Below, one piece after another: positions 1 through 64,000 of a DNA stretch of 64,000 nucleotides; position 1 is the stretch's first letter; each line of letters opens with the position of its first letter. The stretch is from Siphonodentalium dalli (taxonomy: Eukaryota; Mollusca; Scaphopoda; Gadilida; Siphonodentaliidae), in assembly GCA_032622095.1 (NCBI GenBank), contig CP136063.1, positions 214,475,982 to 214,539,981 of the forward strand. The letters run 5' to 3'. The notes under the pieces are model-generated. The model was not told where the DNA came from. It did not search any database and saw only the letters and a program-made list of their open reading frames with translations. Both the position numbers and the translations under genes were made by a program.

Positions 1-109
1 GAAAAAATCAGCTTTCCCAGATTTTTTGCCCTAGTGAAACCTAATGTGCCTGGCCTACGATGGGACGGCATGATCAAACCAGTGTCATCACTGTACACAG
101 GGCGGGAGA

Positions 110-440
110 GGGTCACCACTTAGTGACACCTCGGCGCAAGTTTGGAGTTTGGGATGATAACCGGGAAGAGTTTAATGGGCCCTCGGCCCTCTCCTACAAC
201 CCACTTTTGAATGTCGTAATTCCGCTGAAGACCGTTTGTGGGGTTTGTGAGAATGATATATGCCCATGCACAGTAGGTGTTTGCCTACTGTGCATGAGGT
301 GGATGCCACCTCGGCGAGGCATTCGTGGTACTTTATATAGGCACGCTCGGAGCTCCCAGGATCGAGATGAATCGATCCGGGGTCCAAGTGAAACCTCTGG
401 CCAGTAGTCAAACACGCTAACAACTCGGCCATCCAACTCC
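110..440 (-). repeat. SINE-like element with tRNA-type head
   Basis: Read on the minus strand, 440-349 resembles a class II (Ser/Leu-type) tRNA. It starts GGAGTTG and closes with AGCTCC, which can pair as an acceptor stem. It has a good A box (TGGCCGAGTTGTTAGCG) and a B-box-like GGATCGATTCA. The part below 349 would be the SINE body, including the hairpin at 265-296. I found no target-site duplication or A-rich tail, so the lower boundary is a guess. Degenerate relic; not a functional tRNA. Confidence 0.45.
265..296. repeat. perfect 13-bp stem hairpin
   Basis: CATGCACAGTAGG is followed by a 6-nt loop (TGTTTG) and the exact reverse complement. It lies inside the presumed SINE body. The flanks do not extend the pairing, so a microRNA precursor is unlikely. 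Confidence 0.7.
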
Positions 441-563
441 ATGCATATATCCTATATATAGATATTGGTCCGGTGCAGCTATATTTCGCCCATATAAAAC
501 AGATACCAATCATTTTTTCAAACTTTTTCAGAATTTCTTTTGAATAAAAAGCATCATATGTGG

Positions 564-690
564 CAGAAATTGGTACAGTGAATGATACTCTTCCCATTTA
601 TGTATTATTTGTTCTCATATTTGCATGGCAGTGACATTGCGTAATTTGTGAGAAATCTGCGACATTCTACGAAGAATCTGTTACGTTCTT
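564..690 (+). repeat. dispersed repeat, copy 1 (copy 2 at 63296-63408)
   Basis: The stretch with 'gaaattggtacagtg', 'acacttcccattt' and 'ttgcgagaaat' type phrases recurs in direct orientation near the other end of the window with moderate divergence. No coding potential. It sits directly upstream of the 205-bp tandem array. Confidence 0.6.
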
Positions 691-694
691 CGGG

Positions 695-1500
695 GTGTTA
701 ATTTCCTATTCCTTGTCAATTATACGCCTAATTCTCAAAAGTAATGTTTAAATGTTGCATTATTAGTGAAGGGAAGGTGCTATGCTTTCGAATGATGTAT
801 AATATGTATTGTTTCATTGCGTGCAAATGCGAGGAAATTAAGTTAATATCTCTGTTCCTCATTCCTGTTACTCGGAATTTTTTTCGTTTTTAGTTAATTT
901 CCGATTCACTGCTCGACGTTCCTGGCAAATTGTACGCCTAGTTCTCTAAAGTGGTGTTTAACTATTGCAATATTAAAGAAGGGGCGATACTATGCTTTCG
1001 AATGATGTATAACATTTATTTGTTCATTGCGTAAAATGCGAGAAAATTAAGTTAAATCTCTGTTCCTCATTCCTGTTACTCAGACAAATTTACGCTTTTG
1101 CTAATTTACGATTCACCGCTCGACGTTCCTGGCCAATTGTACCCTTAGTTCTCAAAAGTAGTGTTTAAATGTTGCAATATTAATGAAGAGAAGAGGCTAT
1201 GCTTTCGAATGATGTATAACATGTATTGTTTTATTGCGTAAAATGAAGTTTATATCTCTGTTTCCTCATCCCTGTTACATGAAAACAAATACGCTTTTGC
1301 TAATTTCCTATTCTCTCGACGTTCCTGGCCAATTATACGCTTTGTTCGCAAAAGTACATGTATACGTGTTGTAATATTCTTTATGGGGAGTGACTATGCT
1401 TTCGAATGATATATAATGTGTATTGTTTGATTGCGTAAAACGCGGGGAAAATTAAGTTTATACCTCTGTTCCTCATTCCTGTTACTCCAAATAGTCATTT
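695..1500. repeat. tandem array, about 4 units of ~205 bp
   Basis: The phrase TATGCTTTCGAATGATGTATAA recurs (with small changes) at about 781, 991, 1198 and 1395, each time followed by 'ctctgttcctcattcctgttac' and a GACGTTCCTGGC-type phrase. Spacing is 198-210 bp. Units have diverged by substitutions and small indels. A short extra duplication (TTCCTGTTACTCCAAATAG) occurs at 1476 and 1535. No protein can be read through the unit. Confidence 0.85.
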
Positions 1501-1562
1501 TGTTATTCGGAAGTTGTTCCTGTTCCTCGTTTCGTTCCTGTTACTCCAAATAGTCATTCCCC

Positions 1563-1918
1563 ATAGTACAACGAATTGCCATTGGCTTAACTAACTCATC
1601 GCATGAGTATCCATGCATATATAATATGGGACGGATTGTCGTTTAAGACTCTTGCGTGTACACATGCTAAAGCAAATTTGATATTAAGGTACAGTGGCAA
1701 TATTGTGAACTCATGTAGAGGATTGTGCGTTAAGTAGAGTACGCGATGAATAATGGCTACCATAGCACATGGAAACCCTGTTTTATGTAGGCAAATTGGC
1801 TCAAAACTACAGACTATGACTGACTTCTTCTGATCTGTCTTCAATATTCGGCGATTAAACGCACCAAGTTACCATGATTTGTAGGTGCTTGCATTAACAC
1901 ATTATTTCCATAAAACCT
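1563..1918. other. unassigned non-coding stretch
   Basis: No convincing coding frame, splice pair, RNA gene or repeat was seen. It separates the 205-bp array from the inverted-repeat element that follows. Confidence 0.5.
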
Positions 1919-4433
1919 CAGGGGTGCTATTCACCAAGCGAGACTTATTTTATATAGTTATTCAATAACTGTGTTAACTGCCTTTCAATCCATTCCACTA
2001 TCCTTTTTTGGTGCAATGTGTGTAAAATTAAGACTCAAGCAATAACATCCTTAATCGGTAAAGCACAGGTCAGAAAAACGAAAAATAAACTGTATTTCCA
2101 GGTGTTTCCTGGTGTTTCCAGTATCTAACAACAATAATAAAGCATTGTGTAGGTACACTGTATGTCACAAATTGCCCTAGACCGCATTATAGCCTTAATA
2201 TATCGAGCGTGTTTAGTCTGACAGAGAACAATGGCCAGTGTAAATAGTGGTAAACAGGTCAGGGGTTCTACAATTATTTGCGCATGATCAAAGAACTATT
2301 TAGTCTTATCCACCGGGGTGGGTGAGAAGGGGAATTGTTTTGGTTAGGTATACACATAGATATATGGTTATTATACCCCCGATATTAGTCGGCGGTATAA
2401 GTTGACGTCTCGAGCCGTCCGTGCGTCCGTCCGTACAAACATTTTGCATCATAACTCAAGAGTCGATTGTCATATTTTGATGCTCTATGACATGTGACGG
2501 ACCAGAAATGGGGAACGAATATGCATAATATCACGGATTGTGGGTACCAATGTCTACCAAAGTTATCCATGGGCCCTGTTTATGAAATTCAATCCGTACA
2601 AAGTTTTTGCCATATAAGAGTTGTCGAATTTTGAAGTGGTTTTGTATGGCGATAGACCTGAATGATACGGGAAGGATGTATGCAGATATTACTGCATATC
2701 ACCAGAGCTACCAACTTGGTTCCACCCGTAAACACATTTTGCATTATTATAACTCAACCATTTGTATGTATATTTGTGCACAATAGTCTGCAGTATAGTC
2801 TCAGTCAGATTTTATTCTTGAATTTAGTTTGAACTTTCAGTTCATCTATTTGTAAGCGATAACAGTATACAATTAGTATTGTAGTTTAGTCTTGTTGAGC
2901 AGTATTTAAGCTTCAAGATGAAGTTCGTAAATTCAAGGAGAATAGCGTCACCTTCAGTTGGGATTGTCTGAACAATAAACAGTAACGGTCATTCGTCATA
3001 ACCAATTGAGTTTTATTTGGATAAGTGCTGCAAATTAACATTACTTGCAATCATTCAAGATGAGAAAAAACCAGAAGGAGTGAATTCGATTGCATGCCAG
3101 AACAAGACAGTATTTCAGACATTAGAAATTTATGAGATACCCTTTTCAATTTCATGTTATGCAACAATCGGGTCAATGATATCTAGTCATCATTGAGTAT
3201 TCACCATGTAGTATTTGTGATACAGTTTTTTATTTTATTACTTTTATTCGGGTAATACAACTGGGTAATACATTAATTTTTTTTTACTAAATTACGGTTT
3301 TCCACTGAGAAGTGGGACGGGATCCTGTGAAATCCAGAATGTTGCTAAATCTTAGGCTAAATAGTCACTATAGCTGTCTATATAGCCATATGCCAACAAA
3401 CATGATACTAACATGCTTACAAACAACATTACATGGTCAGTACTTGTAAATTGTTTGAAAAAAACCCATTTTGGAAAAATTACAAGCACGATTGTTTCGG
3501 CCTCTGGACCACCCACCCACCCCGACCCTATATACGGATTTTATTTGTAGACCCCCCCCCCCCCATGTCGTCGGTGGTATATTTTGCCCCACGTCCTTTT
3601 CCTCGGTTGCTCATTGTTGAAATGTGTACAAACGTGTACTGTTACACGCAGCATGTTTATGTGACCGGTGGTCAATCTATGATTGACGCCAATCACCTTG
3701 ATTGGATAATCCTATATGGCGCGGCGATGTCTTCCCATCGATGTCCACCGATAGCTTCGCATTGAGCGTCGCCTCGTAAAACTACCTGGGGCCTGTACTA
3801 TGGAATTACAATTGCCGTGTTTCAACAGGTGTACAATGCTATGGGAGGTACACAGGAGGTGTGAAGCGCAGTATACCACTGTATTGTAATAGAGTAGATT
3901 ATACCCGTCGTGTGCTCATTACCGATGGGTGATTGGGTTTGATCAGAATGGTATTCAATATAATACTCCAGCGATTTTGCATGAGAACCCAACTAGAAAT
4001 TGAAATACATCTTAAAACTTGAATTGTTGGAACAGACGATAACCATTGATGACATATAACACACCGCACGAACGGTTGCGGCGCACTCACTGAGCGATTA
4101 TTTAAAGGATACCGATTACCACTAATACAATTGAACACGCATTACCCATGCACTAGCGATAACATATCACTGAGTGTCTCCGATGAATATTTTTTTCATT
4201 GGTCAATCAAGTCACATGTGGTAAACCTATTATTTTATTGGTCACCATGCATGTAAACGAGGCGTTGCAAGAAGTCGCCTTTTCACTGTAATAATAAGAG
4301 TGGAGGTCTATGGTAATCGACACCTTCTGTGTGCCCCACATAATCTTGTACACGTGTTCAAACACGGCAATTGTATTCTATAGTACAGGCCCCTGGACTA
4401 TATTATAAACCCAGCCGGTGAATAGCACCCCTG
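1919..4433. mobile_element. 2.5-kb element bounded by 17-bp perfect inverted ends
   Basis: CAGGGGTGCTATTCACC (1919-1935) recurs as its exact reverse complement at 4417-4433. Ends beginning CAGGGG are common in hAT elements, but the 8-bp flanks (taaaacct and atgcttaa) do not match, so the superfamily is unproven and the target duplication may be lost. The interior has no transposase frame. It holds a CCGTCCGT-rich patch near 2417-2436, a 13-C run (3552-3564) and a nested foldback at 3788-4393. Confidence 0.5.
3788..4393. mobile_element. 606-bp foldback MITE, PIF/Harbinger-like ends
   Basis: About 60 bp at each end form inverted repeats with high identity. Both ends start GGGGCCTGTACTAT and continue through CAATTGCCGTGTTT and GTGTACAA. 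The GGGGCCTGTNCTAT type end is what I recall from Harbinger MITEs, but the expected 3-bp TWA duplication is not visible (flanks cct / tgg). No coding capacity. It lies just inside the right end of the 1919-4433 element. Confidence 0.65.
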
Positions 4434-5364
4434 ATGCTTAATAATATTGGCACATTTGGTTTTCCCCCGATGACCGATGACGTCATAATACGGGAAAATT
4501 TAACTGCATGGAGGGCCGTGCTACATAATATCGCGTTTACAAGCTAATTTCTCTCATTTTATAACGTGTTCAAAACACAGGAAAACACTTTTTATTTTCA
4601 AATTTGATCATTCCTAATTATAATATAAATATAATAAGTGTGGCCTTCAAGCTCTACCCGCGATGTTTAACAAAAGTAATATTTGATCATTTCGGCTCCC
4701 TGATTATGGTAAAATATTGGAACTCCCCGTCCAAGATGGCCACCACAGTGGCAGCCAGAATTTGACGTTTTTTCACTGATATCTTTAAGATCAGTTTCTG
4801 CTGTATGGAGCTGTATTTTGTATTATTCGTATTAGGGTGGATACACACTTGTATGTAATCTCTGTATGTAAAATCCATGTATGCCATGTATTTTACATGG
4901 TCACACCAATCATTGATAGCATTAATTGCCTGCGGTCGATCGGTCCATTTCAACACGTGAGACCACGCAGTGAGTAGTTATAAGCCATTATCAAACTAAC
5001 TGCTATCAAGACATTTCAGGCCAGTCATAAACATGTCTTCTTTCATGGATGCCGAAATGAATAAATCCTGTCTGATATATGTTGCTGTTTTTCACGTGCT
5101 TTAATTCATTTTGAAAAGTGCATGAATTTGAGTCCGTCGATTTTATACTTGATTTGTTTCTCGTCATTTCATGGAAACAGCTAGGGTCATCCAAAACAAG
5201 CAGAATTGAAGCCCTTTTATGACGATATCCGTTTGTTGAGATTGCTCGGATAATTTGAGATCGAGCTCATGTGATAACATTCAATTGGAAATTACATGCA
5301 AATATCCATTATAGCGCCAAAAATTGAATGCAGGCAAAGCGTTGAATTAAAAAAAGTGATATCA
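4434..5364. other. unassigned non-coding stretch
   Basis: No gene recognised. Around 4730-4755 there is a CCAAGATGGC / TGGCAGCC phrase resembling one monomer of the tandem repeat at 35820-36790, suggesting a solitary relative. Otherwise AT-rich unique-looking sequence. Confidence 0.4.
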
Positions 5365-5390
5365 CCCCCCCCCCCCCCCCCCCCCCCCCC
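5365..5390. repeat. poly(C) run, 26 bases
   Basis: Uninterrupted cytosines. Other long C or G runs in the window include 3552-3564 and 28361-28380. Run length is probably unreliable in any assembly. Confidence 0.95.
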
Positions 5391-6864
5391 AAATTTACAA
5401 GCAGAATTTACAGAACAGTATAAAAAAAAAATTATGTTTCTCAAACCAAATGTTGAACAATTTCCTAACTGTCACAATTTTAGCCTGCATATTCTTGAAT
5501 TTTAACATTTTCGTCCATAATCCATGATTGGGAGGGGGCTGTTTCTCGAAAGCTTCGAATAACTAAGGGAGTTGTTTGAATGTATTGTGTAGCATACATT
5601 GCTGCATATTATATAAATAACTACTATTTTTAGTGAACTACCATATCTATAACTCAGTGGGTCAGGACTCCGTGCTGTATCCCCCCCCCCGTCGAGGAAA
5701 TATTCAATGGTCAGTCCGGTAGCTTCCGGGAAAATATAGCCTCCATGTTGGGGATCATAGCCCCTACGTTCTTGAAATCCTGAGGCCATAACTGGTATAA
5801 AAACCAAGAGAAGACTGAAAATTATTTAAACAGAACGTCCACCATTTGGGTTATCGCTCGAATAATTATTTTAAGCGGCCTGACGACTTCGTCCGAGTCA
5901 ACGGCTCTCTGTACGTTCAGAGCTTAACTCACTGTGGTCAAACATAGCCGCAATGATTGGGTTGTCAGCTGACACATATTACAGGTGTGTATGATCCATG
6001 TAAAACGCCAAATACATGATATTTACAGAGATTACATGCACGTGTGTATCCACTCTTAACTGACCATTAGAGCAATGAAATGTGACATCCATGGGGTCTC
6101 CGCCCCTTCCGATCCCCCAACAAATTGAGTTTTACTTAATACGTGGTATATGTCAAAATGACAGCCAGGGAGTGACTGTATGGTGATGTGTGGTGAATGG
6201 TTATAACGAACCAAAGCCGGACGCTTTGTGTCGTATATAGACTATATCTGATTGTGTGACGTCACCAATTATTATCTATGCGAGCACTGTTGTCGCACAG
6301 TAGATCGGTGGGCTTAAAGCATTAATGTCGAAATATGAAAATATTGATACTGTGTCTTTCGATTACTGGTATGCCATATAAGAACTTTGAATATTGAATT
6401 AAAATTTAAGTTTATTCGTAGCGGTAGTTTACCTATTATTGATAAAATATGACATAATAAATGACAACACTAGTAACTATATTCTACGCACTGCGGGGCG
6501 AGTAAAAAGTGATCGCGACATTTGTGATGTGAAATATAATGAGATTTAAATAACGAATTAACCGATCTAGTATGCGACGTTTGGCCTTTAATGTACTGCA
6601 CTTGGTACTGTACTGTGCGAAACGAAATAACATATAATATGGAATTAATTGTTTTCATATGACTACATAGTACATACATACATCTGATAATTCATAAATA
6701 TCAATCTATTTTCTGGAATCGAAAGGAAACGCATAATTATGAGAAAAGCAGAAGATACTTTCATGCAGGTTCAGGGAAAGTTACACGATGACGTTGTTCG
6801 TCGATTTTCGTTGAAATCGACACAATGACATCTTATGAATGAAATGAACATTATGAAATTGACA
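5391..6864. other. unassigned non-coding stretch
   Basis: No convincing gene, RNA or mobile-element end was found. A short C run occurs near 5682. It ends at the target-site duplication of the hAT element. Confidence 0.4.
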
Positions 6865-7230
6865 CTCCTTATTAGTGTTCGGTTCGAATATTCGAATGTT
6901 TGAATATTCGCTCCTAAAAATAAATATTCGAATAATTATTTGACTATTCGAATATTCGAGAATAATCTCCGGGTAATTGTTTCCTGGTTTGTTATTAGTC
7001 TGAGGGTATGTTAAATTATAGTCTATTTTCCACTGACCATAAACTAATTTATATGACGTAACTGTAACCCTTGGAACAAACGTCGCACTACCGACGAATC
7101 GAATTCAATTATTTGAATTAGATTCGTCGGTAGTGCGACGTTTGTTGCAAATAAATGCGAGTAGACGCACTACCGACGAAGAATGCGTGTGGTCAACACG
7201 AATTTAATTGCTGATGCGTCTGAGATCCGT

Positions 7231-7407
7231 GTTTGAAACAAACGTCGCATCACCGTCGACTCGAATTTAAATCGGAGACATGCAAACGAGCTACATAATG
7301 ATATGCTAATGAGGGAATTCCAATGCAAACTGGAAAACACCAACTAGCATGACGTAATTTGGTGGTATTTGAATTCGAGTCGACGATAGTGCGACGTTTG
7401 TTTCAAA
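7231..7407. repeat. internal foldback of the nested element family
   Basis: GTTTGAAACAAACGTCGCAT... at 7231-7267 pairs with 7371-7407 (arms about 37 bp, a few mismatches). The arms share the AAACGTCGCA core with the outer TAA-flanked element, so this looks like a smaller family member inside a larger one. Confidence 0.75.
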
Positions 7408-7559
7408 TTAATGCGAGTAGACGCACTAAATAAATATTTATTTCGTTTGGATATACACGCTATACTGCATGTGCATGGACGTGTGCAAATTTCACATCAA
7501 CGATGGGTTGAAATTGTTCTTGTAATTTGATTTTCTCCAACAATGAATTATTGGGGAAT

Positions 7560-7810
7560 TTGTTGTTTTTAGACCAACATTTGCAACATTTTGACTGAAA
7601 TGGCCATCAGTCGGGAAGTCTGTGTCCTGGTTCCTCATGACCCCCGTGGCCAACCAAAAAAAACTACTAATTATTTTCCTAACTACTATGGTTTTGTTAA
7701 AAATTATGAACTTAAATGGTCATCAGTTGGAAATTTTCCAACCTTCGTGGGGGTGTCAAATTGTAAATTTTCAACACTTGGAAAGCTTGAGGCCAGTCTA
7801 ATGCTATGGA
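7560..7810 (+). repeat. dispersed repeat with TGAAATGGCCATC phrase (relatives at 10740-10880 and 50260-50440)
   Basis: Phrases such as 'agaccaacatttgcaacattt', 'tgactgaaatggccatc' and 'tcaacacttgga' recur near 50260-50440 (same strand) and, inverted, near 10740-10880. The long open frame across 7591-8040 therefore lies on repeat DNA. I do not consider it a gene. Confidence 0.55.
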
Positions 7811-8631
7811 TTTTTAGTTGCGGTTTTTATGTTCAAAGTTTTTCTCCCTCTGTACCCAACTATGATCGGATTTTCAGGTTCAGATCTCTGATTTGTCTTC
7901 TACTGGCAGAACCATGGTCCGCCCAGTGTACGATCACAAGTCTACTGATCCATTCAGTCAGGCATGTGAAAGAACAGCCAAGTGGGTTTCAAATTGAATT
8001 ACGCAAATATATTACCCCTCCCCCAACGGAGACTCTCTAGCCATACGTCACTGTCCGCTATGTTTATTTTACCACGTGGTTTTAGATAGGCATACTGACG
8101 CAATATAGTGTATACCGCGTTGACCTCAACTTGCTATTAAATTGTTAAAAAGGTACAAGTACCTAAAATATGTATAAAATACCTACGAAATAGCTATATA
8201 AAACCAATAATTTCCACTCCTCAGAATAGTAACATTAATTTCGTCGCTTGGAAGTCAAAAGCCACATGTTCTCACTGAATTTTACGTTTTAGAATTGATA
8301 TAAAACTTCCTATTTTAGCCGTTTTGACCAAAACCTTTATGAACGCTTTATGCCATTTTAAGAAATTATTTAGATTCTTCTTGAATTAAATGCGACGTTT
8401 GTTCCAACAGACGAATTATGAATTAAACTCGAGTCTAATTCTAATTGAATTCGATTCGTCGGTAGTGCGACGTTTGTTCCAAGGGTAACGTTCTTATTTG
8501 ATTGGCGTCATGACGTCGAAATAATTTTATTGGCTAGGTGTACACCAGACCGTGCTTGCATGTGGTCATAGGAAGCGGACCTATAAGGCATAGTTTTGTT
8601 TTGTTTTCGCGTTGTCGCTTGTGTGTATACT

Positions 8632-8826
8632 ATGGGGTCAAATTCGAAGAAATCAGATATATGGACTCACTTCACGTTGGATGCCAACACTAAAACGGCA
8701 ACATGCAAGCTCAATCCAGATCATGTTCTTAGTTATTGTGGCACTACGACCAGCTTGTGGAGCCATGTGAGGAATAAACACGGCATAGAAAGAAAAGGAA
8801 TTTTTCTCTCCTTTTTTTGCGTATAG
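8632..8826 (+). pseudogene. BED-type zinc-finger exon of a hAT transposase, truncated
   Basis: The reading frame from the ATG at 8632 gives a BED finger: SDIWTHFT (aromatic W and F), then ATCKLN, an ISYCG-like VLSYCGTTTS segment, and LWSHVRNKHGI with the H-x4-H pair. BED fingers bind DNA at the N terminus of hAT transposases and ZBED proteins. The second cysteine of the C-x2-C pair is asparagine here (CKLN), so zinc binding is probably lost. The frame stops 30 or so codons later with no ribonuclease-H-like catalytic domain. It lies within the right part of the hAT element, only ~165 bp from its end. Confidence 0.8.
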
Positions 8827-9000
8827 CACGTGCATGGATAAATATGCTATTGCATTAAATAATAAATTGGTTCCAAATTATGTTATCTATATAATTTTAT
8901 AATTTATCTAAATATTCGAATACTATTCGAATATTCGCTCGTTATTCGAACCGAATATTCGAATACCGAAATCCGTCGAATACGGAACACTACTCCTTAT

Positions 9001-9829
9001 CCATATATTACCTCAGCCGCAGCGCTCACCAAGCGACAAGAAATATATTGGTTAAATTCAGTAAAAATGTTGCCATTCCCGTCTCGAGAAAGTTTAACTA
9101 TTTTCACTTTAATGCTGGTCGTTTATGCCACGTATAGTTTAGCTGACAACCAAGACTACCCGAAAATACGATTTATACTCTAAGTTACGATTTGGGTCCA
9201 TTCTTTCGATGAACCGTTGTGCACAGAGTGTAATTACTGGTGAGCATCACACAAACTATAGGCTTATGAGATTCTTATTTGGTGTGGATATCAGGGAGTC
9301 TATAAACCGATTTGGATAATGAACACAAAATTAAAAGCCACAGCTTTTGACAGCTACCCTCATGTGAGTGGTTTAGCTTTGGTTCGTTATGTACACTAGC
9401 GTATGGTCATATTATGGGAATGTAACAATGCGTGCTATCATTTTGTGATGTGTGATATCGCCGGTCAGCTAACAAAATCTCACAAATTTCACTAAGATCA
9501 ACGATTGATTATTGTAGATTTCCTACAGGCGACATGTCGCCTGTGAATGATTTACAATAATTGTATCATGGCATGTCTCACTCAAAAAAAGGATTAACAA
9601 ATCATATGTTGAGAGGCTAACCGCTTATCAGAGTTATCCAATGGGTACGCAAATCGCTAACATGGTGTGCAAGTGTCTGCAAAGTCAATCAAACTTTATG
9701 TCGGTAGAGTTTGTTTGTCAGTACAAATGGTTGTCGCGATAAGTACAACAACTTACCTGGTATCATTGTTTTCACAAATTACAAACATTCAATGTGTGAA
9801 AACAAAATATTATATTGATGGTCAAATAT
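9001..9829. other. unassigned stretch with one strong palindrome
   Basis: No gene seen. Apart from the palindrome at 9511-9558 there is only AT-rich sequence. It ends where the 10-kb tandem repeat begins. Confidence 0.4.
9511..9558. repeat. hairpin with a perfect 20-bp palindromic core
   Basis: ACAGGCGACATGTCGCCTGT (9525-9544) is a perfect palindrome. The pairing continues imperfectly outward to ATTGTA / TACAAT. Function unknown; could be the remnant of a small foldback element or a cruciform site. Confidence 0.75.
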
Positions 9830-10290
9830 ATTACTGCGCCATCCTATGGACGTGGTTATATGTGGCTCAGTTTTGCGAGGGGTGTGCACCCTAATACGGA
9901 AGCAGGGAGTGGTAACGTTCTCGGGTATAGGAGAGGGTGGTCATCCTATAATTTCAAACTGGTCCGCCATATTATCATAAAATTAATTATTGATGAAGGG
10001 ACGTGGCTATAAGGGTTATGTTAGGTGAGGGAGTGTCCACCATAATATCGAAGCAGTGACATGATATATATTCTCTCAGAGGGACGTGTTATATGGGGCT
10101 CAGTTGTGTGAGGGGGTGTCCACCATAATATGGAAGCAGGGACGTGGACACGCGGTAAGGTTCCCAGTTATAGGAGAGAGTGCTCATCCTATAATTTCAA
10201 CCTGATCCGCCCTCTTATAACATATCGAGTCAGTGACGCGGTTATATGGACTCCGTTTTGTGATGGGGTGTCCATTCTATAATTTACAAA
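9830..10290. repeat. degenerate tandem repeat, ~5 units
   Basis: Units start with GACGTGGTTATATG-like phrases and contain 'gaggggtgtccaccataatat' and 'ggaagcaggga'. Copies start near 9846, 9999, 10082, 10145 and 10238. Some units insert a 'ggagagggtggtcatcctataatttcaa' segment. Divergent; no coding frame. Confidence 0.65.
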
Positions 10291-11300
10291 GTGCACCTCT
10301 TGAACCCATACCCAAATAAATTCCACATAGCGATGGAATTGTATAACAAGAGGCCAGTAGTTACTACCCTGATGAAAAGCAGGTTAAATACAGTATGTAC
10401 ATACCCGACAAATTCATTTACTCATCGTTCACATCTTTCGAGATATCGTTGATTATGCTATAAGCACATGTTACATGCCAATGTGGACTATATAACGGAT
10501 ATCAATCAAACATCATATACGTGGTGACATAGAGTTTGGTGGCGACTCATTTCATTTGCACCCCCACTGGTACCTCACATCCGGCCCGGGGCGTCAATAT
10601 TGAGATCTGTACCTCCAAATTGCAAATACCAACATCTAGCGCTCTAACTCCAGTCGAATTCATCCCATCAGATTCGGTTTTCGTAAATTTATTTTGTTAG
10701 CAGTTTTTTGACAGGCTACGGGAGAGGGACCAGGAGAACAGTTTGAAATCTGAACATGAAACTTTCAATATTGTAGTTCCTGGAATGGCATTATAAGCTT
10801 TCCAAGTGTTGGGAATTTCCAACCTGTAGCCCTCCCTACGGCTGGAAAATTTCTAAGTGATTGCCATTTCAATCCACACTATTGACTAAAGTAGGAAAAT
10901 ATGCAAATGATTGTCTAAAACTAACACATCCCACTAATATATTGTTGGAATTCAAACTGCGTGAACAATATATTATACATGGCTCCCATAGGCAGCCTCG
11001 CGTATGTAAAAGAAATTATACTGGCTTACAAGATCAAGGTAAACATTTCTTTCTCTTACATGTGTATATGGGATGCTACATGTGGGAGACTCGCATATAT
11101 AACATAATACACTTGCTGTCGAGGTAAATATTGCTATGGGAGACTCGCATACATAACATAATGCTGGCACAGGGTTTTCGGAAAAATTTCAGGTAGCTCC
11201 AGTCATGGAGGGTTAAGGTGTATCTATGTTTGAATATTATAAGCATGCATACATGTACAACATAGATGTTCATTTTATTCGTATCTATGTACGGTACGTA
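10291..11300. other. repeat relics, no gene
   Basis: 10740-10880 is an inverted relative of the TGAAATGGCCATC dispersed repeat. 10978-11190 contains GAGACTCGCATATATAA and GGCACAGGG phrases resembling the palindrome-armed MITE at 45311-45711, probably an old decayed copy. Nothing else recognised. Confidence 0.4.
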
Positions 11301-11476
11301 TCATATAAGGCTATCCAGTGCATATATTTTGCTGAACAACGATACAAATTCAAAATGATCAAAGGTAACGGGGTAACTATCCACCAATGAGTCGTCAGTT
11401 ATCAAATGGAAATTTAATGTTAGGATTCTGAAATGTATATATGCTGAAGCCCGTTTCCTCTTAAACATATACTCAC

Positions 11477-11641
11477 CTGTATATACCATTACACTAATCA
11501 ACCAATCGTGCATCTCTTGGTGTCTGATTTCGAGCAGATGTCCTCGTTCGCATTCACACAGGGTTTTGCTCTGTCGCCATGTTTGTGTATTATTTATTCC
11601 AATTCTGTACCACACATCAAACTGGCTGTTGTACGTGTAGT
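11477..11641 (-). CDS. C-type lectin-like domain exon (partial gene)
   Basis: A phase 1-1 exon of 165 bp on the minus strand. It is bounded by an acceptor (attttcag, 11649-11642) and a strong donor (CAG|GTGAGT, 11476-11471). It encodes about 54 residues with the N-terminal half of a C-type lectin fold: WYRIG, an NNTQTW segment, then W-x6-C and GHLLEI followed by a helix with HDWL. This matches the W...C...GG-L-x-x-I pattern of the first helices and strand. The second half (WIG, Ca-binding loop, final cysteines) must lie on other exons, which I could not find in the window. Same strand and phase as the PAN exon at 46764-47031, so the two might be one gene; this is inference only. Extracellular or secreted by family. 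Confidence 0.62.
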
Positions 11642-12129
11642 CTGAAAATACATTACATAAAGCGCATTTAATTTGTCCGGTTATCTGTCATAAACATGAC
11701 TCTAAGATAAAGCACATTATTCTCATTTATTCAATTGTATATACTATAATATACATTAATCCTACACAATCTTGCGTTGGGGAAAAAGGTCATACATGTG
11801 TGCCTTAATTTCTGCTATAGCGTGGTGCGAATGTCCTTAGACCCATAGACACCGCGAGAGTGGCTAATGATGTCCTCTGGCTTCCAAACCCCAAGTTACA
11901 ACAATACATTTTATTTATAGCATACATGAAATTTTATATTAATATATAGCGACTTTGTAGAACTGAAGTATTCGTTACACACGATACATAATATAAACTA
12001 AAATATGCAGAACAATATCATTGTTGCTATCATAGTGATTATTAGTTTCACTCCAAATCGAACAAAATATAGAAAAAATGGATATTGTGTTTTATATCTC
12101 ATAAACTGGTCTGACCAAGGTGTAAAGCG
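11642..12129. other. unassigned non-coding stretch
   Basis: Would be intron upstream of the lectin exon. No further exon recognised; AT-rich. Confidence 0.4.
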
Positions 12130-14380
12130 TTAGCTCAAACATGTTCTATGTTTTGAGATCTCCTACAGTATTAAAAGTAGTAAACACAACACGAACTGAA
12201 ACGATAACATCAATATTAACCGAAGGTGTGTTATATAAGGAAATAAATAATGTTTATGAATTGGTTAGTTCCCGATAGCACTTTATAAAACGCGGACGAA
12301 TGGCATCTAGAAACAGGTGTTCTTTTTGTTTTTCGAAAACACCCTACCCGATTTAAAATATTGAACACAATACGACCATAATCTACATGTTCTCTATGTT
12401 AACCGAGAGCGTGAACAGAGGGTAGTTCTATCGGGGAATACATATATGATCTCTAATGAGGCGCAATTGTGTAGGAAATTTATTAACCGAGTGCAATAAA
12501 TTCAATTCGAGCCGAGTTTAGCTATATTATATATACAGTATATTCGGTCACAGTGTCAGTTAATATAAAGAGCATACAGCTTCAGTGCATGTCAGAAACT
12601 CTGCAATTTATATGGGTAATAATTCCAGGGTACTTTACAAATGTGCGGCTGGCAAATACGACAGTTGACTTTTCTTTGTTTTGAGGCCACTTACCCAAGT
12701 CTTAACACACATCGCACTGAAAGGATATGCTCCCAATCCAACATTAACTGATGGTGTAGACAAATGTAACTATATCAGGAAACACACACATGTAATGGAT
12801 GTGTTGGTTCCCGAATGGCTGGGATACTTTAGAAAAGCGGCTAGTGAACGAGAAATGCGAATTATCAATGTTTTGGGGGGGGGGCCTTTATCTCACTGAA
12901 ACTCTTGAACACACCATGAACTCAAGTTATATGGTCTCAAAATTATCTGAGTGCGCGAAAGAGTGGTAATGCTATGAGCCTATTATCAAATTATATGAGT
13001 GGTTTGACCCACCCACCCACCCCCGAAACATGGGACACTTTACAAAAAGGGGCTGGCAAACACGAAATGCGCATGTTCTGTTTTGACGACCCCCACTATC
13101 CCACTTGAAGTCTGAAACTGAAATAATATGCTCTCAATTTTAACTGAGAATATGAACAAATGGTAGTATTATCAGGAAATACACATCTGCTGGACAAGAT
13201 CGTTCCCGAAATTCCATGCACATTACATTGTCAATGCATGTCTTATGGTATCCCAGTCCCTATTTGAAGTCTTGAACATACCACTAGCTGAAGGGATATG
13301 CTATCAATATCACCAGAGATTTTGGACGAATGGCTGTTCTATCAGAAAAGATACAATGTTTAATGATATGTTGGTTCACAACAGCATGCGACACCTTACA
13401 AAAAGCAGATGGCAAACGATAAAGGCCAATTTTGAATGTTTTGATGGACCCCCCATACAACATATGTACTATTGAACCAACCACGAACTGAATTAATGGA
13501 TGTGCATCATGTGCTCCCAATGTCAAACGACGATGTGGATAAATGGCTACTCTATCAATAAATACACAATTATTATAGATGGGTTAGTACCGACAACCAG
13601 AGACACTGCAGCGCGGCTGCCTAATAAAAATGCGATGTTTCATTGTTTTAGGACCCCCAATCCGCTGAATACTAGAACACAACACGACATCAGTTCAGTA
13701 TTAACTGAGTGTATGGGCAATGTGTAGTTGATTAAGGAAGTACTCAATTTATAAAGATAGATTGGGTCCCGAAAGCATGAGCACTTATGTAAAGTGGCTG
13801 GCAAATAATAGAGGCAAAATTTTTTGTTTTTAGGACCTATACCCTGTTTGAAGTCTCGAAGACACCACTTGCTGAATTGATATGCTCTCAATATTAACTG
13901 AGGATGTGACCAAAGGTTGAGTTTTATCGGGACATACTCGCCATGGATGTGTTAGTTCCCGAAAGCCTGCACCATGTGGCACCTCACAACAAACGGTTGG
14001 AAACTAATAAAGCGAAGTGTTATGTGCACTTGTACCCTATATGCAGTTTTGACAGTTGTACTAAAGGGATTATGCTCCCAATATCAACAGAGGTTGTGGC
14101 CGAGTAGCTGTTCTAGCAGGCACTATATTGTATATATATAAGGCTGCACATGTTGTTTTCCGACAGCCTGGGGCATTTTACAAAAAAGAGCTGCTGGCAA
14201 ATAAAAAATAGTAATTTTAACTGTGTGTGTGACCACCTACGCTATTTTAAGTCAGGAACACACCACAAACTGAAGGGATCCATGTGCTCTCATTTCGGCC
14301 AATTTGGCCGTTTACTTCATGGCTGTTTTTCATCTGACGTGTGTGTCGGGATAAATGATGTGGAGCGGGATAAATGATGT
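12130..14380. repeat. degenerate satellite, ~190-bp monomers
   Basis: About eleven monomers carry a phrase like 'aactgaaggGATATGCTCTCAATATTAACtgagg-tgtg' (near 12192, 12716, 12915, 13107, 13282, 13487, 13690, 13871, 14057, 14268). It is followed by 'ggctgttctatcaggaaatacaca', 'gatgtgttggttcccgaaagcc' and 'acactttacaaaa-gcggctggcaaa'. Monomers differ by many substitutions and indels. Short open frames here are chance. Two more monomers sit at 17715-18020. Confidence 0.8.
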
Positions 14381-14500
14381 GAAGGATTTATGTAAATGTT
14401 AGCCCAAACTACATTTCCAAGTAACGATGGTTTTGTTGTTTATTTTGAGGAATAATACCGCGTCAGATGAATTCAGCCCAAATATGTTAACAGTTGTCGT
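14381..14500 (-). repeat. dispersed repeat, inverted partner of 42825-42945
   Basis: The minus strand of this stretch matches the plus strand of 42825-42945 over ~110 bp (AACATATTTGGGCTGAATTC, GCGGTATTATTCCTC, TTTGGGCTAACATTTACA). Both can be read as ~30 codons ending in TAA, but most differences change the amino acid and similarity continues past the stop. A non-coding repeat is therefore the better call. Confidence 0.6.
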
Positions 14501-15030
14501 GTCAAACATTCGCAGTAGGTTAGCGTTATTTAGTATTTGTGGATGTCCTTTAACATGGGGACAATAGACTACTGCGCTTGAACGAGCATGTGAATTTGTC
14601 GTTTTTAATGTAAAAGCAACTTGATAATCAATAACAGAGGCATTCTCTGTCAAATAAGGTCGCTCTATTTACGATACCAATTGGGGAACTTTGTAAATTA
14701 AATTACGCGTCAATCAGCGTAAACGTATACCTGCTGCAAATAGAGAAGGTGTCGGAATCGGCGTACTCGCCCCAGGGCTAACTCGCCCCAATCGACGTGT
14801 GCCAACTCGGAATAAAAGGCCAGCTCGGAATAAAAGATGTATACGGTGTGCTATATGGCGTTTGGTCCGTTGTTTCTCAATGAATATTATTGAAATTTGG
14901 TGTATATGTCCGGGCTGGGACATGGAATACAACAACGTTTGAATTGTTTTTAAATTTACAAATTTGTTGATTTTATTTTTTTTAAAATTCGTTCTGAAAC
15001 CAGCTGAAACACACTACAAAGTGTATATAA
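14501..15030. other. unassigned non-coding stretch
   Basis: Contains short direct repeats near 14765-14835 (ACTCGCCCCA twice and CTCGGAATAAAAG twice). No gene or element end recognised. Confidence 0.4.
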
Positions 15031-15333
15031 TATAATAACGAACACGAGACATACATAATTTATAAACTGTTAACAAAAGATATCAAATTCAATACATGAC
15101 AAAGATGACTCAGTGGAGTTTATAAAGTGAACATAAAAACATTGAGGTAAGAATCTTTTTAAGGAATGCAACTTTATTTAATGATAATAAACACATAAAT
15201 TAAAATAACAAACATGAGACATACATGATTTATAAACTGTTAACAAAAGATATCAAACTCAATACATGACAAAGATGACTCAGTGAAGTTTATAAAGTGA
15301 ACATAAAAATATTAAGGTAAGAATCTTTTTAAG
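15031..15333. repeat. direct duplication, 170-bp period
   Basis: 15031-15163 is repeated at 15201-15333 with few changes (GAGACATACAT at 15046 and 15216; GAATCTTTTTAAG at 15151 and 15321). A 37-bp AT-rich spacer separates the copies. Non-coding. Confidence 0.9.
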
Positions 15334-15349
15334 CGTTACTAAACCGTTT

Positions 15350-16680
15350 AGCACAGTCCACTTCACTCATCCGATCATCACCAAACTTCATATTTATCTT
15401 GATATTAATCTATCAGATGAGAGCTATATAAAAAAAAAAAAAATTATAGGAAAAAATGATCGCCATCGGCCATATTGCATTTACGTTATATGTTATCGCG
15501 TCATGTCGATATCTAGTATTACTTAGAAATTTCACCTTTCCAAATTCATAATTGCTCCATTGACTGTAACAGATGGAATTATTCCCCTCTTCGGATAGAG
15601 TGTCACTGAAACTTTATTTTGTCAGACTGTCTGTATAGTCACTGATTATATATGGCAATAATCTGTAATAAGATGTAGCACTATTTTATTTTATATTTAC
15701 ATGCAGTGCTGTTTTTATACAACAATTCTAATCCCCCCTAGATCATCATGTGATCGACCATACATCGCGCGAGGACCTGGTTGAATTAAGGGGGGTTTTA
15801 TGGATCACGTCTGTCCTCAAGCTAGATTATACCTATGACATTTAATGGCATGTTTCTAACGTGGGGGGTTAGATATACTTGAGACGCCACCACTCTTCAA
15901 TTCACACCAAGTTATCAGCTGTCATATTCGGATAGTAGAACCCATAGCCATGATATATGGTTTATTTTGTGTATACTTTGTATAACAATGCATATAAATT
16001 AATCCATGTATACATGTATATTGATTCAACGGATTCAGTGGTTTTGTCCATCAGTCTATCAAAATTGCGGGGAAACCATGGCCACAAGCAGTACACCCTG
16101 CTAAATTTCGAATTTGAATCAATTGGCGCACCCTGCAGCCAGCTTTTATTGGAGAACTTTTTCTCATGTGGATATTTTGGGTCACCGCTAGATGTGAGCC
16201 ATATTTTGTTCTCAAACTGTCCTTGTGAAGACATCACTGCCAGCGGTGATCTTGAATTTTGACTATTTTTATGGCTAAATAATTTGGTTGATCCTACAGA
16301 CGACACCCCTTGTCCGATCGTCACCAGTTTCCACAATGATCTTCTAGATAACCAGGGTGAGAGTAATCTAATTTTCCCGAATTTCGTTAAAAAACATTAC
16401 CACAGGCAGCAATTTGGTATCTTACTGTTTGATCCTCTTTTGCATGACTGAATTGTTTAGCAACTGTACAGACATATCCCTCATCTGATAGTCACCAAAC
16501 TTCATATTGATCTTCGGGCTGACAACTAGATGGGAGCTATCGAATGCTTTGAATTTTTTTGGAAAACATTGTCGCCAGCAGTCATCTTCTATTTTGGTTT
16601 TTATATACATGTATATCTCTTCATTCGGATAGCCAGTATTACGTAGGTACTTCAACTTTCCGCATTCCTGTCATCATTTG
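15350..16680. repeat. degenerate repeat region, ATCACCAAACTTCATATTGA type
   Basis: The phrases 'cgatcatcaccaaacttcatatt-atctt', 'agatgagagctat' and a purine-rich 'gg(a)aaaacattgtcgccagcagtcatcttc' appear near 15378, 16315 and 16487, in the same order. The long frames on both strands across 15957-16336 lie inside this repeat and are not credible genes. Confidence 0.55.
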
Positions 16681-16835
16681 AAATATAAAAATTTACCTGA
16701 TACATGCACCCTTCAAAATTTGTTTCGTCGTATCTATTTTAATGACCCGTATGGTAATATTGATACAGATATATTTGTCAAACATTTCTTTGTACAATAT
16801 ACAGGTATTTAGAAATCTAGAAATATATAATAGTA

Positions 16836-17276
16836 ACTGGTGGACCCGACTTCGTCCGGGATGTTCCCCTCTGCTTTTCGGAGAATTGCGCGATTTAACC
16901 TTGAATTGACAATTTTAAAGGTGAAAGTCATGTCGGGTCACGATTTGACCCGTCCAAAACACTCCCCGGACAAAAGTCACGACAAAAGTACCCGTCGAAA
17001 TCCGCCCGGATTTACCCGATTTGACCTTGAATTGACAATTTTGGGACAAAAGTAACAGCATGTATTAAATTTCGTTGAAATACTTCCGTTTTACCAGATT
17101 TGACCTTGAATTGATCTTTTTGAATGTCAAAGTCAGGTCGGGATCAAGATTTGACCCGTCCAAAATACTCCCTGGAAATAATTTCCCCTAGGTATCAAAT
17201 TTCGTCAAATCTGTCCGGCAGTTTTCCCGGCCATAGCTAACAGACAAACAGACAGACAAATGTCCAAAATATATAT
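16836..17276 (-). mobile_element. Helitron-like relic
   Basis: On the minus strand the right-hand hairpin CCCGGACGAAGTCGGG is the same as in the 19-23 kb Helitrons and is followed by a decayed end (CCACCAGT instead of CTAGT). The other end has the family phrase ATATATTTTGGACA followed by TTGTCTGTCTGTTTG. The interior keeps 'gacttgaaatt'-like pieces (TTGACCTTGAATTGACAATT). Non-autonomous; no Rep/helicase. Confidence 0.6.
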
Positions 17277-17280
17277 TAAA

Positions 17281-17655
17281 CTAGACTTCGTTCGGACTAT
17301 TTAGGGATTTTTTGTGATCGCCTCCATCTGGACAGTACCGAGTATATACAGCGTCTGGCCAAACTATTGTTCAATTGGTCCAGGAACATGCCTATATCAA
17401 CACGTTCGAGAACATGGTCCCATGTGAAATTGGACCCGTCCATATTGCTCCCGGGATCGAAGTAGTCCTACACACAAATTTTTAATCGGATCGGTCAAGG
17501 TCCAGAAACATGCCTATGAGCGAGGTCAAGTTGACACGTTAAATACCAAATCCGAGTCGGATCAGTCGAGCAGTGTTAGCGTCTATAACACATACACACA
17601 TGCATTCATGCATACACGCATACATACATACAGGTGTTCCAAAATGAATAATCGA
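17281..17655 (-). mobile_element. Helitron-like relic, adjacent to the previous one
   Basis: Minus strand: ends in AGTCCGAACGAAGTCTAGT, i.e. the family hairpin in degenerate form directly before CTAG|T (CTAG at 17281-17284). The other end carries ATTCATTTTGGAACACCTG followed by GTATG repeats, matching the family's start. It abuts the neighbour with only 4 bp between, as the tandem copies at 21002/21003 do. Confidence 0.55.
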
Positions 17656-17714
17656 TAGCTACAACAATTCTATGGTAGATAGTTCACGGCCGACCTGATG
17701 CATGCATCCTAGTT

Positions 17715-18020
17715 TTCTTGGTTTTAACTGAGGATGAGGACAGTCCAGAATCCTTGGAGTCTGGGACACTTTGCAATAATCGACCGGCAAATATGAAAGG
17801 CGAGTTATTAGTTTGTGGGGCCCCCTACCATATCTGAAGTATTGGATATACCACGAACTAAAATGATATTATATACACTGTTTTTAACAGGGGATGTGGA
17901 GAAAAGGCTATACGGTCAGGAAATATACAATTACTTAGGGATGGTCGTGTTCCCGAAAGCCTGCGACACCTTACATACAATGAACGGGAAATAGGAAAGA
18001 CAATGTTTTGATTGTTCAGA
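17715..18020. repeat. two outlying monomers of the ~190-bp satellite
   Basis: Contains 'ttaactgaggatgagg', 'gggacactttgcaataatcgaccggcaaat', 'cacgaactaaaatgatatta' and 'cccgaaagcctgcgacaccttac', the same order as monomers at 12.1-14.4 kb. About 3.3 kb from the main array. Confidence 0.7.
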
Positions 18021-19047
18021 GACAACCTACCCTATTTTAAAGTGTAGGTCGCGACTATTTCGGTTATATGTGCGTATTTATGTAATTCAACTCCAAATTG
18101 TGACCCACTGCAGATAAAAAGTCGCTTCTGCAAAACGCCGGTTTGTTTTGATACAGCGCGTCATCAAAGACGACGTCACGGAAAAATATTTTTGAATCGG
18201 CGAAATCATGAAAAGCGACGTTCCGTACTTGTGACATCACAAGTTGAAGACTGCATTGTTTGTGTAACGTTGATTACAATTGGTCGACGCAAGCATGCAT
18301 CTCGATGTTAAGCTGTTCTGTTTTTGTTATTGTCTGCATGCGACATTGCGATTTCGGATGTGCGATAGGCTTTCTACCGTACATATCGATAATTCACCGA
18401 TCATTTTGAACTGTCATAATTGTTGATCAAATGTCACAGATCCACCAAAATGCCGGCAACAATGTAACATTCTGGAAATAATTTGGACGGTGCAGAGAGA
18501 TAGTAACCCTTCTCTCGATCGGGATCCAAATAATAGCAGGGGTGGAATAAAAGTACAGGGGGGTTTCCATATAAATAAGTAATAAAAGTACAGGGCGCAA
18601 TATTAATAGTGTGCGTTTCTGATAGACTGTTACCCAGTTGCCCACATATTTTAGAGAAATAAATAGATGCCATAAATAATTGATACCTTAACCACTGTAG
18701 AATATTGGGTACGGTACATTTTCGCGATTTACTCCACTATTGTTGGCCATTGCAAATATTAGCCCTAGTATAAGTACAATCTCTGAACATTATTTTTACT
18801 GTTTGTTGGGCTTTCTGCACAATGACCCTCCCTCTGTTGTTTAACTAATTTTTCATGAAACCGCCAGGCTACTCAAGCAGCTTTTAACGTCAAGTTGGCA
18901 TCACTAGATTTGGCATTTTTCAGTGATTTATCTTACATCTTTTGCGATATATCCCTCGGAGGTTGGGGGCTTCACGTTATTTTTTTATTCCATATCATTT
19001 TCGCTTCAGCCAATTCATTTTCATATTTTTTTATTTTTATATATATA
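18021..19047. other. unassigned non-coding stretch
   Basis: No exon or RNA recognised. Ends in an AT-dinucleotide run (19034-19047) that served as target for the first Helitron. Confidence 0.4.
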
Positions 19048-19785
19048 TCTATTATATATTTTGAAAGATCTGTGTGTGTGTGTATGTGTTTGTTTGTGTG
19101 TTTGAAATTGATGGACTCCAAAACGACTAAGCCAATTCCGATGAAATTTGGTATTTGGATGTGTTTTCGGCCGGAGACGAACATAGGCATATTTATTTGT
19201 CCGTGCGAGGTCAACTTTTCACGTGCGGAGGTCAAATCTATTTTTACGCCGTTTTTGCGCTAATATATTTCAGTTCGGTGCTCACAAATCGATTCGATAT
19301 AGCGCGAATAATAAATTGCCAGTCATATAATTTGCACGGTTAGAATCTGTGTGGCTTCATCTTTCCAACGATATATAATATGTATGTATCCGTTTTAGTT
19401 ATCTGCCTCAATTATTAGGTACAAGTGGTACAATGCTTTTATCGGGATAAAATCAATGCGTAATTTCTATGACGTCGTCAGAGGTCATAAAGTTAGATTA
19501 CGTTAACTCTCACCCTGCCGATGCATTTGACTGTGTCGCGTTAACTCATCACCGGCCGAGGTATCCGCAAATGACATTGGGCTATATATCTCGGAAACGG
19601 GTGTAGCTATCGACTTGAAATTTGGTATGTGAATGTATCTTGCCCCGGTTACGAATTTTATCGGGTCGCCGAGCACGCGCGACACCAGCTTCGCGCATGC
19701 GCAGACCAGATCTAGGAAACGGGTGGAGCAATCGACTTGAAATTTGGTTTTTGAATAGCCCGGACGAAGTCGGGTCACCTTCTAG
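19048..19785 (+). mobile_element. non-autonomous Helitron, copy R1a (738 bp)
   Basis: Starts TCTATTATATATTTTGAAAG after an A and ends CACCTTCTAG before a T, the A|TC...CTAG|T signature of Helitrons. A hairpin (CCCGGAC-GAA-GTCGGG, one bulge) lies about 11 nt before the CTAG end, as expected for the 3' terminator. A GTGTGTGTG tract follows the start. No Rep/helicase coding region, so mobilised in trans. Small open frames inside are not conserved genes. It differs from R1b at four or more sites (for example t19109 versus c20326) and appears identical to R1c. Confidence 0.88.
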
Positions 19786-20264
19786 TATATATATATATCT
19801 GCTAATTTTCTTTTTGTTGCAATGACTATTGTTTTATACCTATCGCGGAAATCATCTTCTATTTTGATTGTGAGCCATGTGATTTTAAAAGCACCAGCTA
19901 CCGATCAAAATACGTAAATTTGAAAAGTCCGTGCATGGAATTTACAAGGTCAGCTGACGAGGATCACGAAGCGATCAATATTATTTTCCACCCAGCATTG
20001 CTGCAGCATTATTGATACATGCACATTCGGTCAACCCTCAATTATGGCTTCAAACTTGCCGTTTCGGAAGTCTGTGCTTAGTTTTATGTTTGTTAACTAT
20101 CGAATAGCGATTAATTTTTATTTAAATATTTATAAAGAACAAAATACGCTTCATAATATCACCCCTGTGTGGCCCCAATATACGGAACACGTGTATTTGT
20201 TAGACCTGGTCGAGTTCGCAAAAATAACTATGCCATGTCAGAAATGGTAACGCGCTCAATGTCA
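19786..20264 (+). other. segment S (479 bp) between two Helitron copies
   Basis: Unique-looking sequence lying between R1a and R1b and repeated, apparently without change, at 21741-22219. It begins with an AT run and ends gtca, the A before R1b. No gene recognised; short frames (e.g. 20044-20250) lack any domain. It could be host DNA or cargo carried between two co-oriented Helitron ends. Confidence 0.8.
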
Positions 20265-21002
20265 TCTATTATATATTTTGAAAGATCTGTGTGTGTGTGT
20301 ATGTGTTTGTTTGTGTGTTTGAAATCGATGGACTCCAAAACGACTAAGCCAATTCCGATGAAATTTGGTATTTGGATGTGTTTTCGGCCGGAGACGAACA
20401 TAGGCATATTTATTTGTCCGTGCGAGGTCAACTTTTCACGTGCGGAGGTCAAATCTATTTTTACGCCGTTTTTGCGCTAATATATTTCAGTTCGGTGCTC
20501 ACAAATCGATTCGATATAGCGCGAATAATAAATTGCCAGTCATATAATTTGCACGGTTAGAATCTGTGTGGCTTCATCTTTCCAACGATATATAATATGT
20601 ATGTATCCGTTTTAGTTATCTGCCTCAATTATTAGGTACAAGTGGTACAATGCTTTTATCGGGATAAAATCAATGCGTAATTTCTATGACGTCGTCAGAG
20701 GTCATAAAGTTAGATTACGTTAACTCTCACCCTGCCGATGCATTTGACTGTGTCGCGTTAACTCATCACCGGCCGAGGTATCCGCAAATGACATTGGGCT
20801 ATATATCTCGGAAACGGGTGTAGCTATCGACTTGAAATTTGGTATGTGAATGTATCTTGCCCCGGATACGAATTTTATCGGGTCGCCGAGCACGTGCGAC
20901 ACCAGCTTCGCGCATGCGCAGACCAGATCTAGGAAACGGGTGGAGCTATCGACTTGAAATTTGGTTTTTGAATAGCCCGGACGAAGTCGGGTCACCTTCT
21001 AG
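20265..21002 (+). mobile_element. non-autonomous Helitron, copy R1b (738 bp)
   Basis: Same structure and length as R1a. Preceded by A (20264), begins TCTATTATATA, ends CTAG at 20999-21002. The next base (21003) is the T that starts R1c, so its right junction is an exact head-to-tail joint with another copy. Confidence 0.88.
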
Positions 21003-21740
21003 TCTATTATATATTTTGAAAGATCTGTGTGTGTGTGTATGTGTTTGTTTGTGTGTTTGAAATTGATGGACTCCAAAACGACTAAGCCAATTCCGATGAA
21101 ATTTGGTATTTGGATGTGTTTTCGGCCGGAGACGAACATAGGCATATTTATTTGTCCGTGCGAGGTCAACTTTTCACGTGCGGAGGTCAAATCTATTTTT
21201 ACGCCGTTTTTGCGCTAATATATTTCAGTTCGGTGCTCACAAATCGATTCGATATAGCGCGAATAATAAATTGCCAGTCATATAATTTGCACGGTTAGAA
21301 TCTGTGTGGCTTCATCTTTCCAACGATATATAATATGTATGTATCCGTTTTAGTTATCTGCCTCAATTATTAGGTACAAGTGGTACAATGCTTTTATCGG
21401 GATAAAATCAATGCGTAATTTCTATGACGTCGTCAGAGGTCATAAAGTTAGATTACGTTAACTCTCACCCTGCCGATGCATTTGACTGTGTCGCGTTAAC
21501 TCATCACCGGCCGAGGTATCCGCAAATGACATTGGGCTATATATCTCGGAAACGGGTGTAGCTATCGACTTGAAATTTGGTATGTGAATGTATCTTGCCC
21601 CGGTTACGAATTTTATCGGGTCGCCGAGCACGCGCGACACCAGCTTCGCGCATGCGCAGACCAGATCTAGGAAACGGGTGGAGCAATCGACTTGAAATTT
21701 GGTTTTTGAATAGCCCGGACGAAGTCGGGTCACCTTCTAG
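21003..21740 (+). mobile_element. non-autonomous Helitron, copy R1c (738 bp)
   Basis: Begins immediately after the CTAG of R1b. Carries the same diagnostic bases as R1a (aaattga, ggttacg, cgcgcg, gcaatcg), not those of R1b. Ends CTAG at 21737-21740 followed by the AT run of the second S segment. Confidence 0.88.
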
Positions 21741-22219
21741 TATATATATATATCTGCTAATTTTCTTTTTGTTGCAATGACTATTGTTTTATACCTATCG
21801 CGGAAATCATCTTCTATTTTGATTGTGAGCCATGTGATTTTAAAAGCACCAGCTACCGATCAAAATACGTAAATTTGAAAAGTCCGTGCATGGAATTTAC
21901 AAGGTCAGCTGACGAGGATCACGAAGCGATCAATATTATTTTCCACCCAGCATTGCTGCAGCATTATTGATACATGCACATTCGGTCAACCCTCAATTAT
22001 GGCTTCAAACTTGCCGTTTCGGAAGTCTGTGCTTAGTTTTATGTTTGTTAACTATCGAATAGCGATTAATTTTTATTTAAATATTTATAAAGAACAAAAT
22101 ACGCTTCATAATATCACCCCTGTGTGGCCCCAATATACGGAACACGTGTATTTGTTAGACCTGGTCGAGTTCGCAAAAATAACTATGCCATGTCAGAAAT
22201 GGTAACGCGCTCAATGTCA
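21741..22219 (+). other. segment S, second copy (479 bp)
   Basis: Appears identical to 19786-20264, offset by exactly 1955 bp. Part of the tandemly repeated R-S-R unit. Confidence 0.85.
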
Positions 22220-22957
22220 TCTATTATATATTTTGAAAGATCTGTGTGTGTGTGTATGTGTTTGTTTGTGTGTTTGAAATCGATGGACTCCAAAACGACT
22301 AAGCCAATTCCGATGAAATTTGGTATTTGGATGTGTTTTCGGCCGGAGACGAACATAGGCATATTTATTTGTCCGTGCGAGGTCAACTTTTCACGTGCGG
22401 AGGTCAAATCTATTTTTACGCCGTTTTTGCGCTAATATATTTCAGTTCGGTGCTCACAAATCGATTCGATATAGCGCGAATAATAAATTGCCAGTCATAT
22501 AATTTGCACGGTTAGAATCTGTGTGGCTTCATCTTTCCAACGATATATAATATGTATGTATCCGTTTTAGTTATCTGCCTCAATTATTAGGTACAAGTGG
22601 TACAATGCTTTTATCGGGATAAAATCAATGCGTAATTTCTATGACGTCGTCAGAGGTCATAAAGTTAGATTACGTTAACTCTCACCCTGCCGATGCATTT
22701 GACTGTGTCGCGTTAACTCATCACCGGCCGAGGTATCCGCAAATGACATTGGGCTATATATCTCGGAAACGGGTGTAGCTATCGACTTGAAATTTGGTAT
22801 GTGAATGTATCTTGCCCCGGATACGAATTTTATCGGGTCGCCGAGCACGTGCGACACCAGCTTCGCGCATGCGCAGACCAGATCTAGGAAACGGGTGGAG
22901 CTATCGACTTGAAATTTGGTTTTTGAATAGCCCGGACGAAGTCGGGTCACCTTCTAG
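22220..22957 (+). mobile_element. non-autonomous Helitron, copy R1d (738 bp)
   Basis: Carries the R1b variant bases (aaatcga, ggatacg, cgtgcg, gctatcg). Ends CTAG at 22954-22957 and is followed by TATATTATATA, consistent with the AT-rich target into which the whole array is set. Confidence 0.88.
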
Positions 22958-22991
22958 TATATTATATACCCATGATTGTAATTATATAATA

Positions 22992-23371
22992 CTAGCAGAT
23001 GAGCCCGACGTTGTCCGGGCTATTCAAAAACCAAATTTCAAGTCGATAGCTCCACCCGTTTCCGAGATCTGGTATGCGCATGCGCGAAACTGGCGTCGCA
23101 CGGGCTCGGCGACCCGATAAAATTCGTATCCGGCGCAAGATACATTCACATAGCAAATTTCAAGTCGATAGCTCCGCCCGTTTCCGAGATCTCGTCTGCG
23201 CATGCGCTGCATGTGCGTCGCACGGGCTCGCCAATACGACAAGGCCGACCGCCTGGTCAAACTACACACACGTACCAAGTTTCGTCCCGATCGGTCGAGA
23301 ATCGTAGATTTGTATAAATGACATACATACAGACATACAGACAAACAGAGGTCTTCAAAATATATAGGAGA
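22992..23371 (-). mobile_element. short inverted Helitron of the same family (380 bp)
   Basis: On the minus strand it starts A|TCTCCTATATATTTTGAAG and ends with hairpin CCCGGACAACGTCGGG, then CTCATCTG and CTAG|T (CTAG at 22995-22992). Ends and terminal ~100 bp match the 738-bp copies, but the interior is shorter and different (two GCGCATGCGC-containing half repeats). Opposite orientation to the R array, 34 bp away. Confidence 0.8.
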
Positions 23372-24708
23372 TAAAATATATTGGTTTCACTAATGACCAA
23401 CTCATAATTCCGTTAAAACAACTAATCCTTAAAATTATTACAACTATATACGGCTTATCACTGAAGGTTTCTCATGCATCTCACCAGAATTCCCAACTAC
23501 ACCTTTTACCGGACTGGGCCTCCGGTTAGCTGTTCATAATCGACGGTCTCATACCGTTTCAACAGTTTGACGGTTAGACGAAAATTGTCTAAATAAAATA
23601 TTTTCGTGATGTCATGCCGTCACAATTCAATAGTATATCTATCGGCGACCATATTATATACGGCAATGACTCCATACAGTATGACTGAATCCTACTCTGC
23701 TGATATTTAATATGTATTATTAATCCGGCATTCATTCTGTGTTATGCGGGTCAGTACGTATATTCATGAGTACGTTATTCTCATTCCGGGTTTAAGTTCC
23801 CGCTTTAGCACTCACATCATTTATTCGCCATTTGATCGCAAACTATTTTTTTTTGGGGAAACTGTAACCTTTTCGATTGTGAACAGTTGTTAAGACGGTC
23901 TGATTTCGGTTCCTTTGATAACCGCACAAGTTTAAATTCTGCGAAAACCGGCTTAATCATTGACAATTTCCACTAAATTCGACAGTATAGATTCATGCCA
24001 ATCGATCATGGCATGATCCGTGGTCGGACTTCATTCGACTCAGTGCTGATGTTGAAATTGACAGTGTTGTGACTTAGTATCAAAACACTGGCACATTTAC
24101 TGACACAAGAGGATACAGGTACAATTAACACGAGCTTCGATGTCAACCAATAGTGACAATAATAACAACAACGACTCAACGAGCAGCTATTACTGTTGAC
24201 AATCCAGTTGACAGCGTTCTGAATCTGATTGTTTCAAAACACATGCATGTACATTTACAAGAGAGGATATACAATACATGTACATATACTGTACTGTACG
24301 CTCCAGTGTAATTCACAAGAGCTTCAATGTCAACAACAACACCGTAAACAATGAACTGACGCCGCGCATTGACGGATGATCACATATCTACAATTCAAAC
24401 TTTACAATTACACGGACCAATTCATCCCGTGTTAATCAATTTTCATTGAAACGTGTGTATATGAGACATTGTCATCATTCGCCATGTTATCGTCAAGTTA
24501 TTACGACAATTTACCGGGAGTACACTATTGGTTGGATGTTCTTATCAAAATATATTTGGCTGACTCACTGATATTGATACTAAGTGTTGTGATACCAGTA
24601 TACAGTTTGATGCATAATGCTTTAAAATTTCATGGAAAATGTGCGCACAGTTATTATGTGATCTGCTGTTGTCTTGGATGTTCCAATCCCAACTAGCTAT
24701 TATTGATA
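23372..24708. other. no gene; weak internal duplication
   Basis: 'acacaagaggata-aggtacaattaacacgagcttcgatgtcaac' (near 24100) has a diverged relative near 24250-24340 ('caagagaggatatac', 'cacaagagcttcaatgtcaacaac'). A purine/pyrimidine-skewed ACGGTC/CCGTTT patch lies at 23560-23580. No exon recognised; the open frame at 24469-24696 has no domain. Confidence 0.4.
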
Positions 24709-24710
24709 TA

Positions 24711-25201
24711 CAGTACCAGTCAAAAGAAGTGGTATATTAAGCGCGCTATTTTCGCGCCCAATATCGCAATAATATTGCAAGTGGAAACGCTTATAAGCAT
24801 GTCGCTTGTGATATTATTGCACTATTTTGCGCTTAATATCTGAATATTTTGCGCTTAATATTGCGACATCTTGCGCTCAAAATTGTGAAATTTAAATCAA
24901 ATTATTGCTTCTTTTATATTGTGTATTGTATAAATGTTTTAGATATGTATATAATTATAGTTGTAAATGCTATATGTACACTATGCACAGTATTTATCTA
25001 ATATAAATGTAACAATATCGGGTCTGTATGAAATTTACCCCCCCCCCCCCCAATATCGCAATATTTTGCATTCAATATTGCAATAATAAGCGCGACAGAT
25101 TGTTGGTATTGTGCTATAATCACGCCTTTTTCTAAATTAAGCACGCTCAATGTCGCAATAAAGGTGCGTCCAAAAAATGCCACTTCTTCTGACTGGTACT
25201 G
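24711..25201. mobile_element. Tc1/mariner-like MITE (491 bp)
   Basis: TA duplication at 24709-24710 and 25202-25203. Inverted ends begin CAGTACCAGTCAAAAGAAGTGG / CCACTTCTTCTGACTGGTACTG, matching the CAGTACCAGTC start known from Tc1-type elements. The interior is full of GCGCTTAATATTGCGA-type repeats and a poly(C) run (about 25040). No transposase. Confidence 0.85.
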
Positions 25202-25203
25202 TA

Positions 25204-27060
25204 TTGTCGTGATATACGGATTCACCTGTTAAAACAAAAACTGTGTTTACAAGTGATTGGACAATTTCACGCCTTACATGTAACCAAAAAGTATGCCATT
25301 AAGATATTTTACTTTTACATGTACTTAAATTTGAGTTTTAACTGTGAAACATGTAGCTTTGTTCTTTTAATGGCTTAAAAGGGCATGCCGATTCATGTTT
25401 TAGAATGGTCGAAATTAGTATTACTCATAACTGAATAGTGATGGGTTGGCTTATCAGCTTTTACTAGTATCGTTTGTTATTTACAGCCATATCTATACAG
25501 TAGTTAGTGAAAGGCGAACACATTACGCGTGCGCAGCCTTTTTCCGGATTAAATACTACGAGGCAGATAACAAGCTTGATTCTCTGCAAACTCTGCAAAA
25601 TATTGTCTATCACTTTATGCATTGAGGATTTACATTTCATCAAAACTATGATCGTAAACTAAGAACTAAGATGTATTTTTCAGTTACGAGTAATACTAGT
25701 GTCGACCATTCAAAAACATGAATCGTAATACCTACCGGGAAATCACATTGTCACTATGGGAACCTGGCTAATTCTATGGTAAATTAGCAAATTAAGAGAA
25801 CAAAATTGGTGTTGACCCATGAAAAATAAAGGTATATATATTAACTAAACGGTGTTGAACCATAAAAAAAATACAACGGTCTGACAGTTACTGGTTACGG
25901 TCTGCCTGTTACTTAAACGGTTTTATACCGTGGAACATGCTACGGCATGACCGTATGTTTAACGGTCAAATGTTGGCAGCGATGTTGCGCTTTCTCAGAC
26001 CGTTAAAGCGACGGTCTTTTTTCTAACAGTGTACCAGCGAAACATTATACACGCGGACCGCGAAATGAATAGGCATACCCCTCGTTGGTTAAAAATTGGA
26101 ATCGATCACGCAAGTAAATAGCCAACCATTCGCCCAATAGTTCGGACGCGTCCATGTTTACCAGTCCAGAGGGCAGCGGGGTCATATAGGTAGGTCCATG
26201 CTCTCTTGTGGCTTCACAATACAAGTATATTTATTGAATGTTAGACGTGGGAAGCCCGGCGATATTGGTCGGCGACTTTTGTTTAAAATGTACACATTTT
26301 GCTTCGGTTTTTGCTAGTGACTTACGATTTTTAGCGGCGAAATTAAAAAAACGTAGGTTTTCCAAATATAACACCGTATTTTTCTTGGAAATAAATAAGC
26401 GTACCGGAACCCGTTTATTTCGTTTCCGAGAGTATCATTACATGTACAGGTACGCGGATAATTATGTCTGACTGACAGCTTCACGAGATCTTGGGAAAAT
26501 AAATAGAGGTTAGCGGTAGACAATGTATTTTCCATTTCTTTTTGTTTTGTTTAAATTGAGGATTTTCTTTGCCCCACAAAAGGCTACACAATTAATCCAC
26601 ATCACTGCATGTGTCACTTCAGATACTATTAAGTCTGAAACACATTCATTGTTACATGCCAAGGAAAAACAAATTGTTAAATTTACGGTCTGTAGTTATT
26701 TTATAATTATTTTGTTATTATACTTTAACATTTTCATATGGTTTTTCGTGTCTTCTAAAATATTTAGATCAGCATAATTTTGATTTTCTTGGTATAAACT
26801 GTGATGAGCACAATCATGGGCGTAGCCAGTTTTTCCTAATGCGGGTTCGTCAGCAGATTGCAACGCCATAATTGATGCGGGAGTGCATTGGATGGGACGA
26901 TAACAGCACAACACCTCGCATGACCTGGTTACGGACTCATCACACAACAAAACGTTCAGACTTCTTGATGACGAACGTTGTGAATCATTAGCATTAATTT
27001 CTCTTCCATAAGATGTAATCGAACCACTGCATGGGTGGTTCATGTACGACATATGGATAT
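25204..27060. other. no recognised gene
   Basis: 25855-26035 contains repeated AACGGTCT / ACCGTTTA phrases in both orientations, probably a decayed inverted-repeat element (right end CTAACAGTGTACC). A 118-codon minus frame at 26696-27052 is cysteine-containing but shows no domain and no clear splice sites. Otherwise AT-rich. Confidence 0.35.
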
Positions 27061-27064
27061 ACTA

Positions 27065-27490
27065 TGTAAGTATTGTCTAAGTGGATTAACGTCATTAGCT
27101 CAGTACGAACGGTTCTGGGTGCCTGCTGATTATTCAGTTCGAGAACAAAACAAGATATTTAAAATAGCGGGATTCCCTACTAAGTGTAAGCCTCCTAAGA
27201 GTAGACCCCAACTGTATCGAACTTGGATAATATTGTGTCCATTAATTCAGTTCGAAAGGTTTTGGACCCTGCAGATTATTTAGTTCGAGAACCAAAATAG
27301 CGCGACCCCTACTAAGCGCAAACGTCATAAGAGTAGACCCCAACTGGTTATAACTTGGTTAAATTGTATCCAACAGTTCAGTACGAAAGGTTCTGGACGG
27401 CTACCCATTCTTCAGCGCGATTCCCTACTGAGCTTAAAAGTCCTAAGAGTAGACTCCAACAGCTTCGAACTTGGATAATGTTTTGTCTCT
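27065..27490. repeat. tandem repeat, 3 units of ~130-150 bp
   Basis: Units contain 'cagttcgaaaggttctggac', 'attatttagttcgag', 'cgattccctactaag', 'cctaagagtagaccccaac' and 'tcgaacttggataat-ttgtc'. The last unit is shortened in its middle. No coding role. Confidence 0.8.
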
Positions 27491-27594
27491 TCTGTAAATC
27501 GAAAATGTGTCACTACCAGAATACACTGGTCCAGTGATACGCGGCAAAATTTCGACAACATCGATGCCGCTTGTTTGTTTATATAGCAACGAGC

Positions 27595-28262
27595 TACACT
27601 CTTATAACCAATGTGTAGAAACGATCACACATGGAATGTGTAAACACGATTAATACACACACCAATGTGTAGTTTTACATATATCTACATGGACCAAGAG
27701 CCATTCTATACATATATTGTGTATATTTTGTTACACACAATTGTGTAAGAACGTAGAGCATGCTCATTGCGGTGCTTTCAGATTCATATCTTCTGCTGCA
27801 TGACGGCCATATTGTTTGAGAAAAAAATTTCGGAATGCAATTTACAGAGATCGTAGACAAGGATTGTAAGTTCAGAATTCCGATTTGTGGGTATAGTATT
27901 GATACTATATGAGGATTTATTTGTTCATGGCGATTACTGCCCTTAGACTCTTGTTATGATTGTTGTAATAATACTAATATTATGCAATCACGCCAAGACC
28001 CTGGTTTGTTCATTTAAAACAAAAACTCACACAGTACAGAACAAAATACTACATACCACTGTACGCCATGAACGTTTTAACATATAAATCTGCATATAGC
28101 TTGAATACTATACCCACAGGTCAGACTACTGAACTTACATTTCTTGTCTACGAACTTTGTGAACTTACACAAAATGTGTAAGGGATATGTGTAGATTTTA
28201 TGCACACAGTTGTGTATAAATGTGTATAAATTTACCCATTTATGTGTAAAAATTGTTACACG
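27595..28262. repeat. foldback element rich in TGTGTA motifs
   Basis: Inner arms 27853-27932 and 28064-28152 are inverted repeats (GTAGACAAG..TGTAAGTTCAG..GTGGGTATAGTATT). The outer parts are packed with AATGTGTAG / ACACATTT motifs in opposite orientations. The exact ends and target duplication could not be fixed. Confidence 0.65.
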
Positions 28263-28360
28263 AGATCAGGAATTCAGCTGACCTCAATATTGGCGCGTAG
28301 GAATATCTAACATTGAAGCGGTGAACCGGACTATACTTTGCGACAATTTATCGATAATTA

Positions 28361-28380
28361 CCCCCCCCCCCCCCCCCCCC
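28361..28380. repeat. poly(C) run, 20 bases
   Basis: Uninterrupted cytosines; length may vary between alleles or be a sequencing artefact. Confidence 0.95.
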
Positions 28381-29510
28381 GCAAATATGTGATGTTTCAG
28401 GGGGTATATTGGCATAAGTACATTAGAATGTTATGTAACGCGAATAATACGCCGACGATTTATATGTAACCTGACACTTGGTCTTGGTCCTGTTCAATGT
28501 GAAGGTCGTAACGTTTGAACTTGCATCAGTGTAAGAGATCATCGATTTCAAATTTCAATTAGAATTTTAGAAGAATAAGATTTTGTTCATGGAAGGTAAA
28601 TTATGTTTAAAGGTATCGTACAACCGGCTTTACTATGGAGAGTATGAATGTAAACAATAGTCACGGGCTTCTCACAATGTTGGAAATCGATGAATGTCAA
28701 GACATGTCACCAACTCTCTCGTAGCATATCCAATATCATATTGATGCTACTTCTGTAATTGGCAGCCACCTCGATCTGTCTTTTATAACAGGCATACCGT
28801 CTTATATCTCACTGATATGCTCATAGTATACTGATATATATGTATGCATGTACTGTTTTGTTGAACACGTGGCACTGATAAAACATCCACTACGACACAT
28901 TTAAAGCACAATCACATTCTTATAATCGTTTCCGGATTTTTGGTGAAGTAAATCAATCCCAAGGCTGGCAAAGGAATAGACAGCGCACGGATTGGGTGTG
29001 TCGTTGTCAACACACGCTCAACGACGGTTTCAAGTTAATCTCCTCTAACCTTTACATAAACAGCTGAAATAAGTACCTATATCTTGAACATATTACACGC
29101 CACATTATGTTCATAGTTTGCAAGAAAGTGTGAACAACCCAATATGAATGCATATCTTAATTATTATCGTAAGGGAACTCCACCCCATATCTGAGGTACT
29201 AAGCTGTGAAATCTAGCTTGCTATCATGCGGTTTATAATGCCAGAGATACTAGGCTTAGGAAAAAACACAATGGCAATTTGCCGCAAATTTGGTACAATG
29301 GGCTCCTTTTTGCCTTAGTGTGCTTAAACTATCAGGTAATTATAACGACAGAGGGCGCTGATATGTATTTCGCGAAAAGTGTAAAAAGATACGTTCACCC
29401 ACAGACAAGTTTGTTGTAAATATGCTATTGTTGCTTAGTCAGATGATCGCATAGCGTGTCATTTCCCCGCTGTTGACCGGCATGTTCTCAGTTTCTCTCT
29501 TTATGAACAT
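28381..29510. other. no recognised gene
   Basis: No exon, RNA gene or element end seen in this stretch. Confidence 0.4.
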
Positions 29511-29612
29511 GGCGACGAGGGTTTGGGCTGGGAGTTGAATGTGTCTATTGACCAATCTATTGGAAATCTATTGGGGTTTCCCCGCACATGTTCGGATCCT
29601 GTCGACGACGCC
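29511..29612 (+). pseudogene. tRNA-Ser-like relic
   Basis: The right half reads like a class II serine tRNA: TCTATTGGGGTTTCCCCGCAC (long variable arm GGGGTTTCCCC), then ATGTTCGGATCCTGT (T arm with 4 of 5 pairs) and CGACGCC that can pair with GGCGACG at the start. The D and anticodon arms are degenerate: the anticodon stem is replaced by a direct repeat of AATCTATTGG. So a pseudogene or old SINE head rather than a working tRNA. A minus-strand frame over the same bases is discarded for this reason. Confidence 0.6.
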
Positions 29613-31019
29613 ATTTTGTAATATATATATGGGGTACAGTGCATTGTGAATAAGTATACATGAAGTGCAAGTGTAAAATAATACCTTTTAATAATACAGC
29701 AATACATAAACGATGTTGACAGTAAGAAGATCAGATTTCGGGTGATGGGTTTCCGTCAGCCTCGTCATCTCGTGAACTTCCGGCTATCTTCGGGCATCCT
29801 CGGTGGTTTCCGGATTTTCCCGTATCTTCGCTCCAATATCGCTATATTGGAGCCGTTTGACGAGACGTATCTATTTGATACAGGTTTTACTCTACCAGGC
29901 CTAACTATTAAAACCCATAAACACAACACTCTTTGGCTGAAAGTTTCAACAATAGGATCGTACACGCCCAACATAACATCAGTTAACAATTTCAGACGAA
30001 AATGAGGTTGAAATTGTTCTGATAGTTTATATTTCATCCAGTATTTTGTGTCTTTTACCAAATATCTTATAATTTTCGGTTGAATTATTTGGATTGAAGT
30101 AGCCATGGTGTGTTAGATTGGTCCCACATAGCGAGGCCCAGATGGAACTTTCTGGACATGTAGCGGAGGTGCAGATGGAAATTCTAAGATGGACACCCAC
30201 AACGGAATGTGATATCGGCACCGTCAGCAGGGTGTGTGACTGGAGGTTATTTGGCCGCTGGGGTACGGGGTGCGCCTATATTTGAACTGAGCCAAACGTG
30301 TCCACTCCGGGTATATGCATTTCGCCCTAACAAGCTGGTCTGAATACGACATATTTAGTGGCCACATGGTGGCAGATAAGTAAACTATTGCAACACTGCC
30401 ACGCTACTTGTATTTTGGGTCTGAAGTGTCTATACTTCCAGTCATCAGCGCCCCATCTCTATTTGTATTGGAATTGACATCCATTTCACCAACTTTCGAT
30501 ACAAGCCCTCACAAAATTCATAGCTACTCATAGCTTCGATGCATTTCACAAATCCTAAATAAAATCGTGCAAGTTTCATATTGTACACCTGTACGTACCT
30601 CAAAATATGCTTCTGTTGTCAAAATGTGAATATTCCAATATATTTTGAATTCAACATGTGTTTTGTCTGGACTTTCCATCTATAGTGTTGCGCCATGCAT
30701 ATTTCCGACTTGCCAAAATTGTGGGGCGTACCGTGTTATAACTATTTGAACGTATACCCTTATATATACACTATTTTCGACAAACCTATCTGATCTGATA
30801 TGTAACCACGCACACAGAGTAAAACGCAAATAAGCCACAGAAATGTAATGTAATAAATTCTGTGTAAAGGAAATATTTGTAAATTGTGATATTTTAAAGC
30901 GTTTAATATCGCTCTCTGTAGTCATAATTAGCAATAGTGAGACACGATTTTAAAAGGGTCAGTATTCTAGTATAAACTTTTAATTCTTATTTTAGTTTTT
31001 TGTTCCCTGACATTCCGTC
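29613..31019. other. no recognised gene
   Basis: Frames of ~90-113 codons overlap on both strands around 29742-30106 without any recognisable domain. A short hairpin CTCCAATAT-CGCT-ATATTGGAG lies at 29832-29853. Nothing else stands out. Confidence 0.35.
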
Positions 31020-31450
31020 GGAGGACTATAGTAATGACCCCCGTCGGTCCGGGTATGCGTCCGTCCGGAACTTTGTCCGAACCTGTATTGTCATTTTCTG
31101 GTAATTTTTTTTTTAAACTTGGCTCATATCAACCAGCATTTGAACCGACGCACCTGAGATTTGGAGTTCGGTCGGACTCATTTTGGCGCAGTTATTGCTA
31201 TTTTTCGACATCGAATGCGTCACATCCTGTGACGCGTCACATCATGTGACGCATCTATTGTCCGAGCCTGTATTCCGACATTTTCCAGTCAAATTTGTTT
31301 AACTTGGCACACATGTCAACCAGCATGGGAATCTGCGATTTTGAGTTCAGTCGGAGTGATTTTGGCGGAGTTATTGCCCTTTTCGATATAGAATCGTACA
31401 TCCCGGGTCTTTTGTCCGAACCTGTATTCCGAAATGTTCTACATCTTTTA
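31020..31450. repeat. degenerate direct repeat, ~180 bp, 2.3 units
   Basis: Units begin TTTGTCCGAACCTGTATT (near 31074, 31258 and 31409) and contain 'aacttgg--catat-tcaaccagcat', 'ttttgagttcagtcgga' and 'attttggcggagttattgc'. The first is preceded by a TCCGTCCG-rich patch. This type of repeat is often part of larger non-autonomous transposons. Confidence 0.7.
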
Positions 31451-33075
31451 GTTTAGAGTTTTTGACCCTTTCTCTACACATTGAAGATGTGCAACATATT
31501 TAGTGAACATGCACCCTTTGTATCATATTGGTGTAACCAATTCCTCATACAGTTTGTAGTATAGTGATCTGAAACCCATAAATCCTTCAAACCTTCCTCC
31601 TGGGAAATTTTGGTCAGCGATCTTGTATTTAACTTTAAATTTAGCTATTCCGTTTGTAATTTTTAGCTGTTATTTTATTTGTATTAATTCACAAAAATGT
31701 TTGTTATTCTTTAAGTCTTCATATATATTTTAGTCATTTTCTTTTGTTTCGACTTGTGTGTTAGATATATTATTTCGTGTGTTAAGGGTGCATGTCGTTT
31801 GAAATTTCCTATTTACTATTCTTTAATATATTCTATATTAAGAATTATTATCAGTCAGTTCGTTTTCTGTCCCATGAATTATGCCAACACCCAGTTAGAA
31901 ATAAAGGTTATCGGATCCTAATATTGTATCTACGCCCAACCGTATTCGTTACGGCGTCCCATACGCTCTACGCTTTCTGCGTGCACTCGTGAGATTTCTA
32001 AAAAGTTGTGTTAATATAGACAAGAAAACTAAGATGCATGCATCAGGTCACCCATGAACTATTTAGCAATAGAATAATTCAGTTCGGTTGCGGTTTCACA
32101 ACGTTACAACTGACATACGATTACACAAGACACACCTTGAATGTGGAACTGTGTAAGAGTGAATATTAATGTTCTAAATCCCATGTTTCACCTTTAGTTG
32201 TGATTGGGGGGGGGGTGTGTCGTACTTTATTAACACGCAAGTAGTGTAATTAAGTACGGGTAATTAGAAGTAACAAATCGTTTAGTTTCTATCGTATCGA
32301 CTGAAAGGGGTGAGCAGATTATTGGTGATGAATGTTCTCGTTAGCTGTCAATATAATATGCATATTTGCCCCGTTACGTTTATACACTGTAGCATTGGCG
32401 GGCCAGAGTGTGTTGACATGTTAATTGTTTGGTTCATTAATAACAGATCAGCGGGGATTTGTCGTGAAAACGTACACGTATACGTGGAAATATGCTACGG
32501 TTACGGTTAAATTAATGGTTCTTCTATTACACCACCGTGTATACTCGGTTTAAATAGGTATATTATATAGGGACGTGTGCTCAATTTTGGTGTGGACCGA
32601 TGATCGAAAAAACTAAATCGGAGGTAAATGTCGCAGGCCGGAGGACCATTTTTTCAATAATTTTTAAAGAAATTGAGCAGTTGCAACAGAAGCAGCAAAA
32701 AAGGGTGTACAATTGGCAAATGATGAGGGGCGGTGTGATGTGTAACTAGGATTGAAATTAGATATGCAATTTGGAGATTATTGGATGAGGGATGTTATAT
32801 TAATTATATTAAAGGGACGAGAGGGTTTAGTTGTCGAAAATATTTGTTCCAAACACCGTAAACAGATCAATATTAAATTTTGGTTCAAATATACGATCAC
32901 TATCCCTTAAAGGAATACGGTCCTGAAAAAAACAATATTATTTTCTTTCAATATACCGATAATATATATATAAAATGTCCATTGGGCGCATATAATCTAA
33001 TATTCGGCCGCCAATCGTTATTTTTATAACGATTCAAAAAAATTCCGAAGTTAGCCGAAGATTTTGTTGTAGACG
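31451..33075. other. no recognised gene
   Basis: AT-rich. A G run (about 32206-32214) and no exon, RNA or element end recognised. Confidence 0.35.
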
Positions 33076-33079
33076 AAGT

Positions 33080-33149
33080 CACGTGATCATCAGCCCGATC
33101 ACGTGATTGTCACATGTAAACAGAAGCATAGCACGTGATCGATCACGTG
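33080..33149. promoter_or_regulatory. cluster of four CACGTG E-boxes
   Basis: CACGTG occurs at 33080, 33100, 33132 and 33144, each next to GATC or GATT. The last two form a perfect 18-bp palindrome, CACGTGATCGATCACGTG (33132-33149). CACGTG is the core site of bHLH/bHLH-ZIP factors (MYC/MAX, USF, TFE, CLOCK types). The following 150 bp are richer in CG dinucleotides than the surroundings, so this could be a promoter, but no first exon was identified downstream. Confidence 0.4.
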
Positions 33150-33560
33150 GTAACTCATTGACAACGCATAGATACGCGACGGCGGTATTTTAAGTTTGCA
33201 TGTAGTCGATCGCGGCCTTTGACGATTGTCGCGTTATCACACTGCGAATGCAAAACTTCGCCGAAACATCGCCTTTCTCGTAATTAAATGTCGATCTTTA
33301 TCGTGTTATTATTACTATTATTATATGTATCGCGATGTGTTGTTACTATAAAGCCATGCCCGTATATTATTCAGTTTTGCGCGCATTTATCTATATAAAC
33401 GCGTGCTCGTGTTTATATATATTTTTTCGTTACCGGAATAGTCCAAGTTATATTATATATGCATATCGGGATTGCATATATACGCGAAGACTTGCACAGT
33501 TATTAGGCAATTATCATCTCGTAAACATTCCAATTTCCAGATGACATTAGTCGTGTGTCA

Positions 33561-35248
33561 ATAAAGAGCGTTTCGTTTTAATTATCGTAACGCGGTAAAA
33601 CAACACACAATTGGTTTATTGCTGTCGGATTTAATCAATTATAATCAAGTCATTCATTACCAATATGATATGTTCATTTTTCCTTGGTTATGAATCATGT
33701 AATTATTTGGGCAATATGGTGTTTATATATATTTCGGAATATTGCTTCCCCCACCCCAAAACAATCTAGCCGACTGTCACTGGTGGAAATTCACTACATC
33801 TATGCATCGTTATTGACCTATTAAATTAGCACTCTAGCGATGCGGTCTATTGAATATCCAGGTCATAAATCGACCTCTATGTGGCAATTACGCATAACAA
33901 TAGGGTTATAAACATCCAATCATATATAACTTTTTGAAGGAGGGATAATAATCCGGTTTAATATGGAATCACATATTCAAGTGCTCTTTATTCGCAATAT
34001 ATCGTAATAGTGAACGCTCTTTATTGCGTCAAGGTAAAGGGACTCGACTTAGAACAGTTGTCATCGTGATTTTTTTTAATGATTACACCAATACAGGTCA
34101 ATACATGTACACGAACTTCCGATATGCTTGCTTTATATATCCTTCCAAGTCATAGCAATTTCCGCTTTATTAAACTTTTTTTATTCGTACCATATTAGGA
34201 AAACTCTTAACATGGAACGCTCTTTATGGAGCCATGGTGAAGTAAATGGGGAATCGACTAAGAATAGTTGTTATCGTGATTTATTCAACATACTCTCCAC
34301 TTTAACTGCAATTGTATGTATTCGTAACCATGACTGACTTGTCAAATTAAACGCTCTTTATTTGGTATATGTAATCGGTTTCTGATGATTGCGCAACGGG
34401 TTTCCCACAGAAATGCCGCCAAATGGCACGTAAACGAACATCGTTTGGAAATGAATACAGCATTATACCTAACTGAGAGTCACTAGACCGGCCACAGCCG
34501 AAAACACTGCATTTATATGGCAATGTTACGAATGAATGATTGTAAATACGGGACACTCGGGGCATATATACGGAAAATTAAAACAACATCGTGAACACGC
34601 GCCCGAATAGAGTTCACATGCCTGCTCATGTTTTTATAAGCTTTATTTTTGACACGAAAGTGTTACCTACCCCGCTCAATCGGCCTTCTATAGTTTTTTT
34701 GTCAAAACAATAACTTTCCAAACAGCGCTTAAGACAAATCACAAGTGAATATAACTCACCGCGCGATGACAATTAACCATGTGTACACAATGCTATTGAT
34801 ATGCCCCGCAGTAATTCCATCACGCTCACGAGCTGATGTCTATTCCGGATTTTCCATCGTCATATAGGTAGACACAAATAACTCCGATTCCGTGTTTTTA
34901 ATTAGTTTACCTCGCTTGACGTCATGCGAGGTTTTGCGACGGAGATAGCCGACAACCGGTGGCGGTATTATTTATTTATTTCTCGGCTTAATTATTACGC
35001 GATTTTTATGGGACTTGGATTATTGTGATCACAATAGGGGTGGCTTTCCGATAGAGTTTTGTTGTTTCATGAGCACTGTAATCCCTTAAACATCATGCTT
35101 ACATAAAGACCTACTAAATTTTACCTAAACAAGAGTCTGATTGTGTTATAGAAGGCAGCATAATGCTACTGGCTAATCACACACAAATGGTATAAACGCT
35201 CTTTATTATTTCCAAATAAGGAATTGAGCAACAAAGAACGCTCTTTAT
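33561..35248. repeat. seven dispersed AACGCTCTTTAT motifs
   Basis: AACGCTCTTTAT occurs at 34013, 34216, 34350, 35195 and 35237 on the plus strand and inverted at 33561-33573. A near match (GTGCTCTTTAT) is at 33981. The copies at 34013 and 34216 also share ~45 bp of downstream sequence (GACT-AGAAnAGTTGTnATCGTGATTT). A lone TACGCTCTTTAA is at 46479. Repeated short motifs around a THAP-domain exon resemble subterminal transposase-binding repeats, but no element ends were found. Confidence 0.7.
34347..34565 (-). CDS. THAP-type zinc-finger exon (partial)
   Basis: The minus-strand frame from the ATG at 34565 contains KCSVFGCG (first Cys pair of the C2CH finger, spacing C-x4-C), then LGIMLYSFPND (the F-x-FP element), and LRAIWRHF with the invariant tryptophan. 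This is the first half of a THAP DNA-binding domain. The later C-x2-H pair and AVPTIF are absent and would need a further exon to the left. THAP domains occur in cellular regulators and in P-element-type transposases. The motif repeats surrounding it favour a transposon origin. Splice sites are not clear, so the true exon ends are uncertain. Confidence 0.48.
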   Translation of the reverse strand: MPRVSRIYNHSFVTLPYKCSVFGCGRSSDSQLGIMLYSFPNDVRLRAIWRHFCGKPVAQSSETDYIYQIKSV

Positions 35249-35819
35249 GTTTACCATCATAATATAAAGAAACACCAGGAAAGTAACTTTTTATGCTTTG
35301 TTTACATAACAGTCGGCAAATTTACGACTATAACATAATGTTTATGAGATATTTCTCATTTGTATATTAACAAAGTCTGTCTATATTTGAATATTATTTC
35401 GTTTGTAGCGGTGGAAATATGTTCACATGATACCCACCAAGGCCTTCATACCTTTAAGGTATACTACAACTGTTTTTCTTTTCAATAGCAGAATACAGAA
35501 TGCTATTAAGAAGTGACACAAAACACAGAACATTTGTTTTAATTATAAGTATTAAGAAGTGAGAGATATGTGAGTCAAGGAAACCAGTAACGAAAGGCAA
35601 TATTAACATGATTTGTCAGAGAATAATTGTTTACGTTCCAATGAATATGTACTGGAAACAAACTGTCTGTACCAGACTTTCATAAACACAAATTATGTAT
35701 TAATGATCATTAATGGTGTGACGACATATTTCGTTCTTTAATGTCTCAAATGAAAGTGTCAATGACACTGTAGCTCAACTTTGAGAAGAAGTTAAATTTG
35801 TGTGATGAGCAATGAATGG
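34566..35819. other. no recognised gene
   Basis: Holds the two rightmost AACGCTCTTTAT motifs (35195, 35237); otherwise nothing assigned. Confidence 0.4.
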
Positions 35820-36790
35820 AAAGATTTAGAATTGAATTTGGAAATCCAAGATGGCCGCTGGCAGCCATGTTTTTTTTGTCGGAATGTCCCCAAAATGACC
35901 CATTCTCATCTACATTCCAATTTCAACAGCCATGAAAAATTTCATGATGATCAGACTAAAGGTACGACCTGTAGCCCGTGCTAAAGGATTTAGTCATACA
36001 AAGATTAAAATCCAAGATGGCTGCTGGCGGCCATGTTTTTGGGTCAAATGATCCCAAAATGACTCGTTCCCATCTACATGTCATTATTAACATTCTTGAC
36101 AAATTTTATGATGATCAGACTGAAAGTACGACCTGTAGCCCGTGCTAAAGAATTTAGTCATACAAAGAGTAAAATCCAAGATGGCTGCTGGCGGCCATGT
36201 TTTTTGGCCGAATAACCCCAAAATTACTCGTTCCCATCTACATGTCAATATTATCATCCATGACAAATTTCATGATGATCAGACAAACAGTACGACCTGT
36301 GGCCCGTGCTAATGGATTAAATTTTGAAATCCAAGATGGCCACTGGCGGCCATGTTTTTTGTCCGAATGACCCCAAAATGACTCGTTCCCATCTACATTC
36401 CAATTTCAACAGCCATGACAAATTTTATGATGATCAGACTAAAGTTAAGACCTGTAGCCCGTGCTAAAGATTTAGTCATATAAAGACTAAAATCCAAAAT
36501 GGCTGCTGCGGCCATGTTTTTTGGCCGAATGACCCCAAAAGGACTCGTTCCCATCTACATGTCATTATTAACATTCTTGACAAATTTCATGATGATCAGA
36601 CAAACATTACGAACTGTAGCCCGTGCTAATGGATTGAATTTTGAAATCCAAGATGGCCACTGGCGGCCATGTTTTTTTTCCGAATGATCCCAAAATTAAT
36701 AATCTGGTCTAAATGTTGATGTCAACAGCTATGACAAATTTCATAATGATCCGACCAAAGGTACGACCTGTAGCCTGCATTGTTGACGCC
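35820..36790. repeat. tandem repeat, 6 units of ~160 bp
   Basis: Units start with AAATCCAAGATGGC at about 35842, 36008, 36172, 36327, 36489 and 36643. Each continues GGCGGCCATGTTTTTTG, GACCCCAAAATGACTCGTTCCCATCTACA, TGACAAATTTCATGATGATCAGAC and ACGACCTGTAGCCCGTGCTAA. Two spacer types precede units (TTTAGTCATACAAAGA and GGATTGAATTTTG), suggesting a higher-order two-unit repeat. Every unit has inverted ATGGC / GCCAT elements. Confidence 0.92.
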
Positions 36791-36845
36791 TTACGTACAC
36801 ACATACACACGGACGACAAAGCCATGGCAATAGCTCAAACTTTAC

Positions 36846-37365
36846 AATTTAACGACATTTTCGGTCTTTAACAGTTTAATAGGGGCCCCCGGTGGTCCAG
36901 TCGGTAGAGTGTCAGGTGCATTACGTCGTCCCAGGCCGTCCAGCGCTGACGAAGCTGGTTCTAACCCCACCATAGGGAGGGTGACCGGAATCGTGTATCT
37001 GGGCAAGTTTGTCAATTGCTTTCCGGGGGTCGGTGGTTTCTACACGCAGTGGAACAACTTCCCGGTGAAATTGAGCCTCTGCGTGGTCTTTCCTCCACCC
37101 GTAAAATTGACAACGTCGTGTGTGGCCTAGCGGCTAGAATGACGATAAACCCTAATAAACAACAGCAACAACAATTAATAGTTTAATGACATTTTTCGGT
37201 CTTTATAATATCTCAAGATATAGGGGGTATTTGGATCTCTAGTTTAACGACATTTTTCGGTCTTTATAGTTTAACGACATTTTTCGGTCTTTAATATCTC
37301 AAGATAGAGGGGCCCTTAGGGGGTATTTGGATCTCTAGTTTAACGACATTTTTCGGTCTTTGATA
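36846..37365. repeat. minisatellite TTTAACGACATTTTTCGGTC
   Basis: The phrase TTTAACGACATTTTTCGGTC + TTTA recurs at about 36848, 37182, 37239, 37267 and 37340, with 'atctcaagatagaggg' and 'gggggtatttggatctctag' spacers. It is split by the SINE at 36881-37179. Confidence 0.85.
36881..37179 (+). mobile_element. tRNA-derived SINE with target duplication
   Basis: The head has an A box (GTGGTCCAGTCGGTAGAG, 36892-36909) and B box (GCTGGTTCTAACCCC, ~36953), both good RNA polymerase III promoter matches. The body ends with CCTAATAAACAACAGCAACAACAA, a short (AACA)n tail. AGTTTAAT flanks it at 36873-36880 and 37180-37187, fitting a target-site duplication, although the host minisatellite also contains AGTTTAA repeats. 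About 299 bp. Open frames through it are not genes. Confidence 0.85.
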
Positions 37366-38095
37366 GCAAAATGGAAGAAGTACATATTTGGAAGATGTGG
37401 TGGCCCTAAAAAGGAAAGTTGTTTGGTGGTCTTGAAATGCAGTTTTTCTTAACAGTCTTCCTTGATTAAAGTGATGTGAAACACTCCGGCAGACACCGGG
37501 CAGAGTGATCAAATAAATAGAAATTAAGAATAATCTTTCTCAAAGTAGTTATTTGTTACGAATATTAATCCAAATGGATGTTACACAACGTCATTCTTAT
37601 ATATTAGTTAAATGCAATGACTCTCGATGGCAAAATGATTTTTGTTTAATTACAGCCGATAGTTGCGCCCCGAATCGAGATGTAAATATTTACAATTTGG
37701 AGTAGTTCAGACGATGTTCTATATGAAGTGGTGTGGTAGATCTTTTTGGAAATTTTCAGTGATGTTAGTAGAATGATACCATTCCCCACGTTGGAAAAGT
37801 GCCTGAGCACTAACTTATCAATTTCTCGCTCCCGAAAAATTCCATAATATGTCTTTAAACATATATATAAATCTCCGAAAAAAAAAATTCTAAAGCATTA
37901 AACGATTTGCTATATTTCCACTAGGGCATATATTTCATCTGATTTTGCGAGAATCCATATATACTTTTTCATGAGAATCCAGGGTAATTTGCGAGAATCT
38001 AGATTTGGATTCTCGCCGAAATATAAGCCCAGATTTCACTCTGAAGTGTGCCTAAATGGCATAAATTGTACCTTGGTTCCCATGTTCGCTATAAA
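37366..38095. other. no recognised gene
   Basis: No exon, RNA or mobile-element end recognised. Confidence 0.4.
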
Positions 38096-38119
38096 CTAGC
38101 TTGAAATTCGCAAACCAAT

Positions 38120-38784
38120 GAATTTGTTTTCTTCAGAAAATTTACATTTTTATGATTCGCGACATAAATTGTCACCAATAAAAACAAATTTGATTCATCG
38201 TGGAAGTTAGTCGGTGACTATAAATAATGTCACCATTCAACTGAATGTTGTTGAATTCTATTGAGATGTGGAGCAGACAATATATTGGGAGGCTCGGAGG
38301 CTCCATAGCATGAGGCCCCCACCCCCTTTTTCGTATGCCGTATTCCATGCCCTGTTATGAGGTACGCCGTATTTCCGGCCCCTCTGTTAGGAGGTATTCG
38401 GTATTCCAAAAATACCGGTATTCGTACGCCGATCTTCCAAAAAATGAAGTTTTCATATATTTTTATGTATTCCATATGGTATTCCGTATTCCAACTTCTG
38501 TGTTAAGTGGTATTCCGTCTTCCATGGGGGTGGGGTGGGGGCCTCTAGCATCTGCTCCTCAATCCTTACCAGATGTCAGTAAAAGTTTCCCATTTCATTA
38601 TTTCAGTTCTTTAGCAATCTTAATCATTATATGTAATGCCCTGACCATGCTCAATTTTCTTCAGAAAAATTAACATTTTTATGACTCGCGACATAATTGT
38701 CATCAATAAAAACAAATTTTATTCATCGTGGAAGTTAGTCGGTGACTATAAATAATGTCACCATTCAACTGAATGTTGTTGAGC
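38120..38784. repeat. direct duplication of ~135 bp, 528 bp apart
   Basis: 38122-38256 (TTTTCTTCAGAAAATTTACA ... GTGACTATAAATAATGTCACC ... TGAATGTTGTTGA) is repeated at 38651-38784 with very few changes. A third partial relative (CTAGCTTGAAATTGGCAAAA) starts near 38964. The 234-bp element at 38312-38545 lies between the two copies. Confidence 0.88.
38306..38551. mobile_element. 234-bp inverted-repeat element with TAGCAT duplication
   Basis: TAGCAT at 38306-38311 and 38546-38551 flanks an element whose ends are GAGGCCCCCACCCC / GGGGTGGGGGCCTC. The inside is made of TATTCCGTATTCC-like and TACCGGTATTCG repeats. A 6-bp duplication with such G/C-rich ends does not match a superfamily I can name with confidence. 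Non-coding. Confidence 0.75.
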
Positions 38785-40008
38785 ATATTTCAACCAATTT
38801 TGGAAGTTTAAATGAATATTTTCTTCACACTCAAAGTCAATTGACAAATTTCAGGATTTTAGCCTGCTTCGTTGGGACCAAATATTTGTTGTGCACACTG
38901 AAGGAACGTCTACCATCACTCGATAGGCCAGATTATGCCCTGACCATGCTATAAAGTATTAAACTAGCTTGAAATTGGCAAAACTATGAATTTTTTTGGT
39001 TGAACAAATTTACATGGGAATCTCCATAGAAAACGGTTATATTTCGATAAAAACGAAAGTAATGCGAAATGAAAGTCGGCACTGGCCAGAATTGTGCAGA
39101 ATAACATATGAGTCAAGTTATATGCGAATATTTGACCTCATTCGATTAAATAGTCTCGTATTTAAGGAATCAATGCCAATGGCGCTCGGACATGTGGAAA
39201 TTTTTTCCGTCGCACTCGCAGACTGTAAGGCGGAATTGTGAAATGTAAACACGCATTACCTTTTGTGAGAATAACACAAGCGCAGACTTTATCAAAGTAA
39301 TGCAATACACAACAACAAATAGGATAAAACGGATATAAAAACGGTATAAGTGAGAATAAACGTGGAAACAGTTGACAACATTTGTTCGGTTATTCGGCAA
39401 AACCGAAGGTATAGATTTATGGTCACTAACAAGAAATTCAATTAATTGAGGAAAAACACCCACTGTCCTGAGTGGTATTGATAAGCTGTTGGGGGGGGGG
39501 GAGATATTAATTGTGTTAAAGTGCAATGGGAAGTAATTGCGGTTAAGGGTAATAAGAAATGTCTTATTGCATTCTCATTGGGCTTAATCATAATTAGAGA
39601 TTCCTTAAGTTATTGCGGTTAATCGAAATTGTCTATTAAATGTCAATTTTGATTCCCATAGAGATCATCAATGATGTCTATGCACAGGGTCAACGTGCCA
39701 ATCTTCTCTATTTGGATTCCAATTGTTGGCTCATTAAATATGCACATATGCTTAAGATACAGTCGTGCACGAAGCGAGCTCCCGTAAGTCGGGTTTTGGA
39801 TCCCATGCAGTTAATGAAAATATCATTGAAATAATCAGTTTCCCCCAATTGATAAACAACCATATATTCAATATACATGTTTTGGAGCAGAATTAGGCAG
39901 TCCATATTGGACGCCATCATGGAATTTATTTTTTTTAGTTTAATTTTCACACATATTTATTAGTTATGTGGATGGAGTTCTCATTAAACCTCACATCCTT
40001 ATATTGGT
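38785..40008. other. no recognised gene
   Basis: Frames at 38996-39241 and 39170-39526 (opposite strands) show no domain. A G run sits near 39491-39500. Confidence 0.4.
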
Positions 40009-40483
40009 TACAGTAATGCCCAAAGTAATTGACCACTTAACCACATCAGAATTATTGGTAATTTTTCAGCATTTAAAATCCTGACAAATTACCCATTATT
40101 CAGCTGTGGTCAATTACTTTGTACATTACTGTATGAGGATTGAGTTATCATTACACCTCAAATCCTTATATTGGTTACATTAATGCCCAAAGTAATTGAC
40201 CACTTAACCACAGCAGAATTATGGGTATTTTTTCAGCATTTAAAATCCTGACAAATTACCAATAATTATGCTGTGGTTAAGTGGTCGATTACTTTGGACA
40301 TTACTGTATGAGGATTGAGTTATTATTACACCTCAAATCCTTATATTGGTTACAGTAATGCCCAAAGTAATTGACCACTTAACCACAGCAGAATTATGGG
40401 TAATTTTTCAGGATTTAAAATCATGAAAAAATACCCATTATTTTGCTGTGGTTAAGTGATCAATTACTTTGGACATTACTGTC
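40009..40483. mobile_element. three tandem copies of a TA-flanked foldback MITE
   Basis: Copies at 40011-40131, 40178-40306 and 40353-40481. Ends are CAGTAATGCCCAAAGTAATTG / CAATTACTTTGGACATTACTG, almost the whole element being two inverted arms around TTTTTCAGCATTTAAAATCC. TA flanks each end except the last (TC). The copies are separated by the same ~45-bp flank (TGAGGATTGAGTTAT... CCTTATATTGGT), so flank plus element has been tandemly amplified. Tc1/mariner-like by target and end. Confidence 0.85.
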
Positions 40484-40779
40484 TGTAGATGGAGTTAAAC
40501 CTCACATCAGTGTGTTGGGGATTTGGACCTTGACTTGGGACCTTTTGTTTTTAACGCGACAAATGCGCGTACACCTTATACACAAATTTCTTATGTAACC
40601 AGAGTTTTTCTTGGATAAGATGAGTTTGAAGCCTGCTTACATTTCAAAATGTTGTCAGTTTTATATTGTCTGCAGCGGAACTCAACGCGTTGAAGCAAAA
40701 GTTAGAAAAGATAAAATGTGTACGTAATGAGACTATAATACAACTGAAAAAATAAACTGAGGGAGGGGTGGGCGATACA

Positions 40780-41800
40780 GGGAACTAAGGGTTGAACCGA
40801 TATAAATTTGTAGAGCGATAACGACCGATGTTGACATAATATGCATCTGAACTCTACTGTTGCAACATGGCTATAAAATAGGGGGGTGTCAGAATCTTAG
40901 TCATCTCTATATAGTGCCAGAATAGTCATCTATAAGAAGTTGGGTTGGTTATATGGACTCGGAGAAAAAGTGGTTTGTACCGATGAACTGACATAAATTA
41001 GTGGAGCGATGTTGCATCGCGACTGTACTAAAGCAGCAATGATGTAAAATGGGGGGGGGGAGGAGTCTGAAATTATCTATCTTTATAGATGGCACCAGGA
41101 TTATATAGATAGGAATAGCAATTGATATACGTATACAGTATACTATAGTAATACCATAGACATATAAGTACAAATATCACGTGATAAAATATTACGTTAC
41201 GTGAATATACCGATGAAAGAAATAAATAAATTGGACCGGGATTAGAGGTTGGGTTGGTTATATGTGGATAATTGGATATGGAATTCATACCGATGAAACG
41301 ATACAAATTAGTGGAGCGATAATGACCAATGTTGACACTTACCGCTATACTTAAAGTAATTGACCACCAGCAACGTGGTGTCACCCCGTTAATACTGCGG
41401 TACTATACCGCGGTATCCTCCAATACCGCGGTACTGATACCGCTTGTTAACGTATGTGGGAGTAAATACCTCCCCTCAAAGTGTTCCATGAAAATCACTG
41501 CGGTATTCAAAAAAATTAATGCGGTGCCCGCTAAAAGACCGCGGTATCATCGCCCAATACCGTAATTCCACTGCCATGACCGCCTCGATACAGCTACCGT
41601 TTATTACCGGTATCACCGTGGTCATGACCGGGGTATCACCCCGTTTTTCTGGTCAATTACTTTGAGAATAGCGGTAGTCAGGCTACGCGCGGGAGAAAAT
41701 AGGGGTTGATACGATAGACCAAAATAAATTTGTCAGGTGATAATGACCAATGTTGACCTATAAAGTAACGCGACTATACTGTCGCATAATTATCAGGTGT
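40780..41800. repeat. degenerate tandem repeat interrupted by a MITE
   Basis: The phrase 'accgatgaa-cgatacaaattagtggagcgataatgaccaatgttgac' and relatives appear near 40795, 40978, 41289 and 41707, some preceded by GGTTGGGTTGGTTATATG. A G run is at about 41050-41060. The element at 41342-41674 is inserted right after one 'gttgacact'. Confidence 0.7.
41340..41676. mobile_element. TA-flanked MITE (333 bp) rich in CCGCGGTA motifs
   Basis: TA at 41340-41341 and 41675-41676. Ends are CCGCTATACTTAAAGTAATTGACCA and the inverse TGGTCAATTACTTTGAGAATAGCGG (each about 25 bp). The interior holds many ACCGCGGTA / TACCGCGGTA palindromes. It shares the core AAAGTAATTGACCA with the three MITEs at 40.0-40.5 kb although the outermost bases differ. 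Confidence 0.85.
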
Positions 41801-41900
41801 AACCGGTCAAATATGAACTCTAGTGACCAATATAGAACAGGTCAGAAAACATTCGCAGGGCCCTAATTGGCCTAAAATTTATTTAACACTCCATTTGCCA

Positions 41901-42241
41901 TTATTGGCATTAAAATTGATTTATGTCGATAAAACTGTCATTTTTCAAAATTTTAAGCTGAGACTTGGAGTGTGTTGGTGGGATAGCTACATATTCGTAA
42001 AATGACAGAGAACAGCACGCAATTATGTTTTAGATGGAAGAAATGAATTTTTGTCAATGATAAAATTTAACATGGAAATTTGAATTTACCATTAACATCG
42101 ATTTATGTCGATAAAACTGTCATTTTTCAAACTTTTAGGCTGAGACTTGGTGTATGTGCGTGTGATACATATATGTTCCTAAAATGACCGAGTCCAGCGC
42201 GTAATTATGTTTTAGATGGAAGAAATTGAATTTGACATTTT
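41901..42241. repeat. direct duplication, 182-bp period
   Basis: GATTTATGTCGATAAAACTG starts at 41918 and 42100; both copies end AATTATGTTTTAGATGGAAG. Two diverged units, non-coding. Confidence 0.9.
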
Positions 42242-44220
42242 CACAAAAACACACCAATTCCGAATCCAGATGACCTACTTGCAGACGAGCGCTCGTTAAT
42301 ATTCATGCCAAGAAATACAGGCGTCAAACTCATCTTTTTGGAAGGTTAATCCGATATACACATATTGAAATAATCCTTCCAGAACACCTTCCAAGATATA
42401 GAAGAATATTTTAATAGATTAGGACGCCAAAACAGTCGTAATGAAAGAATTAAAATGCACATCGCGTCCGCTTCGATTGTCATCGGCATTGGCCAAATTA
42501 GACCATTGTATCTGTTTTGCGCATGCGCAAGTCACTTTCCATATATGGGATTTGTGTTAACATGATCACCGATCAATCCATTAACCAACAAATTACCACG
42601 CAATTATCTTAGCATAAAAATATATTGTAATTTATGCAACTACGACCCTGGTAACCCTGATAACTAATAAAATATACCGGCCAATTCATTTTAAGATCGT
42701 TATTTCACTTTGCTTTAAGCATAAATACACTCTTAAACGCACATAAACGACCCATTGGCGTTAAAATTAAATATACTCGGTATTTATTATATTAGTTTTT
42801 TATTGCTCAGTATAGAGTTAGACCCTTGACACCTGTCAATATATTTGGGCTGAATTCATATGATGCGGTATTATTCCTCGAAATAAACAACAAAGCAGTC
42901 GTTACTTCGAAATGTCGTTTGGGCTAACATTTACACAAATCCTTCGCGTGTTCTCCTCAATTGGCACGCATGTTCTCAGTCGACACACAGGTTATCCCAG
43001 AAAGTCGTGTGAAATAAACACCCAAGGTTTGGGTGAAACAAGCACCACTTCCCATTATGAATCCCGCTTGAGCAATTCAATACGGCGTATGTTCATTTAC
43101 GACACGCACGTTTTGTTTCTGAGTTTCAAAACATTGGTGCTACGAATTGTGAGGGTTGCCGCCACCCACTCCCCCCAAATTAGACCTGAATGTTTCTATG
43201 ACAAAAGGTCAGTATTGTTATCATGTTATGTTGTGGCGTATGGCCGTGTCTACGACATCCATTTTGAATAATGTTACCAGGGCCATTGAATGACACGCCG
43301 ACAAGCCGAGTGATCAATTTTACACCATATAGAAAAACGCATTGTGCTTGTGCCATGAAGGTTTCTTTAAATCTGTAATCGAAAAAGAGTGTATAGTTGG
43401 TGTTCCCCGGTTTATACATGTATGTGCTAAGCTTTCATCTCGTCCTTATGTGGTAATGGGAAATTTGTGGAAATAATAACGACGACGTGGTGATTTGAAC
43501 TACAAGGCTCAGCAACACTCATTTCCATATGCAACGCCAAATCTGACTGATTAATTTGGACAATCTGACCAATCGGGGAGCCATTTGTCTTGCGCTTTTT
43601 CCGAACGAAAGCGCCACTTTACGTTACGTTAAGCGCGTGTTCTGATACTGTTTCAGATGACGTGATCTATATAAACGTATACACATGTAGAACACAATAA
43701 TTCAGGTTCAAGCGTATATTGATTCGGCGCGCGTTACTGTTATGAAAACTCACAATTGTATTAAATAGTATTTGATATTATGGCATCTGAAGAGATAAAT
43801 TGTATATATCAGGAACATATTGCATGATGCAAGTTTAAATGACTTATATTGTTGTTTACGCGCGGCTGGTATGCCAATTTAATATGTCGGCATTGGTGGA
43901 GTCACGATTATATTGTGCAGTATTCCAATAAAATATATATTACTCGGAGCATATATATTATTCAACGTCACGCACAGAGCAACTCACCGTGATGCTATTG
44001 TAGACGGTGGGGGTGATCGTTATCAGTGTTTAGTGCAATAGGCCGTTAATTCGAATATCACGTTTCAAAGTCATCGATTACTGCAGGGAATATTGATGAT
44101 AGATCCATTAAATATGTCCCAGTTTAAGGAATGCAGAGAGAGAGATAATCTTTTATTAACGTGACATGTGCATCCACAATACATAAATATATTACATAAA
44201 CAAAATAATGATATTGCACC
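42242..44220. other. no recognised gene
   Basis: Includes the plus-strand partner (about 42825-42945) of the repeat at 14381-14500. The 119-codon frame starting at 42912 begins within that repeat and shows no domain. A minus frame at 43180-43419 has an acceptor-like CGATTACAG but no recognisable product. Confidence 0.4.
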
Positions 44221-44331
44221 CACAGGTCCCCAGAACAAAATTTGACCCCACCCCCTATGATACTTAATCCTATATGATTAAGTATCATAGGGGTGGGCCC
44301 GTGGGGTCAAATTTTTTTCTGGGGACCTGTG
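44221..44331. repeat. long hairpin, ~50-bp arms
   Basis: CACAGGTCCCCAGAA ... CCCTATGATACTTAATC is followed by a 6-bp loop and its inverse GATTAAGTATCATAGGGG ... CTGGGGACCTGTG. Few mismatches. Ends and target duplication not resolved; probably a small foldback element. Confidence 0.85.
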
Positions 44332-44779
44332 ATTGCACCCTGCCACATGGGGCCTATAAGTCACGCGAATACAACTCTCCTCATTACTGTTGCAAAACAA
44401 CATAGCATTTTTTAGATAGCTCAATGGATACATAATATGATACTTTGTTATGCACAGCATTCTATTTCATTGGCGAGTGTGAACACGCCACGCAATATCC
44501 TGATTCTAATTAGATATATTTAACCCTTTATTGACCTTATTGTCTAAACATTTCCATCGATATAGAGGGCTCATTCTGCACTTGTGTTTATGTGTCGTCT
44601 GCTTTTATCACCTCATATAGCTGCCCTCAAAATGCATAATAGATCATTCAAATGTATACTTGTATAAGTGAATGTGATATATGAAGTCGTTTGTGTATGC
44701 CATATTGAGTTGAGAGTATAATCTTCAATCATAAGAGGTAGCAATATGTCATAGAATTATAAAAAAAAAACATACATAC

Positions 44780-45050
44780 ATTTCGTTATTAACGATATCT
44801 TATTTCGTTAGAATGAAATATTATCTCGGTATAACGAAATGAGATATCGTTGTAACGAAATAAGATCGTTATGACAAAAAAAGATTTCGATATACCGAAA
44901 AACAAATATTTCGATGTAACGAAATAAGATATCGATATAACGAAATAAGATTTCGTTTTAAAGAAATAAAATTTAGATATATCAAAAAATAAGATTGCTT
45001 TAGAAGTAAATACAACTTCGATATAACGAAATAAGATATCGCATCGTATA
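44780..45050. repeat. ATAACGAAATAAGATATCG minisatellite
   Basis: Repeats of ~17-19 bp built on ATAACGAAATAAGATATCG with many variants. A second shorter block of the same motif, TTATTTCGTTATAACG, lies at 46268-46372, about 1.3 kb away on the other side of the MITE. Confidence 0.85.
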
Positions 45051-45306
45051 AATATAAGCTACCACATAGTAATATGTGTATGCACAATGCACACAATGGC
45101 TCAGTATGAATGTTCATTGCCTAAACTTCATAGAGGGTTTCCGTTTGGGGGAGGGGGTTATCCGACTTGGACTCCGCCCTTCCACCATGACATTCAGTAT
45201 ATATAGTCGATTTTTCAACTATAAATCAACTGGTCCCCAGACCAAGGAATTACAACACTCAACAATATAGGATTAGACTTTGGTTCTGCGAACATGCCAG
45301 TGTGAT

Positions 45307-45715
45307 ATAACCCTTTACCCAACAGAAGGGCCCTGTGCCAATGCATTCTCTTATATATGCGAGTCGACCATAGGTCGCCTCGCATATATAAGAGAATGCA
45401 TTGGCTTAACACATTAAAAATTATAAAATTGTTAAAGAATGTAAGAAAAAATTGTAAAAAGTGTTAAAAAAAGATTATTTTAGGCCAATGCATTCTCTTA
45501 TATATGCGAGGCGACCTATGGTCGACTCGCATATATAAGAGAATGCATTGGCACAGGGCATAACTGTAACTATCACAATGTGATCAAGGAGCCGGTTCCA
45601 ATGATATCCATATTTGTATGGTTCTATTGAGACAGAACGAAGTTATTTTAGGCTGTTGAAGCTTTATTTGGCCGGTTTTGGCCGGTTTTGGCCGGTTTGT
45701 TGGGTAAAGTGATAA
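45307..45715. mobile_element. piggyBac-like MITE with paired palindromes (401 bp)
   Basis: Element 45311-45711, ends CCCTTTACCCAACA / TGTTGGGTAAAGTG, flanked by ATAA on both sides. It contains two 69-bp near-perfect palindromes (45337-45405 and 45484-45552), which are inverted relative to each other, and a terminal GGCCGGTTTT triplet repeat. The sister copy at 61432-61753 is flanked by TTAA. Four-base TTAA-type targets with CCCTTT ends fit piggyBac. An empty-site paralogue exists at 46190-46276. Confidence 0.88.
45337..45405. repeat. 69-bp near-perfect palindrome
   Basis: GCCAATGCATTCTCTTATAT continues to CGAG, then TCGACC-ATA-GGTCGC and the inverse arm. Only one T:C mismatch in 33 pairs. 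Copies: 45484-45552, 46115-46183, 61458-61526 and 61536-61604. Confidence 0.95.
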
Positions 45716-46114
45716 GGAGTCAGAACTAGGCCTGCCCCAAGTCACCAAATCACGATGAACTAACACTGTCTTGTCTCACTATGGACATCTTCTGTATTTG
45801 TATTATCTGTCTTCTGCTTATTTTTAAAATCGGCCCTGAAAAATTTAAATAAATAAAAAAAAAAAATTGGTTTAATTTTTTTTGGGTATGCTTAAGCATG
45901 CTATAGCGAATTTAAAAACAAACTATAAAACCTTAGGGGCATGTTATAACTCAAAACTATCACCAAGTATTCATAGTAATAATTTTGATGCCCATGAAAA
46001 ACGTAAGATTCCCTAGCACTGAACCTACAAAATAAGTCTGTTAAAGAATATAAAAAATTGTAAAAAATTGTAAAAAATTGTAAAAAATAACAACAAATGA
46101 TGAAAAATTGTTAG

Positions 46115-46183
46115 GCCAATGCATTCTCTTATATATGCGAGGCGACCTATGGTCGACTCGCATATATAAGAGAATGCATTGGC
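46115..46183. repeat. isolated palindrome copy next to the empty site
   Basis: Same 69-bp palindrome with the AT-rich GTAAAAAATT spacer on its left and GCACAGGG on its right, i.e. an internal fragment of the MITE without either terminus. Confidence 0.9.
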
Positions 46184-46189
46184 ACAGGG

Positions 46190-46276
46190 TATGCCAGTGT
46201 GATATATGGGGTCAGAACTAGGCCTGCCCCAAGTCACCAAATCACGATGAACTAACACTGTCTTGTCTCACTATGC
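46190..46276 (+). repeat. paralogous empty site of the MITE
   Basis: ATGCCAGTGTGATATATGGG then GTCAGAACTAGGCCTGCCCC... matches the left flank (45294-45310) joined to the right flank (45712-45783) of the MITE. Where the MITE sits between two ATAA copies, this paralogue has a single ATAT. It shows the insertion junction directly. Confidence 0.85.
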
Positions 46277-46763
46277 CCAAATATTTCGGTATATCTAAAT
46301 ATTATTTGGTTATTACAATATCATATTTTGGTTATAACGATATCTTATTTCGTTATAACGAAATAAAAAAGAGTTCACTCGGTACATGGCTCCGTAATTA
46401 TGGACTCATATTGACTTTTTATAAGTTCATTGTGGGCTGAAAATAACAAGAATAAACCAACTCACGACTTACCAGGTGTACGCTCTTTAAAATGTGTTTC
46501 ACGGTGAACCGCGCCAGTCAACGAATAACGGGTAAATGTAATATTCAGATCCAATATGAACCTATTTTCATGAGGATAATTATGTTGCTTATTTTGGAGA
46601 AACAAATAGAGCGAAAATCAATAAAGAAAATAAACAAAACAACACCCTTCTACCCATTTTCCATTTCCACAGAACTGTCAAATTCAATCTGACCATGATA
46701 ATAATAAATATGATATGTGTGAATGCCAGACGTGTATGCTAACATAATCAACGATAGACTTAC

Positions 46764-47031
46764 CTTCGAAAGTCCTGAATACACCATGTGACGTCACAGC
46801 ATGGTCAACGACACCGTCTGACAAGTAGCATTCCTTTTTCTCCCCATCGTAAGAGAACTCTTTGCAAGACCCCACACATTCCCTAGCGCATCTAATCTGT
46901 GAGTGAGCGGATTCAACTCGTGTCGGGAACGATGCACAGCCGATCGGTTGTAAATTGTCAAACTTTACAAATGTCCTGCAATTCGCACTGCAAATGGTTG
47001 CCAAGACAACAGTTACAGTTGGCAGATACAT
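46764..47031 (-). CDS. signal peptide + PAN/apple domain, first coding exon
   Basis: From the ATG at 47031 on the minus strand: MYLPTVTVVLATICSANC is a short hydrophobic signal peptide. It is followed by a cysteine-rich PAN/apple-type domain of ~70 residues (Cys spaced as C..., GCASF, RCARECVGSCKEFSYD, ECYL, ending HGVFRTFEG). PAN/apple modules bind protein or carbohydrate in extracellular proteins. The exon ends at a consensus donor GAAG|GTAAGT (phase 1). An acceptor-like TTGCAG lies 5 bp before the ATG, so a 5'UTR intron is possible. In-frame codons continue upstream to 47124, but that start gives no signal peptide. The next exons would lie at lower coordinates; the phase-1 lectin exon at 11477-11641 is compatible but far away. 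No other partner was found. Confidence 0.72.
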
Positions 47032-48011
47032 AACTCTGCAATATCGTTGTGGTGCAACAAACGCCCCGTCCTCACGTGTTGCAGTTGATCCAATGACTCG
47101 TTCTGTGTAAATGATGCAAATCACGCCAGGTATCCGATTCGCTGGAATCGTGCGTTGTATTTTTCCGTCTATCGACCACCAGGACAGGGTTTAATGTGTG
47201 TGAAATAGTGGTTCGTTGCGAAAGATTTGTTTCCCTCACCTCAACGATTTTAGGAGCTGTTTTTACCTATTTATACAAGCATATAGCACATTATCACGTA
47301 TGTCCTGGCAAAAAAATAATTATTGGTATAGAGCCCATGAGCTGTATGGTTGGGCGCAATCCAACCATTTGTTGCTGATCGAGTCGTATTGGCGCACTGA
47401 AACGACGAACTGGGCCCCCAGTTAAAACATCCTTTCTTAGCTCACTTCGCAACTTATGTGGTTGAAGCAGAATAATGTCATCTAACGACAAAAGATTGCT
47501 TGATTTTATCGCAGTTACATTGCACTTGCGCTTATTACTGACTAGAGTATTTACCCTGAGTTACAAGGGTAAAATGGGGCAATAAATTAGGAACTGTTGT
47601 TTGCCCTCATCCTTATTTATCCAGTCTTGGGACCGGCTGACCCCATGTTGACCAGAGAGCCGAAATACACGCCCATGTCAAATTTCATCGTTATCGGTGC
47701 AGAAGTGTGGACACCAACATGTATATGGAACACACATAGAGAGATCGAGAGAGACATACATACACACAATCGCTGTCCCGATAACGAAATTTAAAAAGCG
47801 TACGTTTCGCTTCTGTTCGGTAATGCGGATATGACGCCACCGGACCAAGTTACCCATGTGTACCAATCGTCCGGGCACCCATCCCCTGAGAAGTGCCCCA
47901 TTAAGACATCTGAACTAACCGACACCTATTTCTAGATGCAAGTTACAACTCTGTACCGATTTTCAGCTCCTATAGTCCAACCGTCTGTTCGCTATGGTTA
48001 TTAGTTCCGCT
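47032..48011. other. no gene recognised; Helitron-style fragment near 47630
   Basis: 47650-47780 has the phrase 'gtcaaatttcatcgttatcgg' followed by 'gagagacatacatacacaca', an order typical of the relic Helitron-like ends at 17.2-17.6 kb, but no CTAG hairpin end. Nothing else assigned. It would contain the promoter of the PAN gene. Confidence 0.35.
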
Positions 48012-48174
48012 TTAACCCTTCCAGTGCCAAGTCCGATTTGTGTATCAACCCATATTTCCTTGATCTAAGGGCTCTTTCCATCAATGTATCACATTATTAT
48101 AATCAATAAATTTGAAAAATGATCAAGGAAATATGGGTTGATACAAAAATCGGACTTGGCACTGAAAGGGTTAA
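48012..48174. mobile_element. 155-bp TTAA-flanked hairpin MITE
   Basis: TTAA at 48012-48015 and 48171-48174. The element is almost entirely two ~50-bp arms (CCCTTCCAGTGCCAAGTCCG ... TTTCCTTGATC and inverse) around a ~50-bp loop. CCCTT ends with TTAA fit piggyBac-like MITEs; different family from 45311-45711. Confidence 0.88.
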
Positions 48175-51100
48175 GACATCTAAGGAGTTCCCCTTTAAGA
48201 CATGTAACGTCAATGGGGGCTATCTAATAACACTCCGCGGGTCAAATTACACCTGCGGACCATGGTTCAGTCCATATGCTTCTATCGTTTAGGAGCCATA
48301 AATTAATTGGAACATTTGGAACAAATAAAACTATCGTCATCAACTTATATTGACATATATGTGTGAAGGAGATACATGTTTTATCAGTAATGTAAATAAA
48401 CCCCTTAAATGTATGTAGTACAGACTGACCAACTTGTCAGAGCATGGGACGGTATAGCCAAGTTTGGCAATTTATGGTAAAAGGTCCACCCAGGCAAATC
48501 ACATTGACCCCTTGTGTTAATTTTGGTATCAACATGAGCGTAAATATATCCCCGACGAATTTAGTTAATACAATGCGACATGAGGCAGCAAACTTCGACA
48601 CAAAATTGATGTAACCGGTTACCGGGGGTGTTTGTTGACATCAGAGTTTCCAAATATCCAAGCTACAAAAACATGATTTCGCACTATTTAACTTATTGCC
48701 GTTGATCGGGGTTAGTCGATTCCTGTGAAAAACACTCTATTCAATTTGATTGAGTAGTTGTCAAAGTTATATACTTGCGTCTTGTATTATTAAATTAAGA
48801 AAAACGTACCGATGTTGAAATGTGTTTTTCTATTTTAAAACAATGTCTCACAAACCGGAAACACAATTCAAAATTCCACTTTCTGTTTAGCCTATCCCTG
48901 TCCCTACGGGCGAGTAGCTGGAGTTGGGACAGGGTACCAGTCTATATAGTCGATGATGTTTGAATTTTGTACAATCTTAATTCATTGCAACATGGGGATA
49001 GTGGTTGTATACTAACTGATTTGTTTTATTCAATGATATAAGTCCACACTTTGTCTTTTATAATGTTGTGTCACGTGACATCCGGTAGTTATCAAAGATA
49101 ATACTAGCCGCCGAGCATACTAGCACCGGAATTGGATACCCGTATTATACCTCAATTAATATTATTACTTTAATCTTTCGAAACCGGAACACACGGTACA
49201 TAATTATACTTCAAATAAAACATGGGCAACCACGTCCGCTAACATATTTGCGTAGTAATGATATGGTCATGGTCACATGGGTTTCAAAGAGAATTAGGTT
49301 AAGTTTGCGTATTTTCTAGTTAGGTTCTTAGTATATAATTTTATCCATTCGCTATTTACTATTATTTTAGGATGTGTGCCATGTTTGTATTGTAAGCGCA
49401 TTGAAACTAATGTATTGTATAATGCGCTCTGAATGTATCTATAATAATACTAATAACTAGAGGGTTAAAATTCTGGCCTGCAGAATTTTTATACTTCCAT
49501 ATTAATTCATCATCCCCGATCACCATCCATTATTTAATCATCTACCCACCCCTATCCAATCCTTACACATAAACCACTCCATAAGCCTAATATTTCAATA
49601 AAGCAAACCTTAATGGTAGACAATCCACAATCATAACCATTTCCACAGCCCTATACACAGCACTTAACTCTAACCCAATAAGATACCCTGACCAAATGCA
49701 TTGCCCTCCTGCAAACCATATCCATACCTTGGACCGTTACCATAACCCTTTTGATGAGCCTAGTCATACATACACACGTACCCAAAAACAAATCCTTTGC
49801 ATAACTGACACCGTCAAAATTTGACATTAACAATATCCACAACTCTAACCCAATTTATAAACCATATCATGTCCATAACATTAACATTAAACCTAACCCT
49901 GGTCTACACATATCTATAACCCTATACTTAATGTATTATATATTTATCAGGGTATAAAATATTAAATATAAGTCGAAGAATTCTGACCGGAAATGCTTCT
50001 ATTGATTAATATTTATTTCATTTCGAATATCTACTGGTCTAAAAATGTGTGGTTGTTTACCTAACGAACAGAAGTAGTTACTGTTACCAGTGACCAGGTC
50101 TGTTCTAAAAATAAATCAATAACTTGTCCCCATTAAACATCTCATTTCATAATGAAATATTTGAAATAAATTCAATATTAGCTGATAGAAGTCTTTCCGG
50201 ACAAGGGTCTTCAATTCATATTTATCATTTTGTACCCACAAAACTATTTCAAACCATAATTAATGGACATTTGTTGGTTGTTAGACCAATATTTGCATAT
50301 TTGCCAACTTTAGGTCAAAATTGTATACCAACAAAAATATATTTCCTGTTTTTTGTTCAACATTTTTGACTGAAATGGCCATCCGATCAGTTGGAATTTT
50401 CCAACACTTAGTGTGCTTGATGCGAGTCTAGATGATAGTTGTTTTCGTGTTCAGATTTCCAAATGTTCTCACACTGGGTTGATGGGTCCTGGTCCGGTAA
50501 AAAACTACTATTCAATTTTTTTAATTTAATCTAAAAACCTAAATTTGCCTGGAATACCTAGATGAAACGACGTTGCGGTTTTCAAGTTCACATTTCAAAA
50601 TGTTTTGTCACCGGGCCGTACCACCGTCGGCCCCAGTGGTCAGTCGACGACTAACAATCATTAAATGAAACTAAAATGAGGGTATGTGGGCTGCCAGTTC
50701 GGAAATTTCAAGAGGCGATGCAATTGTATTACGCGGAAATTTAGCCTGGTTCAATGGGGGAGCAGTTGGAAATTTCAAGGTGGACACCCCGTCAAGAAAG
50801 TGATCTCTAGTCACTTCCCTGACTGGACAAGTGGCGTGCGGCAGAATAACACCACACGCGAGGTCGAAATATACCAAAACTCGAGGTACTGATTTAGACA
50901 AGGTCGTATTGCGAGTAACTGTTTAATAATGTACTCTCAGATACGGTCCGATTTGACACACATAATTTACCACTGCTCTAACTTCGGCAGTAAATATATT
51001 TGTTTTGAGTCGAGGACGTCACTCGTCCAACCTCAGCGCTATTAGATTTCAATTTTTTAAATTTACAAATTGTATTCACCTCGAATGTTTGTCAGCGTAG

Positions 51101-51772
51101 CAACAAAACACTCCTCTTGATTCTGTCTAGAAATATATACGGAAATTCAGGCGCTGTCGAGAGGTTACGCAATAGCATGGTTCGCCGTAGCTTCGGTGGT
51201 CGGAAATGATATTTGGAATAAAGAGGACGAACATTATCACGAAAAAAATTAGAGTATCGTTTGATAGTTGGCGTACATACAAAATATATGTACAATGTAC
51301 ACATACAAATTCTCTAATAAGAAATCATGTTTTATTCAGTATAATACACAAGGAATAACACCATGTTGATTACAAAATATTGTGATAATTAAAGCTGCTT
51401 TTGAAGAAACATCGTTGAACCCTGGAACCGTACAGTGTATATTATAACTATATATATATAACTTACTGGCGATCACGACCGACATTATTATAATAGTTCG
51501 TGTTCTAACATGGGTGCGTTGCAACTTATCGATGCAACTCAATGTGAACAGTGATTCGTTATACCCATACACATAAGGTTATTATAATCGGCAACAACTG
51601 AACATTTGGGCGACAAGTATACGTCTCTGTTGACCTTCCTGAGTATGTGTCTTCCATTTCCGTTCCTTTGTAATTTGCGTCTGAACTCTCTTTTTAAAAG
51701 ATCTTCCCGTTTTTTTATTAACATCTACTCGTTGTTGCCGATAATCGCGCTTATTCACCACCCTTTATTCAG
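48175..51772. other. no recognised gene
   Basis: A short GGGACAGGG / CCCTGTCCC pair sits at 48896-48936. 50260-50440 is a copy of the TGAAATGGCCATC dispersed repeat. 49480-49920 is rich in CCATA/CCTAA phrases with little G. The missing 5' exons of the gene at 51773-57609 should lie here or further left, but I could not identify them. Confidence 0.4.
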
Positions 51773-51933
51773 TCAGAGGTAGGACACTGGCACTTCGTGT
51801 ACGTAATGGGACTGGAAAAGACATCATCGATGTGTGGACGGATGATTCCATCACATGCCCCGGTGCAGGCTGTGAAGGATATGTATATCGAAGCCAGATT
51901 GTGACCAACTGGAGCTCCATGCAGTTCACCGAG
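51773..51933 (+). CDS. exon a of the GCPND-domain gene
   Basis: Acceptor CCCTTTATTCAG, donor GAG|GTAAAC. Enters with 2 nt completing a codon and leaves in phase 0. Encodes ~53 residues: LALRVRNGTG, a DDSITCPGAGCEG loop with two cysteines, then VYRSQIVTNW. A second acceptor 4 bp further right (TCAG|AG) would shift the frame and is less likely. Confidence 0.72.
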
Positions 51934-54900
51934 GTAAACACTTTTCTATGTCATGCTTTCTATTTGGGTTACCAAATTATCGTTATTGTGATATGAATGT
52001 ATATTGCTTAGACCACTCCAAGTTCTTCTCAAGCACTTTCAACTGGTACCAATACCTGAAATGATCCGTATAATTTTACATCACTCTCGCCTTAGAAACC
52101 AATGATGAGGGACTATATTGGATCGATGGTATGAAATATTGAATATGTCTCAGCGGATTCGATGAAATGACTCGCTAATTAATATATGTCCTCTACCGCA
52201 CGTTTTGTAGAAGTTGGAGTCTGTGAACTTTTCTTTCGGAGATGTTTGAAGGGCAATATATTGACGTCAGTGACAAGCATATATAGAAGGATATGACTCT
52301 GTTATTGGTCACAAACGCCTGAAAATCACCTATTATATAGGTAGACACATATTTTGTCCAAAACCTTTAAATTAGAAAAAATCAAACGCACTAAATATTA
52401 ATTTAATGATCGCTTATATTATATACAATTTATATTTATATTATGTTTTATACCTATTATCATACTCATCAAAGTGTTTTGTATGTTAATGTGGGTCTTC
52501 GCGGCGACAGTGTTGCATATGGCTTTTCACTTGTTTTCACTTGCCTGCATGTTAACAAATTATGTCTTCAAACTGATAGATGTTGGCACTCGGAAATCGG
52601 CTATTTAATATTCGGCTATTTAGTATTTAATTATGTTACAGGCATTGGTTGCACTATTTAATGGCGGGGACATCGTTGCTTGGCTGTTATTTGATGTCAG
52701 TTCAGCGAGCAGAATTTCTTGGTTCACACACGATAATCTAATACGGAGCAGCTGGGTTGATCTACCACAGCCATCCGCATTATCATACGTTAGCTTCCGG
52801 ATGGACAAGAGGTACAGTGTTGTTATATTATTATCAATGTCATTTAAACTAAACTACCTTCTTGCTGGATTACATTTTGTCATTGTGTTGCCGTGTTCGG
52901 CTCTTATGCGTAGGCAAATGCGATATAAAAGTTGTATCTTATTGCAGCCAAAATCTCAATTATAGCCGATCGATGGCCATTACCATAAGAAATGAAAGAT
53001 ATTTCACATTCACGGAAGCAATCGCATTTGAAGCAATGAACATTCATGAGACCGTGCCACAAAACATTACATTGTATATATGGTCATTACACCTCGTCAC
53101 CATACATTACATTGTATATATGATCATTACACCTCGTCCGGTGTCGTCCATCCGTCCACGATTCTTGAAACATCTACTCGGAATATCGAATGAGGTTTAG
53201 TTCATGTGGATGGACCCTATAGGTGTCGGGGAGCCGAACGTATAGCGGAAAGGTCGAAGTATACGTCCGTTAAATACTTTTAATCGTAACACTGCAGATC
53301 TATATGCAATAATTCACAGTTTCGCACATTCGATAATTCACTCAGTCTGTCCATGTGAGAGAGATATTTATGCGCGGCTCAACCAACATTTGAGGATTAT
53401 GAGGCAAAATATTTATGAGCTAGTTAATTTATTGAGTCAGTTCAATTTTATGAGTTTTTAAAAAAGTGCTAACATTTAGGGTTTATGAGCTCAACAAGTT
53501 CAGACACTTGCGAGGTTAGTCTAAAAATAGAAAAGTCCATCGAATGTGTAAGAAATTTTAATAAACTATTTCTAGCTTCCAATTAGTATGTAAACCACGG
53601 GAGTGTAGTGTTGAATACAAATCTCTCAAACAATTATAACCTTGTAATACTCTTGAGCTATTCACTACCCTATCATTCATGCTTGTATTGGAACCTCATT
53701 AAACTCATGGACAAGATGATATCCCACAATCGATGGACTTTTCTATTTTTATACTAACCTCTCAAGTGTCTGGACTTGTTGAGCTCATAAACTCTAAATG
53801 TTAGCACTTTAAAAAAAAAACTTGTGTGTTCATAGCGATAGACCCACTGGATGTCCGTATATTATGAGTTTTTTTTAGGTGAGTCTGTTTTAGAAGATAA
53901 GCCCACATAGATAACTTTTTGGCATACTTCCTAACCTCTTATGGGCTTAAATTCTTAATAAGTATAAGCCCATATGCAGACATACCAAAATTTAAGCCCA
54001 TAAATGTCAATTGTCAGAGTGGACATGTCGACTTAATTCCTCAAGTAGCAATTAAGACACCAGGAGGTCGGATGACTTTAGAGTCACCATATCGAAGACC
54101 GAAGAATAGTTCACGTATAATTATAAATATATTGCGGGAATAATTACTCCAAGACAATATGTTAAGACATCCATGTACTATTCAAACATCGCATAATTCT
54201 CAAATGAAGCGGACGCATTGCCCAAATAGCTGCTTCTCGTCGCAGATGATGTGAATTTCTGCGCTGATGCATCAACCGAATCAATAGGCTAAGATGGTTT
54301 CTTCTGACCTATCTTCTAAGAAATTGAAATAAATTTAGTGCAACTGACTAGGATTGATTCATTGTGACTTAAAATGGCTTGATCACTGGGAAGGTGAAAA
54401 GTGTAACTTGGAAAACATGTTGTGTGAGTAATTCTAAAACTTGGCGGATGCTTGTGGTTTCTGTGAAATTAAAGTCTTTCTTCAAATAGTCTAGTCTTCA
54501 ATGCGGAAGTGAAGCTCTGATATATTCCATTTCCCCCATCATCCGTACTATTATAGATTTTAACTTAATTTAGTCCACACTTAAGATTATTTCCGCTAAC
54601 AGTGTACCAGATGGCACGCTATCCTGCAGTCAATGAGCGAGTAGATAAGGCCGAACACATGGAAAAACTCAGGTATTTGAACTAATTTCGGGTTAATCAA
54701 TTCTGATCAGAAGTGACGCTTCAAACAAATGGACTCGCCAAGTTTTAAGTCAGGTAAAATAGCTGAAAACTGCGGCCTCGATCGATCCATTCGCTGAAAT
54801 AATGTAGTTTTCAGCCATTATCCTATACTTAAATCTACCAACAGGTTCAATGAAATATTTTTTGTCAGAAGACTAAGAGAGAAAACAGAACAACAGAATC

Positions 54901-57609
54901 TGCGGATGCTTAGATATATAGAAACCGAAAATAAAACAAACATTCCTCAAAAATGTCTGTTTAGACACATCTGGTATTGGCGATAGCTCACATATTACGG
55001 AATAACCTGTCGTAGACCGGAGATGACAGGCCGAAGCGTTAACATACTTTGAATAGACACTTAAGTCCAGGCTAATAAATGTGGCGGAAAATCCGGGCAT
55101 TCAAAAGGAGCCTGTGCTTCGGAGATGTCATCAGTATCTGTCGGAGTAAGAACATCAGGTGACGTGGCAAAGACATAATATATCGGAGCACCAGTAGAAC
55201 TTTCATCGTGGTTACGAGGGTTGGTACATGTAATATACAGAGGCTCATGTGGTATTGGAACAGCAGACGAATGACTACAGGCATCTGGTATCAATTGAAC
55301 AGTTGGTAAACTGAAACGAACATTAGGCGTCGGAATATACTTGACCAATCGAGAAACACAGCTGTATTTGATATTTGGAGGATTGTCTATGTGTTGTTGG
55401 ATCACGTGGCCATTAACGTATCAATTCCAAGTTCATTACCGGCAGCATATACATGTATGGACATAACATACGGTGAGTGGTGTGTTTGTGATACATATTG
55501 TTCTGTGTAGAGGTTCACGTGATAGTAGCGTGAAACGTCATGAAATATTCCCAAAAAAGACCAATTAATGACCATCTCCGAAATTGTTTATCCGTACTCC
55601 GAAACAACAAGTTAATCGCCGATTTCATACATTGGTTATATAGTCGAACCTAGTAAACTTAAATTATTCTATACATGTAACTGTATTATTCTGATCAGAA
55701 CCGATGTTTCAGGGATGAGTTTCTATCCACTCGAGATTTCAACATCGCCCGCCGGCACAGAGGATGTCCCAATGACTTAGCTTGGATCTTGGTGGTGGAG
55801 AAGAGTAGTTGGCCATGTATTTGCAACTTCGATATATATCCAGTTTATCCACAGTTTATGTACTCTGCCAAATCATCAATGGCGTTATTTTCGGGTAGGT
55901 TTATCAATTCATCTTAGATGGAAAATTTGTATAATCACCTGTGACAACGATCCGAATGATACTTGTTGTATCATTCGAAAATAAGTTAGCGGGAAATGTC
56001 AGCCTTATATAACTTATAGGTATACCATTTTCGTAGCAACATCGTAATAATGTATTCCAAATCGTTAAAAGTTATATACATTGTCTGCGGTTGGTCGGGA
56101 TATGACATCAGCAATCAATGTCCGCGCCTTGTTTATACTTAACATCGTTTCGCGCGAAAATGTCTTGTTCCATTATTGGGGTGTCCGGCATGTTCCGGCA
56201 GGTTAAAAGAGAACAAAATTTGTTATATGAGTTATATTTAGTTAACAAACGCAGACACGCACTTGGCTGAGTAAATGAGCATTAGATATCAACGCCAAAG
56301 ATTGTCCCGTATCCATAACATATATTGTGCTCCGACCAAACCCAAGTCGCTGACAGGGACGGTGTCACTTCGCCATTTTAAATTAATACCATCACGACGA
56401 CTATACAAGTTAGTAAAAACAACGTTCTTTATCAATATTGGTGCCCACTTCCCTTATCCACAAGCCTGACCCGAATGGTGCCACTTCGGAGAAAATGTAA
56501 AGTACACCATTCAATTTCCTATGTTTCTTAGTTGTCTTTATATAATTTTGGAGAAAATTCGGGATCAATATATAATGCTCATCCCTCCACCAAATATCAG
56601 TGTCCGACAGTAGAAATTTGAGACTATACTATAGATTTATTGTACATTGAAGATCGTAACTTAGCTCTATATACATTAAGTGTGAACACGTTAACATAAA
56701 TTTAGACTAAGACTATTATAGTCACAAAACACTACACACTACTCCCATTTCAATATAGGTAGACATATTTTAAAGAAATTTACTCACCGTTTTTCTTGAC
56801 CAACCCGAGACAATTAAATCATACGAAAGTCGTGCTCGCCGTTGCGCATCCGAGTCCTCGTTACACGGATGAACAGCGTGGTTATGATTTTACAAGTACT
56901 GACCACTTCGAATAATCCCACATATTATAGTGAAGGAGTGATGTCCGTGCAGTTTCTAAAAGAAATTTCTCACGTCTATGTTTTGAGAAGCCCGATAAAT
57001 CTGACATCTCTAACGACACTTTGCCTGAAAAAAATCGTATTTTTTTGGGTCAATATGTAATTTATATCCATCTCTGCGAAATTAATTCGAAGACCCCATT
57101 TGAATGGGTGTGTCTGATTGGTGAATTTAATATTGAACAATATTGAGCGCCTTTTGTATATTTCTCGGCTGAAAAAAAATTGTTTCGGCATCGAATTATT
57201 TCCATGATTGTAAAAAATTTAAAAGTTTGTTATATGAAAAACGTTGTGGCTCAAACAGCTGAACTATGATTTTAGGGAACTTTTCGTGATGTTGTGACCT
57301 AAATAATGTAGAAAAATCAACTGTCCTTGATTTATCTCCTTACTTTTCCACTTTAAAATCTAATGTGCATGGGCTAATATTGTACCATTTCAGAAAACAC
57401 AACTTCTGAATTGCGCACAATTGTAAATATTTAGACATCCATGTATGCGGGAATTATATGCCTTTTTGGAGAATCTGACGTGTCACATCAGGGAATCAGA
57501 TGTATGTATGGGAGAATCTGTTAAACGAGTATACAGTGTAAATGTATTATATATTGCAGATACCTCACAGGTTGGGCAAGCAGAATGGTTCACCATATAT
57601 CTCAGTTGA
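51773..57609 (+). CDS. extracellular 'GCPND'-domain protein, last four exons (joined 51773-51933, 52642-52811, 55713-55894, 57560-57609)
   Basis: Four exons fit together with correct phases and GT-AG borders (gtaaac..ttacag, gtacag..tttcag, gtaggt..ttgcag). They read ~187 codons and end at TGA 57607-57609. Recognisable landmarks in order: YRSQIVTNW, VALFNGGDIVAWLLFD, SWFTHDNL, SSWVDL, RGCPNDLAWILVVE, and a terminal QVGQAE segment followed by hydrophobic residues. This is the order of a module I know from uncharacterised secreted or lectin-associated proteins of lancelets, molluscs and cnidarians (typically ...NWFS..., GGCPND.GWL, ILYS, GEADVLAVFVR). Function unknown; extracellular role inferred. 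The N terminus is missing. The first and third introns carry no obvious element; the second holds a foldback. Confidence 0.75.
52642..52811 (+). CDS. exon b of the GCPND-domain gene
   Basis: Acceptor ATGTTACAG, donor AAGAG|GTACAG. Phase 0 in, phase 2 out. Encodes ALVALFNGG, WLLFD, SWFTHDNLIRSSWVDL and a VSFRMDKR end; the aromatic pattern W..LFD...SWF...SSW.DL is the core of the module. Uninterrupted frame. Confidence 0.78.
53461..53811. repeat. foldback element in the second intron
   Basis: Left arm 53461-53543 and right arm 53730-53811 are inverted repeats (AAAGTGCTAACATTTAGGGT ... GACTTTTCTATTTTT), ~83 bp with some mismatches. A-rich runs flank it. TTATGAGTTTTT occurs on both sides outside, possibly part of an older target. 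Confidence 0.82.
55713..55894 (+). CDS. exon c of the GCPND-domain gene
   Basis: Acceptor CGATGTTTCAG|G, donor TCGG|GTAGGT. Phase 2 in, phase 1 out. Encodes DEFLSTRDFNIARRHRGCPN + DLAWILVVE, then a CIC pair and PQFMYSAKSS. The GCPND...W signature is the strongest landmark of the family. The usual GGC is RGC here, and the usual GW is AW. Confidence 0.82.
57560..57609 (+). CDS. exon d (terminal) of the GCPND-domain gene
   Basis: Acceptor TATATTGCAG. Enters with 2 nt completing the split codon and reads TSQVGQAEWFTIYLS then TGA. It corresponds to the C-terminal strand of the module (GEADVLA-type in relatives). Short, but position, phase and stop all agree. Confidence 0.65.
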
Positions 57610-57749
57610 CGGGATAACATGCAGCAAAGACGCAACACCTTGAGAAATGATACCAACCGATTTCACACAGAAATGGTCAAAATTTCTTAAGGCAACGTCT
57701 GGATCACTGAGAAATCTCTTTTAACAGTCGATGATAATCTTATCATATG

Positions 57750-58664
57750 TACACTCTAAATCGCGTTGGGTAAGATTTTACCCAACACTATGGTGCATAT
57801 ACCACCACGCGAACGTTGGGTAAATTTTACCTAATGTTGGGCAATGTTTTACTCAACGCAGGGCAGAAATTTACCCAGTTTCGTTGACAAGTCGACGAAT
57901 ATCCTGTATTGGATGTACGTCTTTAGAAGTGTCCATTATATTTCATTTCTACGACGACGCGGGATTCCCAAAATTACGTAATAAACCGTTTCCAAATATG
58001 GAGTGCATTCCTGTTTGTGAGAATCCTAGTATTTGGAAATAGTTATTAATACAAGATGCAAAGAATAATCACTGATAAAATATCGGAGTAAAATGAGTTA
58101 TGGATATATCGCCTGTATTCAGTTTTCCAACAATAGTTGAGTTTGACAATGCATGGGACAATTGTCAACGCGTCATTGACATCAGATCTGTTAAGTGATC
58201 TGTTATGCCATAAACCAAATGAAATCGCACATAGTTTGCGCCACTTTCCAATGAAATGAAGGGAATCACTTCAAAACAGAACCTAATTTTAATAGAAATT
58301 TCTAGAGACGTTCACCCGTTAGGATATTCGTCGGCTTTTCAAAGAGACTACAATTTACCCACTATTAATTTACCTTCTGCGTTGGGCTATTTTTTGTACA
58401 ATAATTTGGGTGAATAATTACTTAATCATTTGGTCAAATCTATTTTCCCACATATCTTCTGAGCTGATAATAAATGCTCTTCATTGATAATCTATGTTAA
58501 AATAATTTATTAGCCCATTTGAGTCATCTGATATAAATGGCGCCTGTTACCCTGCGTTGAGTAAAAATGTTGCTCAACATGGTGTAACATTTACCCAAAG
58601 CTCGCGTGGTACTATATACACCATTGTGTTTGGTAATATTTTACGAAACGCGATTTGGTGTGTA
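57750..58664. mobile_element. 911-bp inverted-repeat element with TA flanks
   Basis: TA at 57750-57751 and 58663-58664. Inverted ends of ~115 bp start CACTCTAAATCGCGTT / AACGCGATTTGGTGTG and contain repeated GGGTAAATTTTACC and ATGTTGGGCAA-type phrases. No transposase. It begins about 140 bp after the stop of the GCPND gene; AATAAA at 57980-57985, inside the element, could act as its polyadenylation signal. Confidence 0.75.
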
Positions 58665-58959
58665 CGTCTCTGGAACTCCGACTCATATTTGATATGATCT
58701 GATTTTATGTCCACTAAACTGTACACTAGCCGATATAGCATATCACCATACGTGTGCACTGATTGGATTGTTGTGGTGCATATTGTGGCCAAATGTAATA
58801 TATATGGATCATTTGCCAATTTGTTCGCGAGAGCGCGAACCCTGTCTGTATCTGACCTCAAAATATCATAATAACGATTTGATTCGTATAATTTGTTTAT
58901 AAATAATATTAGGCTTTGTCAAATCTGATGAAGGCATCTTAAGTACAGCTATGGTGGTG

Positions 58960-59350
58960 AATACAGCACAGAACTGCTACCATGCAACACGCCACCATTA
59001 CAATAGATTTTATAAAATAGAACTGTTATCGTGCAATACACCATACTTAGTATAGAGTTTACAACACATAACTGTTATCATGCAATACACCATCATTAGT
59101 ATAGATTTTACAACACATAGATTGTATGGTGCAATACACCGTCCTTAGAATAGAGTTTACAAAACATCATTTATCATGCAACACACCGCCCTTAATATGA
59201 AGTTTACAAAACAGAAATGTTGTCATGCAATACACCACCATTAGTATAGAGTTTACAATACAGAACTGATAGCATGCAATACACCACACATATATAGTAT
59301 AGAGTTTATAAAACAGAGCTTGTAGCACGCAATACACCATCCTTAGTATA
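58960..59350. repeat. tandem repeat, ~7 units of 56-62 bp
   Basis: The unit is 'tatcatgcaatacaccatcattagtatagagtttacaaaacagaactgt' with variation; copies begin near 58980, 59030, 59075, 59130, 59178, 59222, 59273 and 59327. Non-coding. Confidence 0.9.
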
Positions 59351-61427
59351 GGCGTTCAACACCCCGTTTGAATGACAACACCGATGGGCCAAACATCATT
59401 CTGGAAATTCCTTATGAAAATATGACCATCCACCCACAAGGTGCTATTGTCACTGAAATAAATTTCTGGGACTACAGCAATGAACACTGACCGTCCCTCA
59501 ATCCGTCTGAACACTTCATTGTCCAGATGAAAACGTGAACAATATTCCAGTGTTTTTTTACGATTTTGTTTGTTAGGGTTTATGTGGGGGGGGGTTTTCT
59601 CCTATTATTTTTCTATGCTAAAGTGTTTTATATTTGATAATATTCATGTTTTCTTCAATTCTGAGTCAATCTGTTTATTTTAATTATTTCCGATGATTGT
59701 GTATAATATTGCAACTTTGACTATATCCATCATACAAACTGTATTTCTATAAACTTGTATTTACATGTATAAAACTTGGAAAATATTCCACAAGATTGAA
59801 AGATACAGTAGCAGTTCAACACAGGCGCTGACGGTGTCAACATCTTCGATTGTTAGTGCAGCTCCAAATTTTAATCCAAAGTTCACGAGTGTGTTCTGCA
59901 TACTGCATTACTGATACTAACTTTACGACTTATGTGCGAATAGATGACACAACTGAATATAGCTATCTGTAACAATACGACTATTTTAGGGTCTGTGGTC
60001 AGCTCCGATATCTCCAGTTGATATGGTTGTGTCACGATAAGTGGCGCATTCGCCGAGAAACCTGAATAATAAACATTAATTTCAAAAGCATGTTCGTGAG
60101 ATTTGTATGTAATTGTATGATATTGCAACAAAAAAAACACCCTAAATATATTACAATCATATCAAACAGGGTGCATTCAACCGGACAATATAGCATAGGT
60201 CGGTGTTGAAAGTGTTATCTTGTGGCAAGAGTGTCATAAAGTGTTATTTAATTTTTGATATATAACTCATCACATCTCATCACACTGTTACAGTGATAAA
60301 CAGACATGAAGTAAAAGATATAAAATAAAGATTATCATTTATTGGCGTTGTCGTCATAAATGAAACCAATTAAGCCATTTACTGAAAACGAACATGTATG
60401 TCCCCTGGTAATGAATAGATATAATATCATAGATATTTAAAGCCACATGGCGTTTTGCGCTCCAAAATACACGTAATATTATTCGCTTTTGAACTTTCCT
60501 CAGTATCGAAATAGGTCGATAAATATCCGAACTACCTTTCTACGAGCATTATTTAACCAAAAAAGACGAACTGAAGTAATGAAAAATACAACTGCGAATA
60601 CGGTGTTTGGTTCCCAAACACAAAACAGCCATCTGCACGACATGGAACTGAAAAGATCGTTCCGTGGTAGTCTATTCCTGATATGGTAGCAACAAAGAGC
60701 ATTTGTCTTACTTTTGGCGAAAAGTTCCAAACGGCTGAAAATGGCTGTGACTTTGTCAAGTGTTTTTCAGAGCATATGAAACAGATATATCAATAATTCG
60801 CTTATGTATCGACATATCGTATCCGTCGCTCCAAATTACTTAGGAAAAAACTGGAGGTTCGAATGAGCCATGTCCGTTTAAGCTGATATTTTTCGAAACG
60901 CTCAATTTTAAAGACGAGTAAGTATCTAAATTCATGATATTGGAATACGTTTAATATCAAAAAGTATACATAATACAATTGATGGATCATATTTAAAGTG
61001 TGTGTTATATTAATCACAATTTCGAAACCCTTAGCAGATAGATCTTGTACAAATATACTTTGAGTTAACAGCGAATTAGCAATTCTTTTTTGGCGGATGA
61101 TGCCTCCTCTAGGCATTCGAACCATGAAAAACTTACCCAAATGAATTGACTGTCTACAACTGTAAACAAAAAATAACGACACGATTGATAATCTTTGCAG
61201 TTTGTTTTGATATGCTATGTGTCCTAGTCATAGGACTCAAGTTCTTCGAAGTAGGTCCATGCGTTGTAACATAAAAGTATGCAAAACAACCATCATCAAC
61301 ACATACATGAAAAATAGATTGAATTTTATCTAATTTTCATTACTAATAAGATTTCACATGTCAAACCACTGATATGTAAACATTACTGTCACAGTCGAAT
61401 TGTCGATACGCATCTACTACGATCCCT
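59351..61427. other. no recognised gene
   Basis: A G run near 59587. A minus-strand exon-like stretch (about 60067-59935, acceptor TTTATTATTCAG, weak donor GTAAAG) encodes a hydrophobic ~44-residue segment without a known domain. A 126-codon minus frame at 60802-61182 also lacks a domain. Neither is annotated as a gene. Confidence 0.35.
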
Positions 61428-61757
61428 TTAACCCTTTATCCAACAGAACGGCCCTGTGCCAATGCATTCTCTTATATATGCGAGTCGACCATAGGTCGCC
61501 TCGCATATATAAGAGAATGCATTGGCTTTTTTTAGGCCAATGCATTCTCTTATATATGCGAGGCGACCTATGGTCGACTCGCATATATAAGAGAATGCAT
61601 TGGCACAGGGCATAACTGTAACTATCACAATGTGGTCAAGGAGCCGGTTCCAATGATATCCATATTTGTATGGTTCTATTGAGACAGACCGAAGATATTT
61701 TAGGCTGTTGAAGCTTTATTTGGCCGGTTTTGGCCGGTTTGTTGGGTAAAGGGTTAA
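61428..61757. mobile_element. piggyBac-like MITE with paired palindromes (322 bp)
   Basis: Element 61432-61753, ends CCCTTTATCCAACA / TGTTGGGTAAAGGG, flanked by TTAA at 61428-61431 and 61754-61757. The two 69-bp palindromes (61458-61526, 61536-61604) are only 9 bp apart, versus 78 bp in the copy at 45311-45711, and the GGCCGGTTTT repeat is present twice, not three times. Same family, different target (TTAA). Confidence 0.9.
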
Positions 61758-63295
61758 CATCAAGCTAGTCGTAGACCACATGCCCCGATAGGCACCGCAC
61801 TAATACCAAAAACGTAAGCAGGCGCCCCATGCGGGTAATTTTCAAAAAATCTCAATTTCAAACTATCATCTTGAAACGGAAAATCATCCCCCGTAACCAA
61901 TTTATGCGATAGTACCAAAACACCTGTTCACCCTCAACATATCAGAGTTACGTTCTAATTAAGTGAAAATGTGGTTTGACAAAATAAAAAGAACGTTTAT
62001 TGAAGTAGGTCGATAGAGTTTTGACAGGAATTTTTTTCAAAAAACATACTGCATTATTGAGATTAAAAACCCAGTCTGCCATCTGAAATCATGGCTCTCG
62101 GTGAGAAAATAAATAAAACATTGTTCATTGCATACTAGAGTATCTTGGTTATGTTTTTTTCCCAAAAACAAAATAGTTCTGAAAATGGATACCAAATAAA
62201 AAAAACTAAAATATCCAATGAACAATTATTCATTTGTTTTCTCGCAGACAGTAATTATTTCAGGTCGTAGCGCATACATTAGTTGGGTTCATAAGCTCCT
62301 ATTTGATACGTCTTATTTATCCCCAACCCCCTTCCCGCAGAAACATGTTTACTACCATATATACCAGGCACGTATATAAGGACGGTGGATAAGCAAAGCA
62401 AAGCAAAGTTTGGGGTGGAGTGGCAGTGTAGCGCGTTACAAACCCACGTGGCAGAACAGTAATCCAGAAATAAACTGTTATCAGCTCAAAGACGTATATT
62501 TGTCATATAATAATTCAACATATCCTCGCAAAAATACGCACATAATCGACCTATAATGTGAAATAAGTTCATAATTTGATTATTTGATTCTGAAATAAGC
62601 AGATAATGGACACTGTCCGCGTATAATGAACCTAAACTGAAGCATTGTGAGTCGATAATGTGACTAAAACGCTCCCATTTTCAGTTCATAACGAGTCAAA
62701 ATGAGGAGATTCTAAGCAGATTATTGACCTAAAACAAATTATATTATAAGCAGATAATGTGCGGGTTTTCTGGAGAGAAGGCTGAATAATTTGCATGTTA
62801 TGTCCAATAACAGCTTTTCATTAGGTATGTCTCAATAATCTAACGTTCGATCTACCCACTGTACAATAATACAGGAAATATGTGTGGCTTTCAATATTCA
62901 TATCATCTAAAGCACCAGAGGAATTACGTGAGCTGACGCTGGCATCGCGGCGATAATTGAATGTCAAAAACAACAATGAGAACTGGTTGAAAATATTTAA
63001 TTTTCTCAAGGCAATGTTTCCTTGTAAGAAGCGGAACCCATCCCATGATAGTGTGTAAAGAATAATTAGCTGGTAAATATTGAAACTATGATCCACTCCT
63101 TTTGATTAGTGCTCTATATTGGTCCAGTTCATAAACATGTACATTTAAAACCATTTTAGAAATCATGATTTACCTTTAAACATGGATTTGGAAACAGAAA
63201 TACGTGACATTTGAAAACTATCTGCGCCCAGAATCACCCATACACCCGGACCTTGTGTCATGTACTTTGTTCCTGACCACCCCATGCCATATGTG
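61758..63295. other. no recognised gene
   Basis: 62520-62770 has many ATAATGTG / CAGATAATG phrases of unknown meaning, and GCAAA occurs in a short triplicate at 62393-62407. No exon seen. Confidence 0.35.
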
Positions 63296-63408
63296 CAAGA
63301 AATTGGTACAGTGTTCGTTACACTTCCCATTTCTATAAATATATGGCGGTGATATTGCATAATTTGCGAGAAATTTACGGGTATCTACGAAAATTCTGTT
63401 CCGTTCCT
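63296..63408 (+). repeat. dispersed repeat, copy 2 (copy 1 at 564-690)
   Basis: GAAATTGGTACAGTG ... ACTTCCCATTTCTATAAAT ... TTGCATAATTTGCGAGAAAT matches 564-690 in the same orientation. The 205-bp tandem array that follows copy 1 is not present here. Confidence 0.6.
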
Positions 63409-64000
63409 GGACGCCAGCTCATACAGAGCTGCATGTGTCGCCGTGCCCGTATGCATTTAAATCGCCATCGCGTATTAACTAACTAAACCAGTGTTCAGTG
63501 TTTCAACAAAGGAAACACGTTCGATACCAAGTATCTTGGAAACAGTTAGGTTGTACAACAGTCATATATTACAATCCTACGCGAACAGGATGAATAACAA
63601 TTATGTCCTCAAGAAAAAATCATAGGGGTCAGGTCAGTCTTCGATTTTGTTATTTCTATGTCACAGTATGACGTGAACGTGTTCTTCCTGTCTGTATAAT
63701 GTGACACGTTATTACTGCTATGCTGATTTGGTCGTGTCAATGGAGGTATGGGGATACAGAACAACACATTTCGGGTTTCACTCGGGGCGAGTTATTTTAT
63801 TGTAGTAGAACGAAGACTATATGCTATTCCCACAATATAACACAAAAGGTGATATCCAATGTTTTTTTCTGGGAGATATTATCCAACATTAGTAGAATAA
63901 CCAAGACATCAGGTATAGTTTGCAGAAGATGTAATTTAATTTCAGTAAATATAGAACAAACATTTTTATCAGCTACGCCAATTATTACGACAAATCAAAT
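63409..64000. other. no recognised gene
   Basis: No exon, RNA gene or element end was recognised before the window ends. Confidence 0.4.

What the first reader, a model, noticed from the sequence alone, without database searches (positions are those of the whole stretch)
19048..22957. Composite Helitron R-S-R duplicated exactly head to tail
Four 738-bp copies with A|TC...CTAG|T borders are arranged R1a-S-R1b|R1c-S-R1d. R1a/R1c share one set of variants and R1b/R1d another, with a 1955-bp offset throughout. Unequal recombination between R copies would give R-S-R-S-R with a single R between S segments. Here two complete R copies abut at CTAG|TC with no base between. That joint is what rolling-circle transposition or a circular intermediate of the whole R-S-R unit, using the outer ends and skipping the inner terminator, would make. 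S (479 bp) would then be captured cargo. The lack of visible differences between the two 1955-bp halves means either a very recent event or an assembly artefact.
Basis: partly seen in the sequence, partly recalled or inferred. Interest (0 to 1): 0.75.

Follow-up and report, generated by a model that had tools for sequence, protein, structure and literature searches.

The report
Helitron pair block duplicated head-to-tail
Two copies of a small non-coding jumping gene, with the DNA between them, appear copied as one block exactly end to end; this probably reflects known rolling-circle behaviour, but ordinary recombination after a simpler insertion could also have made it.

Summary
Four 738-bp R copies (19048-19785, 20265-21002, 21003-21740, 22220-22957) and two 479-bp S segments form two 1955-bp halves without a difference. 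The duplication borders equal the R ends to within 1 nt, and R1b abuts R1c as CTAG|TC. R looks like a non-autonomous Helitron: TC...CTAG ends and A|T insertion sites, with a 380-bp minus-strand relative (22992-23371) sharing both ends. R's own 3' hairpin is weak. S starts with T and ends with A, as host DNA between two independent A|T insertions would. R1c shares R1a's derived variants. Best reading: R-S-R was copied as a unit by Helitron rolling-circle activity with the inner terminator bypassed, as a circle-derived dimer or by re-insertion at its own A|TC end. This is not proven. Canonical insertion at A|TC also makes CTAG|TC (PMC2267711, passages), and a single-R tandem insertion plus one unequal exchange with an uninserted chromosome gives the same order. 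No host genome is held, so copies of S elsewhere, the empty site and reads could not be checked. Tandem Helitrons, circles and terminator bypass are already published.

The parts
19048..19785 (+). R1a, 738-bp Helitron-like element, A|TC...CTAG|T
   Evidence: identical to R1c
19786..20264 (+). S, 479 bp, first copy; begins with T, ends with A
   Evidence: no other match in the window than its second copy
20265..21002 (+). R1b, 738 bp, preceded by A, followed directly by R1c
   Evidence: differs from R1a at 4 positions
20999..21004 (+). head-to-tail joint CTAG|TC between R1b and R1c
21003..21740 (+). R1c, 738 bp, identical to R1a; preceded by G of CTAG rather than A
21741..22219 (+). S, second copy, identical to the first
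22220..22957 (+). R1d, 738 bp, identical to R1b; followed by T
22992..23371 (-). 380-bp relative of R, A|TC...CTAG|T, supports the family ends
   Evidence: about 199 bp of R's 3' part at 91.5% (R1a) or 93.0% (R1b)

Best explanation
R is a short non-autonomous Helitron-like element. Two R copies inserted separately at two A|T sites 479 bp apart, leaving host DNA S between them. Helitron transposase supplied from elsewhere then treated the pair as one composite element: it started at the 5' TC of R1a, passed R1a's inner terminator, ran through S and R1b, and ended at the CTAG of R1b. The R-S-R copy then became a head-to-tail dimer in one of two ways: a circle with a CTAG|TC joint was copied or integrated as a dimer, or the copy re-inserted canonically at the A|TC site at its own 5' end. 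Shown: anatomy, exact borders, identity of the halves, R1c carrying R1a's variants. Inferred: two independent insertions, terminator bypass, and a rolling-circle or circular intermediate.
For: Duplication borders equal the R borders to within 1 nt and the two halves are identical. A|T flanks at both R insertion sites and at the 380-bp relative. R1b matches the relative at the 3 variant positions it covers (602, 631, 683) and R1a does not, so R1a's variants look derived; R1c has all of them. Recombination from R-S-R alone gave no R|R. Helraiser makes precise CTAG-TC circle junctions, its circles are active, and it captured 3' flanking DNA in about 11.7% of events, at least 36% without the hairpin (PMC4778049, passages). 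R's hairpin is weak, which would fit bypass.
Against: The CTAG|TC joint also arises by canonical insertion at A|TC (PMC2267711). A two-event route without composite movement gives the same structure. The same weak hairpin must serve as the final terminator at R1d, so the hairpin argument cuts both ways. No R-S-R unit or circle elsewhere could be sought. Tandem Helitrons are said often to have 3'-truncated inner copies (PMC7492417, passage), which is not so here.
Confidence: 0.5

Rival explanations
1. Single-R tandem insertion plus unequal crossing-over. With R1a-S-R1b in place, one R copy inserted exactly next to R1a or R1b (canonically at A|TC, or at CTAG|T), making R|R on one chromosome. One unequal exchange with a chromosome lacking that insertion then gave R-S-R|R-S-R. 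No composite ever moved and S is passive host DNA.
For: Enumeration with the 4 variant sites gives 16 two-event routes (two pairs of them share an intermediate). Adjacent Helitrons joined as CTAG|TC by consecutive insertion are reported in maize (PMC2267711, passages).
Against: It needs two events in the right order, and the inserted R must equal R1a or R1b, or the exchange must fall near an end of R (before position 62 or after 683 of 738), since no third R type is seen.
Confidence: 0.25
2. Assembly artefact: one R-S-R unit in the organism, written twice.
For: The two 1955-bp halves have no difference; no reads or genome were available.
Against: The borders fall on transposon ends to within 1 nt and the array has no leftover of flanks; an assembler has no reason to stop there (inference). 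At 95% identity or more the next longest direct repeat in the window is 214 bp, so the window is not full of false duplications.
Confidence: 0.12
3. Ordinary tandem duplication by break repair or replication error, with the breaks placed at R ends by transposase nicks but without any transposition.
For: The borders are at sites a Helitron transposase would nick; 0-1 nt of shared sequence is compatible with end joining.
Against: Exact joining without lost or added bases at both ends is unusual for end joining (general knowledge). It adds no prediction of its own.
Confidence: 0.08

Closest known systems
Tandem head-to-tail Helitrons of the bat Myotis (Pritham and Feschotte 2007, not held; known here through PMC2267711 and PMC5876387) and the adjacent pair in maize (PMC2267711)
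   Same: CTAG directly followed by TC with no base between
   Different: As described in those passages, they join Helitrons to each other; here the repeated unit is Helitron-S-Helitron with host-like DNA inside and all four copies complete
Helraiser circles and 3' terminator bypass (PMC4778049, PMC5876387)
   Same: Precise CTAG-TC joint; bypass of the first terminator would carry flanking DNA to a later one
   Different: Shown with a reconstructed bat element in cell culture; here only a genomic end product is seen and the transposase is unknown
Composite, chimeric and tandem Helitrons of Fusarium and relatives (PMC5148889)
   Same: Several termini in one unit; a triple tandem explained either by repeated 5' insertion or by replication of a circle
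   Different: Those are Helitron2-type elements with asymmetric terminal inverted repeats; here the ends are canonical TC/CTAG

Membership tests
Canonical Helitron (Helitron1), non-autonomous | 5' TC and 3' CTRR ends | tested here: met
   TC...CTAG in all 4 R copies and in the 380-bp relative
Canonical Helitron (Helitron1), non-autonomous | Insertion between A and T, no target-site duplication | tested here: met
   A before and T after at the sites of R1a, of R1b/R1d and of the relative; no flanking duplication seen beyond AT-rich sequence. No empty site was available, so this rests on the filled sites
Canonical Helitron (Helitron1), non-autonomous | Stable hairpin shortly before the 3' end | tested here: inconclusive
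   R: -3.3 kcal/mol, z -0.25, 78 of 200 shuffles fold as well; relative: -6.4, z -2.14, 9 of 200. A looser stem rule hits 6 of 176 CTAG occurrences counted on both strands, 5 of them in this family
Canonical Helitron (Helitron1), non-autonomous | Autonomous RepHel partner in the genome | not testable with these tools
   no whole genome held
Tandem (rolling-circle) Helitron array | Head-to-tail units joined as CTAG|TC with no base between | tested here: met
   20999-21004
Tandem (rolling-circle) Helitron array | Unit present elsewhere, or circles with the joint detectable | not testable with these tools
   no genome or reads

The most novel reading that the evidence does not exclude
Two ordinary non-autonomous Helitrons flanking unrelated host DNA act together as a composite rolling-circle transposon, as paired insertion sequences do in bacteria. 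The pair leaves as a circle with the inner terminator ignored and ends up as an intact dimer, so that any host segment lying between two co-oriented R copies could be mobilised.
Probability: 0.3. Interest if true: 0.55.

Novelty: new member of a known kind. Interest (0 to 1): 0.35.

Why it matters
If R-S-R moved as a unit, it would be a natural and recent example of terminator bypass between two complete Helitron copies, with the outer ends used and the inner ones ignored, and a clean locus for asking whether Helitron tandems come from circular dimers, self-targeted re-insertion or recombination. If recombination made it, it is a warning that an exact CTAG|TC joint in an array does not by itself prove rolling-circle concatenation.

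Tried and rejected
Recombination from R-S-R alone was rejected: no adjacent R copies appeared in 8218 states (3 rounds, chromosomes capped at 9 tokens).

Deciding from the flanks whether S is local or arrived with R led nowhere. The 3' flanks at the three sites are AT-rich (12, 11 and 12 of 12; 6.35% of the 6800 A|T sites in the window reach 11; a test chosen after seeing the flanks), the 5' flanks less evenly (12, 6 and 11 of 12). S and F both begin with a TATA-type run and L ends in one, so L-S and L-F continuity look equally good.

Exact-pattern scans for R's end, R's start and an internal R block in viral contigs, for an R block in prokaryote genomes, and for a piece of S in viral contigs found nothing, as expected for a eukaryote. 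Rfam and tRNA scans of the window were empty. Pfam on 9 of the 34 ORFs of 100 aa or more gave two weak hits below the curated cut-offs (PAN_1, Lectin_C); an animal host is a guess from these.

Literature: (held open-access library; two searches listed only 15 of 50 and 20 of 41 papers) show tandem, adjacent, composite and chimeric Helitrons. I saw no report of a duplicated Helitron-host-Helitron block, but I read only passages of seven papers (PMC5876387, PMC4778049, PMC2267711, PMC10701932, PMC5148889, PMC7492417, PMC10095026), so absence from print is not claimed.

Full report
What is there. The finding is exact. R1a 19048-19785, S 19786-20264, R1b 20265-21002, R1c 21003-21740, S 21741-22219, R1d 22220-22957. 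R1a and R1c are identical, R1b and R1d are identical, and the two types differ by 4 substitutions in 738. The two 1955-bp halves have no difference; by the rule of three that puts their divergence below about 0.15% (my arithmetic). The periodicity stops at the R borders: 0 nt beyond on the left and 1 nt (T) on the right.

What R is. The four copies run TC...CTAG. The three distinct insertion points (L|S for R1a, S|F for R1b/R1d, and that of a 380-bp minus-strand relative at 22992-23371) have A before and T after. The relative shares R's 5' end and about 199 bp of its 3' part, at 91.5% to R1a and 93.0% to R1b, so the ends are not read from one duplicated sequence only. No ORF of 150 aa overlaps R, and the two ORFs tested from this block (20157-20477, S into R1b; 19924-20247, within S) gave no Pfam match. 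The hairpin expected before CTAG is in place but weak in R (z -0.25; 78 of 200 shuffles fold as well) and better in the relative (z -2.14; 9 of 200). I call R a non-autonomous element of canonical Helitron type, with one feature inconclusive and the transposase partner untested.

What S is. S begins with T and ends with A, which is what host DNA left between two separate A|T insertions shows. R1a and R1b therefore look like independent insertions. At the three variant positions that the relative covers (602, 631, 683) R1b has the relative's base and R1a does not (alignment with the variants; position 62 lies where the alignment is gapped). So R1a's variants look derived, and R1c, sharing all four, descends from R1a or its immediate source. 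The order is then: two R insertions, then block duplication.

How the block was doubled. Borders exactly on element ends, with almost no shared bases, point to the Helitron machinery. Helraiser experiments give the parts: precise CTAG-TC circle junctions, active circles, and capture of 3' flanking DNA in about 11.7% of events, at least 36% when the hairpin is removed (PMC4778049, passages). [quoted passage not shown] The weak hairpin of R would fit bypass, but the same hairpin must end the event at R1d, so this is only suggestive.

What weakens the circle argument. PMC2267711 (passages) points out that a Helitron inserting canonically at the A|T made by a host A and the first T of an existing Helitron gives exactly CTAG|TC. 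Thus R-S-R could have re-inserted at its own 5' end without any concatemer. Nor does the R-S-R|R-S-R order need composite movement. From L-R1a-S-R1b-F, recombination alone made no R|R (8218 states, 3 rounds, capped at 9 tokens). But one single-R insertion beside R1a or R1b, then one unequal exchange with the uninserted chromosome, gives the observed order and the four variant sites in 16 listed routes, of which two pairs share an intermediate. The enumeration weighs nothing; it shows possibility, not frequency.

Artefact. Identity of the halves fits an assembly error, but an error would have to start and stop on transposon termini. I give it 0.12. Among other direct repeats of 100 bp or more in the window, the longest at 95% identity or above is 214 bp (98.1%), and a 366-bp pair stands at 89.3%.

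What could not be done. The host is unidentified; two Pfam hits below the cut-offs (PAN_1, Lectin_C) hint at an animal.

Placement. Works like: tandem Helitrons with terminator bypass. Member of: canonical-type non-autonomous Helitrons, hairpin inconclusive. Known: tandem joints, circles, bypass, and composite Helitrons by self-insertion (PMC5148889, passages). Unusual: the repeated unit is Helitron-host-Helitron with all copies complete, whereas inner copies in tandems are said often to be 3'-truncated (PMC7492417, passage). Interest is moderate: a neat recent case whose mechanism is testable, not a new kind of system.

Noticed in passing
window 17240-17300, minus strand (joint at 17281|17280): A possible second head-to-tail joint between two diverged elements of the same end type...GAACGAAGTCTAG directly followed by TTTAATATATATTTTGG, which resembles R's 5' end with TT for TC. 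The upstream element's 3' end seems shortened, so this may be chance.
   Followed up: partly
window 16841-16858, minus strand: The 14-base core of R's 3' hairpin region (CGGACGAAGTCGGG) recurs exactly outside the four R copies, followed by CTAT rather than CTAG at the expected place.
   Followed up: partly
window 45308-45688 and 61429-61740: Two stretches (100 and 214 bp) at 98% identity shared by sites 16 kb apart, beside an inverted repeat at 61451-61611: looks like a recent inverted-repeat element.
   Followed up: no
window 19785, 22957 and 22992 (3' ends): The 3' flanks of the three insertion sites are AT-rich (12, 11, 12 of 12 bases), more than most A|T sites in the window: perhaps a target preference.
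   Followed up: partly
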